Shown: positions 1 to 63,059 of the stretch, in pieces
How positions within the stretch are numbered: the first letter of the stretch is position 1
Layout: each line of letters begins with the position of its first letter
Assembly: GCA_945872245.1 (NCBI GenBank)
Contig: CAMBZB010000013.1
Span: forward strand, 1-63,059
Length of the DNA stretch: 63,059 bases
Direction of reading: 5' to 3'
DNA from: Flavobacterium psychrophilum
GTDB taxonomy: Bacteria > Bacteroidota > Bacteroidia > Flavobacteriales > Flavobacteriaceae
Program-made: the position numbers and the translations under genes
Notes under the pieces: model-generated
Databases searched by the model: none
What the model saw: the letters and a program-made list of their open reading frames with translations, nothing else
Told to the model about the DNA's origin: nothing

Positions 1-2714
1 ATGATAGGAAAAGCTTCTCTCGCGCTGCGTTCAGTTTTTTCAGAATAATACGCTAAAGCTGCTTTATATACTTTTCCGGTCAATTCGATTTCCGTCAATT
101 TATTGAAATCACTTTCAGAAACTGGAGAAGTGATAGAGAAATAGCGAATCAATTCAAATTCGAAGTTTTTGAAATCATTTGCCGCTTTATTGTCGCCCAC
201 GATTAAATCACAAGTATCATACAACATATTAGCGATATCCAATTTCAAGCGTTCTCCAAACAAAGCGTGACGACGACGTTTGTAAACCACCTCACGTTGT
301 GCATTCATAACATCATCATATTCCAATAAACGCTTACGTACACCAAAGTTGTTTTCTTCTACTTTTTTCTGCGCTCTTTCGATAGATTTGGTCATCATCG
401 AATGTTGGATAACTTCACCTTCCTGCAGTCCCATTCTGTCCATCACCTTCGCGACTCTTTCAGAACCAAACAAACGCATCAAATTGTCTTCAAGGGAAAC
501 ATAAAATTGAGAACTTCCTGGGTCTCCTTGACGACCGGCACGACCACGTAACTGACGATCCACACGACGCGAGTCGTGACGTTCTGTACCAATGATTGCC
601 AAACCACCTGCTGCTTTTACCTCAGCAGAAAGTTTGATGTCCGTTCCACGACCCGCCATATTGGTAGCAATGGTTACAACGCCCGGTTTTCCGGCTTCTT
701 CCACGATTTGTGCCTCTTGTTTGTGCATTTTTGCATTCAAAACGTTGTGGGCAACACCGCGCATTTTCAACATTCGGCTCAATAATTCAGAAATCTCTAC
801 TGAAGTGGTTCCAATCAAAACAGGTCTTCCTGCTTTTGATAATTCAGTTACATCCTCTATTACGGCATTGAATTTCTCACGAGTAGTTTTATAGATAAAA
901 TCTTCTTTGTCTTTTCTAGCCATGGGTCTGTTAGTAGGGATTTCTACCACATCCAATTTGTATATTTCCCATAACTCACCCGCTTCAGTAACTGCAGTTC
1001 CCGTCATACCGGCCAATTTGCTGTACATTCTGAAGTAATTCTGAAGTGTTACTGTTGCAAATGTTTGGGTGGCGTCTTCGATTTTAACGCTTTCTTTGGC
1101 TTCAATGGCTTGGTGTAAACCATCAGAATAACGACGGCCATCCATAATACGACCCGTTTGCTCATCGACAATCATAATTTTGTTGTCCATGATTACATAT
1201 TCTACATCTTTTTCGAAAAGCGTGTAGGCTTTTAAAAGTTGTGTCAAAGTATGAATACGTTCGCTTTTGATGCCGAAATCTTGGAATAATTTTTCTTTTT
1301 CTTCTGCTTCTGCGTCTTTGGATAATTTTTTCTTTTCAATGGCGGCAATTTCGGTTCCAATGTCCGGCAAAACGAAGAAATCACTGTCTGTATCTCCCGA
1401 AAGGAATTTGATTCCGTTATCTGTTAATTCTACTTGGTTGTTTTTTTCTTCGATAACAAAATACAAGGCTTCATCCACTTTTGGCATTTCGCGGTTGTTG
1501 TCCTGCATATAAGAATTTTCAGTTTTTTGAAGCAATTGTTTAATTCCTTCTTCACTCAAAAACTTGATCAATGCCTTGTTTTTTGGTAAGCTTCTGTAAG
1601 CTCTCAATAATAAAAAACCGCCGTCTTTAGTATTGCCTTCCTTAATTAATTTTTTAGCTTCTGACAGAAAACCATTAGCCAATTGTCTTTGTAGTGCCAC
1701 TAAGTTTTCAATTTTTGGCTTCAATTCGTTAAATTCATGACGATCTCCTTGTGGTACTGGACCTGAGATAATCAATGGCGTACGGGCATCGTCAATCAAA
1801 ACAGAATCGACCTCATCAACAATCGCATAATTGTGTTTTCGTTGTACCAAATCATCTGGCGAATGCGCCATATTATCCCTCAAATAATCGAAACCAAATT
1901 CGTTATTCGTTCCGTAAGTAATATCAGAGTCATACGCTTTTTTTCTGCCTTCCGAATTGGGTTGGTGGTTATCTATACAATCCACGGTTAAACCATGAAA
2001 TTCGAATAAAGGTGCTTTCCAGGTACTATCACGTTTCGCTAAGTAATCATTCACGGTTACTAAATGCACGCCGTTTCCGGTTAAAGCATTCAAATAAAGT
2101 GGCAAAGTAGCCACTAATGTTTTTCCTTCACCCGTTTGCATTTCGGCAATTTTTCCTTCATGCAAAACCATTCCGCCAATCAATTGGACATCATAGTGAA
2201 TCATATCCCATGTGATTTGCTTACCGGCAGCATTCCAGGAATTAGACCAAATTGCATTATCTCCGTCAAGTGTAATATAGCTTTTCGAAGCCGATAGCTC
2301 TCGGTCTTTAGTAGTTGCAGTTACTTGTATTTGCGTGTTTTCTTTGAATCGTCTTGCCGTTTCTTTGACTACGGCAAAGGCTTCAGGCAGGATTTCCATC
2401 AATGTTTTTTCCGAGATATCGTATGCTTCTTTCTCCAACGCATCAATAGCTACGTATATGTCTTCGCGTTTATCGATATCTTCCACGTTTTCTGCTTCTA
2501 ACTGAAGAGAAGCAATTTTCGCATCTTTCTCGGCACGGGCTTGTTTTATTTTTTCTTTAAAAAAGACGGTTCTTGCTCGTAGTTCGTCATTTGACAATGC
2601 AATAAGACTGCTTTCAAACGTTTTAATTTTGGTTAAATAAGGTTGTAAAGCCTTGACGTCTTTTTGCGATTTATCACCCACAAAGGCTTTGATGATGCTA
2701 TTTATGAAACTCAT
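1..2714 (-). CDS. secA: Preprotein translocase ATPase SecA (C-terminal part outside window)
   Basis: This is the motor ATPase of the Sec pathway, which pushes unfolded preproteins through SecYEG. The frame begins at ATG 2714-2712 ([18 protein letters not shown]) and stays open for about 904 codons to the window edge. Visible motifs are the Walker A region [20 protein letters not shown], the segment [11 protein letters not shown], the DEAD-type box [20 protein letters not shown] and, further on, stretches typical of helicase domain 2 and the preprotein-crosslinking domain. The N-terminal region is longer than in Proteobacteria, as is usual for Bacteroidota SecA (about 1100 residues). The missing part is the C-terminal end of the protein. 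The DUF2795 gene lies immediately upstream, but a terminator separates the two. Confidence 0.97.
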
Positions 2715-2754
2715 ATTGTGTTTGTATTTCTATTTGTAAATGTGCGTAAATTTA

Positions 2755-2786
2755 AACAAAAAAAAAGCCTCTTTTGAGACTTTTTT
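2755..2786 (-). terminator. Rho-independent terminator after the DUF2795 gene
   Basis: Read on the minus strand, an AAAGTCTC/GAGGCTTT stem (one G-U pair) with an A/T loop is followed by a run of nine T. It lies just after the stop of the 73-residue gene and before the secA start. Confidence 0.7.
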
Positions 2787-2799
2787 CTTGATATTTTTT

Positions 2800-3021
2800 T
2801 TAATATTCATCCTCATTCCAAAGATAATCTTCGTCAGTAGGATAATCCGGCCAAATTTCCTCCATCGATTCATATATCTCCCCTTCATCCTCTATAGATT
2901 GTAGGTTTTCCACTACTTCTAGCGGGGCCCCAGCTCTAATAGCGTAGTCGATAAGTTCATCTTTGTTAGCAGGCCACGGCGCATCACTTAGGTAGGATGC
3001 TAGTTCTAATGTCCAATACAT
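2800..3021 (-). CDS. DUF2795 family small acidic protein
   Basis: A 73-residue, strongly acidic protein (C-terminus rich in D, E, Y and W) that begins MYWTLELASYLSDAPWPANK. The helical LASYLSDAPWPANKDELIDYAIRAGAP part matches my recollection of the DUF2795 family, which in Flavobacteriia is often found next to secA. The function is not known. There is no signal peptide or membrane segment, so it is probably cytosolic. A good promoter lies directly upstream and a terminator downstream, so it appears to be a single-gene unit. Confidence 0.85.
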   Translation of the reverse strand: MYWTLELASYLSDAPWPANKDELIDYAIRAGAPLEVVENLQSIEDEGEIYESMEEIWPDYPTDEDYLWNEDEY

Positions 3022-3044
3022 CTTTATGTCTGTTTAGTTTTGTG

Positions 3045-3074
3045 CAAAAATAAATTTTTTACTGAAAAAGACAA
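3045..3074 (-). promoter_or_regulatory. Bacteroidota-type promoter for the DUF2795 gene
   Basis: On the minus strand TTG (3074-3072), a 19-nt spacer and TATTTTTG (3052-3045) match the -33/-7 consensus TTG-N19-TAnnTTTG. The start codon is 23 nt downstream. Confidence 0.7.
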
Positions 3075-3122
3075 GTAAAAAATCATTTATTTTTAATTAA
3101 AGTTAAGAACGTTTTTTTAGAC

Positions 3123-3240
3123 AGCAGATTTCGGGTTACAGATTTCAGATTGGTAGCAGGAAAATTTATTTGAATTACTGCAAATCTGTTGTCTAAAATA
3201 TTTGAATTCTGCCTTCTGTAACCTGAAATCTGCGACCTGG
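3123..3240. repeat. Inverted pair of CAGATTT-type tracts
   Basis: Two imperfect copies of one sequence face each other: 3125-3152 (cagatttcgggttacagatt) and 3199-3238, whose complement reads caggtcgcagatttcaggtt. The core unit CAGATTTC(A/G)G(A/G)TTACAGA is itself built from short repeats. The pair flanks about 45 nt of A/T-rich sequence downstream of the adenosyltransferase gene, and the right copy runs up to its stop codon. It could fold into a long hairpin. It belongs to the same tract family seen at 11421 and 27979. Confidence 0.6.
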
Positions 3241-3810
3241 TTACTTTCTTGGAATCCATTTTATTTCCTCAGCATTCAAATCATTTGACAACTTTCGTGC
3301 CAACACAAATAGGTAGTCAGAAAGTCGGTTCAAGTATATAATTGCGATTTCGGCAACAGGTTCGTTATGGTCTAAATGTACCACCAAGCGTTCTGCACGT
3401 CGGCAAACGCATCGAGCAATATGACAATATGACACCGTGGTATGTCCGCCCGGTAAAACAAAATGGGTCATTGGCGGAAGGGCTTCTTCCATACTGTCAA
3501 TTTCTTTTTCGAGCAATTCGATGTCACCTTCCACTATTCCTAGTTTTTGCAAACGCAATTCCCCGTTTTTCTTTACTTCTTTTTCAGGCGGAGTAGCTAG
3601 AATGGCACCAACGGTGAATAATCGATCTTGAACTTCTATCAATATTGTTTTGTAATGCGGATTCATTTCTTGGTCACGAATCAACCCAATATAGGAATTC
3701 AATTCGTCAACCGTTCCGTAACTTTCTATGCGAATGTGGTCTTTAGGAACTCGTGTTCCACCGAAAAGGGATGTGGTTCCTTTATCCCCGGTCTTAGTGT
3801 ATATTTTCAT
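3241..3810 (-). CDS. Cob(I)yrinic acid a,c-diamide adenosyltransferase, PduO type
   Basis: A 189-residue protein that transfers the adenosyl group of ATP to cob(I)alamin, the last activation step for coenzyme B12. The N-terminus MKIYTKTGDKGTTSLFGGTR is the ATP-binding signature of PduO-type enzymes. SYGTVDELNSYIGL, the C-RRAERLVV helix and the C-terminal NRLSDYLFVLAR segment are also family hallmarks. Length is normal for the family. The gene lies downstream of the ABC ATPase gene on the same strand, with a 35-nt spacer made of ATTGATAATT repeats. A B12-binding radical SAM protein elsewhere in the window shows that the cell uses cobalamin. Confidence 0.95.
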   Translation of the reverse strand: MKIYTKTGDKGTTSLFGGTRVPKDHIRIESYGTVDELNSYIGLIRDQEMNPHYKTILIEVQDRLFTVGAILATPPEKEVKKNGELRLQKLGIVEGDIELLEKEIDSMEEALPPMTHFVLPGGHTTVSYCHIARCVCRRAERLVVHLDHNEPVAEIAIIYLNRLSDYLFVLARKLSNDLNAEEIKWIPRK

Positions 3811-3860
3811 TTAATTGATAATTGATAATTGATAATTGATAATTATCAATTGTTAATTGT
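3811..3860. repeat. ATTGATAATT tandem tract overlapping an ABC gene stop
   Basis: About four copies of a 10-nt unit (aattgataat) run from 3811 to 3845, followed by the inverted form aattatcaattgttaatt. The tract fills the gap between the adenosyltransferase start and the ABC ATPase stop. It also supplies the ABC gene's last codons (TINN) and its TGA stop. The unit carries TGA and TAA closely spaced, and together with the inverted half it could form a hairpin. Confidence 0.8.
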
Positions 3861-4541
3861 AATGGTATCACTTTCTATTATTCCATCACGCAAACGAATG
3901 ATTCTTTTGGCATGGGCAGCGATTTCCTCCTCGTGTGTGACCACAATTATGGTGTTCCCTTTATCGTGAATTTCTTTTAAAAGTTTCATGATTTCTTCGG
4001 AAGTTTTGCTGTCCAAATTCCCCGTAGGTTCATCAGCAAGAATAATAGAAGGCTTGTTGACCAAGGCTCTGGCTATTGCGACTCTTTGCCTTTGTCCTCC
4101 CGAAAGCTGATTGGGTTGAAAATTCATTCGGTCTCCTAAATTTACTTCCTGTAAAACTTTAGTCGCTCTTGCTCTCCTTTCAGATTTGGAATAACCAGCG
4201 TAAATCATGGGTAAAGCTACATTATCGAGCGCAGAGGTTCTAGGTAAAAGGTTGAAGGTTTGAAAGATAAAGCCAATTTCTTTGTTTCTAATTTCGGCCA
4301 ATTCATTGTCGCTCATTTGGCTGACGTCTTTTCCATTTAAAATATAATTTCCTGAAGTGGGTGTATCCAAACAACCTAAAAGGTTCATTAAAGTTGATTT
4401 CCCGGAACCGGAAGGACCCATAAGTGCTACATATTCGCCTTTTTTTATTTCTAAATCAATCCCTTTTAGCACGCAAACAATTTCATTTCCAAGAACAAAA
4501 TCTCGCTTGATATTTTTTATGTTAATGAGCGGTTTTGTCAT
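3846..4541 (-). CDS. ABC transporter ATP-binding protein, LolD/MacB-like
   Basis: A 231-residue ATPase subunit of an ABC system. Walker [10 protein letters not shown] is at residues 42-50, the Q-loop in [10 protein letters not shown] near 94, the signature LSGGQ at 146-150, Walker B ILADE at 167-171 and the H-loop in VVTHEEE near 202. The [13 protein letters not shown] and [17 protein letters not shown] stretches place it in the lipoprotein-export/macrolide-efflux (LolD, MacB, FtsE-like) group. No permease gene is next to it, so the partner must be encoded elsewhere. The last residues are encoded by a repeat tract, so the C-terminal tail is probably not conserved. Confidence 0.92.
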
Positions 4542-4690
4542 TTTTTATTATAGATTAAGTTTTTTATAATTATCAAGTTGTTGGACAACACCTATCCAAT
4601 ATTGTTAAAACAAATGTAAACAATTTTAAATCTTAATAAAATAGTTTAAACCACTTCAAAAACTTGCATTAACAATGGAATCTAAGTTTA

Positions 4691-4724
4691 AAAAAAACGC
4701 CTTTTCATTTCTGAAAAGGCGTTT
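4691..4724 (-). terminator. Terminator of the 2041-residue protein gene
   Basis: A 13-bp perfect stem, AAACGCCTTTTCA (4695-4707) and TGAAAAGGCGTTT (4712-4724), has a 4-nt loop and a seven-T run on the minus strand. It lies just after the stop at 4745. Confidence 0.9.
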
Positions 4725-4744
4725 TAGAATTATTTAAAACCGGA

Positions 4745-7700
4745 TTATCTTTTAATCACTCGTAGCGTTTTCACGTTTGCTCCTTGGTTTACAATCACAT
4801 TGTAAACCCCTTTAGCATAGTTAGACCCTATTTGAGCATCAGATGAGATCTGACGTTGTTCGATTGAACGACCTAACATGTCATACACCTGTACTCCAAA
4901 TGATTTTCCATTACTAGATTTAACTCTGAATCCTTCTGTAGATGGATTTGGATACGCCACCGCGCTGAATTTTTCAGTAGTCGCTGCTTCTGGTGCAAGT
5001 CTTGTACTTGTACAAGCTATTCTTTTCACATTAAGTGATTTTATACCACTAGTGCCTGTTCCGTTAGTTGCAGAACAAGTTACTGTTGAAGTTCCTAATA
5101 AAGGTACTGACGTAGCTGAATAATTAACCACAATAACATTTCCTGTTTGAGTAATTGTTCCTCCTGGAGCTGTCCAATTGTAAGTAGCCCCTGGGATTAA
5201 AGTAGCAGTATAGGTTTTAGTACTACAAGAACCAAATTGAGTAGCTGTTCCATTTCCACCACTTCCAACTATGGCAGGTGTAGCTGGTACAGCCGCTGTT
5301 AGTGCTAATGGTCTGGCTATTGAATTTCCAGCTCCATTTACTGCAAATACTTTTATTGGTAATGAAGTTACTCCTGGTAGAACATCATCAAAATTAATTG
5401 TGATAGTGCTTGATGCAGTAGCAATAGCAGCAACATCTTCGATCAAATAAATAGGCTCTAATTCCGTTCCAGTGTTTACCGTTGATTTAACTTTAACCGT
5501 TGTAGGGTTATTGCTAGTCTCACAATTTACACCTGCTGGAAGTATCCAAGCATACGAAGTAGCAGTACCTCCTTGAGTGGTAAACGGAGTAGCGGTCAAT
5601 GTCAATGGTGTTGATTTTCCTGTGTATGGCCCTACTTTAGTCACTACTTTAGTAGTTACTGTAGAAGTTAAAGCAATAGCTTCATCAGTTAATACTAACT
5701 TCGTTGGAGCGCTTGGTACGGCTCTGGCCAATGTCAATGTTCTAGCTGTAGATGATCCACAACCACCTACTGCTTGAACCACAATTGGTAAAGCTCCAAT
5801 TGTTTTAAGTTCAGCACCATCGAATGTAACATCAATTACATTTCCTGTAACATCACCTATCGGATTCACACCCTCAGGCAATGTCCAAGCATAGCTAGCT
5901 GCTGTAGGAGACTCTGCAGCTGTCAAAGTGAATACCGTTTCAGTTCCCATATAAGGACCTACTTTAGTGATTTTAACAAGAGAGTTAAGTCCTACAAGAC
6001 CATAGACTGCAGGGGTTGCAGGTTCTTCAACTGCAGGAGTTATTATTCCTTTAAAATGAGGTGTACTATTAGCACTTGTCATAACTAATGAAGTTGGCGC
6101 TGTAGGTACTGCGGTAGTCAAAGCAAGAGCTCTTGGTAAAGAAATACAACCGTTAGCATCTTGTATTTGTACTTTCACTGAACCAATAGCTCCTGGTGTT
6201 TTGCTTACATTTTTAAAACTTATAAAAGCAGAATCACCATCATTTGTTATATCCGATTCTTCAATGTCGCTGATTGTAGTAGTCCAGATGTAAGAATAAG
6301 CACCTGTTGGAGTAGCAGAAAATAATACTGGAGTATCTGAATCAATGTATTTACAGATTTTTTTAGCATCTAATGATGTTAAAGTCAATGGTGTAACTGG
6401 TAAAGCATTTACTGTAATAGTTACAGGAGTTTTTTGACTTACTGTTGTACCTACTGTTTGAGTAGCATAATATGTACCTGAAGTCAAAGCAGTTGTTGAT
6501 GATAAAACTGGTGCTGTTGCTGCCGATGTTTTATAAAATTTCAAGCTTGAATCTAATACAGCGTCAGCAACTGTAGCTCCTTTACAGAAACTCAATGCAG
6601 TAGGAATTGACTCTGATACTGTTACAGTAGCTGTTGCAGCTACAGTACAAGGAGCTATTGCAGCAACAGTATAGGTATAAACCAAACCTGAATTAGTCCA
6701 AGTTCCACCAGCATCTGCTCCTGTTAAGGCTGCAAATAATTGAGCGTTTGTAGGTACTGTACCAGTTGTTACGTTAAGTGTACCACTAGTTCCTGCTTTA
6801 GGAGAAGGAACAATAGTCAAGTTTAATTTCTCAGTTACACAATTTGTAGTTGTACCAGTGTACAATCCTGAAGTTGTATAAGTAATACCATTCCAAGTAT
6901 AACTATCACAAGCAGAAATTTCAGTTGTATTAATTGAGCTTGGTGTAATAGTCAAGTTCAATTTCTCAGTTACACAATTTGTAGTTATACCAGTGTACAA
7001 TCCTGAAGTTGTATATGTAGTTCCATTCCAAGTGTACGTATCACAAACTGTAATATTAGTTACATTTTCTGATACTGCTGTTCCGTTAATTGTAACCGAA
7101 GTTGTAGCTGTACAACCTTTAGCATCGGTAATAGTATAATTATAAGTACCAGCACCTACTGTTAAAGAACTTCCTGTTACGGTATATGGAGTAGTACCTC
7201 CTGTTGCAGTTACAGATGCAGTAGTTGTAGCTCCTACACATACTGACGAAGATGCTGGAGTAGCTGTTGCAGTAATGGTTGGACATGAAGCAGTAACAAT
7301 TGTACCTGGCGAACCAATTTCTGTAATACTGTTGGCTGCAATGAAAGCACCTTTAGCTCCTACTGCACTAAATTGAGAAATTGGAGTAACCAAACTGTTT
7401 TGTCCAATTGAATTATCAAAAGTAGTAAATGGAGCAACCGTCGGAGAGGCTCCAAATAAAACGGAAGTAACAGGTGTGCTAGTCACACCATTGTATAAAT
7501 TTACTTGATCACCACCCGTTCCAAAACCAATACCTGTTCCTGTATAATTTCCTATTCTCAAATCTGACGAAGGGTTTGATCCAAACCAATTATTTAAGAA
7601 AGCAGTTGTTTTACCTGCCAAATCTGAAGTTTCCATAAATATCACAGATTCCCCCGGATTAATGCTAGTAATTCCGTTTAAGGCTACAGCTGCTGCAGGT

Positions 7701-10700
7701 GATTGTGAATTATCATCTACTTTCCAACCTGTAATATCAACCGCTACGGCTTTAGTATTGGTTACTTCGAACCAATCAGCACCCACTGGGCTGTTTCCGC
7801 TAGACCAAGGAGCCACTTCAGAAATAAACAAACGTCCAACAGTACCTGGCGAACCAATTTGAACTGTATCATTCGCTGCAGCAAATGCATCATTTACTCC
7901 TACTTGACTCAATGTTGTTACAACACTATTATTTAGACTTGCAGCATTGTTAAATGTATAATTTGTAGCTGCAGCTCCAAATGATATATTAGCTTTAACT
8001 ACTCCACTTGAATCAAATAAATTAACGGCATCACCTCCTGTGCCTAATCCTATTCCGGTTCCAGTATAAGATCCTACTTGTAAACCTGCTGGTACATTAG
8101 AACCAAACCAAGTCGTTTTAAAATTAGCAATAATAGTGGCTGCATTTGTAGCACTTGTTTCCAAGAAAATTACAGATTCGCCAGCAGCAATGCTTGTAAT
8201 ACCTGTTAAGGCTAAAGCTGCTGTAAAAGAATTAGAACTATCATCTACTTTCCAACCCGAGATATCTAGAGCGGCATTACCATTATTAGTTACTTCAAAC
8301 CAATCTGCAGCAACAGTTGTTGTGCTGCTCGACCAAGAAGCTGCTTCGGTAATACTTACAGAAACAATTGGAGTTGTTTCAACTAAAACATCCGTTACAT
8401 CTAAGACATAATTAACTGAAGCATCAGGCGTATTTCCAATTGTTGCATCGTCAACATTAATGGTAACATTATAACTTGTTTTAGTTTCAAAATCAATTAC
8501 AGTTCCTGGTTTGATGTATAAACTTGACCCTGTTATTTGGAAAGAATTTGCGTCTGCCCCAGATAATGTTAGGGTATTTATTCCTAATCCGTCATCAGTC
8601 ACAGTAATATCTGCTACTTTAATAGCTGCGGTAGTGTTAGAATTTTCTAAAATAGCAGTAGTTGTATTTGTTAAAGCAATTGCAGTTGGCGCTTGATTTG
8701 GAACTGTAGAAGGGGCATAAACCCAAAGTTGTGGGTAATCAATTGTACCGCCACCGTTTTCGCTTACAATATATAAGTTACCCTCTCTATCCATAGTCAA
8801 TCCTTCGTGCTGTTGAGAAGCAACATCTAAAGGATTTCCAGCATCAGAAACTATGGTTAGGCTATTAACAATAACCCCGCTTCTGTCAATATTGACTACT
8901 TTGGCATTTTCTTGTCCCAATACCAATAAGTTATTATATAAAGATTGTCCGTTTAGTGCTGGTATATTAGATAAAGCAAAAACATCTGCTACATCTGAAA
9001 AACCTAGCAAAGCTGGATCAAAAAGATTGGTAGAGTTCTCTGTTGTAGCCGACCCATTTGTAGCTGTTCCAGCATTAAAATCAACATCTGTTTGAAAAAT
9101 TCCGATAGGTGTTATTTCTTTTAAAACGATATAACCACCAGTCAATGGATCATAAGATAATCCTTCTGTTCCAGTATTAGGAACGAAAGTCCCGATTTTT
9201 ACCGTTTGTGAATTGGCTCTAGAAAGAGTAGTTCCCGCAGCATAAGTAAACTTAACCAACTGTCGGTCGCGCTCTTCGCTCATTACGAACTGACCATTAC
9301 CTATATAAGTAAGTCCTTCGGTATCATAAAAATCAGTTCCTTGTGGACTGCTACCTTGAGCCATTGTCATAGTATCAATTAATTGTCCTGTTTTTGATAC
9401 TTGAGTAATAGAAGTACTACCATCGGCAGTAATAAACAACGTATCTGTGTCCCAATTATAAGTTACTGCCGATGCCTCTTGGCACAGTAGGTTATTCGTT
9501 GGTGCCGCAGTTCGTGTAGGTTCTGGCAAATCATAACGTCCTACTCTAACATAAGTAGAAAGATCTATATTTAATGCAGTGTCGTTATCGCTTATGGTAA
9601 TAGTCTGCGTATTTGTAGAGCCAACCGCAATACCTGCTGATGGATTGCTTATAGATAAACTAGCAATTTCCGAACCTTCAACCAAAACGTCGTTAACAAC
9701 AGTGAAAGTAACACTTCCTGATGTTTGACCGCTTAATAGTGTAATAACAGTATTGCTTAAAGAATAATCTCCAGCAGTAATATTAGTTCCAGTTACGCCT
9801 AAATTTAAAGTTTGATCTCCATTGACAGCAACATCAGCCGTAGCCGTAATAGTTATTAAAGTTGTTCCAACTTCAGTACCTGAGTTAGAACTCACCGAAA
9901 GTGTAACAGTAGGCTTTGCAGTAGTAAAAGTGGTAGTTTGTAAAGTTGTAATGGCATTATCACCTAAATCCTCTATAGTGTTTGCTAACAAAGCAATATA
10001 ATAGGTTTGACTTGCAGATAAAGCTGTAGTCGGTACAATTGTTATTTTGTTTGACGCAAAAGTAGCATCAAATGGCACCAAAGTTCCTGAAGCATCATTT
10101 AATCTTACTTCAACAACGGAATCTATATTTGTATTTGTAATAGCATCATTATTAAGTAATCGAACACTTTCATTGAATGATATTGTTGGATTTATTGAAG
10201 CAATTACATTCGATGCGCCATTTAAAGGAAGAAAAGTAACTGTTGGCGTAGTAATGTCCGAACCTGAAAGAAGAGTACCTTCGGCAGTAAAGTTATCAAA
10301 ACGATTGTTACCAGCAGTTCCACCACCTCCTTGTTGAAATTCAACTTTAAGTTTAAAGTTAGGATTATTATCAGCAGCACTTATTGAAGAAAAATCTAAA
10401 GTTGCTAATACTGGATCTGCATCATTTGGAGTTACATTTGCAAAAAAAGTATAAGTCGTTCCATCTGTAGAATACGACCAAACTTGTGTTCCAGCTCCAG
10501 AACCAGAGCGACGAGTTGCAAATTTCATTATTGCATTTTCATAACCTGTAGTTGGCAATGCAAATACTAATGAACTACCAATAGGATTGTCAAATCTCAA
10601 ATGTGTTCCAGATGCGTCCGAGTTTTGAGTATTCAAATTCAAAACACTAAAATTTTGTCCAGTTCCCCCTGTAAAATTAATGGCACTAGTTCCTGAAATA

Positions 10701-10870
10701 GCAGCTGATAAAGATGCTCCTGAAATACTTGTTTGCGAAGGCGTCGTTATAGCACTAACGGATGTATTGGTATTGAAATTCCAATAATGTAATAAGGTCT
10801 GTCCTTCTGAAAAGGAGCAAAACAACAACATTATAAATAACATTGTTTGTTTAATGTTTAGTTTTTTCAT
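4745..10870 (-). CDS. Giant multidomain T9SS-secreted surface protein
   Basis: A 2041-residue exported protein. An N-terminal signal peptide ends near SFSEGQ. In order I read: a jelly-roll-like start (residues 25-205); an Ig-like Big_5-type domain (about 206-320); a Calx-beta domain ending TQTITISDND (325-430); a beta-propeller-like segment resembling SdiA-regulated or phytase-esterase-like domains (440-723), with DTEGLTYIGNGQFVMSEE; a cadherin-like segment starting NQAPTAIALTNT; and two lamin-tail domains (from about 837 and 1013), each with ADWFEVTN and GWKVDD. Then come Ig/PKD-like repeats, including two 45-residue copies of YTWNGxTYTTSGLYTG, and a type A sorting domain (from about 1968, YPNPSTEGFRV to LRVIKR). 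It probably ends up outside the outer membrane. No catalytic motif was recognised. It stands alone, with its own terminator. Confidence 0.85.
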   Translation of the reverse strand: MKKLNIKQTMLFIMLLFCSFSEGQTLLHYWNFNTNTSVSAITTPSQTSISGASLSAAISGTSAINFTGGTGQNFSVLNLNTQNSDASGTHLRFDNPIGSSLVFALPTTGYENAIMKFATRRSGSGAGTQVWSYSTDGTTYTFFANVTPNDADPVLATLDFSSISAADNNPNFKLKVEFQQGGGGTAGNNRFDNFTAEGTLLSGSDITTPTVTFLPLNGASNVIASINPTISFNESVRLLNNDAITNTNIDSVVEVRLNDASGTLVPFDATFASNKITIVPTTALSASQTYYIALLANTIEDLGDNAITTLQTTTFTTAKPTVTLSVSSNSGTEVGTTLITITATADVAVNGDQTLNLGVTGTNITAGDYSLSNTVITLLSGQTSGSVTFTVVNDVLVEGSEIASLSISNPSAGIAVGSTNTQTITISDNDTALNIDLSTYVRVGRYDLPEPTRTAAPTNNLLCQEASAVTYNWDTDTLFITADGSTSITQVSKTGQLIDTMTMAQGSSPQGTDFYDTEGLTYIGNGQFVMSEERDRQLVKFTYAAGTTLSRANSQTVKIGTFVPNTGTEGLSYDPLTGGYIVLKEITPIGIFQTDVDFNAGTATNGSATTENSTNLFDPALLGFSDVADVFALSNIPALNGQSLYNNLLVLGQENAKVVNIDRSGVIVNSLTIVSDAGNPLDVASQQHEGLTMDREGNLYIVSENGGGTIDYPQLWVYAPSTVPNQAPTAIALTNTTTAILENSNTTAAIKVADITVTDDGLGINTLTLSGADANSFQITGSSLYIKPGTVIDFETKTSYNVTINVDDATIGNTPDASVNYVLDVTDVLVETTPIVSVSITEAASWSSSTTTVAADWFEVTNNGNAALDISGWKVDDSSNSFTAALALTGITSIAAGESVIFLETSATNAATIIANFKTTWFGSNVPAGLQVGSYTGTGIGLGTGGDAVNLFDSSGVVKANISFGAAATNYTFNNAASLNNSVVTTLSQVGVNDAFAAANDTVQIGSPGTVGRLFISEVAPWSSGNSPVGADWFEVTNTKAVAVDITGWKVDDNSQSPAAAVALNGITSINPGESVIFMETSDLAGKTTAFLNNWFGSNPSSDLRIGNYTGTGIGFGTGGDQVNLYNGVTSTPVTSVLFGASPTVAPFTTFDNSIGQNSLVTPISQFSAVGAKGAFIAANSITEIGSPGTIVTASCPTITATATPASSSVCVGATTTASVTATGGTTPYTVTGSSLTVGAGTYNYTITDAKGCTATTSVTINGTAVSENVTNITVCDTYTWNGTTYTTSGLYTGITTNCVTEKLNLTITPSSINTTEISACDSYTWNGITYTTSGLYTGTTTNCVTEKLNLTIVPSPKAGTSGTLNVTTGTVPTNAQLFAALTGADAGGTWTNSGLVYTYTVAAIAPCTVAATATVTVSESIPTALSFCKGATVADAVLDSSLKFYKTSAATAPVLSSTTALTSGTYYATQTVGTTVSQKTPVTITVNALPVTPLTLTSLDAKKICKYIDSDTPVLFSATPTGAYSYIWTTTISDIEESDITNDGDSAFISFKNVSKTPGAIGSVKVQIQDANGCISLPRALALTTAVPTAPTSLVMTSANSTPHFKGIITPAVEEPATPAVYGLVGLNSLVKITKVGPYMGTETVFTLTAAESPTAASYAWTLPEGVNPIGDVTGNVIDVTFDGAELKTIGALPIVVQAVGGCGSSTARTLTLARAVPSAPTKLVLTDEAIALTSTVTTKVVTKVGPYTGKSTPLTLTATPFTTQGGTATSYAWILPAGVNCETSNNPTTVKVKSTVNTGTELEPIYLIEDVAAIATASSTITINFDDVLPGVTSLPIKVFAVNGAGNSIARPLALTAAVPATPAIVGSGGNGTATQFGSCSTKTYTATLIPGATYNWTAPGGTITQTGNVIVVNYSATSVPLLGTSTVTCSATNGTGTSGIKSLNVKRIACTSTRLAPEAATTEKFSAVAYPNPSTEGFRVKSSNGKSFGVQVYDMLGRSIEQRQISSDAQIGSNYAKGVYNVIVNQGANVKTLRVIKR
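6816..7055 (-). repeat. 135-bp direct repeat inside the giant secreted protein gene
   Basis: The sequence gtcaagttyaatttctcagt starts at 6816 and again at 6951. The copies run in step for over 100 bp with few changes and encode two 45-residue repeats (CDxYTWNGxTYTTSGLYTG to NCVTEKLNLTI). High nucleotide identity points to a recent duplication or gene conversion. Confidence 0.85.
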
Positions 10871-11178
10871 ATTTAGTTTTTATTGTGAGTCGCAAAACTA
10901 AACTCTCCTTTAGATTATGGTCGTAACAAAAAGTTATTAAAATATTAAATATAAATACATTAAACCTTCATTTTTTTGAGGTTCAATAACATCACTATAA
11001 CATTAAGGATATATTAAATTATATTTCAATAACATTTTCTTCATATTGTTTTGAATGTAAAAAAAAATTACCCAATTAAAAGGATAATAAATATTTGAAC
11101 AGAGTAGTATATCCAGAGGCTTGTAAGGAATTTTTCGCTAATTTTAATTCTTCCGAAAAAGTATTTTTTTTGGTTTAA
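10871..11178. other. 308-bp A/T-rich gap with a probable promoter for the giant protein gene
   Basis: On the minus strand TAGTTTTG (10900-10893) matches the -7 box TAnnTTTG and lies 22 nt before the ATG at 10870. No convincing -33 TTG is at the usual distance. The rest is A/T-rich; no gene, repeat or clear hairpin was seen. Confidence 0.4.
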
Positions 11179-11958
11179 TTAAATCCGAATCACAAAATGC
11201 TCTTTTTCTTGTTCTTTTCTAAAAAAAACCAATCCCCATTGAAAAGTATCAATGGTAACGGAAACTTTCGGATGGATTTTGATTATTTCCCAGGATTCTT
11301 CCATGTCTTTTGACCAATGGATATCATCAAAAATCCAAATTGTTTCATTGGTAATTGTTGGTAATAAAATTTCGAAATAATCCAAGGTCGCTTTTTTGGA
11401 ATGGTTGCCGTCGAAATATATTAGATTGCAGATTTCAGATTTCAGATTGCAGACTTGCAGATAATTATTGAATTCTGCCACAACAGATTCTACATTATTG
11501 ATATTAAATTTTTGCAATTGATTCTGAGCTATTTTTGCGGTTTCCGTACAACCTTCCAATGTTGTTATTTTTGCCTTTGGATCTCCGGATGCTAGGGCAG
11601 AAGTGGCCAATCCCAATGAAGTTCCAATTTCCAAAACACTTTCTGGCTGAAAATAATTTGTAATTCGGAACAGTAATTCAGCGCGTTTTTGGGTGATTCC
11701 AGCGGTTTTAGCAATCTTTGAGATTTGTCTTGAATTGGATTTGAAAACTTTTGAACCAGCTCCAAAATCAGTTACTTCAATTGTGTTTTTGTTTTCTAAA
11801 AGTGAATTTCGATAATTTTTTAGAACTTGATATTCGGGTTTCAATTTTCGGTCATAAAAACATTTGGTTACCAAATGAAACACAAAAGGCGAATGCACGG
11901 CGTGTTCGTTTTTGGAGTTCCAGAGAAATTTGAGATAGGCTTTTATTTGGAATAACAT
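11179..11958 (-). CDS. Class I SAM-dependent methyltransferase (O-methyltransferase-like)
   Basis: I start this 259-residue protein at ATG 11958 (MLFQIKAYLKFLWNSKNEHA); a longer frame reaches 12012 but adds residues encoded by a repeat-like leader. SAM-binding motif I is VLEIGTSLGLATSALAS, followed by ITTLEGC as the acidic loop after strand 2 and LIYFDGNHSKKATLDYF, as in class I O-methyltransferases. The N-terminal AVHSPFVFHLVTKCFYDRK is a conserved signature I associate with Bacteroidota homologues. The substrate is unknown. A CAGATTT tract encodes about 12 residues (YLQVCNLKSEICN) just before the LIYFDGNH strand, where length variation would be tolerated. The start choice is moderately sure. 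Confidence 0.82.
   Translation of the reverse strand: MLFQIKAYLKFLWNSKNEHAVHSPFVFHLVTKCFYDRKLKPEYQVLKNYRNSLLENKNTIEVTDFGAGSKVFKSNSRQISKIAKTAGITQKRAELLFRITNYFQPESVLEIGTSLGLATSALASGDPKAKITTLEGCTETAKIAQNQLQKFNINNVESVVAEFNNYLQVCNLKSEICNLIYFDGNHSKKATLDYFEILLPTITNETIWIFDDIHWSKDMEESWEIIKIHPKVSVTIDTFQWGLVFFRKEQEKEHFVIRI
11421..11465. repeat. CAGATTT tandem tract inside the methyltransferase gene
   Basis: Degenerate units (ttagattgcagatttcagat, then ttcagattgcagacttgcag) lie within coding sequence and are read in frame on the minus strand. This is the same unit as in the non-coding pair at 3123-3240. Confidence 0.75.
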
Positions 11959-12085
11959 AAAAAGTTTCAAATTAGGAGTGCGAAGATAATAAGATAATAG
12001 TGCAATGTCCAATGTCTTAAAGTCAAAAGTTACAAGATTCGCAAATTTTAGAGTGTTTTGCTAGGACTAGACAATTTAAGAAATA

Positions 12086-12112
12086 AAAAAACCACAACTA
12101 GTTGTGGTTTTT
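12086..12112 (-). terminator. Palindromic terminator between the small secreted protein and methyltransferase genes
   Basis: The perfect palindrome AAAACCACAACTAGTTGTGGTTTT has A/T runs on both sides. It lies 70 bp after the stop of the 12183-12590 gene and could stop transcription in either direction. Confidence 0.7.
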
Positions 12113-12182
12113 ATGGGGTAACACCTTCTTACAAAATCCGAATTTTTTTGGTTTTGTCAGAACATGATGTCTATTGGGTGCG

Positions 12183-12590
12183 TTAATTGGATTGTTCTTG
12201 GTATTCCATGGTGTAATCTTGAGAGTGAACTCTAAATATTCCATTGTCAAACAATTGCATAATTACTTTATTTCCGTCTTCTGAATTGGTTGTGATGTAT
12301 CTGTATTTAAGACCGTCTTTTGAAACGCCTTCTTTGATAGTTCCTGTTTTATAATATCTTTCTGCAGTTTCGGAAGAGTCAAAATAAAATACGATATCTC
12401 CTTTGTCATTGCCGCTAAAGATCACTTTTAGGTTTATTTCTTCTAATTTTCCGATTTCATTATTTATTCGATCTTTTTTTAAGACATGATCGTAATGTTT
12501 TACAAATGTCTGAGCATTCATTGATGTTCCAATAGAGAAAATAAGTAAGGCAAATGATTTAAGTAAGAAAATTTTAGTAGATTTTTTCAT
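12183..12590 (-). CDS. Small exported protein of unknown function
   Basis: A 135-residue protein with a clear signal peptide (MKKSTKIFLLKSFALLIFSI, cut near MNAQT). The mature part is polar and beta-rich, with KVIFSGNDKGDIVFYFDSSE and KVIMQLFDNGIFRVHSQDY. I do not recognise a family. It is probably periplasmic. It lies alone between a terminator and the YeiH-type transporter gene on the same strand, with about 170 bp of A/T-rich sequence upstream. Confidence 0.7.
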   Translation of the reverse strand: MKKSTKIFLLKSFALLIFSIGTSMNAQTFVKHYDHVLKKDRINNEIGKLEEINLKVIFSGNDKGDIVFYFDSSETAERYYKTGTIKEGVSKDGLKYRYITTNSEDGNKVIMQLFDNGIFRVHSQDYTMEYQEQSN

Positions 12591-12759
12591 GGTTTATGTG
12601 TAATGTTTGTAGTTTAGGTAAAATAACTTCCTATTTTGGAATCTTGTAAATAGTCTTTTATAATTTGGTTCAAATATAAATATTTGTTTTGATTTAGCAT
12701 GAGTTTCCTATAAAAAGGATTGTATTATCCGTTTTTTAAATCAATTAGCATTTGGTTTG

Positions 12760-13746
12760 TTATCGTGCTAAATGCATCACCATCCATAATGCTACCATTG
12801 AAATGAGGAGCCAAAGTACGACACCTTGCAATAATGGTTTTATGCCAACAGATTGTAATACTTTTTTTGATAGTCCGCAGCCAATTAAAAAAAGGGTCAC
12901 CGTGAGTCCTGCTTTGGCAATTGCCACCAAATAACTACTGTATTCTTGTACCAAAGGAATATAAGTATTGGCCATCATGGCAAGTACAAACAGTCCTATG
13001 AAGTAGGGTATTTTTAGTTTACTGTTTTTGTTTTTAAACAATATCATTGATAAAAAGACCACGGGAATAATCCATAAAGCTCTTGCCAATTTTACAGTTG
13101 TCGCAATTTCTAATGCTTCGGTACCGTATTTACTTGCTGCCCCAACTACGGAACTAGTGTCGTGTATGGCAATTGAACACCATAAGCCAAACTGATTTTG
13201 AGAAAGGTCTAATTGATGTCCAATTAAAGGAAATAAAACCAACGCAATGGAATTTAAAATAAAAATGGTGCCTAATGCAACTGAAATCTGTTTTTCCTCC
13301 GCTTTTATTACTGGCGAAATGGCCGCTATGGCACTGCCTCCACAAATAGCCGTTCCCGCTGAAATCAGATAGGATGTTTTCTTTTCTATTTTCAGTAGCT
13401 TGCCCATAAAAAAACCAATAACCAATGTTCCGATAATTGAAATTACGACAAATAGAATGCCTTCTTTTCCAGCTTTCATCGCATTATTGACATTCATTCC
13501 AAATCCGAGGCCCACTACCGAAATCTGCAATAAAAGGTGTGTGGCTTTATGGTTGAGGTGCAAATAGGGATGTCCAACAAATTGGGCAATTATCAGGCCC
13601 ATAAAAAGTGCTATGGGCGGTGTTATAAGTGGCGACAAACAAAATACAAATGCCAATAAAAAAATCACTTCCCTCGTAGTTATTGTTCTGTCTAAAATTT
13701 TGTCTTTAGATTGTTTTGGGTTTGTGCCTGATTTTAATTTCTGCAT
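12760..13746 (-). CDS. YeiH/UPF0324 family putative sulfate exporter
   Basis: A 328-residue inner-membrane protein with about ten hydrophobic segments. Family signatures are VGLGFGMNVNNAMKAGKEG, the re-entrant-like AGTAICGGSAIAAISPVIKA, the IHDTSSVVGAASKYG loop and the C-terminal FLIGCGLSKKVLQSVGIKPL. The family is annotated as a putative sulfate exporter on thin evidence, so the substrate is open. A hydrophilic N-terminal tail of about 20 residues precedes the first membrane helix. No sulfur-metabolism gene is adjacent. Confidence 0.92.
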   Translation of the reverse strand: MQKLKSGTNPKQSKDKILDRTITTREVIFLLAFVFCLSPLITPPIALFMGLIIAQFVGHPYLHLNHKATHLLLQISVVGLGFGMNVNNAMKAGKEGILFVVISIIGTLVIGFFMGKLLKIEKKTSYLISAGTAICGGSAIAAISPVIKAEEKQISVALGTIFILNSIALVLFPLIGHQLDLSQNQFGLWCSIAIHDTSSVVGAASKYGTEALEIATTVKLARALWIIPVVFLSMILFKNKNSKLKIPYFIGLFVLAMMANTYIPLVQEYSSYLVAIAKAGLTVTLFLIGCGLSKKVLQSVGIKPLLQGVVLWLLISMVALWMVMHLAR

Positions 13747-13811
13747 TATTTTTTGTTGCTATATTTCCTTAAGTATATGACTTTGATAATTGACCGATTT
13801 CAGGTAATTCA

Positions 13812-15458
13812 TTACTTACGACCTACTTCCTTAGCCCAGTTACCCCTGAATATTATTTTTTGGTCGTGTATTCTAAAGATAAACTTACCATATTGAACCG
13901 AAACACCCGCTGATGCGTTTACAACCCAGGTATTGTCAGGTATAGTAAAGAAATTTTCGGATGTAATTGTCTTTTTATCCAACTGCTCTTTAATTGAAAC
14001 AGTTCCTTGTGGACCAACTTCCCATCCAAGGTGGGTATTGTAGCTTACCTTTAAATCACCCATTAATTTGAATTTTTCATTGGTTTCTATTTTAGTTTTT
14101 ATGCTGGCTATTTTGCCTTCATTTAAATCTTGTCCTGGAGTTACCTCGATGGTCAATTTTGGCAATTCGAAATCCGTTTTTGATGCTAGAATATTAATGG
14201 ATTCGTTTTTAATAATTTTATTTTGGTTATCATAAAATTCGAAGGCCAGTTCCATATCTTCTAATCCAGCTGGGTTAATTGTTAGTTGGTCGGCAAAATA
14301 GCCCTCACTGCTGATGTTTTTTGAATAGATTATTTTATCATGAAATTTCACCACCACTTTTTTAACTTCCTTGTCATTATACAGTTCTAAAGGTATCGTG
14401 GTGCCGGTATGCATTGAAATGTTTTTTGGGCTAATAATAAGTCCTTTCATGTAATCGCGCATGGCAAACCAAACGGGGCGCGGTGAACCGTATTTATCAT
14501 TAAAATCGCTGTATCCCCAGAAACCAAACCATTCTTCTGGTTGGTCTAAAGCATGACTATTTTTATCGCCGCCCTTCCACCAGCCGTCGGCATAATAAAA
14601 TGGGCACATCCCTACAGCGCCTGCATCAATAAGGTCACGGTAATTTGCAATAAGCCCATCGCTTTGTTGTTTTAGAGTATTGCCACCATAACGTCCGTAT
14701 CCTTTATGCGAAATCGAGTAGCCAAATTCAGTGGTTATGAAGGGTTTGTTGAGTCCGTTCAGGTCATTCAACCCTTTGATGTAATCTTTAAAACCCATGG
14801 TGGCAGACTGGGCTTCATTATGATCGTAACAATTGTATGCATATACATCAAAAAAACTTTCATCCATGTAATCACTAATCATTGCATTTGCCGAAAGTGT
14901 TACCGGAATTCCCGGATGTCCTTTGTGAATATTTTCGATTAGAGTTTTCATTAGGTCTACAAATGCCATTCCAGAAACTTGATGAATATGTTCTGTCTGA
15001 GGTTCATTGATAACTAGATAGGTAATTATGCAATCGTATTTTTTGGCATAAGCCGTAACCTTTTTTACTTTTTCAATACATTCCTTTACGAATGCAGGGT
15101 CGCCATAATTTTTTTCAGGATTAACATCTATTCCCATAATCAGTTTCAGCCCCGATTGCTGCACCAGTTTTAATTGATCCTCAGAAAATTGGCTCCAGGT
15201 TCTAATAGTGTTGTATCCGCCTTCTTTGATTACTTTCAAATCGAATTTCAATAAATCAAGATTGTCATTCTGTTTTCCTTCATAAGGATGCTGTCCCGGA
15301 CGGGCACCAATTTCATACCCGATGGCTTTGATGAAAAACTTATGTCCGTTAAGGTAATACCAATTGTCCTTTAGTTCAATTTTAGATTTTGACTGGGAAC
15401 ATACGGAAAATATAGAAGAAAGCAGTAGTATACTTATTAGCGTTAATTTGTTTTTCAT
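13812..15458 (-). CDS. Exported clan GH-A-like glycoside hydrolase
   Basis: A 548-residue protein with an N-terminal signal (MKNKLTLISILLLSSIFSVC); the Cys could be a lipid attachment site, though the -1 Val is unusual for a lipobox. The central TIM barrel has IKEGGYNTIRTWSQFSEDQL, the probable acid/base in YLVINEPQ and the probable nucleophile in ITTEFGYS, the Glu pair expected in clan GH-A enzymes such as GH2. A beta-sandwich-like C-terminal region follows (from about residue 340). It would hydrolyse or transfer glycosides in the periplasm or at the cell surface; the exact family and substrate cannot be told. There is no SusC/SusD pair nearby, so it is not part of a polysaccharide utilisation locus here. 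Confidence 0.78.
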   Translation of the reverse strand: MKNKLTLISILLLSSIFSVCSQSKSKIELKDNWYYLNGHKFFIKAIGYEIGARPGQHPYEGKQNDNLDLLKFDLKVIKEGGYNTIRTWSQFSEDQLKLVQQSGLKLIMGIDVNPEKNYGDPAFVKECIEKVKKVTAYAKKYDCIITYLVINEPQTEHIHQVSGMAFVDLMKTLIENIHKGHPGIPVTLSANAMISDYMDESFFDVYAYNCYDHNEAQSATMGFKDYIKGLNDLNGLNKPFITTEFGYSISHKGYGRYGGNTLKQQSDGLIANYRDLIDAGAVGMCPFYYADGWWKGGDKNSHALDQPEEWFGFWGYSDFNDKYGSPRPVWFAMRDYMKGLIISPKNISMHTGTTIPLELYNDKEVKKVVVKFHDKIIYSKNISSEGYFADQLTINPAGLEDMELAFEFYDNQNKIIKNESINILASKTDFELPKLTIEVTPGQDLNEGKIASIKTKIETNEKFKLMGDLKVSYNTHLGWEVGPQGTVSIKEQLDKKTITSENFFTIPDNTWVVNASAGVSVQYGKFIFRIHDQKIIFRGNWAKEVGRK

Positions 15459-15738
15459 GATTTATGGTTATAGGTTAGTATAGAGAATCTTAGTCACGGA
15501 TAAAATATTGGTAGCTAAATTAAACTATTATTCAGATTAGCCAAAAGATCCCAAATAAAAATCCAAAACAGAGTTTGTGGACGTTATGGCTCCTTAAAGT
15601 CATATACTTTGTGTTTTAGGGAATTTTATAGCGGCTATTAAAAAACATATATTACTGATAATCAGTTATTTTTATTACATGAAAAATTTTAAGTATCTTT
15701 AAATAAAGAAATTTTACAACAATTTAATACGTTTAATC

Positions 15739-16278
15739 ATGAAAAAATTAAATATTATTTGGGTAATGGTGATGGCTTGTGTAATCAATATAACGCCTCT
15801 ATTCGGACAATCTAGCTCTAAAAAGAATAAAATTATTGCTGATAGTAATGCAGTAAAGGCGGAGTTTATCGAAAAGGATGCTCTCATGAAAGGGCTTTTT
15901 GAAAAAGCGTATGGATATGTCATCTTTCCAAATGTTGGTAAGGGGGGATTTGGTATAGGGGCGGCGGCAGGCAATGGGGCTGTCTATGAACATAATAAGT
16001 TGATAGGTTTGGCTAAGTTGTCACAACTGAGTATTGGATTCCAAGCTGGTGCACAAGTATATCGGGAGGTGATTTTTTTTGAGTCCAAAAAGGTAATGGA
16101 ACGGTTTAAAGACAGCCGATTCGAATTTTCTGCCCAGGTCTCGGCAGTGGCCGCTACAGAAGGCGCCTCGGCGAATGTAAAGTATACGAATGGCGTTATG
16201 GTGTTCACCATGCAGAAGGGTGGGCTCATGTATGAGGCTTCGATTGGTGGACAAAAATTCAAGTTTAATAAATTGTAG
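15739..16278 (+). CDS. Exported SYLF (Ysc84-like) lipid-binding domain protein
   Basis: A 179-residue protein. The signal peptide MKKLNIIWVMVMACVINITP is followed by FGQSS. The mature part is one SYLF domain: GLFEKAYGYVIFPNVGKGGF, GIGAAAGNGAVYEHNKLIGL, LSQLSIGFQAGAQVYREVIF, and a C-terminal ANVKYTNGVMVFTMQKGGLM. In eukaryotes the SYLF domain binds phosphoinositides; in bacteria the role is unclear and probably concerns the envelope. A TAnnTTTA-like box (tatcttta) lies about 45 nt upstream. A strong palindrome follows the gene. Confidence 0.88.
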   Translation: MKKLNIIWVMVMACVINITPLFGQSSSKKNKIIADSNAVKAEFIEKDALMKGLFEKAYGYVIFPNVGKGGFGIGAAAGNGAVYEHNKLIGLAKLSQLSIGFQAGAQVYREVIFFESKKVMERFKDSRFEFSAQVSAVAATEGASANVKYTNGVMVFTMQKGGLMYEASIGGQKFKFNKL

Positions 16279-16305
16279 TGTTTTTTTGCTCTTTATTTAT
16301 GCAAA

Positions 16306-16334
16306 GACCCGACAGATTTTAAACCTGTCGGGTC
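16306..16334. repeat. GACCCGACAG palindrome (terminator-like)
   Basis: GACCCGACAG (16306-16315) pairs perfectly with CTGTCGGGTC (16325-16334) across a TTTTAAA-type loop. It lies just after the SYLF gene and may terminate it, though no clean T run follows. A related palindrome with the same TTTTAAAA-ACCTGT core is at 40698-40725, so this looks like a dispersed palindromic element rather than only a terminator. Confidence 0.65.
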
Positions 16335-16514
16335 CTACAATTCTTCGATTTTTTGTTATAACTTATCTTTTTAGCTCTTATTTGTAGGCGCAGAATTAAA
16401 TTCTTCGTTGGCGGTTATTGGTATTTCAAGGGATATGGATTTTCCTTTGTAATTTCAAAACGACAAGTAGATACTTGATCTTTATGTGATTGCTTAGTCT
16501 CTCGCAATATTGGT

Positions 16515-18377
16515 TTAACCTTCAATCTTTGCACTCAGTTCAAACCATCGCTCCTCTTTCTCCTCAATTTTAGTGATGATGTTTTCCAATTCTTTGGCTT
16601 TAGCCATCACCTCATTTTCAGCTACTTTACCATCAGAAAATAATTGTTCGATTTTAGCTTTGTCAATCTCTAAATCCTTGATTTCTCTCTCGATTTTTTG
16701 AAATTCTTTTTGCTCGTTGAACGTTAAATTTCCGGAGGGATTGTTTTGTTTCCAATTTGGTTTTTCGGTATTTAAATTTTCCAACTGTTTAGGCTCAATA
16801 GAATCTTCATAAGCACGAAAATCAGAGTAATTACCAGGAAAATTTTCTATTATGCCTTGACCTCTAAAAACAAATAAATTATCGACAATTTTATCCATAA
16901 AATACCTATCATGAGAAACGACCAACAAACAACCCGGGTAATCCAGAAGGAAACTTTCTAAAACATTCAAGGTCACGATATCCAAGTCATTCGTGGGTTC
17001 ATCCAAAATCAAAAAATTAGGGTTTTGGATTAAAACGGTACATAGATACAAACGTTTCAACTCGCCACCGCTCAGTTTCTCTACAAAATCGTGTTGTTTT
17101 TTTCGGTCAAAAAGAAAACGCTCTAATAATTGACCTGCCGAAATAATTTTCCCTTTCGTGAGCGGAATGTATTCGCCATATTCCTTGATGATATCAATTA
17201 CTTTTTGTCCCGGTTTTGGGTTGATGCCGCTTTGGGTATAATAGCCCACTTTAATGGTGTCTCCCTTAATCACTTTTCCGCTGTCTAAAGCTATGGTTCC
17301 GGTAATCAAGTTTAAAAAAGTAGATTTCCCGGTTCCGTTTTTTCCAATGATTCCCACGCGTTCACCCCGTTGAAAATCGAAGCTGAAATTATCCAAAATG
17401 ACATGGTCTTTGAATTTTTTGGAGACTTTGTGAAGCTCGATAATCTTGCTTCCCATTCGCTCCATATTGATTTCGAGTTCTACAGCGTTTTCCCGTCGGC
17501 GGCTTTGGGCTTTCTCCTTAATTATGTAGAAATCATCCTGACGTGATTTGCTTTTGCAGGTTCTGGCTTTGGGTTGGCGACGCATCCATTCCAGTTCTTT
17601 GACAAACAAGTTTTGGGCTTTGTCTACACTCGAATTTTCGGAAGCAATGCGCTCCTCTTTTTTCTCTAAATAATAGGAGTAATTGCCTTTGTATTGGTAT
17701 ATTTTTCCGTTGTCAAGTTCAATTATTTCGTTACAAACTCGCTCCAAAAAAAAACGGTCGTGTGTAACCATAAACAGGGTGATATTCTCTTTGGCAAAAT
17801 AACTTTCTAGCCATTCAATCATCTCCAAGTCTAGATGATTCGTGGGTTCATCCAGAATCAACAAGTCGGGACGATTGATCAAAATAATGGCGAGAGACAA
17901 CCGCTTTTTCTGTCCGCCCGATAGGTTTTTTACTTTCAATTTAAAGTCTTCCAACTTCAATTTGAACAAAATTTGCTTGTATTGGGTTTCAAAATCCCAG
18001 GCATTGTGTTGGTCCATTCCGTCGAAAGCTTTTTGGTATGCTTCTTCATCTTCAGGATTTTCCAATGCTTTTTCGTAGGCTTCAATCACCTTCAAACTCT
18101 CGTTATCTGAGGCGAAAATACTTTCCTCAATAGTTAACTCGTCTTGTAATTTATTGTCTTGTGACAAAAAAGCCATTCGAATACTTTTTCGAAGCACTAC
18201 TTGCCCAGTATCAGGCTCGTCAAAACCGTTAATGATGTTCATTATGGTAGTTTTTCCAGAACCATTTTTGGCTATGAAAGCAATTTTTTGGTCTTTATTA
18301 ATCCCGAAAGAAATGTTTTCAAAAAGGCTACGCTCTCCAAAAGATTTCGAAATATTTTCAACTGATAAGTAATTCAC
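16515..18377 (-). CDS. ABC-F family ribosome-associated ATPase (Uup-like)
   Basis: A 620-residue protein with two fused nucleotide-binding domains and no membrane segment, as in ABC-F proteins that act on ribosomes or DNA structures. I start it at GTG 18377 (VNYLSVENISKSFGERS); the frame can be extended to 18518, but that would overlap the divergent gene, and a promoter lies in between. Domain 1 has Walker A AKNGSGKTT and signature LSGGQKKRLSLA; domain 2 has GKNGTGKSTFLN and LSGGELKRLYLC, with DEPTNHLDL and DEPTNDLDI Walker B/D-loops. The linker contains WMRRQPKARTCKSKSRQDDF. The C-terminal coiled coil (FQKIEREIKDLEIDKAKIEQ) is Uup-like. Confidence 0.93.
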   Translation of the reverse strand: MNYLSVENISKSFGERSLFENISFGINKDQKIAFIAKNGSGKTTIMNIINGFDEPDTGQVVLRKSIRMAFLSQDNKLQDELTIEESIFASDNESLKVIEAYEKALENPEDEEAYQKAFDGMDQHNAWDFETQYKQILFKLKLEDFKLKVKNLSGGQKKRLSLAIILINRPDLLILDEPTNHLDLEMIEWLESYFAKENITLFMVTHDRFFLERVCNEIIELDNGKIYQYKGNYSYYLEKKEERIASENSSVDKAQNLFVKELEWMRRQPKARTCKSKSRQDDFYIIKEKAQSRRRENAVELEINMERMGSKIIELHKVSKKFKDHVILDNFSFDFQRGERVGIIGKNGTGKSTFLNLITGTIALDSGKVIKGDTIKVGYYTQSGINPKPGQKVIDIIKEYGEYIPLTKGKIISAGQLLERFLFDRKKQHDFVEKLSGGELKRLYLCTVLIQNPNFLILDEPTNDLDIVTLNVLESFLLDYPGCLLVVSHDRYFMDKIVDNLFVFRGQGIIENFPGNYSDFRAYEDSIEPKQLENLNTEKPNWKQNNPSGNLTFNEQKEFQKIEREIKDLEIDKAKIEQLFSDGKVAENEVMAKAKELENIITKIEEKEERWFELSAKIEG

Positions 18378-18392
18378 AAGTGTAATTTTTTG

Positions 18393-18423
18393 CAAAAGTA
18401 AGTCATTGCAAGGCACGAAGCAA
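18393..18423 (-). promoter_or_regulatory. Promoter of the ABC-F gene
   Basis: On the minus strand TTG (18423-18421), a 20-nt spacer and TACTTTTG (18400-18393) fit TTG-N19/20-TAnnTTTG. It places transcription start close to the GTG at 18377 and excludes the longer upstream start. The -33 element lies inside a dispersed repeat (18402-18425). Confidence 0.65.
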
Positions 18424-18425
18424 TC
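18402..18425. repeat. GTCATTGCxAGGxACGAAGCAATC element, copy 1
   Basis: A 24-nt sequence shared with 62584-62607 at 21 of 24 positions. It has short complementary ends (ATTGC/GCAAT). Here it occupies the ABC-F promoter. It is followed by an A/T-rich tract of tttacaac/gaacctttgc-like units. Confidence 0.7.
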
Positions 18426-18456
18426 TTTTAATTTTTCGACTTTACAACTCTGAACC

Positions 18457-18488
18457 TTTGCATCTTTGGGACTTAAAATATATCTTTG
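18457..18488 (+). promoter_or_regulatory. Promoter of the glycosyltransferase gene, probably leaderless
   Basis: TTTG (18457-18460), a 20-nt spacer and TATCTTTG (18481-18488) give a full consensus match. The ATG is at 18493, only 4 nt after the -7 box, so the transcript would begin at or within a few bases of the start codon. Confidence 0.7.
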
Positions 18489-18492
18489 AAAA

Positions 18493-19632
18493 ATGCAACT
18501 ATCCATCATCATTCTCAATTATAATGTACGCTATTTTCTGGAGCAATGTGTTCTAAGTGTCGAAAATGCTATAAAAAACACTGACGCAGAAATCATTGTC
18601 ATCGATAATAATTCTTCCGACGACAGTTGTGCCATGATGAAACAGCGTTTTCCTAACGTCAAATTAATTGAGAACAAGGAAAATTTAGGTTTTCCAAAAG
18701 GCAATAACATTGGGGTTGCTCAAGCTAAAGGCGAATATATTTGCATTCTCAATCCCGATACCGTTGTTGCTGAAGATGCTTTTACGAAAGTGTTGGCTTT
18801 TGCCAAAAAGCAACCCCATTTAGGAATTGTCGGCGTGAAACTCATCGACGGAACGGGTAATTTTCTACCCGAAAGTAAACGGGGTATTCCAACACCTTGG
18901 GTTGCTTTTACCAAAATCACGGGCTTGTATAAAATTTTTCCGAAATCAATAATCTTCGGGAAATATTATGCCAAACATCTATCAGAAAATGAAACCGGAA
19001 AAGTCGATATTCTCGTGGGTGCTTTTATGGTCATGAAACGGGATTTGTATAATGAAATCTGCGGTTTTGACGAGAATTGTTTTATGTATTCGGATGATAT
19101 TGACTTGTCGTATAGGGTTTTAAAAATAGGAAAATCGAACTATTATTTTGATGGAACCTCGGTCATACATTATAAAGGGGAAAGTACAGTTAAAGATGGA
19201 ACTTACATGAAACGCTTTCAGGAAGCAATGAATTTTTTCTATAAAAAGCATTTTAAAGTTTCCTTTTTCTTCTCCGTTTTCATGAAAATTGGAATCCTGT
19301 TTTTTTCTTTCGTTAAAATGTTTCAAGGGACTCCAAAACAGAAAATAAATCCGGAAAATTATATTTTAGTTTCCGAAGACGAACTTTTAAGAGAAGAATT
19401 GCAAAATAAATTAAGAAGTCCAATACAACTTCAAAAGGCATCGCAGCTAGTTTTTCAAAATAATAATTCGGAGATTATTTTTGATCAAAATTACACTAGT
19501 TTTAAGGATATAATTGTCGCTTTTGAAACGAATAAAAACAAAGGACTCTCTTTTAAAATTCTTCCTAAATCATCCCGTTTTTTAATAGGAAGTAACAGTA
19601 GTTTTGATAGAGGGGAAGTAATCAATTTTTAG
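18493..19632 (+). CDS. Family 2 glycosyltransferase (rhamnosyltransferase-like)
   Basis: A 379-residue protein with a GT-A fold. The N-terminus MQLSIIILNYNVRYFLEQCV, the nucleotide-binding EIIVIDNNSSDDS and ICILNPDTVV (in place of a DXD), and the VGAFMVMKRDLYNEICGFDE and FMYSDDIDLSYRVLKIGKSN segments are typical of GT2 enzymes transferring sugars to cell-surface glycans. A hydrophobic stretch near residues 255-275 (FSVFMKIGILFFSFVKMF) suggests attachment to the inner membrane. About 100 further residues at the C-terminus have no recognised domain. It is divergent from the ABC-F gene and followed by the E2 gene. Confidence 0.92.
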   Translation: MQLSIIILNYNVRYFLEQCVLSVENAIKNTDAEIIVIDNNSSDDSCAMMKQRFPNVKLIENKENLGFPKGNNIGVAQAKGEYICILNPDTVVAEDAFTKVLAFAKKQPHLGIVGVKLIDGTGNFLPESKRGIPTPWVAFTKITGLYKIFPKSIIFGKYYAKHLSENETGKVDILVGAFMVMKRDLYNEICGFDENCFMYSDDIDLSYRVLKIGKSNYYFDGTSVIHYKGESTVKDGTYMKRFQEAMNFFYKKHFKVSFFFSVFMKIGILFFSFVKMFQGTPKQKINPENYILVSEDELLREELQNKLRSPIQLQKASQLVFQNNNSEIIFDQNYTSFKDIIVAFETNKNKGLSFKILPKSSRFLIGSNSSFDRGEVINF

Positions 19633-19739
19633 TAATTGCAATTTTTGAATTCGTGTATATTTGTCCAATTCAGGGCTAAAACTAAAAATAATTACTAATT
19701 TTGCAAGCAGAAAAAAAAACCAACTTCATAGGTAACAAT

Positions 19740-21056
19740 ATGGCAAGATTTGAATTGAAACTTCCTAAAATGGGAGAAAGTATTGCTGAAGCAACCATTA
19801 CAAATTGGTTGAAACAAGTTGGCGAGACAATTGAAGCCGATGAAGCTGTAGTGGAAATAGCCACTGACAAGGTGGATAGTGAAGTGCCAAGTGAAGTTTC
19901 AGGGCTTTTAGTTGAGCAATTGTTTGCAAAAGGTGATTTGGTTCAAGTGGGTCAAACCATTGCCATTATCGAAACGCAAGGTGATAATGTTGTTGAAACT
20001 GCGAAACAAGAAGTCGGTACTCCGATTGAAGTGGCAACAATTGAAAAAAGTATTGAAGATGCTAAGGAATCTGTTGCTTCGCCAACAAATTTCTCCGATT
20101 CCGATAAATTCTTTTCTCCATTAGTGAAAAATATTGCGAAAGAAGAAGGCGTTTCTCTTTCTGAATTAGAAACCATTAACGGAACCGGAACAGAGGGAAG
20201 AGTTACCAAAAATGACATATTAGATTTTATTGCCCATAAAAAAACGGAGCCAAGAGCTAAGAGCCAAGAGCCAATTGCCGAAACTACACCCAAAGCCACA
20301 CTTGGTGAATTCGAAGGGCAAAAAGCAAACCCCATTTCTATAAACGGCGGTGACGAAATTATCGAAATGGACCGGATGCGAAAACTGATTTCGGGCTATA
20401 TGATGGCTTCGATTCAAACCGCGGCTCACGTGCAATCGTTCCTAGAAGTTGATGTGACCAATATTGTAAAATGGAGAGAAAAGGTCAAAGTCGCTTTCGA
20501 AAAAAGAGAAGGTGAGAAACTGACTTACACCCCTATTTTCATGGAAGCTGTCGCCAAAGCATTGAAGGATTTTCCGATGATGAATATTTCTATCGATGGA
20601 GATTACATTATTAAAAAGAAAAACATCAATCTTGGAATGGCGGCGTCTTTACCGAATGGTAATCTGATTGTTCCAGTTATAAAAAATGCAGATCAATTGA
20701 ATTTGGTAGGAATGGCCAAAGCCGTTAATGATCTAGGAAACCGTGCTAAAACAGGAAAACTTAAACCAGATGATACCCAGGGCGGAACTTACACGGTTAC
20801 TAATGTGGGAACTTTTGGAAGTGTTTTCGGAACGCCAATTATCAACCAGCCACAAGTTGGAATATTAGCCCTTGGGGTCATTCGCAAAGTCCCAGCCGTA
20901 ATCGAAACTCCTGAAGGGGATTTTATAGGCATTCGCCAAAAAATGTTCCTTTCGCACAGTTATGATCATCGCTTAGTTGATGGTGCACTTGGTGGAAATT
21001 TTGTAAAACGTGTTGCAGATTATCTTGAAGCATTTGACGTGGACAGCGATTTTTAA
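19740..21056 (+). CDS. 2-oxo acid dehydrogenase E2 (dihydrolipoamide acyltransferase)
   Basis: A 438-residue E2 core subunit of a 2-oxoacid dehydrogenase complex, most likely for branched-chain or similar acids. I start at ATG 19740 (MARFELKLPKMGESIAEATI). The lipoyl domain has the acceptor Lys44 in ATDKVDSEVP. A peripheral-subunit-binding domain (SPLVKNIAKEEGVSLSELE, GTGTEGRVTKNDILDFIA) follows, then the catalytic domain with FGTPIINQPQVGILALG and the active-site SYDHRLVDGA (His about 410). The linker after the binding domain contains a GAGCCAA repeat tract. No E1 or E3 gene is adjacent, so the rest of the complex is encoded elsewhere. Confidence 0.93.
   Translation: MARFELKLPKMGESIAEATITNWLKQVGETIEADEAVVEIATDKVDSEVPSEVSGLLVEQLFAKGDLVQVGQTIAIIETQGDNVVETAKQEVGTPIEVATIEKSIEDAKESVASPTNFSDSDKFFSPLVKNIAKEEGVSLSELETINGTGTEGRVTKNDILDFIAHKKTEPRAKSQEPIAETTPKATLGEFEGQKANPISINGGDEIIEMDRMRKLISGYMMASIQTAAHVQSFLEVDVTNIVKWREKVKVAFEKREGEKLTYTPIFMEAVAKALKDFPMMNISIDGDYIIKKKNINLGMAASLPNGNLIVPVIKNADQLNLVGMAKAVNDLGNRAKTGKLKPDDTQGGTYTVTNVGTFGSVFGTPIINQPQVGILALGVIRKVPAVIETPEGDFIGIRQKMFLSHSYDHRLVDGALGGNFVKRVADYLEAFDVDSDF
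20247..20272. repeat. GAGCCAA tandem tract in the E2 linker
   Basis: The run gagccaagagctaagagcca then agagcc is read in frame as EPRAKSQEP, within the flexible linker between the binding and catalytic domains of E2. The unit is about 6-7 nt. Confidence 0.75.
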
Positions 21057-21081
21057 TTTTTCACAGTTGTAATAATATTCG

Positions 21082-21117
21082 AAACCCAACCACTTTATAA
21101 ACGGATTGGGTTTTTTA
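21082..21117 (+). terminator. Terminator of the E2 gene
   Basis: AAACCCAA (21082-21089) pairs with TTGGGTTT (21106-21113), followed by TTTT. It lies 26 bp after the E2 stop. Confidence 0.7.
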
Positions 21118-21143
21118 CTTTTTAGACAAAACTTTTTTAATAA

Positions 21144-21181
21144 TCGACAAATGGTAACTCCAACAACTATATATTTGTCGA
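21144..21181 (+). promoter_or_regulatory. Promoter -7 box within a 9-bp inverted repeat, possible operator
   Basis: TCGACAAAT (21144-21152) and ATTTGTCGA (21173-21181) are a perfect inverted repeat with a 20-bp spacer. The right arm overlaps the -7 box TATATTTG (21170-21177) of the exonuclease gene. No TTG is at -33. This geometry would suit a dimeric regulator. Confidence 0.45.
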
Positions 21182-21195
21182 ATTAAAATTTATAA

Positions 21196-21966
21196 ATGGA
21201 ACTTAAACTTAACAAACCAATTTGTTTTTTCGACCTAGAAACCACTGGGATTGACGTAGCCAAAGATCGAATTGTTGAAATTGCAATTTTCAAAGTCTTT
21301 CCTAACGGCAATAAAGAAAGTAAAACTTGGTTAGTCAATCCAACTATACCAATTCCACCTCAATCTACCGCTATTCATGGAATCAGTGATGAAAAAGTAG
21401 CCAACGAACCTACTTTTAATCAATTGGCTTCTCAAGTATATACAATGATTAAGGATTCAGATTTGGCAGGCTATAATTCAGATCGTTTTGATATACCATT
21501 ATTGGCAGAAGAATTGCTTCGAGCGGGAGTTGATTTTGATATGAAAAATCGAGTTTCGGTTGACGTGCAAACCATTTTTCACAAAATGGAAGAACGAACA
21601 TTGAGCGCAGCATTAAAATTTTATTGTGGTCAAAGTCTTGAAAATGCCCATTCTGCCGAAGCGGACACGATGGCGACCTACGAAATTATGAAAGCACAAT
21701 TAGATCGTTATCCGGAATTGGAAAATGATATAAAATTACTATCGGAATTCACAACCCGAAAAAAAATTGCTGATTTTGCAGGGATGATTGCTTTTGACAA
21801 AGATGACGATGAAATTTTTACTTTCGGAAAACACAAAGGAGTAAAAGTAGACAAGGTTTTAGAAGCAGAGCCTGGGTACTTCAGTTGGATTCAAAATGCG
21901 GATTTCCCATTATACACAAAGAAAGTGCTGACGGCAATTAAGCTGAGAAAACTGAATACAAAATAG
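21196..21966 (+). CDS. DEDD-type 3'-5' exonuclease (DnaQ-like)
   Basis: A 256-residue protein. Exo I is in CFFDLETTGIDVAKDRIVEI, Exo II in LAGYNSDRFDIPLLAEEL and Exo III in NAHSAEADTMATYEIM, giving the DEDDh acidic residues and His of the DNA polymerase III epsilon family. The C-terminal 50 residues (FTFGKHKGVKVDKVLEAEPG, then YFSWIQNADFPLYTKK) are a separate small domain often found fused to such exonucleases (DUF3820-like). It probably works in DNA repair or RNA/DNA turnover. It stands alone, with a possible operator upstream. Confidence 0.9.
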   Translation: MELKLNKPICFFDLETTGIDVAKDRIVEIAIFKVFPNGNKESKTWLVNPTIPIPPQSTAIHGISDEKVANEPTFNQLASQVYTMIKDSDLAGYNSDRFDIPLLAEELLRAGVDFDMKNRVSVDVQTIFHKMEERTLSAALKFYCGQSLENAHSAEADTMATYEIMKAQLDRYPELENDIKLLSEFTTRKKIADFAGMIAFDKDDDEIFTFGKHKGVKVDKVLEAEPGYFSWIQNADFPLYTKKVLTAIKLRKLNTK

Positions 21967-22075
21967 GTTATAGGTAATAGTTGTGTGTCAGTTTGGAGCG
22001 ACAGAAAACCTAAAGTATATCGTAAAGTTGAATCTAAAAATTAAGTATAACCCTAACAAAATACTAATTAAATTT

Positions 22076-22654
22076 ATGAAAACAAGAATTACAACTAAAA
22101 TGATAATTACTTTATCTATTTGTTTATTTACAATTTTTACAAAAGCACAAAATGCAAGTGTTGAAAAATCAACTTTTGGAATTCAAACAGGAATTTTAGG
22201 AATTTGGGCACATCGAGAAGTGAAACTTACTAATGAAATTGCCTTACGAACAGAATTAGGAATGGATGCTGGAATTTGGGGCGGAAGTTTTTATCCTAAA
22301 ACTGGATATTTAATGACACCTATAATTACATTAGAACCTCGTTGGTATTATAATTTAGAGAAAAGACAATCGAAATCGAAAAACATTGCAGGAAATAGCG
22401 GAAACTTTTTGACAATTAAAACAAGTTTTCATCCAAATTGGTTTACAATATCAAATTATGACAATGTTAATATAGTAAATCAAGTTTCTATTATACCAAC
22501 TTGGGGAATAAAACGAAATATTGGCAAACATTTTACTTACGAAACAGGAATCGGATTAGGATACAGATATTATTTCGCAAAAAGTGAAGGTTATGCAAAA
22601 AATGAAAGTTCAGGAGCATTAAATCTACATTTAAGAGTTGGATATAGATTTTAA
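22076..22654 (+). CDS. Small outer-membrane beta-barrel-like protein, unknown
   Basis: A 192-residue protein from ATG 22076 (MKTRITTKMIITLSICLFTI, signal cut after TKAQ). The mature part alternates hydrophobic and polar residues with Gly/Tyr turns, and ends GALNLHLRVGYRF, with the terminal Phe typical of outer-membrane barrels. No specific family was recognised. Its codon use looks more A/T-rich than that of its neighbours. It is followed by an attC-like imperfect inverted repeat, which raises the possibility that it arrived as a cassette. Confidence 0.7.
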   Translation: MKTRITTKMIITLSICLFTIFTKAQNASVEKSTFGIQTGILGIWAHREVKLTNEIALRTELGMDAGIWGGSFYPKTGYLMTPIITLEPRWYYNLEKRQSKSKNIAGNSGNFLTIKTSFHPNWFTISNYDNVNIVNQVSIIPTWGIKRNIGKHFTYETGIGLGYRYYFAKSEGYAKNESSGALNLHLRVGYRF

Positions 22655-22702
22655 AATAAATAACAGAAAAATAGAAATAAATTAAAAACCGAACGCATAA
22701 CA

Positions 22703-22813
22703 GCAGTTTGACAATAGGCGGGTTTGGGCTTAATTTAAAGTTGGTTTTGTACTTGCAAAATAAGTGTTTAACCGAAATTTACGATTCCTTAATCCGCCAC
22801 ATAGCCAAGCTGC
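22703..22813. repeat. Large imperfect inverted repeat, attC-like
   Basis: The left arm 22703-22721 (GCAGTTTGACAATAGGCGG) and the complement of the right arm 22794-22813 (GCAGCTTGGCTATGTGGCGG) agree at about 15 of 19 aligned positions with one extra base, across a 72-nt spacer. Flanks are aacgcataaca on the left and aagacgataactcc on the right. This long, mismatched hairpin behind a single small gene resembles an integron attC recombination site. No integrase is in the window. Confidence 0.55.
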
Positions 22814-22821
22814 AAGACGAT

Positions 22822-22853
22822 AACTCCAATACCCATCACCCAATACCTAAATT
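22822..22853. repeat. CCCAATAC-type tract before the FAH-family gene
   Basis: The sequence ccaatacccatcacccaata then cctaaatt fills the leader directly before the ATG at 22854. It is related in unit to the in-frame tract at 31871-31910. Confidence 0.6.
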
Positions 22854-23465
22854 ATGAAAATCATCTGCATCGGGAGGAATTACGCCAGTCATATTGAAGA
22901 GCTGCAAAACGAAAGGCCTACAGAACCTGTTGTTTTTATGAAACCAGACTCGGCAGTTTTACTGAAACAACATCCTTTTGTAATTCCCGAATTTTCACAG
23001 GAGATTCACCACGAAATAGAATTAATTGTTAAGATAAGTAAAGTCGGAAAGCATATTGACACCAAGTTTGCCCATAAATATTATGATGAAATTAGTGTGG
23101 GAATTGATTTTACGGCGCGTGATGTTCAAGATCAATTAAAAGGGAAAGGATTGCCTTGGGAAAAAGCAAAGTCGTTTGATGGTTCAGCTGTAATTGGAGA
23201 ATTTTTACCCAAAAAACAATTTAATTCACTAGAAAATATTACTTTTGAATTGACTAACAATAATAAAACAGTCCAAAAAGGCAATGCTAGTCTCATGTTA
23301 TGGAAAATTGACGAACTCATTTCTTTCGTTTCAGAATATTTCACTTTAAAAATAGGTGATATTGTTTTTACTGGAACTCCCGAAGGTGTTGCGGTTGTGA
23401 AGCCTGAAGATGTTCTGGAAGGATTTTTGGAAGGAAATAAACTATTTAGTATAAAAATAAAATAA
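22854..23465 (+). CDS. Fumarylacetoacetate hydrolase family protein
   Basis: A 203-residue cytosolic enzyme of the FAH superfamily, whose members hydrolyse or decarboxylate acyl-pyruvates such as acylpyruvate or oxaloacetate. Signatures are the start KIICIGRNYASHIEELQNER, the metal-binding acidic residues in IHHEIELIVKISK and DFTARDVQDQLKGKGLPWEK, and the C-terminal GDIVFTGTPEGVAVVKPEDV. The length fits the single-domain FAHD1-like group. Its TAA stop overlaps the ATG of the next gene by one base (TAATG), so the two genes are probably translationally coupled. Confidence 0.92.
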   Translation: MKIICIGRNYASHIEELQNERPTEPVVFMKPDSAVLLKQHPFVIPEFSQEIHHEIELIVKISKVGKHIDTKFAHKYYDEISVGIDFTARDVQDQLKGKGLPWEKAKSFDGSAVIGEFLPKKQFNSLENITFELTNNNKTVQKGNASLMLWKIDELISFVSEYFTLKIGDIVFTGTPEGVAVVKPEDVLEGFLEGNKLFSIKIK

Positions 23466-23809
23466 TGGCACTACATTACAATTTAGCAAAAGTGTACGCA
23501 CTTTCAGACAACGATTCGGAATTTGTAAATCAAATCGTCACATTATTTGTAACGGAAATCCCCGATGATTTAATAGAAATCAAGGAAGGAATCAAGAAGA
23601 AAGATCATAAACACGCTTATGCTTATGCGCACAAAGTAAAACCGAGCCTTGATTTACTTGGGCTGAATATAGCTTTCGAAGAAATTCTTCAGATTGAGGC
23701 CTGGACTAAGGCTGAAGGGGAAAAGAAAGAGATAAAGGAGACTTTTAAGAGCGTTAAGAACCAGGTTGAAGAGGCTGTCAAGGAATTGAGAAAAGACTTT
23801 GGTTTGTAA
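23465..23809 (+). CDS. Hpt (histidine phosphotransfer) domain protein
   Basis: A 114-residue all-alpha protein. The phospho-accepting histidine is in YAYAHKVKPSLDLLGL, matching the HxxK(P/G) motif of Hpt domains. It would shuttle phosphate from a hybrid kinase receiver to a response regulator. It overlaps the FAH-family gene by one base. A hybrid kinase with receiver domain (38255-40363) is encoded in the same window and could be a partner, but this is only a guess. Confidence 0.85.
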   Translation: MALHYNLAKVYALSDNDSEFVNQIVTLFVTEIPDDLIEIKEGIKKKDHKHAYAYAHKVKPSLDLLGLNIAFEEILQIEAWTKAEGEKKEIKETFKSVKNQVEEAVKELRKDFGL

Positions 23810-23916
23810 AAAAAATACATTTGAAATCAAAAAAGCACTTGCTTTTAAAGAAGGGATAAGTTCTCGCTTTTCAAAATTTATTTTGGAGTAATTCCTAAAT
23901 CAAAAACCTAAAAAAA

Positions 23917-25167
23917 ATGAAAGCAGCCATAATTACTATAGGTGATGAAATTCTTATAGGGCAAATTGTCGATACGAATTCTGCTTTTATAGCTAAATCA
24001 TTAGACAGAATAGGTGTTGAAATTTATGAAATGATTTCTATCAGTGATAGTAAACAGCATATTTTGGAAACCTTTGAAAAATTTCAAAACAAGGTCGATT
24101 TAGTTTTGATTACCGGAGGGCTTGGCCCAACAAAAGACGATATTACCAAGAAAACTTTTTGCGATTATTTTGGGGACGAATTAATAGTAAATAAAGAAGT
24201 GGAAGAGCATGTGATTGAGTTAATCGAACGTGTTATGAACAGAAAAGCTTCTCAAATTAACAAAGACCAAGCTTTAGTCCCCTCAAAATGTACCGTGCTT
24301 CATAATAAAGTGGGTACCGCACCGGGAATGTGGATGAAAAAAGAAAATACGGTATTTGTTTCGTTACCGGGTGTTCCCTATGAAATGAAATATTTGGTCG
24401 AAAACGAAATCATTCCTAAAGTAGTTCGGGAATACAAACGCCCTTACATCCTTCACAAAACAATACTTACGTACGGTCAAGGAGAAAGTTTGGTGGCTGA
24501 GCGCATCGAAAATTGGGAAAATAATTTGCCTGATTTTATAAAATTAGCTTATTTGCCAAGTCCTGGAAGGGTGCGATTGCGTCTTTCGGCCAAAGGAATC
24601 GATAAAGAATTTTTGGAAACATCTATTGCCGAAAATGTAATTTCACTATCCAAAATAATAGGGGATATCATCGTAGGATATGAAGATGACGAAACTATAG
24701 AGACAATTGTCGGACACCTTTTGAAACAACAAAACAAAACCATCTCTACAGCCGAAAGTTGCACAGGAGGTAAAATTGCACAAATTTTGACTTCGGTTTC
24801 TGGTGCTTCTAATTACTTTAAAGGCAGTGTAGTGTCTTATGCGACAGAAACTAAAATTTCAGTTTTGGGGCTTTCGGAAGAATTGATCAAAGAACATTCA
24901 GTAGTAAGCGCGGCAGTTGTAAAGCAAATGGCAATCAATGTTAAAAGGATGATGAAAACAGACTATGCTATTGCCACAACTGGGAATGCCGGACCGACGA
25001 AAGGGAATTCAAATGCTGAGATCGGAACGGTTTTCATAGCATTGGCAACGCCAAATGAAGTGATTGTTGAAGAGTTTAATTTTGGCCAACCCCGTGAAAA
25101 AGTTATAGATAGGACGGTTGTTAAGAGTATGGAAATGTTGCGAAAAGAAATTTTAAAAAATCTGTAA
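23917..25167 (+). CDS. cinA: CinA family protein (competence/damage-inducible; NMN deamidase domain)
   Basis: A 416-residue protein with the two usual halves. The N-terminal molybdopterin-binding-like domain has [20 protein letters not shown] and [11 protein letters not shown]. The C-terminal PncC-type domain has [33 protein letters not shown] and [11 protein letters not shown]. The latter deamidates nicotinamide mononucleotide in pyridine-nucleotide recycling; the N-terminal half can act as an ADP-ribose pyrophosphatase. Full length for the family. It precedes the rpmB cluster. Confidence 0.95.
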
Positions 25168-25173
25168 TAATTT

Positions 25174-25205
25174 TTTGCTTCATCCGTTTATTTTTCTTTT
25201 CTTTG
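25174..25205 (+). promoter_or_regulatory. Promoter of the rpmB-rpmG-DUF4295 operon
   Basis: TTTG (25174-25177), a 20-nt spacer and TTTCTTTG (25198-25205, seven of eight fixed or free positions of TAnnTTTG) lie 35 nt before the rpmB ATG. Confidence 0.55.
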
Positions 25206-25240
25206 CACCCTGATTTTGAATAACGATAAAAGATAAGATA

Positions 25241-25477
25241 ATGTCAAGAGTTTGCGACCTTACAGGTAAAAGAGCGATGGTAGGAAATAACGTTTCTCAC
25301 GCTATGAATAAAACTAAGAGAAAATTTTCTGTAAACTTAGTTAAAAAGCGTTTTTATCTTCCTGAAGAAGATAGATGGATTACTCTAAGAGTAGCAGCAT
25401 CTACGGTAAAAACAATTAACAAAAATGGAATCGCTGCAGTTTTGAAAAAAGCGCAAGCAGGCGGATTTATTAAATAA
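25241..25477 (+). CDS. rpmB: 50S ribosomal protein L28
   Basis: A 78-residue basic protein. [20 protein letters not shown] and the central [20 protein letters not shown] are characteristic of L28. It is the first gene of the conserved Bacteroidota cluster rpmB-rpmG-DUF4295, followed by ftsY. Spacing to rpmG is 23 bp. Confidence 0.98.
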
Positions 25478-25500
25478 TCCATTCCTAAATATATATCAAG

Positions 25501-25689
25501 ATGGCAAAAAAAGCAAAAGGTAATAGAATTCAAGTAATTTTAGAATGTACTGAACACAAAACAACAGGTGTTGCAGGAACTTCAAGATACATAACAACAA
25601 AGAACAAAAAAAATACTCCAGACAGATTAGAGATTAAAAAATTTAATCCAATCTTGAAACGCGTAACTGTTCACAAAGAAATTAAATAA
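25501..25689 (+). CDS. rpmG: 50S ribosomal protein L33
   Basis: A 62-residue protein, [20 protein letters not shown] to [14 protein letters not shown]. It lacks the CxxC pairs of zinc-binding L33 forms (a single Cys remains in LECTEH), so it is the zinc-independent type. It lies between rpmB and the DUF4295 gene. Confidence 0.97.
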
Positions 25690-25758
25690 TAATTAGAGAT
25701 TTTAAAAATCTCGAATAGTCACATTTAAGATTTTTAAAATATAAATAACATTTGAATC

Positions 25759-25911
25759 ATGGCAAAGAAAACCGTAGCATCCTTACAAACATCTTCTAAG
25801 AGATTATCAAAAGCCATCAAAATGGTAAAATCTCCAAAAACTGGTGCATATACATTCGTAGAATCTATTATGGCTCCTGAAGCAGTTGATGAATTCTTGA
25901 AAAAGAAATAA
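25759..25911 (+). CDS. DUF4295 family small basic protein
   Basis: A 50-residue protein: MAKKTVASLQTSSKRLSKAI, then KMVKSPKTGAYTFVESIMAP and a basic end. It is invariably found after rpmG in Bacteroidota and is thought to be ribosome-linked, on context and charge only. A terminator 20 bp downstream closes the operon. Confidence 0.93.
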   Translation: MAKKTVASLQTSSKRLSKAIKMVKSPKTGAYTFVESIMAPEAVDEFLKKK

Positions 25912-25930
25912 TCTAAATAGCATTATATAG

Positions 25931-25966
25931 AAAAGCTACTTTCATTCGGAAGTAGCTTTTTTATTT
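25931..25966 (+). terminator. Terminator of the rpmB operon
   Basis: AAAAGCTACTT (25931-25941) pairs with AAGTAGCTTTT (25950-25960), followed by a T-rich run. Confidence 0.9.
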
Positions 25967-26051
25967 TCTATATTTACCGCTTAATTTTTTGGATTATTAC
26001 TTGATATAAAATCTAATAACTCAATAATCCAACTATCCAATAATCAGTAAA

Positions 26052-27032
26052 ATGAGTTTTTTTAAAAAAATATTTTCATCCGAAAAAAAGGAATCAGTCT
26101 TAAACGAACAGGAGAAGCAGACTTTAGATAAAGGTTTAGAAAAATCAAAAACATCCTTCTTTTCAAAGTTAACCAAAGCTGTTGCCGGTAAATCAAAGGT
26201 TGACGACGAAGTGCTTGATAATTTGGAAGAAATCCTTGTTTCTTCTGACGTAGGTGTGAATACCACCCTTAAAATAATTACCCGAATCGAAAAGCGTGTT
26301 GCTGAAGATAAATTTCTCGGAACTGCAGAACTCAACCAAATTCTTCGGGAAGAAATTGCGGGTTTACTTTCTGAAACCAATTCTGGAGAAGCCACTGAAT
26401 TTGTAATTCCAATAGCTACAAAACCTTATGTTTTGATGGTTGTAGGTGTTAATGGAGTTGGCAAAACCACCACCATTGGTAAACTTGCCTACCAATTCAA
26501 AAAAGCAGGCTACAAAGTGGTTCTTGGCGCAGCCGATACTTTTCGTGCAGCGGCAATTGATCAATTGCAAATTTGGGCAGATAGGGTAGGCGTTCCCATC
26601 GTAAGACAAAATATGGGAAGCGATCCGGCCTCAGTGGCTTTTGATACTTTACAATCCGCTGTGGCACAAGAAGCCGACATCGTAATCATTGATACTGCCG
26701 GGCGTTTGCATAATAAAGTCAACCTGATGAATGAATTGACAAAAGTAAAACGAGTGATGCAAAAAGTAGTTAGCGATGCACCACATGATGTTTTATTGGT
26801 AATTGACGGATCAACAGGACAAAATGCTTTCGAACAAGCCAAACAATTTACAGCAGCCACCGAAGTGACTTCGCTTGCTGTTACAAAACTCGACGGAACT
26901 GCCAAAGGCGGTGTTGTAATCGGGATTTCTGACCAATTCCAAATTCCAGTTAAATACATTGGAGTAGGTGAAGCAATCGAAGATTTACAGGTCTTTAATA
27001 AATATGAGTTTGTAGATAGTTTTTTCAAATAA
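26052..27032 (+). CDS. ftsY: Signal recognition particle receptor FtsY
   Basis: A 326-residue GTPase that docks ribosome-SRP complexes at the inner membrane. The short basic N-terminal A region (MSFFKKIFSSEKKE) is followed by the N domain and G domain: G1 GVNGVGKTTT (about 134-143), DTFRAAAIDQLQ, G3 DTAGRLHNK and G4 TKLDGTAKGG. The C-terminal DLQVFNKYEFVDSFF matches FtsY. Its transcription is separated from the ribosomal operon by a terminator. A 58-residue membrane protein gene follows after 22 bp. Confidence 0.97.
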   Translation: MSFFKKIFSSEKKESVLNEQEKQTLDKGLEKSKTSFFSKLTKAVAGKSKVDDEVLDNLEEILVSSDVGVNTTLKIITRIEKRVAEDKFLGTAELNQILREEIAGLLSETNSGEATEFVIPIATKPYVLMVVGVNGVGKTTTIGKLAYQFKKAGYKVVLGAADTFRAAAIDQLQIWADRVGVPIVRQNMGSDPASVAFDTLQSAVAQEADIVIIDTAGRLHNKVNLMNELTKVKRVMQKVVSDAPHDVLLVIDGSTGQNAFEQAKQFTAATEVTSLAVTKLDGTAKGGVVIGISDQFQIPVKYIGVGEAIEDLQVFNKYEFVDSFFK

Positions 27033-27054
27033 AAACAGCTTTAATAATAGCACG

Positions 27055-27231
27055 ATGAAATTTTCCTCTTTCAAAAATAGTAGTCCTCTTTTCCTCTATT
27101 TATTGAGTATTATTTCTTTTGTTTTGGCGAATGTCATTAGAGACAAAAGTAATTTCTTGTATGCTGTTTTACTGGTTTTAGGTGCTTTCTTTTTTATTTT
27201 TGGGTTTATGAAAAGAATGAAAAGCAAGTAG
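27055..27231 (+). CDS. Small two-helix membrane protein
   Basis: A 58-residue protein starting at ATG 27055 (MKFSSFKNSSPLFLYLLSII) with two hydrophobic segments: about residues 11-28, and 37-52 (YAVLLVLGAFFFIFGF). It ends with a basic tail (MKRMKSK). No family was recognised. It is probably co-transcribed with ftsY and the downstream lipoprotein gene. Confidence 0.65.
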   Translation: MKFSSFKNSSPLFLYLLSIISFVLANVIRDKSNFLYAVLLVLGAFFFIFGFMKRMKSK

Positions 27232-27257
27232 AAGGGTAATTGAATACTTTATTTAAT

Positions 27258-27701
27258 ATGAAAAATACATTCGGAATTCTGTTTTTATCACTTCTTTTTA
27301 TCTCTTGTCAGCAAAAGATAAAACCCGAGGATATTTCCAAAATTAATGGGTATTGGGAAATAGAGAAAGTAGTTTTTGACCAAGGGAAGGACAAGGAATA
27401 CAGGATAAATGAGAGTTATGATTATTTCGAAATCGGCAAAAATAATAGTGGTTTTAGAAAAAAAGTGAGGCCGCAATTGGATGATACTTTTCTAGTAAAT
27501 GATTCACAAGAAAATCTAAAAGTAAGGTTTGACAATGGCAAAGTATTTTTGGATTATACTACACCTTATGCTAAATGGTCGGAAGAATTAGTAGAAATTT
27601 CCGAGGATAAAATGGTTTTTACAAATTCCGAAAAAAAGGAATATCATTACAAAAAAGCAACTCCAATAAATATTCTAGGCGATGGCAAAAAGACTAAATA
27701 A
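27258..27701 (+). CDS. Lipoprotein of unknown function (lipocalin-like)
   Basis: A 147-residue protein from ATG 27258 (MKNTFGILFLSLLFISCQQK), with a lipobox LFISC that puts the lipidated Cys at residue 17. The mature part (INGYWEIEKVVFDQGKDKEY, then beta-rich with a final KEYHYKKATP) looks like the small lipocalin-like lipoproteins common in Flavobacteriia. The 3' end overlaps the DUF721 gene by 20 bp in another frame, which implies tight co-expression. Confidence 0.75.
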   Translation: MKNTFGILFLSLLFISCQQKIKPEDISKINGYWEIEKVVFDQGKDKEYRINESYDYFEIGKNNSGFRKKVRPQLDDTFLVNDSQENLKVRFDNGKVFLDYTTPYAKWSEELVEISEDKMVFTNSEKKEYHYKKATPINILGDGKKTK

Positions 27702-27978
27702 TCAAAGTACTGTTGGGGATGTTTTGAAACAAATTATCCAAGTCAACAAGTTACAACCCGGAATAGATCAAATTGATGTCAAAGAGGCCTGGAAAAATCT
27801 TATGGGTAACGGCGTGAACCATTATACGAAGAATGTTGTTTTGAAAGGAACGACATTGTATGTTGAACTTAGTTCGGCCGTTTTGCGGGAAGAATTAAGT
27901 TACGGAAAATCTAAAATAGTCACCATGATTAATGAAGAATTGAGGCGTGATGTAGTGAAGGATGTAGTTTTGAGATAG
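27682..27978 (+). CDS. DUF721 family protein
   Basis: A 98-residue protein, MAKRLNNQSTVGDVLKQIIQ, with VKEAWKNLMGNGVNHYTKNV and the C-terminal SAVLREELSYGKSKIVTMIN, the hallmark of DUF721 (DciA-like) proteins. Longer DciA proteins load the replicative helicase in bacteria lacking DnaC; whether this short form does so is not known. It overlaps the upstream lipoprotein gene. Confidence 0.88.
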   Translation: MAKRLNNQSTVGDVLKQIIQVNKLQPGIDQIDVKEAWKNLMGNGVNHYTKNVVLKGTTLYVELSSAVLREELSYGKSKIVTMINEELRRDVVKDVVLR

Positions 27979-28108
27979 GAATTTTAGATTTTAGAGTTCA
28001 GATTTTAGATTGTTGTGATTGTAAATAAAAAATCCCATTTCAAATTGAAATGGGATTTTCTGTTTTGTATGATTTTTTAAATCTAAACTCAGAACTCTAA
28101 AATTAAAA
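27979..28108. repeat. TTTTAGATT tracts in inverted orientation around a hairpin
   Basis: Left tract 27980-28012 (attttagattttagagttca, then gattttagatt) and right tract 28077-28105, whose complement reads aattttagagttctgagttt then agattt, are inverted copies of one degenerate repeat. Between them, 28029-28059 is a perfect 15-bp stem (AAAATCCCATTTCAA/TTGAAATGGGATTTT) with a one-base loop, which probably terminates both the DUF721 and ndk transcripts. Confidence 0.75.
28029..28060. terminator. Bidirectional terminator between DUF721 and ndk
   Basis: AAAATCCCATTTCAA and TTGAAATGGGATTTT form a stem of 15 bp with A and T runs at both ends, placed between two convergent genes. Confidence 0.85.
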
Positions 28109-28522
28109 CTGCTCTCTTCCTGCAAAATGAAAAGCACCTTCGATAGCTGCATTTTCATCACTGTCAGAACCGTGAACCGCATTTTCGCCCATCGAAGTGG
28201 CATACGCTTTGCGGATAGTTCCTTCTGCAGCTTCAGCTGGATTTGTAGCTCCAATCAAAGTTCTGAAATCTTCAACGGCATTATTTTTTTCCAAAATTGC
28301 AGCAACAATAGGACCTCGGCTCATAAATTCTACTAATTCACCATAGAAAGGTCTTGCGGCGTGAACAGCATAAAAGGCGCGAGCATCTGCCAAGGTTAAT
28401 TGGGTTAGTTTCAAAGAAACAATTTTGAAACCACCATTAGTAATCATTGCCAATATATTTCCGATGTGGCCGTTTGCAACCGCATCCGGTTTAATCATTG
28501 TAAAAGTTCTATTTGTTGCCAT
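28103..28522 (-). CDS. ndk: Nucleoside diphosphate kinase
   Basis: A 139-residue enzyme that makes NTPs from NDPs at the expense of ATP. It starts at ATG 28522 ([20 protein letters not shown]). The active-site histidine is in [16 protein letters not shown] (about 117). [20 protein letters not shown] is a further signature. A TATTTTTG box at 28554-28547 lies 24 nt upstream on the minus strand and supports this start over a longer frame. The last residues are AGREQF. Confidence 0.97.
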
Positions 28523-28613
28523 TTTTTTATTTTTTTTAATTTTGTGCAAAAATAGACTTTTTTATGAATTGATTTTAATAAATCAATAATTAAAAAGGGG
28601 GAAAACGAAGAAT

Positions 28614-30203
28614 TTAGAGCAAGATAACTTCAAATGAAGTGTCAAGGGGTTTGAGCTGTCCCATTAATTTTTGTATAAATAGATCTCCATATTCTAAATA
28701 AAATTCTGAAAAATTGGTTTGACGTTCCTGTAAACTTTGGTTAGGAAACAATTCGTTTTGTAAATCGTTGATTCGCTCCAGCGCTTCGAAATGTTTTCTT
28801 TTTTGAGCTTTCAACAGGCGTTTCTCCAAATTTTCCAAACCTTTTATTTGTTTCGCTTCTTGCGCTTTTACAGCTCCGAAAAAGGAATCATCTGTTTTTT
28901 TTGCCAAATCAAGAAGAGCTTCGAATTGCCTTCGAAGGTGTTCCTTTTGTGGGCTAAAGTCAATTGGAAATTCGGATAATGCTGTTGTTTTCGCATTAAC
29001 CAAATCCTTTTGTTTGGAGAATAAATCACTCCAAGTTAATCCTAATTTGTCCGCTTTAAAGGCTTGTTTTTCGGTTGTCAATAGGGCCGAATTTCTTAGT
29101 AAAAGTATAGGAAAGGTGACTTTTACGGCATCGAAAAAAGATTTCAGTTCCAGCCAATAGGCAATTTCCCCACCTCCGCCAATGTAACATAGATTAGGCA
29201 AAATCACTTCTTGGTACAAAGGACGCAAAATGACATTTGGACTGAATTTTTCCGGATATTTTTCTAGCAAGGAAAGGATTTCACTTTCCGAAAACTCCAT
29301 TTGGGTGTTGTTTACTTTGTACTTTCCGTTTTCGAGAATGATGCGTTCCCGCAAATTGTCCTCCACATAAAACAAATTGATTTCCCTTGGGTTGACCTGA
29401 ATAGTATAGTCTTTTAGTTTTTTGGCAGTTTCAAGAACCTGTTTATAAGATGTTTGTTGCACCAATTCTTCCTTTATATATGGAATAAAAGTTCGTTTTA
29501 AATCGGCATTATCGGCGTCGAGTATTACCAAGCCGAATTTTCCAAAAAGGGCGTTTGCCAAATGACGTGTGGCTTCGGCCAAATTGGAATGGTTAAGATA
29601 AGCTTCTTGAAACATTTTTTTGATGGTATCGGCATTGTTGCTAGAGCCCAATTCGCTCGCGTAAACTTCAAAAAAATCTTCCAAACCTTCGGTGGATAAT
29701 CGGCCAACGGGCCCTGAACTTTCCTTGTTCCAGTGAAACTTCCTCCCTTTAAAATTGAAATAATTAATTTCATCATAATCATGATCTTCAGTTGCCATCC
29801 AATAGATGGGAACAAAATTATAGTTTGGATATTTCGACTGGAGTTCCTTGGATAAATTGATGGTAGATATAATTTTGTATAAAAAATACAAGGGGCCAGT
29901 AAATAAATTCAGCTGATGGCCGGTTGTGATTGTAAACGTATTAGCACTTGCTAAAGCTTCAATGTTCTTTTGGGTCAAGTCAGAGGTTTCAACATGTCGG
30001 TTTTGTTCTTTTAAAACGGAAACTAATACAGCTCTGTTATGAACGTTAAAATTGTCTTGCTTTTCCAAAATTTGTGCTTCAAAATTTTCAAGATTTGGGA
30101 AGCGGTTGTAGAGGGACTTTGTACTAGATTTTTGGTCTAAATAATCATTCATCAAAGGGGAGAAATAACCGGATTTTTGATAGCTGATAGAGTCCTTTGG
30201 CAT
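28614..30203 (-). CDS. bshC: Bacillithiol synthase BshC (cysteine-adding enzyme)
   Basis: A 529-residue cytosolic protein from ATG 30203 (MPKDSISYQKSGYFSPLMND). Family signatures are VVTTGHQ-like TITTGHQLNLFTGPLYFLYK, FVPIYWMATEDHDYDEINYF, PNVILRPLYQEVILPNLCYI and IGGGGEIAYWLELKSFFD. BshC is thought to add cysteine to glucosaminyl-malate in the last step of bacillithiol synthesis, the low-molecular-weight thiol of Firmicutes and many Bacteroidota. A C-terminal coiled coil (LENLEKRLLKAQKRKHFEAL) is present. Divergent from the MFS transporter gene. bshA and bshB are not in the window. Confidence 0.95.
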   Translation of the reverse strand: MPKDSISYQKSGYFSPLMNDYLDQKSSTKSLYNRFPNLENFEAQILEKQDNFNVHNRAVLVSVLKEQNRHVETSDLTQKNIEALASANTFTITTGHQLNLFTGPLYFLYKIISTINLSKELQSKYPNYNFVPIYWMATEDHDYDEINYFNFKGRKFHWNKESSGPVGRLSTEGLEDFFEVYASELGSSNNADTIKKMFQEAYLNHSNLAEATRHLANALFGKFGLVILDADNADLKRTFIPYIKEELVQQTSYKQVLETAKKLKDYTIQVNPREINLFYVEDNLRERIILENGKYKVNNTQMEFSESEILSLLEKYPEKFSPNVILRPLYQEVILPNLCYIGGGGEIAYWLELKSFFDAVKVTFPILLLRNSALLTTEKQAFKADKLGLTWSDLFSKQKDLVNAKTTALSEFPIDFSPQKEHLRRQFEALLDLAKKTDDSFFGAVKAQEAKQIKGLENLEKRLLKAQKRKHFEALERINDLQNELFPNQSLQERQTNFSEFYLEYGDLFIQKLMGQLKPLDTSFEVILL

Positions 30204-30306
30204 AGTGGAAATAATTTGGAGTAAAAATACCAAAAATTATTGGAACTAAATATTTGCTACTTTCGAAAATTAGTATCATTTTTATAGAAAATATTATAAC
30301 ATTCAA

Positions 30307-31590
30307 ATGAAAGAAAATCCAAGTCCGAATAAAGTAAATTCTTTAAAACATGTTCTTTTTGGTAGTTTAATTGGCACCACCATTGAGTTTTTCGATTTTT
30401 ATATTTTTGCCAATGCTGCTGTATTGGTTTTTCCACAACTATTTTTCCCAGGATCGGATTCTACTATTTCAACAATTGAGTCATTGGCGACTTTCTCGAT
30501 TGCATTTTTTGCTCGCCCTATAGGCTCTGCAGTTTTTGGCCATTATGGGGATAAAATAGGTAGGAAAGCAACACTTGTTGCGGCTTTATTGACTATGGGA
30601 GTTTCGACTGTTGCTATTGGATTTCTTCCAACCTATGCAAGCATAGGGATTGCTGCACCTTTAATGTTGATGGTTTGTAGGTTTGGTCAAGGGTTAGGAC
30701 TTGGTGGCGAATGGGGAGGAGCCGTTTTATTGGCCATCGAAAACGCACCTCCAGGAAAAAGAGCCTGGTACGGAATGTTTCCACAATTGGGAGCACCCAT
30801 TGGTTTGTTGCTTTCTGGAGGAACATTCCTTTTGTTGAGTGACAACATGACCAACGAGCAATTTTTTGATTACGGTTGGAGAATTCCTTTTATAGCTAGT
30901 GCTGTATTAGTTGTGGTTGGATTTTACATTCGATTGAAAATTACAGAAACACCTGCGTTTCTTACTTCTTTGGAAACGAATAAAAAAGTTCAAATTCCTT
31001 TGCTAACCTTGCTAAAGTCCTACCGACGGGAACTCGTTTTTGGAACTCTAGCCGCTGTTACCACCTTTTTGACTTTCTATTTGATGACTGTTTTTTCTTT
31101 GAGTTGGGCGACCACCGACTTAGGATTTGCCAGACGTGATTTACTTATTATGCAGCTTTTTTCGGTGTTTTTCTTTGGAATATCAATTCCTATTTCGGCA
31201 CTTTTAGCCGACAGGTTTGGACGAAGATTGGTATTGAGTATTGTCAGTGTTGCTATTGCCCTTTTTGGATTGTCATTTTCTTTGTTTTTGGGTTCCGGAA
31301 ATTCTACTTTAATTACGGTTTTCTTGTGTTTAGGAATGACCTTGATGGGATTGACTTACGGACCTTTAGGAACCTTCCTTTCGGAATTATTTCCTACCCA
31401 AGTGCGTTATTCAGGAGCTTCGATTACGTTTAATTCTGCAGGGATAATTGGAGCGGCTTTTGCCCCCATAATTGCTATTTGGATTGCTAAAAATTATGGA
31501 ATCACTTATGTAGGCGTTTATTTATCGGTAGCTGCCATTATCACTTTATGTTCCCTTTTGCTAATCAGTAAAAAGGAACATCAGTTTTAA
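30307..31590 (+). CDS. MFS transporter, metabolite:H+ symporter group
   Basis: A 427-residue inner-membrane protein with 12 predicted helices. FGSLIGTTIEFFDFYIFANA at the first helix, ARPIGSAVFGHYGDKIGRKA (the A-loop motif) and GLGLGGEWGGAVLLAIENAP are typical of the ShiA/ProP/KgtP group, which takes up organic acids or osmolytes with protons. The substrate cannot be told. It is divergent from bshC and has 70 bp to the radical SAM gene's promoter region. Confidence 0.93.
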   Translation: MKENPSPNKVNSLKHVLFGSLIGTTIEFFDFYIFANAAVLVFPQLFFPGSDSTISTIESLATFSIAFFARPIGSAVFGHYGDKIGRKATLVAALLTMGVSTVAIGFLPTYASIGIAAPLMLMVCRFGQGLGLGGEWGGAVLLAIENAPPGKRAWYGMFPQLGAPIGLLLSGGTFLLLSDNMTNEQFFDYGWRIPFIASAVLVVVGFYIRLKITETPAFLTSLETNKKVQIPLLTLLKSYRRELVFGTLAAVTTFLTFYLMTVFSLSWATTDLGFARRDLLIMQLFSVFFFGISIPISALLADRFGRRLVLSIVSVAIALFGLSFSLFLGSGNSTLITVFLCLGMTLMGLTYGPLGTFLSELFPTQVRYSGASITFNSAGIIGAAFAPIIAIWIAKNYGITYVGVYLSVAAIITLCSLLLISKKEHQF

Positions 31591-31690
31591 TCAGTTGATT
31601 TTGGTTTTCAGAAGTTCTTACCAAAATAGTTTTTAAAGAAATAAGTAATAAAGTTATTTATTGCCCTTATTTTTGCCAAAACAATTCCTT

Positions 31691-33910
31691 TTGAAAACCA
31701 AAGTATTTCTTATCACGCCGCCGTTTACCCAACTGAATACTCCGTATCCTGCAACGGCTTATATTAAAGGTTTTCTGAATACTAAAAATATTTCCGCAAC
31801 ACAAGCGGATTTGGGTATCGAAGTAATTTTGGAATTATTTTCGAAAGAAGGGTTGCAAAATTTATTTAATCATACAATACCCAACACCCAACACCTAACA
31901 CCCAACACTCAAAGAATTCTCGCCCTAAAAGAAGAATACATCAAAACCATTGATTTGGTTATTGCATTTTTGCAAGGGAAAAACCCAACATTGGCACTCC
32001 AGATTTGTCAGGAAGATTTTTTGCCGGAGGCTTCTCGTTTCGCACAATTAGAAGAATTGGATTGGGCTTTCGGAACAATGGGAACTCAGGATAAGGCCAA
32101 GCATTTGGCGACTTTATACCTTGAAGATATTTCCGATTTTATTGTGGAATGTGTTGATGCTAATTTTGGGTTTAGTCGTTATGCGGAACGTTTGGGCAGA
32201 AGTGCGAATTCTTTCGACGAATTGTATGAAGCATTGCAAAATGAACCGACTTATATTGATGAACTGTTAATTTCAATTTTAGCAGAAAAAATCCGAACGA
32301 TTCAACCTGACTTATTCTTGATTTCTGTTCCGTTTCCTGGGAATTTATATGCTGCTTTTCGTTCCGCACAATGGGTTAAGAAACACCACCCAAATATCAA
32401 AATTGCCATGGGTGGTGGTTTTCCAAATACTGAATTACGCTCGCTTTCGGATTCTCGCGTTTTTGAGTTTTTTGATTATATCACGTTGGACGATGGCGAA
32501 TTGCCAATTCAATTGATAATTGATAATGAACACACGAGCGATAGCGAACTGGCGAAGCAATTGATAATTGAAAAGGAATTTAAAAGAACTTTTCTTTTAG
32601 AAAACGGCAAAGTAGTTTACAAAAACAATTCATTAAAACCAGATTACAAACAATCCGAAGTTGGGACGCCCGATTATTCCGATTTGTTTTTAGACAAATA
32701 CATTTCGGTTATCGAAATCGTGAATCCAATGCACCGCATGTGGAGCGACGGACGATGGAACAAACTCACGATGGCGCACGGTTGCTATTGGGGGAAATGT
32801 ACTTTTTGTGATATTTCATTGGATTATATCAAGATTTACGAACCCATCGCCGCCAATTTATTGTGCGATCGAATGGAGGAAATGATAGCGCAAACGGGTC
32901 AAAATGGTTTTCATTTTGTGGATGAAGCCGCTCCGCCAAAATTGATGCAAGCTTTGGCGCTTGAAATCCTTCGCAGAAAACTAGTGGTAACGTGGTGGAC
33001 TAACATTCGATTCGAGAAAAGTTTTTCTAAAGATTTATGTTTGTTGCTAAAAGCATCGGGTTGTATCGCCGTTTCTGGCGGTCTCGAAGTAGCCTCGGAC
33101 CGATTATTGGAATTGATAGACAAGGGTGTAACGGTAGAACAAGTGGCAAAAGTCACTCGAAATTTCACCGAAGCCGGAATCATGGTACATGCCTATTTGA
33201 TGTATGGTTATCCAACGCAAACCGTTCAAGAAACGGTAGACAGTCTCGAAATGGTGCGGCAATTGTTTGAAGTGGGCGTTTTGCAGTCTGGGTTTTGGCA
33301 CCAATTTGCGATGACGGCACACAGTCCGGTGGGAATGTTTCCGGAGAAATTTGGTGTTATTAAAGAAACTGAAGCCATTGGAACCTTTGCTAATAATGAC
33401 ATTAATTACGTAGACAAAACGGGAATCGACCACGATAAATTCAGTTTTGGATTAAAGAAATCTTTGTACAATTTTATGCACGGCATTTGCTTTGACTATG
33501 AATTGCAGGAATGGTTCGATTTTAAAATCCCGAAAACAAAAATCCCTCCCGATTTTATTTCCAATGCTTTAGAAGAGGAAGAGGATTTCAATATAAAACC
33601 AACAGCCAAAATTCTTTGGCTAGGAGGGAAGCCCTTTACAGAACATTTTACAAAATCGAAGAAAGGAAACAGCTGGGAAATGACGGCGTTGACTTTTCAT
33701 GATAAAAAGGAGAGTTTTACCATTCAAACCGGAAAAAATCAAGGCGAATGGTTGGTTGAAATGCTCGAAAAAATATCAGTTTCCAACTCTAAAATCTATT
33801 CCTTTCAGGAAATAAAATCCGATTTTGAAACTCATTTGGAGGATTTCGAATTGTTTTGGTATTCAAAGGCAGTTGTAACTTTGAGGTGTAACAAACTGCT
33901 AATCATCTAG
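31691..33910 (+). CDS. B12-binding domain radical SAM protein
   Basis: A 739-residue protein. I start at TTG 31691 (LKTKVFLITPPFTQLNTPYP), because TATTTTTG at 31668-31675 looks like its -7 box and the family begins there; a start at 31661 would precede transcription. The N-terminal region includes a cobalamin-binding-like segment (PDLFLISVPFPGNLYAAFRS to IKIAMGGGFPN). The radical SAM cluster motif is HGCYWGKCTFCD (CX4CX2C), then FVDEAAPPKLM, SGGLEVASDRLLELIDKGVT and YLMYGYPTQTVQETVD. Substrate unknown. Two repeat tracts (31871-31910, 32509-32577) are read in frame. The last residues (TLRCNKLLII) look abnormal beside the decayed copy at 37561-37758 (TLRDFGLLVL), suggesting the 3' end was altered. 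Confidence 0.88.
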   Translation: MKTKVFLITPPFTQLNTPYPATAYIKGFLNTKNISATQADLGIEVILELFSKEGLQNLFNHTIPNTQHLTPNTQRILALKEEYIKTIDLVIAFLQGKNPTLALQICQEDFLPEASRFAQLEELDWAFGTMGTQDKAKHLATLYLEDISDFIVECVDANFGFSRYAERLGRSANSFDELYEALQNEPTYIDELLISILAEKIRTIQPDLFLISVPFPGNLYAAFRSAQWVKKHHPNIKIAMGGGFPNTELRSLSDSRVFEFFDYITLDDGELPIQLIIDNEHTSDSELAKQLIIEKEFKRTFLLENGKVVYKNNSLKPDYKQSEVGTPDYSDLFLDKYISVIEIVNPMHRMWSDGRWNKLTMAHGCYWGKCTFCDISLDYIKIYEPIAANLLCDRMEEMIAQTGQNGFHFVDEAAPPKLMQALALEILRRKLVVTWWTNIRFEKSFSKDLCLLLKASGCIAVSGGLEVASDRLLELIDKGVTVEQVAKVTRNFTEAGIMVHAYLMYGYPTQTVQETVDSLEMVRQLFEVGVLQSGFWHQFAMTAHSPVGMFPEKFGVIKETEAIGTFANNDINYVDKTGIDHDKFSFGLKKSLYNFMHGICFDYELQEWFDFKIPKTKIPPDFISNALEEEEDFNIKPTAKILWLGGKPFTEHFTKSKKGNSWEMTALTFHDKKESFTIQTGKNQGEWLVEMLEKISVSNSKIYSFQEIKSDFETHLEDFELFWYSKAVVTLRCNKLLII
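31871..31910. repeat. CCCAACA tandem tract inside the radical SAM gene
   Basis: The sequence catacaatacccaacaccca then acacctaacacccaacactc is read in frame as HTIPNTQHLTPNTQ, between two ordinary helical segments. The unit is about 8-9 nt. Confidence 0.8.
32509..32577. repeat. TTGATAATT tracts inside the radical SAM gene
   Basis: Two short runs, caattgataattgataatga near 32511 and caattgataattgaaaag near 32559, encode IQLIIDNE and KQLIIEKE on either side of an acgagcgatagcgaactggc stretch. The same unit as the non-coding tract at 3811 is used, but in the reading frame that avoids its stop codons. Confidence 0.65.
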
Positions 33911-33927
33911 ATTATTTATTGAAATAT

Positions 33928-33957
33928 TTTGAAATTTAAAAAAAATATTTACTTTTG
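33928..33957 (+). promoter_or_regulatory. Promoter of the six-gene redox operon
   Basis: TTTG (33928-33931), an 18-nt spacer and TACTTTTG (33950-33957) begin 18 bp after the radical SAM stop. The predicted transcript start near 33962 supports ATG 33991 for the first gene. Confidence 0.65.
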
Positions 33958-33990
33958 AAAAGTTTATTTTTACTATTTCAAATATATCAA

Positions 33991-34506
33991 ATGAAACAAT
34001 TCTGGTTATTGCTCTTTATTTTTTTTAGTGCTCTTTTACAAGCACAAGATAAAACTGTTTTTGATGTTGCTCGAAAAGGTACCATGTCAGAAATCAAAGC
34101 AGTCTATGATAAGGATAAAAGTGTTGTTAATGCTATTGATGAAAAGGGTTCAAGCATGTTAATTCTGGCTTGCTACCGAGGAAACCATGATGTCGCAAAA
34201 TTTTTAATTGAGAATGGAGCCGATTTGAATTATGTTTCTGTAAATGGAACTGCTTTAATGGCTTGTGTTTTTAAAAGTGAGTTTGAATTGGTTGACGAAT
34301 TAATAAGTAAAAAGACTAACGTTGATTTGACTGATGGCAATGGTATGACAGCTTTGATGCTAGCCGTTCAATTTACAAATGTTGAAATGGTCAAAAAATT
34401 AGTTTCTGCGGGAGCGAATAAAGCATTAAAATGCAAACAAGATAAAACAGCTTTTGAATATGCCGCTTTTTCTGGTAATGAACAGATTATTCACATACTT
34501 AAATAA
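33991..34506 (+). CDS. Exported ankyrin-repeat protein
   Basis: A 171-residue protein from ATG 33991 (MKQFWLLLFIFFSALLQAQD), with a signal peptide ending at LQAQ. The mature part is about four ankyrin repeats: SSMLILACYRGNHDVAKFLI, GTALMACVFKSEFELVDELI, GMTALMLAVQFTNVEMVKKL and TAFEYAAFSGNEQIIHILK. It is likely a periplasmic binding or scaffold protein. It is the first gene of the operon; the DOMON gene follows after 6 bp. Similar small periplasmic ankyrin proteins accompany redox or catalase genes in other bacteria, which is weak support for a role with the downstream cytochromes. Confidence 0.85.
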   Translation: MKQFWLLLFIFFSALLQAQDKTVFDVARKGTMSEIKAVYDKDKSVVNAIDEKGSSMLILACYRGNHDVAKFLIENGADLNYVSVNGTALMACVFKSEFELVDELISKKTNVDLTDGNGMTALMLAVQFTNVEMVKKLVSAGANKALKCKQDKTAFEYAAFSGNEQIIHILK

Positions 34507-34512
34507 CAAAGG

Positions 34513-35250
34513 ATGAAAAGAAAATTACAATTAATTGGATTACTATTTGCAACTAATTTTGGCTTTGCCCAATTTACAACTGGAGAAGTAGTTCTTAATG
34601 GAACATTTACTGCTAAAATTGACACTGATGCTAGTGGAGTGACCTTAACATTAAAAGGATCCAGTACCACGTATCTAGGGATTGGCTTTGGTGGCAGTAC
34701 TATGAGCACTGCAAGGGATATGTTTATTTGGAGCGATAATTCAAATAGAGATTATTCATCTAGTGGTCAAGGTACACCAACTGCAGATTCTGCGGCAAAT
34801 CAAAGTTGGACTGTTGCCGACAATGTTGTTTCGGGCATAAGAACCGTTATTGCAACACGAGCACTAGTATCAAGTGGAGATTTCACTTTTGCAAATAATA
34901 ACACCAACATTTCAATTATATGGGCACAAGGTTCCGGAACTAGTTTAAATTACCATAGCGCACGAGGAGCTGCTTCATTATCTAGAACAACACTTGGGTT
35001 AGAAGATTTTTCTTTAAACGCAACATCTATATATCCAAATCCTGCCTCGGGAGCATTTTATATCAAAACAAAAACTAATCTATCTAAAGTAAATCTTTAC
35101 AATCAAACAGGCGCGTTGGTGAGAACAATTAATGTTACTGACGATTCTAAAGAAGTTGAACTGAGTGTAACTAATGTGCAAGCTGGAGTTTATTTTTTAG
35201 AATTACAAAATGATTCTGAAAAATCTTGGAAAAAAGTAATCGTTAATTAA
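34513..35250 (+). CDS. DOMON-domain protein with T9SS sorting domain
   Basis: A 245-residue secreted protein. Signal peptide ends FGFAQ (residue 20). Residues 22-160 resemble a DOMON domain: TYLGIGFGGSTMSTARDMFI and, near the end, SLNYHSARGAASL. In DOMON cytochromes heme is held by a Met and a His; Met64 and His148 lie at matching places, so b-heme binding is plausible. Residues 168-245 are a type A sorting domain (SIYPNPASGAFYIKTKTNLS to KKVIVN), so the protein is exported through T9SS and may be anchored at the surface. Second gene of the operon with a CXXCH lipoprotein and YceI. Confidence 0.82.
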   Translation: MKRKLQLIGLLFATNFGFAQFTTGEVVLNGTFTAKIDTDASGVTLTLKGSSTTYLGIGFGGSTMSTARDMFIWSDNSNRDYSSSGQGTPTADSAANQSWTVADNVVSGIRTVIATRALVSSGDFTFANNNTNISIIWAQGSGTSLNYHSARGAASLSRTTLGLEDFSLNATSIYPNPASGAFYIKTKTNLSKVNLYNQTGALVRTINVTDDSKEVELSVTNVQAGVYFLELQNDSEKSWKKVIVN

Positions 35251-35307
35251 TTGCATTTCAATCTGTAATTCATAGCGTTTATTTAGTAGTGAACTCTTTT
35301 TTTAACT

Positions 35308-35694
35308 ATGGGTAAAAAATTTAAAATAGTAGCGATACTATTAGTTGTCCTAATTATAGGATTATTTTCTTATAATTATGTGATGACCTCAGGCGGAAGG
35401 GATTTAGAGAAAGAAACATCTGAGTTTAGTGTATCTGCAACAGCTATTTTTGGAGATTTTTCTGCTAATGCTGAAATGGCAACAAAAAAATATTTAAATA
35501 AAGCGGTTGAGATTACAGGAAAAGTTACTAATATTACTGAAAATGTAATTACATTAGACGGAAAAGTTTCTTGTCAATTGCAAGTCTCAGAACAAATAAA
35601 CCTGGATAGTCAAGTAAAAATTAAAGGAAGAGTTACGGGTTATGACGACTTATTAGAAGAGTTAAAATTAGATCAATGTTTAATAGTAAAATAG
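35308..35694 (+). CDS. Membrane-anchored OB-fold protein (tRNA_anti-like)
   Basis: A 128-residue protein with one N-terminal hydrophobic segment (residues 6-24, KIVAILLVVLIIGLFSYNYV). The remainder is an OB-like domain: KYLNKAVEITGKVTNITENV, VSCQLQVSEQINLDSQVKIK, GRVTGYDDLLEELKLDQC. This resembles the tRNA_anti-like family found in Bacteroidota envelopes, where nucleic-acid binding is doubtful. It lies 57 bp after the DOMON gene and 8 bp before the DUF5777 gene. Confidence 0.78.
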   Translation: MGKKFKIVAILLVVLIIGLFSYNYVMTSGGRDLEKETSEFSVSATAIFGDFSANAEMATKKYLNKAVEITGKVTNITENVITLDGKVSCQLQVSEQINLDSQVKIKGRVTGYDDLLEELKLDQCLIVK

Positions 35695-35702
35695 AATTAT
35701 AA

Positions 35703-36572
35703 ATGAATTTATCTAAAATTGCGTTCTCATTGTTCTTTCTTTTTTTCTTTAGTATCACTAATGCACAAGATGATTTATTCAAAGAGTTAGATACAGATAC
35801 AATTCCTAAAAAAGAAATTGAAACAGCTGCTTTCAAAGGATTGCAAATTTGTAATATGCAATCGACAAAAATGACTTCAAAAGGCGAGTGGTATATGATT
35901 GTTTCTCACCGTTTTGGTGATTTAACCAAAGGGTTTGATAATTTTTTTGGATTGGATGATGCCAACACAGAAATTGGCGGTATTTATGGCTTAACCAATT
36001 GGTTGTCTCTGGGGGGGTCAAGACACACTTTGAATAAAATTTATGAATTAACAGCCAAATACAAATTGGCCAATCAAATAAAAGAGGGTTTTCCTGTTAC
36101 TATTGTGGGTTATAATACGATGGATATTAATAGTAAATTAGATAAATATTTACTACCTGGTTTAGAATTCAATAATCGATTGGCCTTTTCAACACAAGTA
36201 TTGGTTTCCAGAAAATTTTCTGAATCTTTTTCTTTTCAATTAAATCCCATTTATATTCACAAAAATTTATACGAATTCGGGTTGGAAGAAAAAAACGATT
36301 TTTTTATAGGTTCAGGAGCGCGATATAAAATTGCAAAACGAATGAGCATCAATCTTGAATATGCTGCTAGATTAAATAAAATTCAAGGCAATAGTTCTAC
36401 ATTTCAAAACCCGCTCACTGTTGGTTTAGATATTGAAACTGGTGGTCACGTTTTTCAATTGGTATTCTCGAACAGTCAAGCCTTAAATGATGTAGCCTTT
36501 TTGTCAAAACCCGCAGGCGATTGGTCAGGAGGTCCCATTTATTTTGGATTTAATTTGTATCGAGTTTTTTAA
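35703..36572 (+). CDS. DUF5777 family beta-barrel protein
   Basis: A 289-residue protein with signal peptide MNLSKIAFSLFFLFFFSITN (cut after AQ). The mature part is an outer-membrane barrel: FKGLQICNMQSTKMTSKGEW, SHRFGDLTKGFDNFFGLDDA, then GLTNWLSLGGSRHTLNKIYE, and a terminal aromatic (YRVF). The pattern SHRFG....GLD.AN...G..YGL is what I associate with DUF5777. It may be the outer-membrane channel of the operon, letting the cytochrome and the surface DOMON protein exchange electrons or ligands; this is inference. Confidence 0.82.
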   Translation: MNLSKIAFSLFFLFFFSITNAQDDLFKELDTDTIPKKEIETAAFKGLQICNMQSTKMTSKGEWYMIVSHRFGDLTKGFDNFFGLDDANTEIGGIYGLTNWLSLGGSRHTLNKIYELTAKYKLANQIKEGFPVTIVGYNTMDINSKLDKYLLPGLEFNNRLAFSTQVLVSRKFSESFSFQLNPIYIHKNLYEFGLEEKNDFFIGSGARYKIAKRMSINLEYAARLNKIQGNSSTFQNPLTVGLDIETGGHVFQLVFSNSQALNDVAFLSKPAGDWSGGPIYFGFNLYRVF

Positions 36573-36591
36573 ATTAATAAAATAATTAAAC

Positions 36592-36966
36592 ATGAAAAAA
36601 GTAATTGTGTTATTAATGATATTGTCTATTAGTTCTATTTTCACCTCTTGCGAGTCAGCTACATATTGTGATATTTCGCCGTATGTTGCTAAACCTACTT
36701 TTAATGCAAATATTGGCCCTATAGTTCGTTCAACTTGCGCTAGTTGTCATTCTGGAGGAAAACAATATCCTGACTTGGAGAATTATGTACAAGTGAAACT
36801 TGCTGCTGAGTTTGGAAGTTTACTTTGCAGAATAGATCAATCTAAATCTTGCGGTGCAATTATGCCTCAATCCGGACCAATGCCTGAATGTACAATTGAT
36901 ATGTTTAATCGTTGGGCCACCCCCATAACCACCGAACCACCAACGGAAGCATATTTAGAAAATTAA
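36592..36966 (+). CDS. c-type cytochrome-like lipoprotein
   Basis: A 124-residue protein. Lipobox FTSC places the lipidated Cys at residue 20. The heme-attachment motif CASCH is at 49-53, within IGPIVRSTCASCHSGGKQYP, and a candidate axial Met is Met91 (GAIMPQSGP). This makes a small monoheme cytochrome tethered to a membrane. Four further Cys (26, 79, 87, 100) could form disulfides. It lies between the DUF5777 barrel gene and yceI-like gene, with 19 and 11 bp gaps, so it is co-expressed with them. Confidence 0.85.
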   Translation: MKKVIVLLMILSISSIFTSCESATYCDISPYVAKPTFNANIGPIVRSTCASCHSGGKQYPDLENYVQVKLAAEFGSLLCRIDQSKSCGAIMPQSGPMPECTIDMFNRWATPITTEPPTEAYLEN

Positions 36967-36977
36967 CTCTTAATAAA

Positions 36978-37526
36978 ATGAAAAAGAATATTTTTATACT
37001 TGGTTGTGTTTTATTAAGCACATTCGGTTTTGCCCAAAAAATGATTACTCGTTCAGGTGAAATTAAATTTGAAGCATCAATGCCAGCTTTCGAGGAAATT
37101 GCCGCCAAGAATAATACGGTTTCTTGTATTTTTGATTTGTCCACAGGCGAAATTGCTGCCTTGGCATTGGTAAAAGCATTTCGATTTAAAGTGCCTTTAA
37201 TGGAAGAGCATTTTAATGAAAATTACATTGAAAGTGATCAATTTCCGAAAGCAACATTCAAAGGCAAAGTTGCTAATTTTGATGTTTCTAAAGTAGCATC
37301 AGGGAAAGCTACTTTTGATGTGGAAGGCGATTTAACTTTACACGGAGTTTCTAAAAAAGTGAAAACCAAAATGACTTTTGTACAATCGGGAGAAAAATTA
37401 ATTTCAACTTGTACATTTAAAGTAAAACCCATTGATTTTAATATAAAAATCCCTTCAATAGTTAAGAGTAAAATAACAGAAACCGTTGAAGTGAATTTGA
37501 AATTTGAATTAGAGAAGAAATCCTAA
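36978..37526 (+). CDS. YceI family periplasmic protein
   Basis: A 182-residue protein from ATG 36978 (MKKNIFILGCVLLSTFGFAQ, signal peptide). YceI features are GEIKFEASMPAFEEIAAKNN, the FNENYIESDQFPKATFKGKV motif and FDVEGDLTLHGVSKKVKTKM. YceI lipocalin-like proteins bind isoprenoid chains, including quinones, and often sit beside cytochromes. In this operon it could bring a quinol to the cytochrome. Last gene of the operon; a decayed piece of the radical SAM gene begins 34 bp later. Confidence 0.9.
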   Translation: MKKNIFILGCVLLSTFGFAQKMITRSGEIKFEASMPAFEEIAAKNNTVSCIFDLSTGEIAALALVKAFRFKVPLMEEHFNENYIESDQFPKATFKGKVANFDVSKVASGKATFDVEGDLTLHGVSKKVKTKMTFVQSGEKLISTCTFKVKPIDFNIKIPSIVKSKITETVEVNLKFELEKKS

Positions 37527-37560
37527 TCTCAATTTATTCCAATCTTTCAAACCTTGAATT

Positions 37561-37758
37561 CTGTTTACTATTCAAACTGCGAAAAATTAAGGATAATGGC
37601 AGATGCAAATTCTTGAAAAGATTTTGGTTTCTAAATCTAGAATCCATTCATTTCAAGAAATTAAAGCTGATTTCGAAACCAATTTTCGGGATTTCGAATT
37701 GTTTTGGTATTCAAAACCTGTGAATACTTTGAGAGATTTTGGCTTGCTTGTGTTGTAA
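37561..37758 (+). pseudogene. Decayed second copy of the radical SAM gene 3' end
   Basis: Sixty-six codons match the end of the 31691-33910 gene in one frame: LFTIQTAKN, stop, G, stop, W, then MQILEKILVSKSRIHSFQEI, KADFETNFRDFELFWYSKPV and NTLRDFGLLVL before TAA. Two codons of the intact gene (CAA, GAA) are TAA here. A block of 27 bases is identical (33841-33867 and 37689-37715). The rest is diverged. The fragment flanks the redox operon on the side opposite the intact gene. Confidence 0.9.
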
Positions 37759-37776
37759 AAAAACGATAATTTCATT

Positions 37777-38148
37777 CCAGTTTTTTAGATAATGAAGCAA
37801 AATGGACGTCGTGCTAGTTTGTCCATATTCTATTTCTTGAAGTGCCTTCCTGGCAAATATTGCGTGAGGAGTATTGTATGAAGGGATTATAATCTAATGC
37901 CATTCGCGAGTCTTTTTTGACAATTCTGTTCCTTTTTATTTAATGAATTGAAAAACTACAAATTGAAGGAGGCTATCAATTTTAGCTTCCTCTTTTTTTT
38001 GCTTTTTTCCGGTTCCAAAACCCCAAGCATTTACCAATAGATAGGCTTTGGGGTCAAAAGCGCCGTTAGTGATTTCCATACTTTTTAGGCTTTGTACTGA
38101 TTTGGAAAGTAGTATGGGATTTTTTGAAAGTTTTAGCCTAGGATAAAA
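37777..38148 (-). pseudogene. Probable decayed gene, family unknown
   Basis: On the minus strand one frame reads FYPRLKLSKNPILLSKSVQS, LKSMEITNGAFDPKAYLLVN and AWGFGTGKKQKKEEAKIDSL, ends at TAA (37938-37936), and goes on in the same frame, after a second stop, as IIIPSYNTPHAIFARKALQE and IEYGQTSTTSILLHYLKN. The composition looks like real protein, but I recognise no family. The MEITNGAF piece alone (38079-37936, 47 residues) could be an intact small gene. Together with the neighbouring remnants it makes 37.56-38.25 kb a gene graveyard. A T-rich hairpin at about 37967-37998 might terminate transcription on the plus strand. Confidence 0.4.
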
Positions 38149-38254
38149 CTAATTTATTGATAGGATTTGGTTTGAATTATTATTTTTTAAATTATATTCG
38201 CAAACGCGATATTTATGCTATTTTTATCAATTACTTAAGCAAGATGATTTAAAA

Positions 38255-40363
38255 ATGAAAATGCTATTTAAAAGTACCTATCCCAAGATTTTATTTTTGA
38301 CCTTATCGTCTAGTGTTTTTTTTGTGGGACTTTATTTTGGACTTTATACCTATACTAATAGGGTTCAAAAACAGGTTTATAACGACTCAACTCAGCAATT
38401 CGAAAGAGAATTAAATAATTTATTGCTTTTAGATTCCAAACCTATTAACGTTGCCATAATTAACGATTCGAATTGGGATGAATTTGTATGGTTCATGAAA
38501 ACAAGAGATGCAAATTGGTATAATGGAACGATAGGTAACGAGCTAGATATTTATGATGCCGATTATATGGGGACTTATGATTTAAAAGGAGATTTCATAA
38601 TCCGCGTAGCTTCTCCCCAAATAAAATCAATTGATTTCATTCCGAAAAAGGCAATGATGCAACTCAATAAATCTAGGTTGAGTCGGTTTTATATGAAAAT
38701 TCCAGAGGGTGTTATTGAAGTTTTTGGTGCCTCAATTCATCCGTCAAATGATCCATTTAAAAAGAATACGAAGTCTTCAGGTTATTTTTTTGTGGCGAGA
38801 CTTTTGGATAAAAATTTCTTCCAAAAAATAGAAAAATTAACTAATTCAGAGGTCAAATTTATTGAAAATGTTAAAAAAGAGGATTATGAGCAACATCATA
38901 TTTATAGCCAAATAGTACTTAAAGACTATGAAGGTAAAGTAGTAAATAAATTATTTTTCAAAAGAAATTTTGAGGTTTATTTCGAAAACATGTTAAATAT
39001 TTTGTATCTAATTTTTATCGCTTTTTTCATCAACTTGGTTATTAATTTTATATATGTTAGAAAATGGATATATAATCCACTGGATTTAATCACAAGAATT
39101 CTGCAGACTGGAAATAGGAAAGCAATACAAAAATTGAAATTGACCACGGGTGAATTCCGATCCATAGGTAACCTTTTCGAAGAAAATAACAAACAGAAAA
39201 AAGAATTGATAAATGCGAAGTTAAAAGCCGAAGAAAGCGATAAGCTTAAATCTTCTTTTTTGGCTAATTTGTCGCACGAGATTAGGACTCCAATGAATGC
39301 CATTAATGGTTTTGCGGATTTACTGATTCATACCAAATTAGACAAAAATGAAAAGTTAGAGTATTTAAAAATTATTCAAAAGAGTGGAGCTAATTTGGTT
39401 TCGATTATTGACGATCTTATTGAAATGTCCAAAATTGAATCAAATCAAGTCATCCCTAATGTTACTACCCTTAATTTAGAGTCATTTATCGATGAATTGT
39501 ATGACACTATAAAAGTTACTATTTCTAAATCTAAAAAAATAGATTTCGAGATAATAAAAAGTATTCATCCTGCAGCGCAGGATATTATAGTGGATGGAAC
39601 TAAATTAAGTCAAGTTTTGGTAAATTTAGTGACAAATGCTATTAAATTTACTGAAAAAGGACATGTTGCTTTCGGATATGAAATTGATAAAAAAAATAAA
39701 AAAATTATATTCAGAGTAGAGGATACTGGACTTGGAATAGATGAAAAAAAGCACAAATATATCTTTGATCGTTTCAAAAGAGTTGACAGTGATATTTCTA
39801 TACAAGCCGGTGGTTTAGGTTTAGGACTGGCTATTTCTAAGGCCTATGTCGAAATGATGGGAGGTGCAATCACTTTAAAATCTACAGTTAATAAAGGGTC
39901 TGTTTTTTCATTCTCTATTCCGTTACGATATGATAAAGAACCAAAGAGTATTGAGAAATCCTTAAACAGTGCTGAAGTTTCTAAAGGAACTGGAGTAGGA
40001 ACCATCTTAGTTGCCGAAGATGACAATCTTAATTTCTTGTTGTTTCAAAAAATAATTCAAGCTAGAAATCATGAGGTTATTAGAGCGGTAAATGGGCAAG
40101 AGGCTGTTGCTATTTGCAACAACAATCCTAATATTGATTTGGTGCTTATGGATATTAAAATGCCCGTGATGAACGGTTTTGAGGCATTGGAAGAAATTAA
40201 GGCAATCCGGCCTAAATTAATTGTAATCGCCCAAACGGCTTATTCTTCAAGTGAAGAAAAAGAAAAGATTTTTAAAGCGGGTTTTTATGGTTATATAACC
40301 AAACCAATTAATAGAGAAAAATTATTTGAAATTATTGATGAGGTTTTTCGAAATAAAAAATAA
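38255..40363 (+). CDS. Hybrid histidine kinase with CHASE4-like sensor and receiver
   Basis: A 702-residue membrane kinase. The first helix (about 10-32) and a second (about 248-268) enclose a periplasmic sensor resembling CHASE4 (NDSNWDEFVWFMKTRDANWY, then LDIYDADYMGTYDLKGDFII). A HAMP-like linker and coiled coil lead to the HisKA domain with FLANLSHEIRTPMNAINGFA (His about 340). HATPase motifs are LVNLVTNAIKFTEKG, EDTGLGI and GGLGLGLAISKAYVEMMGG. The receiver has acidic EDD and phospho-Asp in VLMDIKMPVMNGF (about 632), and Lys in GYITKPINREKL. It has no cognate regulator next to it; phosphorelay through an Hpt protein is likely. Confidence 0.92.
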   Translation: MKMLFKSTYPKILFLTLSSSVFFVGLYFGLYTYTNRVQKQVYNDSTQQFERELNNLLLLDSKPINVAIINDSNWDEFVWFMKTRDANWYNGTIGNELDIYDADYMGTYDLKGDFIIRVASPQIKSIDFIPKKAMMQLNKSRLSRFYMKIPEGVIEVFGASIHPSNDPFKKNTKSSGYFFVARLLDKNFFQKIEKLTNSEVKFIENVKKEDYEQHHIYSQIVLKDYEGKVVNKLFFKRNFEVYFENMLNILYLIFIAFFINLVINFIYVRKWIYNPLDLITRILQTGNRKAIQKLKLTTGEFRSIGNLFEENNKQKKELINAKLKAEESDKLKSSFLANLSHEIRTPMNAINGFADLLIHTKLDKNEKLEYLKIIQKSGANLVSIIDDLIEMSKIESNQVIPNVTTLNLESFIDELYDTIKVTISKSKKIDFEIIKSIHPAAQDIIVDGTKLSQVLVNLVTNAIKFTEKGHVAFGYEIDKKNKKIIFRVEDTGLGIDEKKHKYIFDRFKRVDSDISIQAGGLGLGLAISKAYVEMMGGAITLKSTVNKGSVFSFSIPLRYDKEPKSIEKSLNSAEVSKGTGVGTILVAEDDNLNFLLFQKIIQARNHEVIRAVNGQEAVAICNNNPNIDLVLMDIKMPVMNGFEALEEIKAIRPKLIVIAQTAYSSSEEKEKIFKAGFYGYITKPINREKLFEIIDEVFRNKK

Positions 40364-40380
40364 TTGGCAAAAAGAGGCTA

Positions 40381-40417
40381 AACGAAGAAAGGATGGTTTT
40401 AGCATCCTTTCTTCGTT
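40381..40417. terminator. 15-bp perfect hairpin after the hybrid kinase
   Basis: AACGAAGAAAGGATG (40381-40395) and CATCCTTTCTTCGTT (40403-40417) pair fully across a 7-nt loop. It lies 18 bp after the kinase stop. The run that follows on the plus strand is A, not T, so it is an imperfect terminator for the kinase gene. Confidence 0.55.
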
Positions 40418-40441
40418 AAAAAACATAAAATTATATATTCT

Positions 40442-40681
40442 TCGGCAATCCTTGAAAAAGTTTTGGATTGGGCGAATGATACTGAATTTGGTTTGGCGTC
40501 TTACGTGTTTACGAACCAAATTAAAAATGCAAATTTCTATGCAGAAAATTTAGAATTTGGAATGATGGGTATTAATGAATGGACTGCCCACAGAACGGAA
40601 TTGCCATTCGTTGGAATAAAAAGTAGTGGGATTGGATACTAATCCGGTGCCGAAGGATTAATAGAATACATAGAATTAATT
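40442..40681 (+). pseudogene. Aldehyde dehydrogenase C-terminal remnant
   Basis: An open frame without a start reads SAILEKVLDWANDTEFGLAS, YVFTNQIKNANFYAENLEFG, MMGINEWTAHRTELPFVGIK and SSGIGY, then TAA (40640-40642), and continues SGAEGLIEYIELI. This is the end of an NAD(P)-dependent aldehyde dehydrogenase, succinate-semialdehyde type, with a nonsense mutation and the first 80 percent missing. It is not a piece of the intact gene at 41486, whose C-terminus differs (SDSRIPFGGIKKSGYGRELS). Confidence 0.88.
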
Positions 40682-40694
40682 AGTTGCGTAAACC

Positions 40695-40725
40695 ATTCTG
40701 ATAGGTTTTAAAAACCTGTGAGGTA
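40695..40725. repeat. CAGGTTTTTAAAACCT-type palindrome
   Basis: AGGTTTT (40703-40709) faces AAAACCT (40711-40717), with partly matching flanks (attctgat / gtgaggta). It shares the TTTTAAA-ACCTGT core with the palindrome at 16306-16334. Confidence 0.5.
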
Positions 40726-40746
40726 TAATAGATTAAACTTAAAATC

Positions 40747-41397
40747 ATGAAAAAAGAAATTTTAGGCAAATACATTTTACAAACGCCTTCTCCGGAATAT
40801 GCTCAACAGCAAGCGGAATTGCAGAAAATTGTTTTTCCAACTTTGTCTGACAAGGAATTGATTACTAGGGAAAAATATTTGAAACATTTAGTTGTTTTTC
40901 CTGAAGGTCAATTTATTGTTTTGGATGGCGATATCGTGATTGCTTCTTGTACCACTTTGCGTAAAAATTACCACAAAGGGCATCATACGTTTTTGGAAAT
41001 TTCAGACGATTTGTGGTTGGGCACACACGACCCTAAAGCCGATTGGATTTATGGGCTAGACGTGTCTGTTCATCCCGATTATCAGAGAAAAGGGATTGGA
41101 CGGGAAATTTATAATGCACGACAAGAAGTTGCTAGGCAATTCGGCTGCAAAGGGCAAATGACTGCGGGAATGCCTAATGGCTATGACAAAGTAAAAGACA
41201 AAATGACTATAGCCGAATATTGTGATAAATTGATAAAAGGCGAAATAGTTGATCCAACGGTTACGGCTCAAACCAAATATGGCTTTATTCTGGCGGAACC
41301 CTTATTCGATTATTTAGACGATCCTCGAAGTGGCAATTGTTCGGTGTTGATGTATTGGCCTTTGGATCCAAACACCAAATGGAGCGAGCATCATTAG
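40747..41397 (+). CDS. GNAT family N-acetyltransferase
   Basis: A 216-residue cytosolic protein. The acetyl-CoA site is seen in YGLDVSVHPDYQRKGIGREI (the Q/RxxGxG/A motif as QRKGIG), after the strand ending DWIYGLDVSV. N-terminal residues KYILQTPSPEYAQQQAELQK and a C-terminal KYGFILAEPLFDYLDDPRSG, then YWPLDPNTKW are specific to a Bacteroidota subgroup whose substrate I cannot name. It is followed after 88 bp by an aldehyde dehydrogenase gene and may share its transcript. Confidence 0.88.
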   Translation: MKKEILGKYILQTPSPEYAQQQAELQKIVFPTLSDKELITREKYLKHLVVFPEGQFIVLDGDIVIASCTTLRKNYHKGHHTFLEISDDLWLGTHDPKADWIYGLDVSVHPDYQRKGIGREIYNARQEVARQFGCKGQMTAGMPNGYDKVKDKMTIAEYCDKLIKGEIVDPTVTAQTKYGFILAEPLFDYLDDPRSGNCSVLMYWPLDPNTKWSEHH

Positions 41398-41485
41398 TGA
41401 ATTGTTGGTATTCGGTTTGCCTTGACCAAAGTCGGAAATTGGGAACCGTTTTAAAATAAACTCATAAACAGTCTAAGTTTTTTAA

Positions 41486-42838
41486 ATGATATTTCAATCC
41501 ATCAATCCCTTTTCCAAAGCGCTTATCGCTGAGCATGAGGTGTTGACTGATGCCCAATTGAAACGGAAATTAGAATTAGCGGAAAGTGCTTTCATGAATT
41601 GGCGTCATACCTCTTTCCAGGAAAGGGGGGATAAAATGAAAAAACTGGCGGATATTCTGAGAGAAAAGAAAGGGGAATTGGGTTTACTCATTACCAATGA
41701 AATGGGTAAAATTCTATCCGAAGGAATAGCAGAAGTGGAAAAATGTGCTGCAAATTGTGACTTTTATGCTGAAAATGCAGAAAAAATGTTGCGGGATGAG
41801 CATTATGAAACTCCTTTCATAAGCATGTCCGTTTATGATCCAATGGGAGCTGTTTTTGCAATTATGCCATGGAATTATCCTTTTTGGCAGGTATTTCGGT
41901 ATGCCGCTCCAGCCATTATGGGAGGGAATGTTTCAGTATTGAAGCACGCGCCAAATACCATTGGCTGTGCCAAGGCTATTGAAAATGCTTTTTTGGAAGC
42001 TGGTTTTCCAGAAGGTATTTTCCAACAAATAACTATAACTATTTCGCAAGTCGAAAGTGTGATTGCTTCTGATATTGTCTGTGGAGTTACCTTGACGGGA
42101 AGTGAAATGGCGGGTACTTCAGTGGCTTCACTCGCTGGTAAGCACATTAAGAAATCAGTAATGGAATTGGGTGGTTCGGATGCTTTTATCATTTTGAACT
42201 ATGCCAATCTTGAAAAAGCGGCTACGGTTGCCACGCAATCCAGAATGCTTAATGCGGGTCAGGCTTGTATTTGTGCCAAACGTTTTATCGTTACTGAGAA
42301 AGTAGCCGATGAATTTGCGGCACTTTTCGCCCAAAAGATTAAAGCACTACAACAAGGAAATCCATTGCAAACCGGAATAAATATGGGACCTTTGGCTCGA
42401 TTGGATTTAGCCGAAAACCTGAGTCGGCAATTAGAAAAATCCCTACAACAAGGCGCTAAATTAGTGGTAGGAGGGGAGCAGGATGGAACTAATTTCCAAC
42501 CCACATTGATTGATTTTGTGGATTCTAATAATATAGCTTTTCAAGAAGAAACCTTTGGTCCTTTGGCAACCATTATCAGAGCCAAGGATGAAAATGATGC
42601 CGTCGCCATTGCCAATAATCATCGTTATGGATTGGCGTCTTCAATTTGGACCCAGGACAGAGATAACGCTTATCGATTGGCCAGGAAATTAGAAGCTGGA
42701 AATGTTTTTGTCAATTCCTTGGTACGGTCTGATTCTAGAATTCCTTTTGGAGGCATAAAAAAATCGGGTTATGGAAGGGAATTGTCCGAGATTGGAATCA
42801 AGGAATTTATGAATATGAAATCAATCATTATAGAATAA
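41486..42838 (+). CDS. NAD(P)-dependent succinate-semialdehyde dehydrogenase-like aldehyde dehydrogenase
   Basis: A 450-residue enzyme oxidising an aldehyde (probably succinate semialdehyde) to the acid. Signatures: PWNYPFWQVFRYAAPAIMGG, the nucleotide site VTLTGSEMAGTSVA, the general-base Glu in KKSVMELGGSDAFII, the catalytic Cys in NAGQACICAKRF (about residue 260), QEETFGPLATIIR and the C-terminal SRIPFGGIKKSGYGRELS. The 450-residue length fits short SSADH/GabD-like enzymes. The neighbouring decayed aldehyde dehydrogenase piece is from a different paralogue. Confidence 0.93.
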   Translation: MIFQSINPFSKALIAEHEVLTDAQLKRKLELAESAFMNWRHTSFQERGDKMKKLADILREKKGELGLLITNEMGKILSEGIAEVEKCAANCDFYAENAEKMLRDEHYETPFISMSVYDPMGAVFAIMPWNYPFWQVFRYAAPAIMGGNVSVLKHAPNTIGCAKAIENAFLEAGFPEGIFQQITITISQVESVIASDIVCGVTLTGSEMAGTSVASLAGKHIKKSVMELGGSDAFIILNYANLEKAATVATQSRMLNAGQACICAKRFIVTEKVADEFAALFAQKIKALQQGNPLQTGINMGPLARLDLAENLSRQLEKSLQQGAKLVVGGEQDGTNFQPTLIDFVDSNNIAFQEETFGPLATIIRAKDENDAVAIANNHRYGLASSIWTQDRDNAYRLARKLEAGNVFVNSLVRSDSRIPFGGIKKSGYGRELSEIGIKEFMNMKSIIIE

Positions 42839-42884
42839 TAACAACTATATTTAAATAGTTGATTAATCAAAATCCAAATTAAAC

Positions 42885-43748
42885 GTGAAAAAATCATTTT
42901 TAATTTTTGCATTTGTCTTATCAGGCAGTTTGACATTTGCACAAGATGCAACATTGGCACCAACCCTAGATACTCAAAAAGCAGAACCAAAATTCACTGC
43001 AGCTTTAGACGTCGTTTATCCTTATTTGTGGAGAGGAATAAAATATAATGGCGACAAAGTGGCTTTTCAACCGTATATGAATTATGCTTTTACTGACAAA
43101 TGGAGTGTTGGTGTATGGGCAACAACTAATTTTTCCAATGCTGCCGATGCATACAACGAATTCGACTGGAGTATATCTTATCAGTTAATTCCAATTATGA
43201 GCGTTATGTTGAGTGATTTTTATTGGCCAGGAACTAATAATGCGTATGAGTCGGATCCTGAAAATTTTTCGAGAGATCCTTATTTTGACTATTCTGAAGG
43301 TTCGGCTCAAACTTTGGATTTGTCTATCTTGTTTGACTTTTCTGAAAAAGGAGTACCTATAGATTTTCAATGGAGTACTTTTATTGGAGGAAACGATTAT
43401 AAATACGATGCTGATGGTAATCCAACAAGAGCTTTTTCAAGTTATGCTGAAGTTGGTTATACTTATTCTTTAGAAAAACCAGGGATAGTTATTAGACCTT
43501 TTATAGGAGCAGCAGTTATAAATGGAGGATATTACGGAACGGATACTAATTGTAAATCGGGGTTTACTTTTACAAATGTAGGCTTGAATGTTACCAAAGA
43601 AATCAAAATTTATGAAAATTACAGCCTGCCTGTTTTTATAAGATATTCTCATAATGATTATGGTGTTCAAGAATTTGATAATTACGGCAATTTATCTAAA
43701 ACAGTTAGAAATTTCTTTTCATGCGGTGTTACTTTTACTATCAAATAG
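42885..43748 (+). CDS. TorF family putative porin
   Basis: A 287-residue outer-membrane protein beginning at GTG 42885 (read as MKKSFLIFAFVLSGSLTFAQ, signal peptide). The barrel segments include AALDVVYPYLWRGIKYNGDK, VAFQPYMNYAFTDKWSVGVW and TTNFSNAADAYNEFDWSISY, typical of the TorF/Gcw_chp group. It ends FSCGVTFTIK. Substrate unknown. It is 46 bp after the aldehyde dehydrogenase gene and convergent with the carbonic anhydrase operon. Confidence 0.85.
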   Translation: MKKSFLIFAFVLSGSLTFAQDATLAPTLDTQKAEPKFTAALDVVYPYLWRGIKYNGDKVAFQPYMNYAFTDKWSVGVWATTNFSNAADAYNEFDWSISYQLIPIMSVMLSDFYWPGTNNAYESDPENFSRDPYFDYSEGSAQTLDLSILFDFSEKGVPIDFQWSTFIGGNDYKYDADGNPTRAFSSYAEVGYTYSLEKPGIVIRPFIGAAVINGGYYGTDTNCKSGFTFTNVGLNVTKEIKIYENYSLPVFIRYSHNDYGVQEFDNYGNLSKTVRNFFSCGVTFTIK

Positions 43749-43838
43749 TCTATTATTTTATCAAAAACAGCTTTGTAATTATAGACTTTTTTAAAACACT
43801 AAAATGGAGCACCTAATTATTATTGAGTTACAAAGTTT

Positions 43839-44468
43839 TTAATTCGGCGCAAAAAAAGTAACTTCACCATCCGCAATATTATGCATTCCTCCAACAATTC
43901 CGATTTCACCGTTTTGAATCATTTCTTTCAAAATAGGGCTTCTTTCCATAATAGCGTCCACTGTTCGTTTTACATTTATGGAAGCCACTTTTTCGACAAA
44001 TTCGACATTAGATGAATTTCTATTTTCAGTTACTGATTTTTCATCATACACAGCAGGTTGAATTTTACTTAATAATGCGGTAAGATTCCCCATTTCAACA
44101 TGATCACAGGCGCCTTTTATAGCGCCGCATTTTGAATGTCCTAAAACCACAATAACCTTTGAACCAGCTACTTTACAAGCAAATTCCATGCTTCCTAAAA
44201 TATCTTCATTAATAATATTTCCAGCAATTCTAACGCTAAAAACATCACCTAAACCTTGATCGAAAATTAATTCAGCCGATGTTCTTGAATCAATACAGCT
44301 CAATATTACGGCAAATGGGTGTTGCCCATCAGAAGTTTCGTTAGCTTGTTCTAAAAGATTTCTATTCGCTTTTAAATTATTCATAAATCTTTTATTTCCT
44401 TCTTCTAATATTTTTATAGCCATTGAAGGTGTTATGGCTGATTGCATTTCTTTATTTAATGTTTTCAT
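43839..44468 (-). CDS. Beta-class carbonic anhydrase
   Basis: A 209-residue enzyme converting CO2 and water to bicarbonate. Zinc ligands Cys58, His111 and Cys114 and the Asp60-Arg62 dyad are in ILSCIDSRTSAELIFD and VVLGHSKCGAIKGA. VRIAGNIINEDILGSMEFAC is a further signature. No export signal is evident, so it is cytosolic. It is the last gene of an operon with the SulP transporter, the arrangement known for bicarbonate uptake pairs. Spacing to the DUF2490 gene is 15 bp. Confidence 0.95.
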   Translation of the reverse strand: MKTLNKEMQSAITPSMAIKILEEGNKRFMNNLKANRNLLEQANETSDGQHPFAVILSCIDSRTSAELIFDQGLGDVFSVRIAGNIINEDILGSMEFACKVAGSKVIVVLGHSKCGAIKGACDHVEMGNLTALLSKIQPAVYDEKSVTENRNSSNVEFVEKVASINVKRTVDAIMERSPILKEMIQNGEIGIVGGMHNIADGEVTFFAPN

Positions 44469-44483
44469 AATTATTTTAATTTG

Positions 44484-45147
44484 TTAAAATGGTAAATTGT
44501 TAAATATCACAATTTGAAATTGATTGCGATTTGAATTCTCTAGTGTTTGTGCCATTATTCCAGCTTCTACCTTAAAGTTTTTATTGATGACAAATCCTAA
44601 AGCACCATAAAGACGATTTCGGTCAAATAATGGTTTTTCTAAATTCATGAAAATTTCATTAGAAGAAGAAAGGTAAATGGTGTTTTTATCAAGTGTTTTT
44701 TTATTGATAGGAATATTTATTCCTAAAAAATACCTTAAACGCAATTGGAAATCATTAGATATAAATCTTTCCTCCATTCGATATCGATGCTGAAGAAAGA
44801 CTTTTCCAACTTTTTGTCTAGTAATAAACTGTTGATAAATTCTATGTTCATTAGCGTCTACTTTTTGATCTGAATTTGGCAGATATTTTTGAGTATTAAT
44901 AAATCCGTATCCTATTAATAAATTTGTTGCCCTCTGTAAGATTATAACCAATACCAGTTCTCAAAAGCAATTGATTGGTATTGCCTATAAAATTGTAATT
45001 TCGATATTGTACTTCATTATGCCAATTCCATTTTTTATTAATTTTTTGATTTCCTAAATAGACAAACCAATTTCCGATTTCTGATTTTTGAGAATAGGAA
45101 TGGTTACAAAAGCAAATTATTAGAAGCAGTATCTTTATTATTTTCAT
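44484..45147 (-). pseudogene. DUF2490 beta-barrel protein gene with a frameshift
   Basis: Two overlapping frames together make one DUF2490-type outer-membrane protein. The 5' part (45147 to 44896) reads MKIIKILLLIICFCNHSYSQ, then EIGNWFVYLGNQKINKKWNW and QLLLRTGIGYNLTEG. The 3' part continues NLLIGYGFINTQKYLPNSDQ, VFLQHRYRMEERFISNDFQL to FQIVIFNNLPF. The break is at or near a run of A and T (44920-44925): one extra T in AAATTTATTA takes translation off frame. Either a real loss-of-function mutation, or a sequence error in a short homopolymer. It lies between SulP and carbonic anhydrase genes with gaps of 12 and 15 bp. Confidence 0.85.
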
Positions 45148-45159
45148 GGTCTTTTGGTG

Positions 45160-46758
45160 TTAAGACTTATGTTCAATAAAAACATGTTTTTCTTCTTTTC
45201 CAGACTCTATTAAGCCATATTCTTTTTTAAATCCAACCAGTTTCACTTTTATGTTTTCTTCCTTTGCCTTAATTTTTTTAAATTCTTTGATTAAATCCAA
45301 AACATCGTGCGCAATATAGACGGTATCAGAAGCATTTATTTCCACTTTAGAATTTTCTGGAATTGCTGCTAAGGTTGATTTAATTGCCGCTTTATTCAAA
45401 AATGAAACTTCTTGTGCCAGCTCAATATGAATAACATCACCATCATGATATTCTTCTTTTCTAAATTTATACGCTCTTTGCATGTTCCCTTTCAATACAA
45501 AAATGATACTAATAATCATTCCTAAGGCAACCCCTTTTAGCAAATCTGTGAATACAACGGCTAATAGCGTGGCAATAAATGGAATGAATTGGTATTTACC
45601 TTTTTTCCAAAAATGGGTAATTGTTTTTGGATTTGCCAGCTTGTAACCTATCAGTAAAAGTACAGCTGCTAGAGTGGCTAAAGGGATTTTATTCAAAATT
45701 GTGGGAATGGAAACGACACTAATTAGTAATAATACACCATGAATTATGGCTGACATTTTTGACTTGGCTCCTGCTGTATTATTGGCAGTAGTTCTTACTA
45801 CAACCGAAGTCATTGGTAAACCTCCTAATAAAGAACTCAATATATTTCCAAAACCTTGTGCTTTTAATTCAACATTCGTATCTGTATATCTTTTTTGCAC
45901 ATCCATTCTGTCTGCTGCTTCAATGCATAATAAAGTTTCAATAGAAGCAACAACAGCAATTGTAATTGCAACAATCCAAACTTTTGAATTAGTAATAGAA
46001 GCAAAATCCGGAAGCACAAAAATGCTTTTGAATTCTTCAATAGAATTAGGAACAGGTAACGTTACTAAATGATCACTTTTTATTGACAAGCTACTTCCTG
46101 ATAGGATGAAAAATTCATTGACTAGTACGCTAACAATAACAGCAATAAGTGCAGCTGGCACTAATTTCATTTTGTTCAGAAAATCAACTTTAGTCCAAGC
46201 AATTAATATAGCTAGAGACAGTATAGTTATAATTACAGAACCTAATTGAATGTATGCTAAAGCCTGAAATAATTCTGAGAAGGTATTTGTACCATCAGTT
46301 TGAAGAAAAGCCAAATCGCCTTCATAATCTTTATCATAACCAAAAGCATGTGGAATTTGTTTCAAAAAAATGATAACGCCAATTCCGGCTAACATTCCTT
46401 CAATAACATTGGTTGGGAAATAATTTGATAAAGAACCTGCTTTAATAAAACCCAATATAAGTTGTAGTATTCCAGCTAATAAAACTGCTAATAAAAAGAC
46501 ATTAAAAGCGCCTAAATCGGTTATTGCTGTTAATACAATCGCGGTCAATCCTGCCGCAGGGCCAGAAACACTTAAGTGTGATTTACTTAAATACCCAACC
46601 ACTATTCCGCCAATAACGCCGGAAATAATACCTGAAAATAACGGAGCGCCAGAAGCCATGGCGATGCCTAAACACAGTGGCAATGCCACCAAAAAAACCA
46701 CTAAACCGGATGCGAAATCAGATTTAAGGTTAGCAAAAAGATTGATTTTTTTTGTCAT
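45160..46758 (-). CDS. SulP family anion transporter (probable bicarbonate uptake)
   Basis: A 532-residue inner-membrane protein with about 12 helices. FASGLVVFLVALPLCLGIAM, LSVSGPAAGLTAIVLTAITD and MDVQKRYTDTNVELKAQGFG, NILSSLLGGLPMTSVVVRTT are SulP signatures. A C-terminal STAS-like domain (HIELAQEVSFLNKAAIKSTL, DTVYIAHDVLDLIKEFKKIK) is present. The operon with a carbonic anhydrase supports bicarbonate rather than sulfate as substrate, as in Bacteroidota homologues. It is the first gene of the three-gene unit, or second if the small exported protein at 46847 is co-transcribed. Confidence 0.93.
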   Translation of the reverse strand: MTKKINLFANLKSDFASGLVVFLVALPLCLGIAMASGAPLFSGIISGVIGGIVVGYLSKSHLSVSGPAAGLTAIVLTAITDLGAFNVFLLAVLLAGILQLILGFIKAGSLSNYFPTNVIEGMLAGIGVIIFLKQIPHAFGYDKDYEGDLAFLQTDGTNTFSELFQALAYIQLGSVIITILSLAILIAWTKVDFLNKMKLVPAALIAVIVSVLVNEFFILSGSSLSIKSDHLVTLPVPNSIEEFKSIFVLPDFASITNSKVWIVAITIAVVASIETLLCIEAADRMDVQKRYTDTNVELKAQGFGNILSSLLGGLPMTSVVVRTTANNTAGAKSKMSAIIHGVLLLISVVSIPTILNKIPLATLAAVLLLIGYKLANPKTITHFWKKGKYQFIPFIATLLAVVFTDLLKGVALGMIISIIFVLKGNMQRAYKFRKEEYHDGDVIHIELAQEVSFLNKAAIKSTLAAIPENSKVEINASDTVYIAHDVLDLIKEFKKIKAKEENIKVKLVGFKKEYGLIESGKEEKHVFIEHKS

Positions 46759-46815
46759 AATACCCTACTAAAAATTAAACACAAAGATTTTTGTCACATA
46801 GTAAAATGTGAAGGT

Positions 46816-46839
46816 TCGATTTTAAAAAATTAAAATCGA
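46816..46839. promoter_or_regulatory. 9-bp inverted repeat upstream of the SulP gene
   Basis: TCGATTTTA (46816-46824) and TAAAATCGA (46831-46839) form a perfect inverted repeat with a 6-nt loop in the 88-bp gap between the small exported protein and SulP genes. No T run follows on the minus strand, so it is more likely an operator or a processing hairpin than a terminator. Confidence 0.45.
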
Positions 46840-46846
46840 CAATGTA

Positions 46847-47137
46847 TTACACTTGTTCGGGTGGGGGGATAAATATTTTGGAAGAAATTTTATCGTGCTT
46901 AGATAAATTATCGGAATGAATTAAACTCGAATCTAAAAAATAAAATTCGTCGGGGCTGTATGCAATGCCAAAATCGAATACGATTTTGATATCCTTAATT
47001 TCTTTCTGAGACTGTTCTTTTTCGGAGTAATCATATAGTGTAGACAAGTCGGCACTTTTCTCTATTACGCTAACAATAGTTGGGGTAACAAGAAAAGTGA
47101 TAAAAACGAATAGTAGTAATTGTGCGATTGTCTTCAT
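46847..47137 (-). CDS. Small exported protein upstream of SulP
   Basis: A 96-residue protein from ATG 47137 (MKTIAQLLLFVFITFLVTPT). The hydrophobic N-terminus is a signal peptide or membrane anchor; the rest is acidic (LSTLYDYSEKEQSQKEIKDI) and ends FIPPPEQV. I recognise no family. A longer frame exists to 47233, but a good promoter sits just upstream of 47137 and rules it out. It precedes the bicarbonate operon on the same strand, so a role with it is possible. Confidence 0.65.
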   Translation of the reverse strand: MKTIAQLLLFVFITFLVTPTIVSVIEKSADLSTLYDYSEKEQSQKEIKDIKIVFDFGIAYSPDEFYFLDSSLIHSDNLSKHDKISSKIFIPPPEQV

Positions 47138-47142
47138 TGTTA

Positions 47143-47172
47143 CAAAATTAGGATTAAAGAAATGAAAACAAA
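47143..47172 (-). promoter_or_regulatory. Promoter of the small exported protein gene
   Basis: On the minus strand TTTG (47172-47169), an 18-nt spacer and TAATTTTG (47150-47143) precede the ATG at 47137 by only 5 nt, so the transcript has at most a very short leader. Confidence 0.65.
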
Positions 47173-47631
47173 ACGGCTTTGTTGAATTTAAAATAAATTT
47201 AACATCTAAGTTCTTTTTGTGAGATAAAATCATAGATTGATTACAAAGTAATTTAATTTTAATTTTTGACTGACTTCATTTTTTAATAGGGGTATTTGAT
47301 TTTTTTAAACTTTAAAAATGATTTTTTTGGACTATTTATCTGTTTTTCAAAAAAAATATTAAAAAAATGGGGGGTATGGGAATATTAATATGATAATTGA
47401 AATTGATTTAAATGTAGATTTTATATTTTAAAGTTATCATTTTTTGGTTTTCGATAATTCTTTCTAATAAAAGAATAATTGTTCGTTTAGGTTAAGAAAA
47501 AGTTAATATGTTTGTTGAAACTTTTTTTAGAGACAGAAAAATCAGAGATGCCTAAAAAGGTATTTTTGGTTTCGAAAGTTCTAAAAATTGGAACTAAATT
47601 AAACCCAATTAATAATTAAATTAAATTAAAC
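47173..47631. other. Long A/T-rich leader region before the porin gene
   Basis: About 460 bp with no gene. TATTTTTG at 47561-47568 is a -7 box candidate for the porin gene (no clear -33). The part 47320-47480 is very A/T-rich with a G-run (aaaatggggggtatggg). I saw no riboswitch-like fold, but the length of the leader is notable. Confidence 0.4.
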
Positions 47632-48717
47632 ATGAAAAAAGTAATTACGATTTTAGCCTTAGCGCTTACAACTTCAGTGGCATTTGCACAAGACACACCA
47701 CTAGAAATTTCAGGTTCTGCGGATTTGTACTACAAGTATGATTTAGCAAAAACTCCAAACATTGGAACTAGTTTTGCTGGAGATCAAAACTCCGTATCAT
47801 TAGGTATGATTGATATTGCGTTAAAGAAAAAAACAGGTAAAACCTCTTTCGTAGGGGAAGTTTCTTTCGGACCAAGAGGAGCAGGGCAATCTATTCCAGA
47901 CGTAGGAGGTCAATCTTTCCACATCCAAAACTTGTATGCTGCTTATGCCGCTTCTGACAAATTGACTTTAACAGCGGGTTATATGGGAACATTTATCGGG
48001 TATGAAGTGATTTCTCCATTAGGGAATTTACACTACTCTACTTCGTATTTGTTTACCAACGGACCATTCCAAAATGCTGGGGTGAAAGCCAATTATGCGA
48101 TCTCTAGCAAAGTAGGTTTGATGGTTGGTTTGTTTAACGAGGGATGGAACAATTATCAAGCAGACGCATTTGACGAAGATGTTGATACAAGTATTGCTGA
48201 TTTTGGAAAATTAGGTTTAAATAACATTGGTGCCCAGTTGTCTATAACTCCATTTGAAGGTCTTACGGCTTATATTAATTACTTGCAAGGTTCAGCAAAA
48301 GGAACTATTGTTGATTTGACAGCTACATACCAAGTTACAGAAAAATTCAAATTAGGAATCAATGCAGCTGATTTTTCAGGTACTACTGATGATACTGGAT
48401 ACACAGGATTTGCTTTGTACCCATCTTATGCAGTTAGCGATAAATTTACTTTAGGTTTACGTGCTGAAAATTTTAAAGTAAAGAAAATGAGTACTTATAT
48501 TTCTACTGATTTAGGAACTTTGGGTACGGGACCTGCAGGTGACGAATCAGTTACGGCATTTACTTTATCAGCTAACTTAAAATCAGGAGGATTAACATTT
48601 ATTCCAGAATTTAGAACAGATGGTGCTTCTGCAAATTCATTCAAAAAGTCAGGAAGCTCAACTGTTGATACAAAATCAGCTTCACAAGTTTCTTTGGCCG
48701 TAGTTTACGGTTTCTAA
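47632..48717 (+). CDS. Outer-membrane porin
   Basis: A 361-residue protein with signal peptide MKKVITILALALTTSVAFAQ. The mature barrel has ISGSADLYYKYDLAKTPNIG, SLGMIDIALKKKTGKTSFVG, LTAGYMGTFIGYEVISPLGN and LHYSTSYLFTNGPFQNAGVK, ending with an aromatic (VYGF). This is the Bacteroidota porin type often found beside ammonium transport genes, which are not present here. A perfect terminator follows. Codon use (few rare codons) suggests high expression. Confidence 0.85.
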   Translation: MKKVITILALALTTSVAFAQDTPLEISGSADLYYKYDLAKTPNIGTSFAGDQNSVSLGMIDIALKKKTGKTSFVGEVSFGPRGAGQSIPDVGGQSFHIQNLYAAYAASDKLTLTAGYMGTFIGYEVISPLGNLHYSTSYLFTNGPFQNAGVKANYAISSKVGLMVGLFNEGWNNYQADAFDEDVDTSIADFGKLGLNNIGAQLSITPFEGLTAYINYLQGSAKGTIVDLTATYQVTEKFKLGINAADFSGTTDDTGYTGFALYPSYAVSDKFTLGLRAENFKVKKMSTYISTDLGTLGTGPAGDESVTAFTLSANLKSGGLTFIPEFRTDGASANSFKKSGSSTVDTKSASQVSLAVVYGF

Positions 48718-48738
48718 GAAAAGAGTATTTAAAACAAG

Positions 48739-48766
48739 AGTCCCGCAATTTGCGGGACTTTTTTTG
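48739..48766 (+). terminator. Terminator of the porin gene
   Basis: AGTCCCGCAA pairs with TTGCGGGACT with a one-base loop, followed by a seven-T run. Confidence 0.92.
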
Positions 48767-48882
48767 TTTACGGTATTGTCTGCTAATTGATCCATATAAA
48801 ATAATCAGGGCTTTTCTATTGTAATCGAATAGTTCCTTAATAAGTTTCTACTGTGATTTCTTAATCTAAATACAGCCGCTAA

Positions 48883-49785
48883 TTATTGTTTTTTAGACAA
48901 ATTGTAAATTGCATTTATCGTTCTCTGATCCAGATAGGCATCCACTTCAGTTTGAATAAAATGGAGTTTAAATGCTGTTATCGCGGCAGTAAGGTTTTTG
49001 GTATCGTAGCCAATAATTCGCAATCCTTGTTCTACATTAAAAGTGACTGGGGCCTCTTCCAATATTTCGTCAGGCCAAATGCCAAATCCCATCGAAGCTA
49101 ATGTTTTCCATGGAAATAACGCACTTGGATCTTGTTTTCGGGTTGGGGCGATGTCCGAGTGTCCAATGATGTTTTCTGTCGGAATGTTGTAGTCTTTTTT
49201 TAATTTGGTCAACAGTGCTAGTAAACTGTTGATTTGTAATTCCGAAAAAGCCTCGGAGCCGTCATTGTCCAGTTCGATTCCTATAGATGCCGAATTAATA
49301 TCGGTATTTCGTCCCCAAGAAGAATTTCCAGCATGCCAGGCACGAAGGTAATCATTCAGCATGTGTACCACTTTGCCGTCTTGACCAATCACATAATGCG
49401 CACTGACTTTGGACTCTTTAATCGTGAATGTTTTCAGCGTTTGTTTCAAAGAATCCTGTGCGGTATGATGAATGATGATGAAATTGGGTTTTCTGAGATT
49501 GAAATTTACCGTTCCAATCCATTCGGTGCTGATGCCGTTTTGCAAAGGAATTGACCCTGTCTTAGATATGGAGTCCTTAAACGTAAGCAATTGTTTTAGG
49601 TATAAAGTATCAATAATTATTTCTGGAACAACAATACTTTTCAAAGGCACGGCCTCTTTTTCGGAAATGGTTTCTTTTAATACGGTTAAATTTTTGTCGT
49701 ATACTTTCTCACTTTTTCGATATGGATTTATGGAGCAGGAAGATATGACAATTGTTAGGGCAAGGCAATAGAAAAAGTTTTTCAT
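48883..49785 (-). CDS. Lipoprotein N-acetylmuramoyl-L-alanine amidase (PGRP/Amidase_2)
   Basis: A 300-residue protein from ATG 49785 (MKNFFYCLALTIVISSCSIN), with lipobox VISSC. It cleaves the amide between MurNAc and the peptide stem in peptidoglycan. Zinc-binding histidines are in FIIIHHTAQDSLKQ and IIGHSDIAPTRKQDPSALFP; the substrate-side SAHYVIGQDGKVVHMLNDYL and IGIELDNDG are typical of Amidase_2/AmpD-like enzymes. The lipid anchor places it in the periplasm, unlike cytosolic AmpD. A C-terminal segment of about 60 residues (VEQGLRIIGYDTKNLTAAIT) resembles a peptidoglycan-binding helix bundle. Confidence 0.92.
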   Translation of the reverse strand: MKNFFYCLALTIVISSCSINPYRKSEKVYDKNLTVLKETISEKEAVPLKSIVVPEIIIDTLYLKQLLTFKDSISKTGSIPLQNGISTEWIGTVNFNLRKPNFIIIHHTAQDSLKQTLKTFTIKESKVSAHYVIGQDGKVVHMLNDYLRAWHAGNSSWGRNTDINSASIGIELDNDGSEAFSELQINSLLALLTKLKKDYNIPTENIIGHSDIAPTRKQDPSALFPWKTLASMGFGIWPDEILEEAPVTFNVEQGLRIIGYDTKNLTAAITAFKLHFIQTEVDAYLDQRTINAIYNLSKKQ

Positions 49786-49839
49786 TAAATAGCTCATATT
49801 GTTTGATTGAGTTTTGGGGTTCAAAAAAATGATTTATTT

Positions 49840-50298
49840 CTATTTCTTTTTGGATTTTGATTTTTTCGGGTTTTTACTTTCTTCTTTAAAAACGAGGTAT
49901 TTTACTTTTTGGTCTTTGTTTAAAAATTCCAGTATCTTTCTATCCGTAGTTTCTCCAAGGATTTTAAAATTTTCCATCTGCTTTTCTTGAGTAGCATTCT
50001 GTTTTAGTATTCTTCCTTGTGTGTTCATGCTTTCTTTCAAGACATTGGAAATAGCAATTACCTGAAGTTCATCAAGATTAATTGCAGGTGTCATTTCTTT
50101 CATTATTTTAGAAACCGTCACTTCGACAGGAATTACTTTTTCGGTTTCTTGTTGACTTCCTTGATCCATTTGGCTCATTTGACCCATTCTGTTGTTTCCA
50201 TAACCATTATTTCCATAACCGTTTCCAAACTGTGCAAAAGCAATATTAAAAGAAAACAAAATAAACAGGTTTGCTACTATTTTTTGAATGGGTTTCAT
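49840..50298 (-). CDS. Exported Gly/Asn/Met-rich protein, unknown
   Basis: A 152-residue protein from ATG 50298 (MKPIQKIVANLFILFSFNIA, signal cut at FAQ). A low-complexity stretch (FGNGYGNNGYGNNRMGQMSQ) is followed by a helical part, LQVIAISNVLKESMNTQGRI and MENFKILGETTDRKILEFLN, with a Lys-rich end. The helical part is reminiscent of Spy/CpxP-like periplasmic chaperones but without the LTxxQ motif that I could confirm. It lies 25 bp after rimO, and 54 bp before the amidase gene. Confidence 0.65.
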   Translation of the reverse strand: MKPIQKIVANLFILFSFNIAFAQFGNGYGNNGYGNNRMGQMSQMDQGSQQETEKVIPVEVTVSKIMKEMTPAINLDELQVIAISNVLKESMNTQGRILKQNATQEKQMENFKILGETTDRKILEFLNKDQKVKYLVFKEESKNPKKSKSKKK

Positions 50299-50323
50299 AT
50301 TTTTAGGTTTTGAAATAGAAAAT

Positions 50324-51625
50324 TTATGCGGGTTCGCCATACAAATCAAATTCGGTGGCTTCAATAATTTTTATCATCACAAATTCGCCAGTCTTCACAT
50401 AGTGTTTTGAAGCATCAATAAGAACTTCATTATCCACATCTGGACTATCAAATTCGGTTCGTCCCACAAAATGTTCTCCCTCTTTTCTATCGATAATACA
50501 TTTGAAAGTTTGCCCCACCTTTTCTTGGTTTAAATCCCAAGAAATTTGAGATTGCAATTCCATGATTTCATTGGCACGTTCCTGCTTTACAGTGTCAGGA
50601 ACATCATCTTCTAGCAAATAAGCATGGGTGTTTTCTTCATGAGAATAAGCAAAACAACCCATTCTGTCAAATTTCATTTCCTGAACGAAATCTTTCAAAA
50701 TATTGAAATCTTCTCGTGTTTCTCCAGGATAACCTACTATTAAAGTGGTGCGAATGGCCATTCCGGGAACTGCCTCACGGAAGTCTTGTAGCAATTTTGT
50801 TGTTTTTTCTTTGGTCGTTCCGCGTCGCATGGATTTCAAAATGGAATCTGAAATGTGTTGCAAAGGAATGTCAATGTAATTACAAATTTTTGGTTCGCGT
50901 TTCATGATTTCCAAAACATCCATAGGGAAACCGCTAGGGAAGGCGTAATGCAACCGAATCCATTCGATTCCTTCGACCTTTACCAAAGCCTCCAACAATT
51001 CGCCAAGATTTCGTTTTTTGTAAATGTCCAAGCCGTAATAGGTCAAATCCTGAGCAATCAAGATCAATTCTTTCACGCCATTTTTAGCCAAACCTTCTGC
51101 TTCCTTCACTAATTTTTCGATGGTTTGGGAAACGTGTTTTCCACGCATAATTGGGATGGCACAAAAACTGCAGGGACGGTCGCAACCTTCGGCGATTTTT
51201 AAATAAGCATAATTTTTGGGCGTCGTAGTTAAACGTTCCCCCAATAATTCGTGTTTATAATCGGCTCCCAATGCTTTTAATAAAGCCGGTAGTTCTGTTG
51301 TGCCAAAATATTGGTCGACGTTGGGAATTTCTTTTTCTAAATCAGGTCGGTATCGTTCTGATAAACAACCGGTAACGAAAACTTTATCAACTAGCCCTTT
51401 TTCTTTTTTGTCGGCATATTCCAAAATCATATTTACGGATTCTGCTTTGGCATTATCAATAAAACCACAGGTATTGATAACAATAATATTCCCTTCTTGC
51501 TCATGCACGACCTCTTTTCCGCTGGCACGAAGTTGGCCCATTAACACTTCGCTATCGTATACATTTTTCGAACATCCAAGAGTGATGACGTTGATTTTAT
51601 TCTTTTTTAAAGATTTGGTTCTCAT
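50324..51625 (-). CDS. rimO: Ribosomal protein S12 methylthiotransferase RimO
   Basis: A 433-residue radical SAM enzyme that methylthiolates an aspartate of ribosomal protein S12. The N-terminal MTTase domain has INVITLGCSKNVYDSEVLMG, further Cys in INTCGFIDNAK and FVTGCLSERY. The radical SAM motif is GCDRPCSFCAIPIMRG, then TTLIVGYPGETREDFNIL. The C-terminal TRAM domain ends KIIEATEFDLYGEPA, the usual RimO end. Full length. Confidence 0.96.
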   Translation of the reverse strand: MRTKSLKKNKINVITLGCSKNVYDSEVLMGQLRASGKEVVHEQEGNIIVINTCGFIDNAKAESVNMILEYADKKEKGLVDKVFVTGCLSERYRPDLEKEIPNVDQYFGTTELPALLKALGADYKHELLGERLTTTPKNYAYLKIAEGCDRPCSFCAIPIMRGKHVSQTIEKLVKEAEGLAKNGVKELILIAQDLTYYGLDIYKKRNLGELLEALVKVEGIEWIRLHYAFPSGFPMDVLEIMKREPKICNYIDIPLQHISDSILKSMRRGTTKEKTTKLLQDFREAVPGMAIRTTLIVGYPGETREDFNILKDFVQEMKFDRMGCFAYSHEENTHAYLLEDDVPDTVKQERANEIMELQSQISWDLNQEKVGQTFKCIIDRKEGEHFVGRTEFDSPDVDNEVLIDASKHYVKTGEFVMIKIIEATEFDLYGEPA

Positions 51626-51807
51626 AGATTTATAATTCCTATAATTTGGGAATTTTGCAAAATTACAATTTTTATTTGTAGAAGCATAACCCTTTGTTTT
51701 TTTAGAGCCATTTAGCGTTGCTTTCTATTTCAAAAGCAGCGCACTGAATTCCAACGAAAATTGGTGTTCATTGAAAGTAATTGGAACTATTTGAAACTAA
51801 TTAAAAC

Positions 51808-51838
51808 AAAAAACCACTTCAATAAATGAAATGGCTTT
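51808..51838 (-). terminator. Terminator of the FadL-like gene
   Basis: On the minus strand AAGCCATTTCA and TGAAGTGGTTT pair (two G-U pairs) across a 5-nt loop and end in a T run, 31 bp after the stop. Confidence 0.65.
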
Positions 51839-51868
51839 ATTTAATTTTTTCAAGATTGTTCTAAAAAA

Positions 51869-53419
51869 CTATAATTCAAATAACAGGGTTGCAGTAATGT
51901 TGTTGGTAGTCGTATTTATATCGGCGCCTTTAGAAAATCCTTTATTGAAAAATAATTGATTAGAATCCCTTTGTGTTGAGGCATAAGATAAATCCAGTTT
52001 GGTAGCGCCAAAATTATATCCAATACCACTAGAATATCCGGTTAAGTCGCCCATAGTATTTTTGTCTTTGTATGGACTTTGTTCAAAACGATATCCTGCT
52101 CTCAGGCTCCATTGATTGATTTTGTATTCGCCACCAATTCGAAATTCGCCTGATTGGTTTAGAAGATTAGCCATGCTTGTATTTGTGTTGCTAAATTCAT
52201 TTTCAGGTTTGAATTTGGTATTGCTATAATCTTTTACGGCATAATCAATACTTAGTAGTCCTATTTTTCCAAAGATATAAGCTAAACTTCCAGTCCATTT
52301 GCTCGGAGCTTGAATTTTGTAGGGGGCATAAAGAATTGTCATATCTGAATCGGATGAAGTGTTAGATTGACCATTTATTATAGGATAATTATCTATTCCA
52401 TTGATGTTATAGTTTATAAAATTTAATCCTTTTGTATATAATTTTTGATTTAATTGATCATTCAATATATACCAGGTTGGCGATTCATAAGAAAATCCTA
52501 AACGTAATTCTTTTGTTGCTTTATAAATTGTTCCTAATTGAAACGAAAATCCAGAACCATAAGTGTATAAATCATTATAAAAAGTTGCATTTTGGATTCC
52601 ATTTGCATTATTATTTTCATTTTTTTCAAAAAATTTAGTTGATTGTCGAAAATCTGTAAAATGAGAATTGAAATTAATTCCAATCATCAATTTGTCCTTA
52701 TAAGCTGTCGAAGCATTGAAAGAGATCTTCCCATTATATCCGGAAGATTCGATGGAGTTTTCCTGATAATAATTCCCTCCAACGCTATTTGAACTATAAC
52801 TATCGTTATCGTCAACAATCAAATTTGGTTGAATTACATTTCCTGTAATTCCTAAATAAGCCTGTTGATCTTGAAAATTAAATTCTTCATAATAAGAATT
52901 CTTCACATTATCTAAATAAAATCCACCTTGATTGATATCTATATTTGGGTTAGCATAATATAAAAAATAGTCTGCCAAAGAATTATTTGGGTTTTCCCCT
53001 CTGGAAAACACGGAATTGTCATAATTATTTGTTTTGTCATAGTTTATAGCGAATGCGATCTTTTTCCAGTCGTTTTTAGGATTTTGGGTTTTAAATATAA
53101 ATACACCGCCCGCTTGATTCAAATCAAAGGAATTATTACTATCCTCACTTTTGGTTCCAAAATAATTCGAATTATTCTTTGTGCTGTTATTACTTAGTGT
53201 TACCGCCATCTGATTGTTAGAGAAAATTGCGGAACCTGCTGGGTTAATATTTAGGGATGATAAATCGCCACCCAATGCTCCGAAAGCACCGCTCATAGCA
53301 CTGAAACGAGCTGTTCCCTTCAAATTGTCTTGAGAATAGCGAAGGGCATCAGATATACCCTGAGAGTGAATAACAGTATTAGACAACACCATTATAATTA
53401 GTACAATTAATCTTTTCAT
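51869..53419 (-). CDS. FadL/OmpP1-like outer-membrane transport protein
   Basis: A 516-residue protein. Signal peptide MKRLIVLIIMVLSNTVIHSQ is followed by GISDALRYSQDNLKGTARFS and AMSGAFGALGGDLSSLNINP AGSAIF, the N-terminal hatch signature of FadL-like channels for hydrophobic compounds in Bacteroidota. Later strands include AFAINYDKTNNYDNSVFSRG and EFRIGGEYKINQWSLRAGYR, FEQSPYK, and the protein ends ITATLLFEL. Rich in Asn, which is common in such proteins here. The W/G/N-rich lipoprotein gene lies 75 bp upstream on the same strand and may be co-transcribed. Confidence 0.88.
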   Translation of the reverse strand: MKRLIVLIIMVLSNTVIHSQGISDALRYSQDNLKGTARFSAMSGAFGALGGDLSSLNINPAGSAIFSNNQMAVTLSNNSTKNNSNYFGTKSEDSNNSFDLNQAGGVFIFKTQNPKNDWKKIAFAINYDKTNNYDNSVFSRGENPNNSLADYFLYYANPNIDINQGGFYLDNVKNSYYEEFNFQDQQAYLGITGNVIQPNLIVDDNDSYSSNSVGGNYYQENSIESSGYNGKISFNASTAYKDKLMIGINFNSHFTDFRQSTKFFEKNENNNANGIQNATFYNDLYTYGSGFSFQLGTIYKATKELRLGFSYESPTWYILNDQLNQKLYTKGLNFINYNINGIDNYPIINGQSNTSSDSDMTILYAPYKIQAPSKWTGSLAYIFGKIGLLSIDYAVKDYSNTKFKPENEFSNTNTSMANLLNQSGEFRIGGEYKINQWSLRAGYRFEQSPYKDKNTMGDLTGYSSGIGYNFGATKLDLSYASTQRDSNQLFFNKGFSKGADINTTTNNITATLLFEL

Positions 53420-53494
53420 AAATTATGTTTTTCTGGTAGTCTTATGATTGAAACAGTTGTCACATCAATTTAGAGTACTTTTGTTTAAATTTTT

Positions 53495-54502
53495 TTATCT
53501 TCTTCCGCCACTGCTTGACGATCTACTTCCTCCACCGCTACTATTTCCGCTGCCACTATATCCGCCACTATCACTTCCTGAAGATCTTCCTGACGAACTT
53601 GGTGTGAATGAACGTGTAGGTGTGCTGTTTTGATTACTAGGATTACTGTATGTTCTTGTAGCATTATTCTCAGTTCTAGTAGGAGCAGTATTGGTATTGT
53701 TTCTTTGTGGATTATTGTTGGTGTTGGGCGTATAGGAATTGTTTCTTGTGTTCGAAGTACTATTTCTATAAGAATTTGAATTGTTTACTCCTCTATTATT
53801 GAAATTAGGAACAGACGATCTATTATTGGAACTTCTATTTGTATCATTTGAATAACGATTTCTTCCGCTGTTATAATTGTATGTTCCGTTTGAGCTTCTA
53901 TTTGTTAAATCTCTTCTGCCATTTGCAGGATAATAATGGGTATTGTTCCATCCGTTTCCGTACCAATTATTCCATCCGTTATTCCAACCACCGTTCCAGC
54001 CAAAACCATTATTCCAGCCCCAGCCGTTATTCCAGCCCCAACCCCAATTAGGACCATACCAAGAATTCCAACCCCATCCTAATCCCATACCCCAATTACT
54101 TCCAAACCAAGGGTCCCATCCCCATCCTAAACCCGAATTGGAATTGTAAATATTTATATTAGGATTACTTACATTGCTTCCCCAGCCACCAAAACTATTG
54201 TCATATCCTTGGTTGTCATTTTGTTGTGAGTTCGAAATGTTTGAGTTGTAATTTTCAACATCGGTGAAAATTTCCGTTGGTTGGTTGTCATTTTGTAAAG
54301 AATTGAAGTATTCTTTGTAATGATTGCTTGAATTGTTTTGTGCTGTTTTTTCGGCATTTCTGATTTCAGTATTTCCATATATTCCATCGGAATCGTAGTA
54401 GGAACTGTTTTGATAAGAACCGCAAGAGGTCACTACAAAACTAAAAAATCCAATTATAGAATAAAAAAGTGTGTTTGGAGAGGGGGAAATAGTAGTTTTC
54501 AT
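53495..54502 (-). CDS. Low-complexity W/G/N/S-rich lipoprotein
   Basis: A 335-residue protein. Lipobox VVTSC places the lipidated Cys at residue 27. Residues 120-195 are built of GWGWNNGWGWNNGFGWNGGW-type repeats with GSNWGMGLGWGWNSWYGPNW before them. The C-terminal half is Asn/Ser/Thr/Arg-rich, ending in Gly/Ser repeats (SGRSSGSDSGGYSGSGNSSG). It is probably an exposed surface or periplasmic protein; the function is unknown. Such proteins are frequent in Flavobacteriia next to FadL-like genes. The start is well placed, 31 nt after a TATTTTTG box on the minus strand (54540-54533). Confidence 0.8.
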   Translation of the reverse strand: MKTTISPSPNTLFYSIIGFFSFVVTSCGSYQNSSYYDSDGIYGNTEIRNAEKTAQNNSSNHYKEYFNSLQNDNQPTEIFTDVENYNSNISNSQQNDNQGYDNSFGGWGSNVSNPNINIYNSNSGLGWGWDPWFGSNWGMGLGWGWNSWYGPNWGWGWNNGWGWNNGFGWNGGWNNGWNNWYGNGWNNTHYYPANGRRDLTNRSSNGTYNYNSGRNRYSNDTNRSSNNRSSVPNFNNRGVNNSNSYRNSTSNTRNNSYTPNTNNNPQRNNTNTAPTRTENNATRTYSNPSNQNSTPTRSFTPSSSGRSSGSDSGGYSGSGNSSGGGSRSSSSGGRR

Positions 54503-54519
54503 ATCTGTAGGTTTTTTTA

Positions 54520-54560
54520 TTGTGGCACATTACAAAAATAGTTAGTTTTGCGAAACTATT
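54520..54560. promoter_or_regulatory. Back-to-back divergent promoters with an inverted repeat
   Basis: Plus strand: TTG (54520-54522), 20-nt spacer, TAGTTTTG (54543-54550), for proS. Minus strand: TATTTTTG (54540-54533), for the lipoprotein gene. AATAGTT (54537-54543) and AACTATT (54554-54560) form a 7-bp inverted repeat over both boxes, so a bound regulator would affect both genes. Confidence 0.6.
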
Positions 54561-54603
54561 TAGTTAAATAAAATAAAACAAAATTTGTGCCAAATTATTC
54601 AAT

Positions 54604-56082
54604 ATGAGCAAAAACCTCACCACCCGATCGGACGATTATTCAAAATGGTATAACGAGCTAGTTGTAAAAGCCGATCTAGCCGAAAATTCAGGAGTTAGAG
54701 GCTGCATGGTCATCAAACCTTATGGGTATGCAATTTGGGAAAAAATGCAAGCGGAATTAGACAGAATGTTTAAAGAAACAGGGCATCAAAACGCTTATTT
54801 CCCTTTATTTGTTCCCAAAAGCATGTTTGAAGCTGAAGAAAAGAATGCCGAGGGTTTTGCAAAAGAATGTGCTATCGTGACTCATTATAGATTGAAAAAC
54901 GACCCTGATAATCCGGGTAAGTTAATGGTAGATCCTAATGCAAAACTTGAAGAGGAACTTATTGTTCGCCCTACGAGTGAAGCCATAATCTGGTCTACTT
55001 ATAAAGGATGGGTGCAATCGTATAGAGATTTACCTTTGTTGATTAACCAATGGGCCAATGTGGTACGATGGGAAATGAGAACCCGATTATTTCTTAGAAC
55101 AGCTGAGTTTCTTTGGCAAGAAGGGCATACCGCTCATGCAACACGAAGCGAAGCAATCGAGGAATCTGAAAAAATGATGCATGTATATGCTGAATTTGCC
55201 GAGAATTTTATGGCTATTCCAGTTATAAAAGGGTTGAAAACCGAAACAGAACGTTTTGCAGGGGCTGAAGAAACGTATTGTATCGAAGCTTTAATGCAGG
55301 ATGGTAAAGCACTGCAAGCAGGAACTTCGCACTTTTTGGGGCAGAATTTTGCCAAAGCTTTCGACGTGAAATTTGCCAATGCCGAAGGGAAGCAAGAACA
55401 CGTTTGGGGAACTTCATGGGGTGTTTCTACCCGATTGATGGGTGCGTTAGTGATGACGCATTCTGACGATAAGGGATTGGTTTTACCTCCAAATTTAGCA
55501 CCCATACAAGTAGTTATAGTTCCTATTTATAAAACAGAAGAACAGTTTGACGAAATTACGGCTGCGGTCACTATTTTGGTTTCGCAATTAAGGGCGTTAA
55601 AAATTGCCGTAAAATATGATGACAGAACCACTCAAAAACCAGGGTTCAAATTTGCTGAATGGGAATTAAAAGGAGTTCCAGTTCGAATTGCGGTGGGGCC
55701 AAATGACTTGGAAAACGGAACTTTTGAAATAGCAAGAAGAGATAATCTGACGAAAGAGACGGTAAATAAAGACGGAATTGCAATTTACATTCAAAAGCTA
55801 TTGGAACAAATTCAAACTGATTTATTTGACAATGCATTGAATTATCGTGACACCCATATTACTGAAGTAAATAGTTTTGAGGAGTTTGCGGCCATTCTAG
55901 AGGGCAAGGGAGGTTTTGTATCGGCTCATTGGGACGGAACGGCTGCCACGGAAGAAAAAATCAAAAATTTGACAAAAGCAACCATTAGATGCATCCCTTT
56001 AGACAGGATAAAACAGCCTGGAAGCTGTGTTCTCACTGGTAATTCTTCAGTTGGAAGGGTTTTGTTTGCCAAGGCATATTAA
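54604..56082 (+). CDS. proS: Prolyl-tRNA synthetase
   Basis: A 492-residue class II synthetase charging tRNA-Pro. The N-terminus ([40 protein letters not shown]) and its length place it in the short, eukaryote/archaeon-like ProS type used by Bacteroidota, without the editing insertion. Motif 2 is in [29 protein letters not shown]; motif 3 in [20 protein letters not shown]. The C-terminal half has the anticodon-binding domain ([20 protein letters not shown]) and ends [10 protein letters not shown]. tRNA-Glu follows. Confidence 0.96.
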
Positions 56083-56110
56083 AAAAAAAATATTTTTTTT
56101 GCCTCTCCTA

Positions 56111-56140
56111 TTGTACGTCTAAAAAATAGTTGTATTTTTG
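56111..56140 (+). promoter_or_regulatory. Promoter of tRNA-Glu and rpsT
   Basis: TTG (56111-56113), a 19-nt spacer and TATTTTTG (56133-56140) match the consensus fully. Transcription should begin about 15 nt before the tRNA. Confidence 0.75.
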
Positions 56141-56160
56141 CATCCGCATTACAGAAGCAG

Positions 56161-56232
56161 GGTCCGTTCGTCTATCGGTTAGGACGCCAGGTTTTCATCC
56201 TGGTAAGGGGGGTTCGATTCCCCCACGGACTA
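56161..56232 (+). tRNA. tRNA-Glu (anticodon TTC)
   Basis: The acceptor stem GGTCCGT pairs with ACGGACT (first pair G-U), with discriminator A at 56232. The D arm contains GGTTAGGAC, the anticodon stem CCAGG/CCTGG encloses TTTTCAT with anticodon TTC at 56194-56196, and the T arm GGGGG-TTCGATT-CCCCC is perfect. CCA is not encoded. Confidence 0.97.
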
Positions 56233-56264
56233 CAAAAAAAATTAATAAAAAATTATTTAAAAAA

Positions 56265-56516
56265 ATGGCAAATCATAAGTCAGCTTTAAAGAGAATTAGA
56301 AGTAACGAAAAAAGAAGAGTCTTAAACAGATATCAGCACAAAACTACTCGTAATGCTATTAAAGCCTTAAGGATAGCAACTGATAAAGTAGATGCTACTT
56401 CTAAATTGTCAAGCGTAATATCGATGATTGATAAATTAGCCAAAAAGAATATCATTCATGATAATAAAGCATCTAATTTGAAATCTAAATTAACGAAGCA
56501 CGTTGCTAAATTGTAA
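56265..56516 (+). CDS. rpsT: 30S ribosomal protein S20
   Basis: An 83-residue basic, helical protein starting at ATG 56265 (MANHKSALKRIRSNEKRRVL). NRYQHKTTRNAIKALRIATD and KLSSVISMIDKLAKKNIIHD, NKASNLKSKLTKHVAKL complete the S20 fold. A longer frame reads through the tRNA and is not real. It lies 32 bp after tRNA-Glu and probably shares its promoter. A terminator follows. Confidence 0.97.
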   Translation: MANHKSALKRIRSNEKRRVLNRYQHKTTRNAIKALRIATDKVDATSKLSSVISMIDKLAKKNIIHDNKASNLKSKLTKHVAKL

Positions 56517-56535
56517 TTTTCACAATTTCAAAATA

Positions 56536-56570
56536 TAAAAAAAGCTCTCATTTATGAGGGCTTTTTTTAT
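56536..56570. terminator. Bidirectional terminator between rpsT and the response regulator gene
   Basis: AAAGCTCTCA and TGAGGGCTTT pair across TTTA, with A and T runs on the outer sides, between two convergent genes. Confidence 0.85.
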
Positions 56571-56573
56571 GGC

Positions 56574-56987
56574 TTATTTTTGAATTTTGGTCTTTATGTA
56601 TTCAAGCATTTCTTTAGAAATTGGTTTTGATAAAAAATCGATTACCATTGGATATTTTTTGGCCTTTGCCAAATCTTCTGGATCGATAGTTGAAGAAAGA
56701 ATAATAACACCTATGTCGTGAAAATCAGTATACTCTTCGGTGCTAAAACTATTCAGAAATTCCCAGCCTCCCATTACTGGCATGTTTAAATCTAAAAAAA
56801 TTAATTGAGGTTTTTTTATTGATTCGACATTGGAATAATTGCTTTTTAGTGTATTAAAGTAATTAAGAGCTTCCTCTCCATTATATGCCGTTACGGTTTC
56901 ATTTGAAAAAGAGGTCTTGGTAATCACCATTTTGCATAACATTGAAGCGATTGTATCGTCATCAACACATAAAATTAGGTCTAGCAT
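56574..56987 (-). CDS. Single-domain response regulator
   Basis: A 137-residue receiver protein with no output domain. Acidic residues in LILCVDDDTIASMLC (9-11), phospho-Asp66 in LIFLDLNMPVMGGW, the switch Ser/Thr in IILSSTIDPED and Lys in VIDFLSKPISKEML. It starts 3 bp after the kinase gene ends, so the two are a two-component pair, likely acting on protein partners rather than DNA. Confidence 0.92.
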   Translation of the reverse strand: MLDLILCVDDDTIASMLCKMVITKTSFSNETVTAYNGEEALNYFNTLKSNYSNVESIKKPQLIFLDLNMPVMGGWEFLNSFSTEEYTDFHDIGVIILSSTIDPEDLAKAKKYPMVIDFLSKPISKEMLEYIKTKIQK

Positions 56988-56990
56988 GCT

Positions 56991-58697
56991 CTAATTGTTT
57001 TTAAATGTTATTGTAAAGGTAGTTCCTTTGTCAACTTCGCTTTCGACACTGATCGATCCTCCAAGGCTTTCGACTTGCGATTTAACTAAGTATAACCCCA
57101 ATCCTTTGCTGTCCGGATGGTTGTGAAATCTTTGATAGAGGCCAAAAATTTTGTCTCTGTTTCTTGCCAAATCAATTCCCATTCCATTATCTTTAAAAAA
57201 GAGAATAACATTGTCGTCATCTCGATTTGCCATGATGTCTATTTTTAGCCTGTTATTATTGGATTTGTATTTTAAGGAATTGGTCAACAGATTCAACAAT
57301 ATGCTTTCTAGATAGGCTTTGTTGGTGTTAAAAAAATCTACTTTTTCAAAATTAATTTTTATAATAGGTTTGTTGATGCCTATAAGAAAATCCAATTGGC
57401 TAAATACATTTTCAAAAACATCTTTTAGCAAGACTACCTCTTTATGGATAGATGGATTGTCCCTTATAACAATTACTTTGACTAAATCGCTGATGGTTTC
57501 ATTTAGCAAATGTGTAGATTTATTGAATCCGTCTAAAATTTCTTTTAGTTCTGGATTTTCAATGGGGATGTCCTTTACTAAATTTAACAGGCCTGATAGA
57601 TTTGATAGTGGCGCCCTAAGATTGTGCGAAGTGATATAAGAAAATTGCTGTAAGTCTTTATTGTTTTGTGTTAACTCTCGAATCAGTTGCTCCTTTTCTA
57701 TTTCTTGTTTTTTTTCATCTGTTATGTCTCTTTGTATTGAAACCCAGTGTGAGAGTACTTCATCTGAATTATATACCGGAAGCATGGACAAGTTTACCCA
57801 ATGTTCTTCCCTGTTTTTATTATAACTAATAGTTTCTATTTGGCATTCCTTTTTATTTTGAATGGCATTAATTAATTTCTCGTATTCTTGATCATCAGAA
57901 TTTGGCCCTATAAAGATGTCAGGAGATTTGCCAATAATTTCTTCTGATTGGTATCCAGACATAATGGAGAAAGCCGGGTTTACATATACTATTTTAGGGA
58001 TTTTTCCTTCATGTAAATCAGGTTCGGTTATAATTACCGAGTCCTTAGTTTGAGTAATTACGGTTTCTAGTAATTTAAGCCGTTGTTCCTCTTCTTTTTG
58101 TTTTGTTATGTCTTGTATGGCCCCTATCATTCTGAGAGCTTTTCCGTCTTGATCTTTTAAAATGAACCCTCTGTCCAAAACATATTTATAGGAGCCATCT
58201 GCACATTTAAATCGATATTGATCCTGCCATTTCTCCGTTTTTTGTTCCAAAAATGAATACAACTTGATTGACATTTTAATGCTGTCCTCAGGATGGATGT
58301 TTTCAAACCACCATTTAGAACTGTTGCCTACCTGATTTTCGTTGTACCCAAAAACACTCTCTATGCCTTTGTTCCAGGATATACTGTCATCCTGTATTTT
58401 CCAATCCCAAATAGTGTCGCTTGTTGCCTTTGATACAATATCATATCTTTCGTTTGATTCTTTAATTTTGTCATTTGAATCATTAAGCGTCTTGAAAACA
58501 GTTGTATTTCTAAAATCGTTTTTTGATAAAATCGTCTTGAGAATGATTCCCGAAAACAACACAAATAGGATGTCTTTTGTGAAGTAATAATTGGAATTAA
58601 TAGTGTATTGTTGAAGTAATTTATGACAAGCAATAGTTATAATGCTGAAAATCAGAATATAAATTAAGGTTATTTGGTTGGTTCTATTTTTCATCAT
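56991..58697 (-). CDS. PAS-domain sensor histidine kinase
   Basis: A 568-residue protein. Two N-terminal membrane helices (about 10-30 and 40-58) with a very short outer loop, then a coiled coil, PAS 1 (SKATSDTIWDWKIQDDSISW, NKGIESVFGYNENQVGNSSK), PAC, and PAS 2 (SVIITEPDLHEGKIPKIVYV, NPAFSIMSGYQSEEIIGKSP). The phospho-His is in SYITSHNLRAPLSNLSGLLN, and the HATPase domain has DNGMGIDLARNRDKIFGLYQ and KGLGLYLVKSQVESLGGSIS. The HNLRAPLSNL box is the Bacteroidota cytosolic-sensing kinase type. Second ATG at 58694 is an alternative start. Paired with the downstream regulator. Confidence 0.92.
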   Translation of the reverse strand: MMKNRTNQITLIYILIFSIITIACHKLLQQYTINSNYYFTKDILFVLFSGIILKTILSKNDFRNTTVFKTLNDSNDKIKESNERYDIVSKATSDTIWDWKIQDDSISWNKGIESVFGYNENQVGNSSKWWFENIHPEDSIKMSIKLYSFLEQKTEKWQDQYRFKCADGSYKYVLDRGFILKDQDGKALRMIGAIQDITKQKEEEQRLKLLETVITQTKDSVIITEPDLHEGKIPKIVYVNPAFSIMSGYQSEEIIGKSPDIFIGPNSDDQEYEKLINAIQNKKECQIETISYNKNREEHWVNLSMLPVYNSDEVLSHWVSIQRDITDEKKQEIEKEQLIRELTQNNKDLQQFSYITSHNLRAPLSNLSGLLNLVKDIPIENPELKEILDGFNKSTHLLNETISDLVKVIVIRDNPSIHKEVVLLKDVFENVFSQLDFLIGINKPIIKINFEKVDFFNTNKAYLESILLNLLTNSLKYKSNNNRLKIDIMANRDDDNVILFFKDNGMGIDLARNRDKIFGLYQRFHNHPDSKGLGLYLVKSQVESLGGSISVESEVDKGTTFTITFKNN

Positions 58698-58857
58698 TCA
58701 AATGTAAATAATTAATACGGAATTATAAAATACCAATCAAAACTTATTTAGCGGACACTATCATATAAAGTACTTAAAGTTAAGAAAATGCAAACTCTTG
58801 CGGAAAGATTTTTTATATGAAAATAAAGTGTACCTTTGCAACCTCAAAAAAAATCAG

Positions 58858-60654
58858 ATGGAATCTATTAGAAACATTGCAATTATTGCCCACGTCGATC
58901 ACGGTAAAACCACTTTGGTTGATAAAATTATGTATCACTGTCAATTATTTCGTGACAACGAAAATACCGGTGACCTAATTCTTGACAACAACGACTTGGA
59001 GCGTGAAAGAGGAATTACCATTACTTCTAAAAATGTTTCGGTTGTATATAAAGGAACAAAAATCAATATTATTGATACTCCTGGTCACGCCGATTTTGGT
59101 GGTGAGGTGGAGCGTGTATTGAATATGGCAGATGGAGTTTGTTTGTTAGTGGATGCCTTTGAAGGACCAATGCCACAAACACGTTTCGTATTGCAAAAAG
59201 CACTTGATCTTGGTTTAAAACCTTGCGTTGTTATTAATAAAGTAGATAAAGAAAACTGTACTCCTGAAGAAGTTCACGAGAAAGTTTTCGATTTAATGTT
59301 TGAATTAGGTGCCGAAGAATGGCAATTGGATTTTCCAACTGTTTATGGTTCTGCTAAAAACAACTGGATGTCTGACCATTGGGAAAACCAAACAGATAAT
59401 ATCGAGCCACTTTTAGATATGGTAATCAATAATGTACCGGCTCCAAAAGTATCAGAAGGTACACCACAAATGTTAATTACATCATTAGATTTCTCATCAT
59501 TTACAGGTCGTATCGCAATAGGTCGTTTGGAAAGAGGAGTTTTAAAAGAAGGAATGCCAATTTCTTTATGCAAAAGAGACGGTTCTATCTTGAAATCTAG
59601 AATTAAAGAATTACATACTTTTGAAGGTCTTGGACGTAAAAAAGTAACTGAAGTTATAGCAGGTGATATCTGTGCAATCATTGGCGTAGAAGGTTTTGAA
59701 ATTGGAGATACTATCGCCGATTTTGAAAATCCTGAAGCATTACAAACTATCGCTATCGACGAACCTACAATGAGTATGTTGTTTACAATCAACGATTCAC
59801 CATTCTTTGGTAAAGAAGGAAAATTTGTAACTTCTCGTCACATTAGAGATCGTTTGACTAAAGAATTAGAGAAAAACTTAGCAATGAAGTTAGGTGAAAC
59901 GGATTCAGCAGATAAGTTTATGGTTTTTGGTCGTGGGGTATTGCATTTATCTGTTCTTATTGAAACAATGAGAAGAGAAGGTTATGAATTACAAATCGGT
60001 CAACCACAAGTTATCATCAAAGAAATTGATGGTAAAAAATGTGAGCCTATCGAAGAATTAACAATCGATTTACCAGAATCACTTTCAGGTAGAGCAGTAG
60101 AGTTTGTAACTTTACGTAAAGGGGAAATGTTGAGTATGGAAACGAAAGGGGAGCGAATGGTAATTAAATTCAATATACCTTCTCGTGGAATCATTGGTTT
60201 ACGTAACCAATTGTTAACCGCTACGGCTGGTGAAGCTATTATGGCACACCGTTTTATTGGTTACGAACCTTTCAAAGGAGAAATTTCTGGACGTAATAAA
60301 GGGTCATTAATTTCTATGGAAAAAGGAAAAGCTATACCTTATTCTATTGATAAATTACAAGATCGTGGTAAATTTTTCGTTGAACCAAATGCGGAAATCT
60401 ACGAAGGTCAAGTTATTGGAGAAAACTCTCGTGGAGATGATATGTGTGTGAACGTAACAAAAGAGAAAAAACAATCTAACGTTCGTTCTTCTGGAAATGA
60501 TGAAAAAGCAAGAATCATCCCTCCGATCATTTTCTCATTAGAAGAAGCATTGGAATACATTCAAAAAGACGAATATGTTGAGGTTACACCAAAATCAATT
60601 CGTTTGAGAAAAATCTATTTAACAGAAACAGATAGAAAAAGATTCAAAGTATAA
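58858..60654 (+). CDS. typA: Translational GTPase TypA/BipA
   Basis: A 598-residue ribosome-binding GTPase involved in stress and cold adaptation and 50S assembly. It starts at ATG 58858 ([20 protein letters not shown]): G1 is [10 protein letters not shown]2 [10 protein letters not shown]3 [15 protein letters not shown] and G4 NKVDKE. Domains II, III and the C-terminal TypA-specific domain ([20 protein letters not shown]) follow. TACCTTTG at 58831-58838 is the -7 box, which supports the start against a longer frame from 58798. A terminator follows. Confidence 0.97.
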
Positions 60655-60674
60655 TCTATCGTTACAAATAAAAA

Positions 60675-60703
60675 AAAGCCATTCAATTCGAATGGCTTTT
60701 TTT
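60675..60703. terminator. Bidirectional terminator between typA and the M42 peptidase gene
   Basis: AAAGCCATTC and GAATGGCTTT form a 10-bp stem around AATTC, with T and A runs on both sides between convergent genes. Confidence 0.9.
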
Positions 60704-60721
60704 ATACTATATAAGGTACAA

Positions 60722-61810
60722 TTATTTGAAATAAGAAAACGATTCGTTGTTTTCTATTTTCAACAAACTTTCATAAATCAATTTAATTACATTTTCAACA
60801 TCTTCACGGTGAACCATTTCTACCGTAGTGTGCATGTATCTCAATGGTAAAGAAATCAATGCCGAAGCTACACCGCCGTTGCTATAGGCAAACGCATCAG
60901 TATCTGTTCCAGTAACTCTTGATGATGCCAATCTTTGAAACGGAATCTCATTTGCAGTAGCAGCATCCAATATTAACTCACGTAATTTATTTTGAACCGC
61001 AGGCGCATAAGTTATCACAGGACCTTTCCCTATTTTTATTTCGCCCTCAATTTTCATATCAATCATTGGGGTTGTCGTATCGTGGCAAACATCAGTAACA
61101 ATGGCAACATTTGGTTGAATAGTTTTGGTAATCATTTCAGCACCTCGCAAACCAACTTCCTCTTGAACAGAATTGGTAATGTACAATCCAAATGGTAATT
61201 TCACCTTGTTTTCATACAATAATCTGGCAACTTCCGCAATCATAAAACCACCCATTCTGTTGTCAATCGCACGGCAAACAAATTTATTTTCGTTCATCAC
61301 CATAAATTCATCAGGGTACGTAATCACACATCCTACATGAATTCCCAATTTCTCAACCGCTTCTTTATTCTCACAACCAGTGTCTATAAATAGATTGCTT
61401 ATTTTTGGATTTTCCTCTTTATCTCTATTTCTAGTGTGAATGGCCGGCCAACCAAAAACACCTTTTACAATTCCGTTTTTGGTGTGAATATTAACCACTT
61501 TTGAAGGCGCAATTTGGTGATCGGAACCTCCATTTCGAATAACATAGATCAATCCTTCCTCAGTAATGTAATTTACATACCAAGAAATTTCGTCAGAATG
61601 CCCCTCAATAACTACCTTGTAAGGCGCGTCAGGATTAATAACTCCCACAGCCGTTCCATAGGTGTCAGTAATAAAAGTATCCACGTAAGGCTTCAAATAA
61701 TTCATCCAAATTTTTTGCCCCTCAGCCTCAAATCCTGTAGGAGAAGCGTTATTTAAATACTGCTCTAAAAAGGCAAGTGAAGTGTCTTTTAATATCGATT
61801 TTGAATTCAT
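60722..61810 (-). CDS. M42 family metallopeptidase (PepA/FrvX-like aminopeptidase)
   Basis: A 362-residue cytosolic dizinc aminopeptidase. Metal ligands are in KVVIEGHSDEISWYVNYI (His and, downstream, Asp in FVCRAIDNRMGGFM), the catalytic Glu pair in TNSVQEEVGLRGAEM, an Asp in AIVTDVCHDTTTPM and the final His in RYMHTTVEMVHREDVEN. Full length for the family, which forms large tetrahedral complexes degrading peptides. Divergent from the DUF4294 gene, an arrangement I recall from other Flavobacteriia. Confidence 0.95.
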   Translation of the reverse strand: MNSKSILKDTSLAFLEQYLNNASPTGFEAEGQKIWMNYLKPYVDTFITDTYGTAVGVINPDAPYKVVIEGHSDEISWYVNYITEEGLIYVIRNGGSDHQIAPSKVVNIHTKNGIVKGVFGWPAIHTRNRDKEENPKISNLFIDTGCENKEAVEKLGIHVGCVITYPDEFMVMNENKFVCRAIDNRMGGFMIAEVARLLYENKVKLPFGLYITNSVQEEVGLRGAEMITKTIQPNVAIVTDVCHDTTTPMIDMKIEGEIKIGKGPVITYAPAVQNKLRELILDAATANEIPFQRLASSRVTGTDTDAFAYSNGGVASALISLPLRYMHTTVEMVHREDVENVIKLIYESLLKIENNESFSYFK

Positions 61811-61895
61811 AAAAATATTTTTTTGCTAATTTATAAATTTGGCATCACACTTGTTATATATAAAGTATAATTTTGTCAAATAAATAACTTTTAAC

Positions 61896-62573
61896 ATGAA
61901 AATAGTCCAATTATTAGTTTTTACTTTCCTAATTTCTATAGGAGCTTCAGCTCAAATATCAAAATTAGACACGCTTAAAGTTCAAGAATTTAGTGAAGAA
62001 AACGATACTATTCTCAAAGAGCCCATTCTTCTAGAAGAAGTCGTTATCCATAAATACAAACTCGATCCAGAAAGTAGAAAGCAATTCCTAATTTTACAAA
62101 ATCGAGTTTATAAAGTGTACCCTTATGCTAAAATTGCCGCCGAAAGACTTTCAGGTCTAAATAAAAATATGGCCGCTCTAAAAAGCAACAAAGAAAAACG
62201 TAAATATTTCAAAATCGTCGAAAATTATATCGAAAATGAATTTACCGACAAACTCAAAAAACTATCTCGTAAACAAGGTCAGGTACTCGTGAAATTGATC
62301 TGCCGTCAAACAGGGCAAACCACATACGACCTAATCCGCGAACAAAAAAGTGGGTGGAAAGCCTTTTGGTCAAACACCACCGCAAAATTATTTGACATCA
62401 ATTTAAAACTAGGATATTCTCCGGCTGAAGTCAATGAAGATTTTCTAATAGAAACCATTCTAGACCGCGCTTTCGATAGCGGAAGGTTAGTGAGACAAGC
62501 ACCTGCAATCCCTATTGATCTCGAAAAAGTGACCAATTATTGGTATTCAAAAGCCAGTACCACTAACAAATAG
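61896..62573 (+). CDS. DUF4294 family exported protein
   Basis: A 225-residue protein. Signal peptide MKIVQLLVFTFLISIGASAQ precedes the DUF4294 region: LEEVVIHKYKLDPESRKQFL, ILQNRVYKVYPYAKIAAERL and KRKYFKIVENYIENEFTDKL, then GQVLVKLICRQTGQTTYDLI and GWKAFWSNTTAKLFDINLKL. Function unknown; it is conserved in Bacteroidota. A TAATTTTG box at 61868-61875 lies 20 nt before the ATG. Downstream is a long repeat region. Confidence 0.9.
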   Translation: MKIVQLLVFTFLISIGASAQISKLDTLKVQEFSEENDTILKEPILLEEVVIHKYKLDPESRKQFLILQNRVYKVYPYAKIAAERLSGLNKNMAALKSNKEKRKYFKIVENYIENEFTDKLKKLSRKQGQVLVKLICRQTGQTTYDLIREQKSGWKAFWSNTTAKLFDINLKLGYSPAEVNEDFLIETILDRAFDSGRLVRQAPAIPIDLEKVTNYWYSKASTTNK

Positions 62574-62583
62574 TTTCTCTCTC

Positions 62584-62607
62584 GTCATTGCGAGGAACGA
62601 ATCAATC
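62584..62607. repeat. GTCATTGCxAGGxACGAAGCAATC element, copy 2
   Basis: Shares 21 of 24 positions with the element at 18402-18425. It starts 10 bp after the DUF4294 stop. It is followed by a GC-richer stretch (aggagccacttccggctttc) that looks like a composite intergenic repeat. Confidence 0.7.
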
Positions 62608-62668
62608 AGGAGCCACTTCCGGCTTTCCACTGCAAGCCCTTGCTTAAAAAAACGAGTTTAGCTAGAGT

Positions 62669-62709
62669 AAAAAGGAGCTTCTCCCGAAGCGTCGGGAGTC
62701 GCTCTTTTT
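62669..62709. repeat. 41-bp palindrome, terminator-like
   Basis: AAAAAGGAGC and GCTCTTTTT pair with a bulge, enclosing CTCCCG/CGGGAG around AAGCGT. It is a strong hairpin with A and T runs at both ends; it may terminate the DUF4294 transcript and is part of the repeat block. Confidence 0.7.
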
Positions 62710-62766
62710 CCCCTGCAAAACTAAGTTTTTTTAACCTTCGGGGCTTTCGTTGCACTCCGGGCTAGG

Positions 62767-63059
62767 GCATTCCGTATTCTAAGCACCCTCCATTTTGCTT
62801 TGTGCCTTTTTTTTCTTTTATGACTTTTGGCTTTCCGCCCCCAACACCCATCCATTTTCTTTTTTTTTCTTTTATGACTTTTATGGTTAAAAAAACCCAT
62901 CAACCATTGTATTCCGTATTCTAAACACCCATCCACTTTTTTTTGTGCCTTTTGTTTTTCTTTGTTCCTTTTGTGGTTCAGCCTTCCAACACCATTCATT
63001 TTCTTTTTTTTCTTTTATGACTTTTATGGTTAAAAAACCCATCAACCAGGGCATTCCTT
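62767..63059. repeat. Tandem array with a 142-bp period (two full units, third cut by window end)
   Basis: The motif GCATTCCGTATTCTAAGCAC begins units at 62767, 62909 and 63051, exactly 142 bp apart. Each unit ends with atggttaaaaaacccatcaa. Between lie C/T-rich runs (tgtgccttttt, cttttatgactttt) and a ccaacaccc piece. The period is not a multiple of three, and the 92-codon Lys-rich frame on the minus strand has no conserved period, so this is non-coding. The array continues outside the window. Confidence 0.9.

Follow-up and report, generated by a model that had tools for sequence, protein, structure and literature searches.

In Burkholderia and others, the gene of the YceI-family lipocalin BcnA as a rule has a cytochrome b561 gene linked to it, and mutants of this system show enhanced membrane lipid peroxidation, according to the part of PMC9113575 consulted. 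Flavinylated extracytosolic systems combine ApbE with DUF2271 or DUF3570; none of the terms YceI, DUF5777, DOMON and type IX occurs in the main text of that source, as available to us (PMC8238504). CYBDOM proteins, made of a DOMON domain plus cytochrome b561, are tied to ferric reduction or iron homeostasis in the portions of PMC10784544 and PMC10784552 considered here.

We analysed a 63,059-nucleotide stretch of Flavobacterium psychrophilum DNA (the window), whose six-gene envelope cluster represents, in local form, a Bacteroidota gene set that is widespread and apparently undescribed. The open-access literature searched, in which subscription journals and bioRxiv are largely missing, held no description of this set, nor the term DUF5777. 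We think, with a probability of about 0.62, that it is a modular system for one-electron transfer in the cell envelope of Bacteroidota.

The cluster and its predicted products

According to the ORF list of the window, six intact reading frames, all on the forward strand, span positions 33991-37526. They encode, in this order, an ankyrin protein, a T9SS-sorted DOMON protein, a membrane-anchored OB protein, a DUF5777 barrel, a CXXCH lipoprotein and a YceI protein, with gaps of 6, 57, 8, 19 and 11 bp (Table 1). The preliminary description had joined these six envelope genes by a single promoter and gaps of 6-57 bp, and our reading of the sequence agrees. TTTG (33928-33931) and TACTTTTG (33950-33957) match the Bacteroidota -33/-7 promoter consensus (Flavobacterium-type). 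We place the ankyrin start at ATG 33991, a listed TTG at 33955 falling within the promoter, and the YceI start at ATG 36978, a listed TTG at 36912 falling within the cytochrome gene. A generic sigma-70 scan gave no clear excess of sites (29 vs 25.4 +/- 5.1), which has no bearing on this promoter. With 7 terminator-like hairpins seen in the stretch vs 4.9 expected, the one 3' of the cluster is weakly supported.

Table 1. Features of the cluster and its surroundings (positions in the window).
Feature	Position	Strand	Basis
Promoter TTTG-N18-TACTTTTG	33928..33957	+	Read from sequence
ANK, ankyrin-repeat protein	33991..34506	+	Pfam Ank_2 3.6e-25; signal peptide by eye
DOM, DOMON domain + C-terminal type A T9SS sorting domain	34513..35250	+	PF03351, PF18962, TIGR04183 above cut-off
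Met64 codon of DOM, candidate haem-b ligand	34702..34704	+	Conservation
His148 codon of DOM, candidate haem-b ligand	34954..34956	+	Conservation
T9SS sorting domain of DOM	35029..35244	+	PF18962 + TIGR04183 above cut-off
OB, OB-fold protein (tRNA_anti-like) with N-terminal anchor by eye	35308..35694	+	PF12869
BAR, DUF5777 outer-membrane beta-barrel	35703..36572	+	PF19089 1.1e-82
CYT, monohaem c-type cytochrome lipoprotein	36592..36966	+	Lipobox C20, CASCH, Met91 conserved
CASCH haem-attachment motif of CYT	36736..36750	+	Sequence + conservation
YCE, secreted YceI-family lipocalin	36978..37526	+	PF04264 1.9e-15
Terminator-like hairpin with T run, 3' of cluster	37967..37991	+	Pattern scan

The ankyrin protein is predicted to be periplasmic from its signal peptide. 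DOM scores 34.0 bits against Pfam PF03351 (cut-off 32.7), and all 41 rows of DOMON alignment A5 carry the T9SS sorting domain and an invariant Met64. In a second alignment of 34 relatives including the window, which excludes the 717-residue DOMON of locus L038, a Met stands at this place or at most two residues off in 34/34, and the His148 segment holds a His in 34/34 (91% in the aligned column itself). A PDB sequence search returned T9SS tails and a few weak matches, and no relative of the DOMON part. The predicted model of residues 22-162 matches DOMON structures and resembles haem-b DOMONs such as the cytochrome domain of cellobiose dehydrogenase and the gamma subunit of ethylbenzene dehydrogenase. 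This conservation agrees with the earlier placing of Met64 and His148 as a b-haem ligand pair, and DOM, whose fold model fits, is a probable haem-b DOMON that would bind haem through these residues.

OB scores 37.3 bits against PF12869 (cut-off 23.5), a family matched by 25/25 rows of OB alignment A6, and its invariant residues are R31, E36, G71, G107, G111, D122 and Q123. Of the PDB entries matched by its profile, the putative nucleic acid-binding lipoprotein 3f1z ranks first (E 0.007). A CcmE-like haem chaperone was considered for OB on the basis of this profile and of the OB alignments, in which no conserved His stood out.

The barrel scores 277.5 bits against DUF5777 (cut-off 23.1). Its structure model has 12 strands (pLDDT 88.6, pTM 0.81) and resembles the narrow channels KdgM and NanC; searching the PDB with its sequence gave no relative, apart from one weak designed-barrel match (E 0.088).

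CYT scores 14.8 against PF13442, under the cut-off of 27. In 141 aligned relatives, the Cys, Cys and His of its single haem motif are conserved at 99/100/99%, the following Met91 at 95% and the lipobox Cys at 98%, which bears out the monohaem CASCH lipoprotein of the preliminary description. By sequence, CYT is a monohaem c-type cytochrome, expected to carry haem. A PDB search with CYT found no clear relative (4rlr at E 0.065), and its Pin1 matches are probably due to one odd row, P0257. The cytochrome profile excludes rows P0257 and P0243.

YCE scores 58.0 bits against PF04264 (cut-off 23.7), and the 22-row YceI profile matches BcnA (5ixh, E 2e-5) and BcnB (5ixg, 5.5e-5), confirming the family given to the last gene. 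It is expected to hold an isoprenoid quinone.

DUF5777 neighbourhoods across Bacteroidota

DUF5777 was found in 115 of the 296 genomes in our Bacteroidota sample. We compared 80 close loci (the best 80 of 583, mostly from Flavobacteriales) with 60 regions hand-picked across the score range of the DUF5777 matches listed (phylum loci), two of which (L118 and L140) had no recognised barrel and were dropped. The best 30 matches (L081-L110) are loci only 2.7-3.8 kb long, where absences mean little; YceI and the cytochrome were each found in 24/30 of them. A tree was built by a quick method from the window, 23 of the 80 close loci and L081-L170, L117 and L170 being omitted for length.

All of the close loci with full flanks (69/69) have both YceI and the cytochrome next to DUF5777. 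Among the fully flanked phylum loci, YceI is found in 47/57, ten loci having none, and the cytochrome in 45/57; OB is found in 6/57 and ankyrin-DOMON in 1/57, counts that rest on ORF calls, like those for Rieske proteins and cupredoxins below. Absence of the cytochrome was rechecked with the profile against all frames of at least 40 residues, which recovered it in eight close loci and in L126, L132, L158 and L170; the all-frame search also recovered YceI in L147. A plain motif test was insensitive: 42 loci failed it, 20 of them with a cytochrome found by profile. Over 169 loci, matches at <3 kb vs >5 kb from DUF5777 (895 and 1077 kb, respectively; ORF-call based, hence slightly undercounted) number 164 vs 2 for the cytochrome, 156 vs 4 for YceI, 78 vs 0 for OB, 36 vs 0 for ankyrin and 34 vs 0 for DOMON. 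Co-occurrence of the cluster families is far above chance. The gene-neighbourhood check of DUF5777 with YceI, CXXCH and DOMON genes, suggested earlier, thus found conserved co-occurrence. Across the phylum, the most frequent combination is cytochrome, YceI and barrel, and OB is found mainly in Flavobacteriales-type loci.

A fixed six-gene system was rejected, as order and membership vary, with OB and ankyrin-DOMON as rare among phylum loci as given above. The ankyrin gene adjoins DOMON in 35/37 relatives, the remaining two sitting at a locus end. Searching the 149 genomes of the family with PF03351 gave matches in 17, above cut-off in 10, and of the 18 loci fetched 15 had the window's DOMON type, with ankyrin adjoining in 14 and DOMON alone in L197. 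DUF5777 lies within the same ~15 kb in 9/15. In the six others it occurs elsewhere in three genomes and was not found in the remaining three, whose completeness is not given. Ankyrin-DOMON is a separable pair, also occurring without DUF5777 beside it. The other three loci held a different DOMON type, whose neighbours we identified by eye as a MarR-type gene and an NTF2-like gene.

This coming and going of OB and ankyrin-DOMON, together with the six loci lacking a nearby DUF5777, would fit envelope genes that are merely neighbours with no common function. However, YceI and the cytochrome stay beside DUF5777 despite changed order and strand, and the carrier is replaced at the cytochrome position; we consider mere neighbourhood very improbable.

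Carrier exchange and the proposed system

Twelve fully flanked phylum loci have no cytochrome. A Rieske protein is encoded in seven of them and a cupredoxin in three, giving 10/12 vs 1/45 loci with the cytochrome. (L120, also without it, stands outside the twelve, since its contig ends 564 bp beyond the far side of the barrel.) The T9SS surface slot is filled by DOMON, by a DUF2271-like protein that has a flavinylation motif or by a cupredoxin. DUF2271-like proteins with the [ST]GA[ST] motif occur in close relatives, four of them with an ApbE gene beside, and the T9SS-exported cupredoxin in other Flavobacteriaceae. Pfam and TIGRFAM found no ApbE or flavinylation substrate among the window's six genes, these being features of relatives only. 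Judged by family, the carrier is interchangeable, with haem, iron-sulphur, copper or probable flavin proteins at one position depending on the species. This exchange supports one-electron transfer and suggests that the gene set moves single electrons at the outer membrane.

We hypothesize that the core of the one-electron-transfer system would comprise an outer-membrane lipoprotein carrier (usually the monohaem c-type cytochrome; Rieske or cupredoxin in some lineages), usually a YceI lipocalin expected to hold isoprenoid quinone, and the 12-stranded DUF5777 barrel. An optional surface part would be a T9SS-exported protein with one redox cofactor. This role would fall to the probable haem-b DOMON, paired with the presumably periplasmic ankyrin, in the window; to a probable flavoprotein of DUF2271-like type, presumably binding FMN, in close relatives; and to a cupredoxin, presumably binding copper, in other Flavobacteriaceae. 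The periplasmic carrier would keep the YceI-bound quinone, and hence the outer membrane, reduced; the barrel would pass a small mediator or ligand, and the surface carrier would trade electrons with something outside the cell.

The gene set could instead serve lipid-peroxyl detoxification similar to BcnA-LcoA, with YceI-bound quinol quenching outer-membrane radicals, the cytochrome lipoprotein recycling it in place of the cytochrome b561 LcoA, and the surface carrier as an extra. The BcnA and BcnB profile matches and the linkage of YceI to a one-electron carrier gene speak for it, as do the bcnA-cytochrome b561 linkage and the mutant phenotype in the consulted part of PMC9113575. Nevertheless, none of the neighbouring genes that we looked at was recognised as an inner-membrane cytochrome b561, the barrel and T9SS carriers have no counterpart in that part of PMC9113575, and ten phylum loci have no YceI. 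We regard this reading as possible, though short of probable.

A surface metal reductase, or metal or haem uptake, seems unlikely; in this reading DOMON would act as a hemophore or in the manner of the CYBDOM ferric reductases of plants, and the product would be imported by the barrel. The reported CYBDOM roles (PMC10784544, PMC10784552, in the portions considered) and an ECF sigma-FecR-TonB-receptor trio (Pfam on L018) near the cluster in some loci point that way. Yet the trio's FecR and receptor families occur in only 23/170 loci and may be local synteny, and a hemophore is hard to reconcile with the replacement of DOMON by flavin-motif or copper proteins.

The preliminary description had proposed a T9SS-based analogue of porin-cytochrome conduits. 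Such a conduit would serve extracellular electron transfer, the cytochrome sitting within the barrel or next to it and DOMON lying outside. Consistent with it are the carriers predicted on either side of the outer membrane, the several cofactor types among those at the surface, and NrfD, Fer4 and further cytochrome genes near some clusters (L138, L146, L151). However, a 12-strand barrel like KdgM and NanC would be too narrow to enclose a cytochrome, one haem per carrier would leave a gap across the membrane exceeding the usual tunnelling distance, DOMON is near DUF5777 in just 31/80 close and 1/58 phylum loci, and ankyrin-DOMON occurs also without DUF5777. The conduit analogy appears weak from the model, and quite improbable to us. 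Of the earlier proposal, the conserved envelope redox system stands, through co-occurrence, ligands, fold and carrier replacement; the conduit-like architecture is not supported.

If the module moves electrons, a common barrel family and a YceI subfamily would gain a function, haem, Fe-S, Cu and perhaps flavin proteins would replace each other in one neighbourhood, and Bacteroidota redox chemistry at and beyond the outer membrane would become testable via three genes. It is tempting to propose, tentatively and with considerable doubt, a new outer-membrane electron system in which a lipocalin and narrow-barrel core cooperates with any one-electron protein available, while T9SS supplies the cell surface with a second carrier that can be exchanged, be it haem-b, probable flavin or copper. 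Electrons would then reach the outside without multihaem wires, via a diffusible mediator or YceI-borne quinone.

Comparison with known systems

MtrCAB-type porin-cytochrome conduits likewise combine an outer-membrane barrel with a cytochrome. They differ from the present cluster, in which the barrel is predicted to have 12 strands (against 26 in MtrB), a single haem motif takes the place of a multihaem wire, and the surface protein is T9SS-sorted. The cytochrome domain of cellobiose dehydrogenase and the gamma subunit of ethylbenzene dehydrogenase have the DOMON fold in common with DOM, and these and CYBDOM proteins are alike in the candidate Met and His ligands, whereas DOM is T9SS cargo that stands alone and has a periplasmic ankyrin as its partner. 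Flavinylated systems, in the main text of PMC8238504, recall those relatives in which ApbE lies beside a DUF2271-like [ST]GA[ST] protein, while in the window's cluster DOMON is present and ApbE absent. BcnA-LcoA, in the part of PMC9113575 consulted, is similar in its envelope location and in linking a YceI lipocalin gene to a haem-protein gene; in the DUF5777 loci, YceI is partnered by a c-type lipoprotein, a Rieske protein or a cupredoxin, accompanied by the DUF5777 barrel and T9SS carriers. What is new is the interchange of carriers in the DUF5777 neighbourhood.

A conserved barrel and its partners

In the window, Pfam searches assigned ankyrin, DOMON with a T9SS tail, tRNA_anti-like OB, DUF5777 and YceI families to the cluster (see table); for the CXXCH lipoprotein, no Pfam family scored above cut-off. 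The intergenic gaps are 6, 57, 8, 19 and 11 bp and the first gene is preceded by TTTG/TACTTTTG, a promoter by its fit to the consensus. The preliminary description of one promoter and gaps of 6-57 bp joining six genes thus holds.

Features of the window in and around the cluster
Feature	Positions	Strand	Remarks
Six-gene cluster	33991-37526	+	all intact, single direction
Gene for a B12-binding radical SAM protein	31661-33910		top NCBIfam match PhpK family, far under cut-off
Decayed partial copy of 33716-33885	37564-37733		copied from the 3' end of the B12/radical-SAM gene

Genome contigs were scanned with a DUF5777 alignment and the best 80 of 583 matches were taken (close loci); neighbours were identified by ORF calling and profiles. 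Titles name Flavobacteriales genera or Flavobacteriia, Flavobacteriaceae or Bacteroidetes bacteria, except one Chitinophaga pinensis. Around DUF5777 the cluster families recur with order and strand changed; the exact window order is found in L006 and L017, and also in L011 and L015 counting frames missed by ORF calls. Among the 69 close loci with 3 kb on each side, all have YceI and all have the cytochrome (61 by ORF calls, 8 by a search for missed frames, which sit between barrel and YceI), while ORF calls give OB in 47, ankyrin in 31 and DOMON in 31. Overall the cytochrome is present in 79/80; the exception, L012, is cut off 126 bp past the barrel. Three loci (L056, L066, L072) carry two DUF5777-YceI copies.

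PF19089 matches occur in 115 of 296 genomes sampled from phylum Bacteroidota. From 60 further phylum regions, 58 had a recognised barrel and 57 full flanks. Near the barrel, YceI is found in 47/57 (46 by ORF calls) and the cytochrome in 45/57 (41 by ORF calls), the difference in each case being missed frames, and ORF calls give OB in 6/57 and ankyrin-DOMON in 1/57. Because of these counts, the core is the barrel and a carrier, usually with YceI; OB, ankyrin and DOMON are lineage additions. Ten of the 57 lack YceI inside 3 kb of the barrel. Nine of these were searched among the loci of a 110-row DUF5777 tree, built by a quick method, and form two groups in it.

As a control, ORF-call matches <3 kb and >5 kb from the barrel were compared in 169 loci (895 vs 1077 kb): cytochrome 164 vs 2, YceI 156 vs 4, OB 78 vs 0, ankyrin 36 vs 0 and DOMON 34 vs 0. 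Values for Rieske (12 vs 2), cupredoxin (10 vs 0) and DUF2271-like proteins (8 vs 0) are biased upward, their profiles being trained on near proteins. Whole genomes hold 2-11 YceI (38 genomes); 31 Rieske matches occur in 14 genomes, and 39 cupredoxin matches in 14.

Replacement of the carrier

Profile search left 12 of the 57 phylum loci without a cytochrome frame: seven have a Rieske protein, three a cupredoxin and two (L137, L154) none of these classes. Rieske or cupredoxin is thus present in 10/12 loci without cytochrome vs 1/45 with it (a cupredoxin, L139; Fisher p 1.6e-8, uncorrected for kinship). On the DUF5777 tree, cytochrome-less Rieske loci occupy three separate places and cupredoxin loci a single group, the three carrier states requiring six changes. 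Rieske alongside cytochrome is also seen (L016, L017, L058, L087). The Rieske examples tested (L017, L083, L160) exceed the Pfam cut-off, as do seven tested cupredoxins for plastocyanin/azurin.

In cytochrome relatives of L138, L146, L148 and L162, C-x4-CH replaces CXXCH as haem motif. NrfD, 4Fe-4S ferredoxin and more cytochrome c families lie near the cytochrome-DUF5777 pair in L138, L146 and L151, where YceI is absent nearby.

T9SS-tailed proteins and flanking genes

The T9SS-tailed proteins adjoining the core vary: DOMON (with ankyrin), DUF2271-like, cupredoxin (L049, L064, L088) or lamin-tail. The 80 close loci hold DOMON in 31, DUF2271-like in 7, cupredoxin in 4, lamin-tail in 3 and Rieske in 3; 34 have none of them. 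Loci with DOMON are interspersed with DUF2271-like ones in the nine-row DUF5777 clade to which the window belongs. Eight of nine DUF2271-like records carry [ST]GA[ST], and ApbE is adjacent in L003, L010, L013 and L058; according to PMC8238504, DUF2271 bears this motif and is a substrate of ApbE. L057 and L078, whose T9SS-tailed proteins match lamin-tail weakly, run counter to the pattern.

T9SS-tailed Temptin_C proteins with CXXCH lie directly 3' of the barrel in L162 and L165. Next to the core in L040, L072, L112, L139 and L153 are genes for related repeat proteins, assigned by a scan of L040 to Lipoprotein_15 (PF03640), a family of unknown function. Ankyrin-DOMON (L195, L198, L201, L204, L205), or DOMON alone (L197), lies near a ~950-aa gene resembling, by eye, carbamoyl-phosphate synthase; no DUF5777 was found nearby in these six loci. 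In other genomes the whole cluster is near such a gene. In L193, L194 and L202, a distinct shorter DOMON protein keeps two conserved neighbours, recognised by eye as an NTF2-like protein and a regulator of MarR type.

By proximity alone, a Crp/Fnr-type gene (identified by Pfam on L021) accompanies the cluster in 24 loci, many Chryseobacterium, mostly just upstream, and ECF sigma, FecR and TonB-receptor genes lie upstream in others. Relatives of the B12-binding radical SAM protein are directly upstream in L006, L008, L009, L010 and L013. In the window, the cluster stands between this gene and the remnant of a second gene tail, and so looks like an acquisition by recombination.

Functional reading

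The barrel stays, usually together with a lipocalin, while redox proteins of unrelated fold replace each other next to it; one-electron transfer explains this best. Our first choice is that the system would keep the outer membrane reduced through a YceI-bound quinone, the candidate ligand; a role as surface reductase comes second. Among the redox readings, the analogy with porin-cytochrome conduits, which the preliminary description proposed, has the weakest support.
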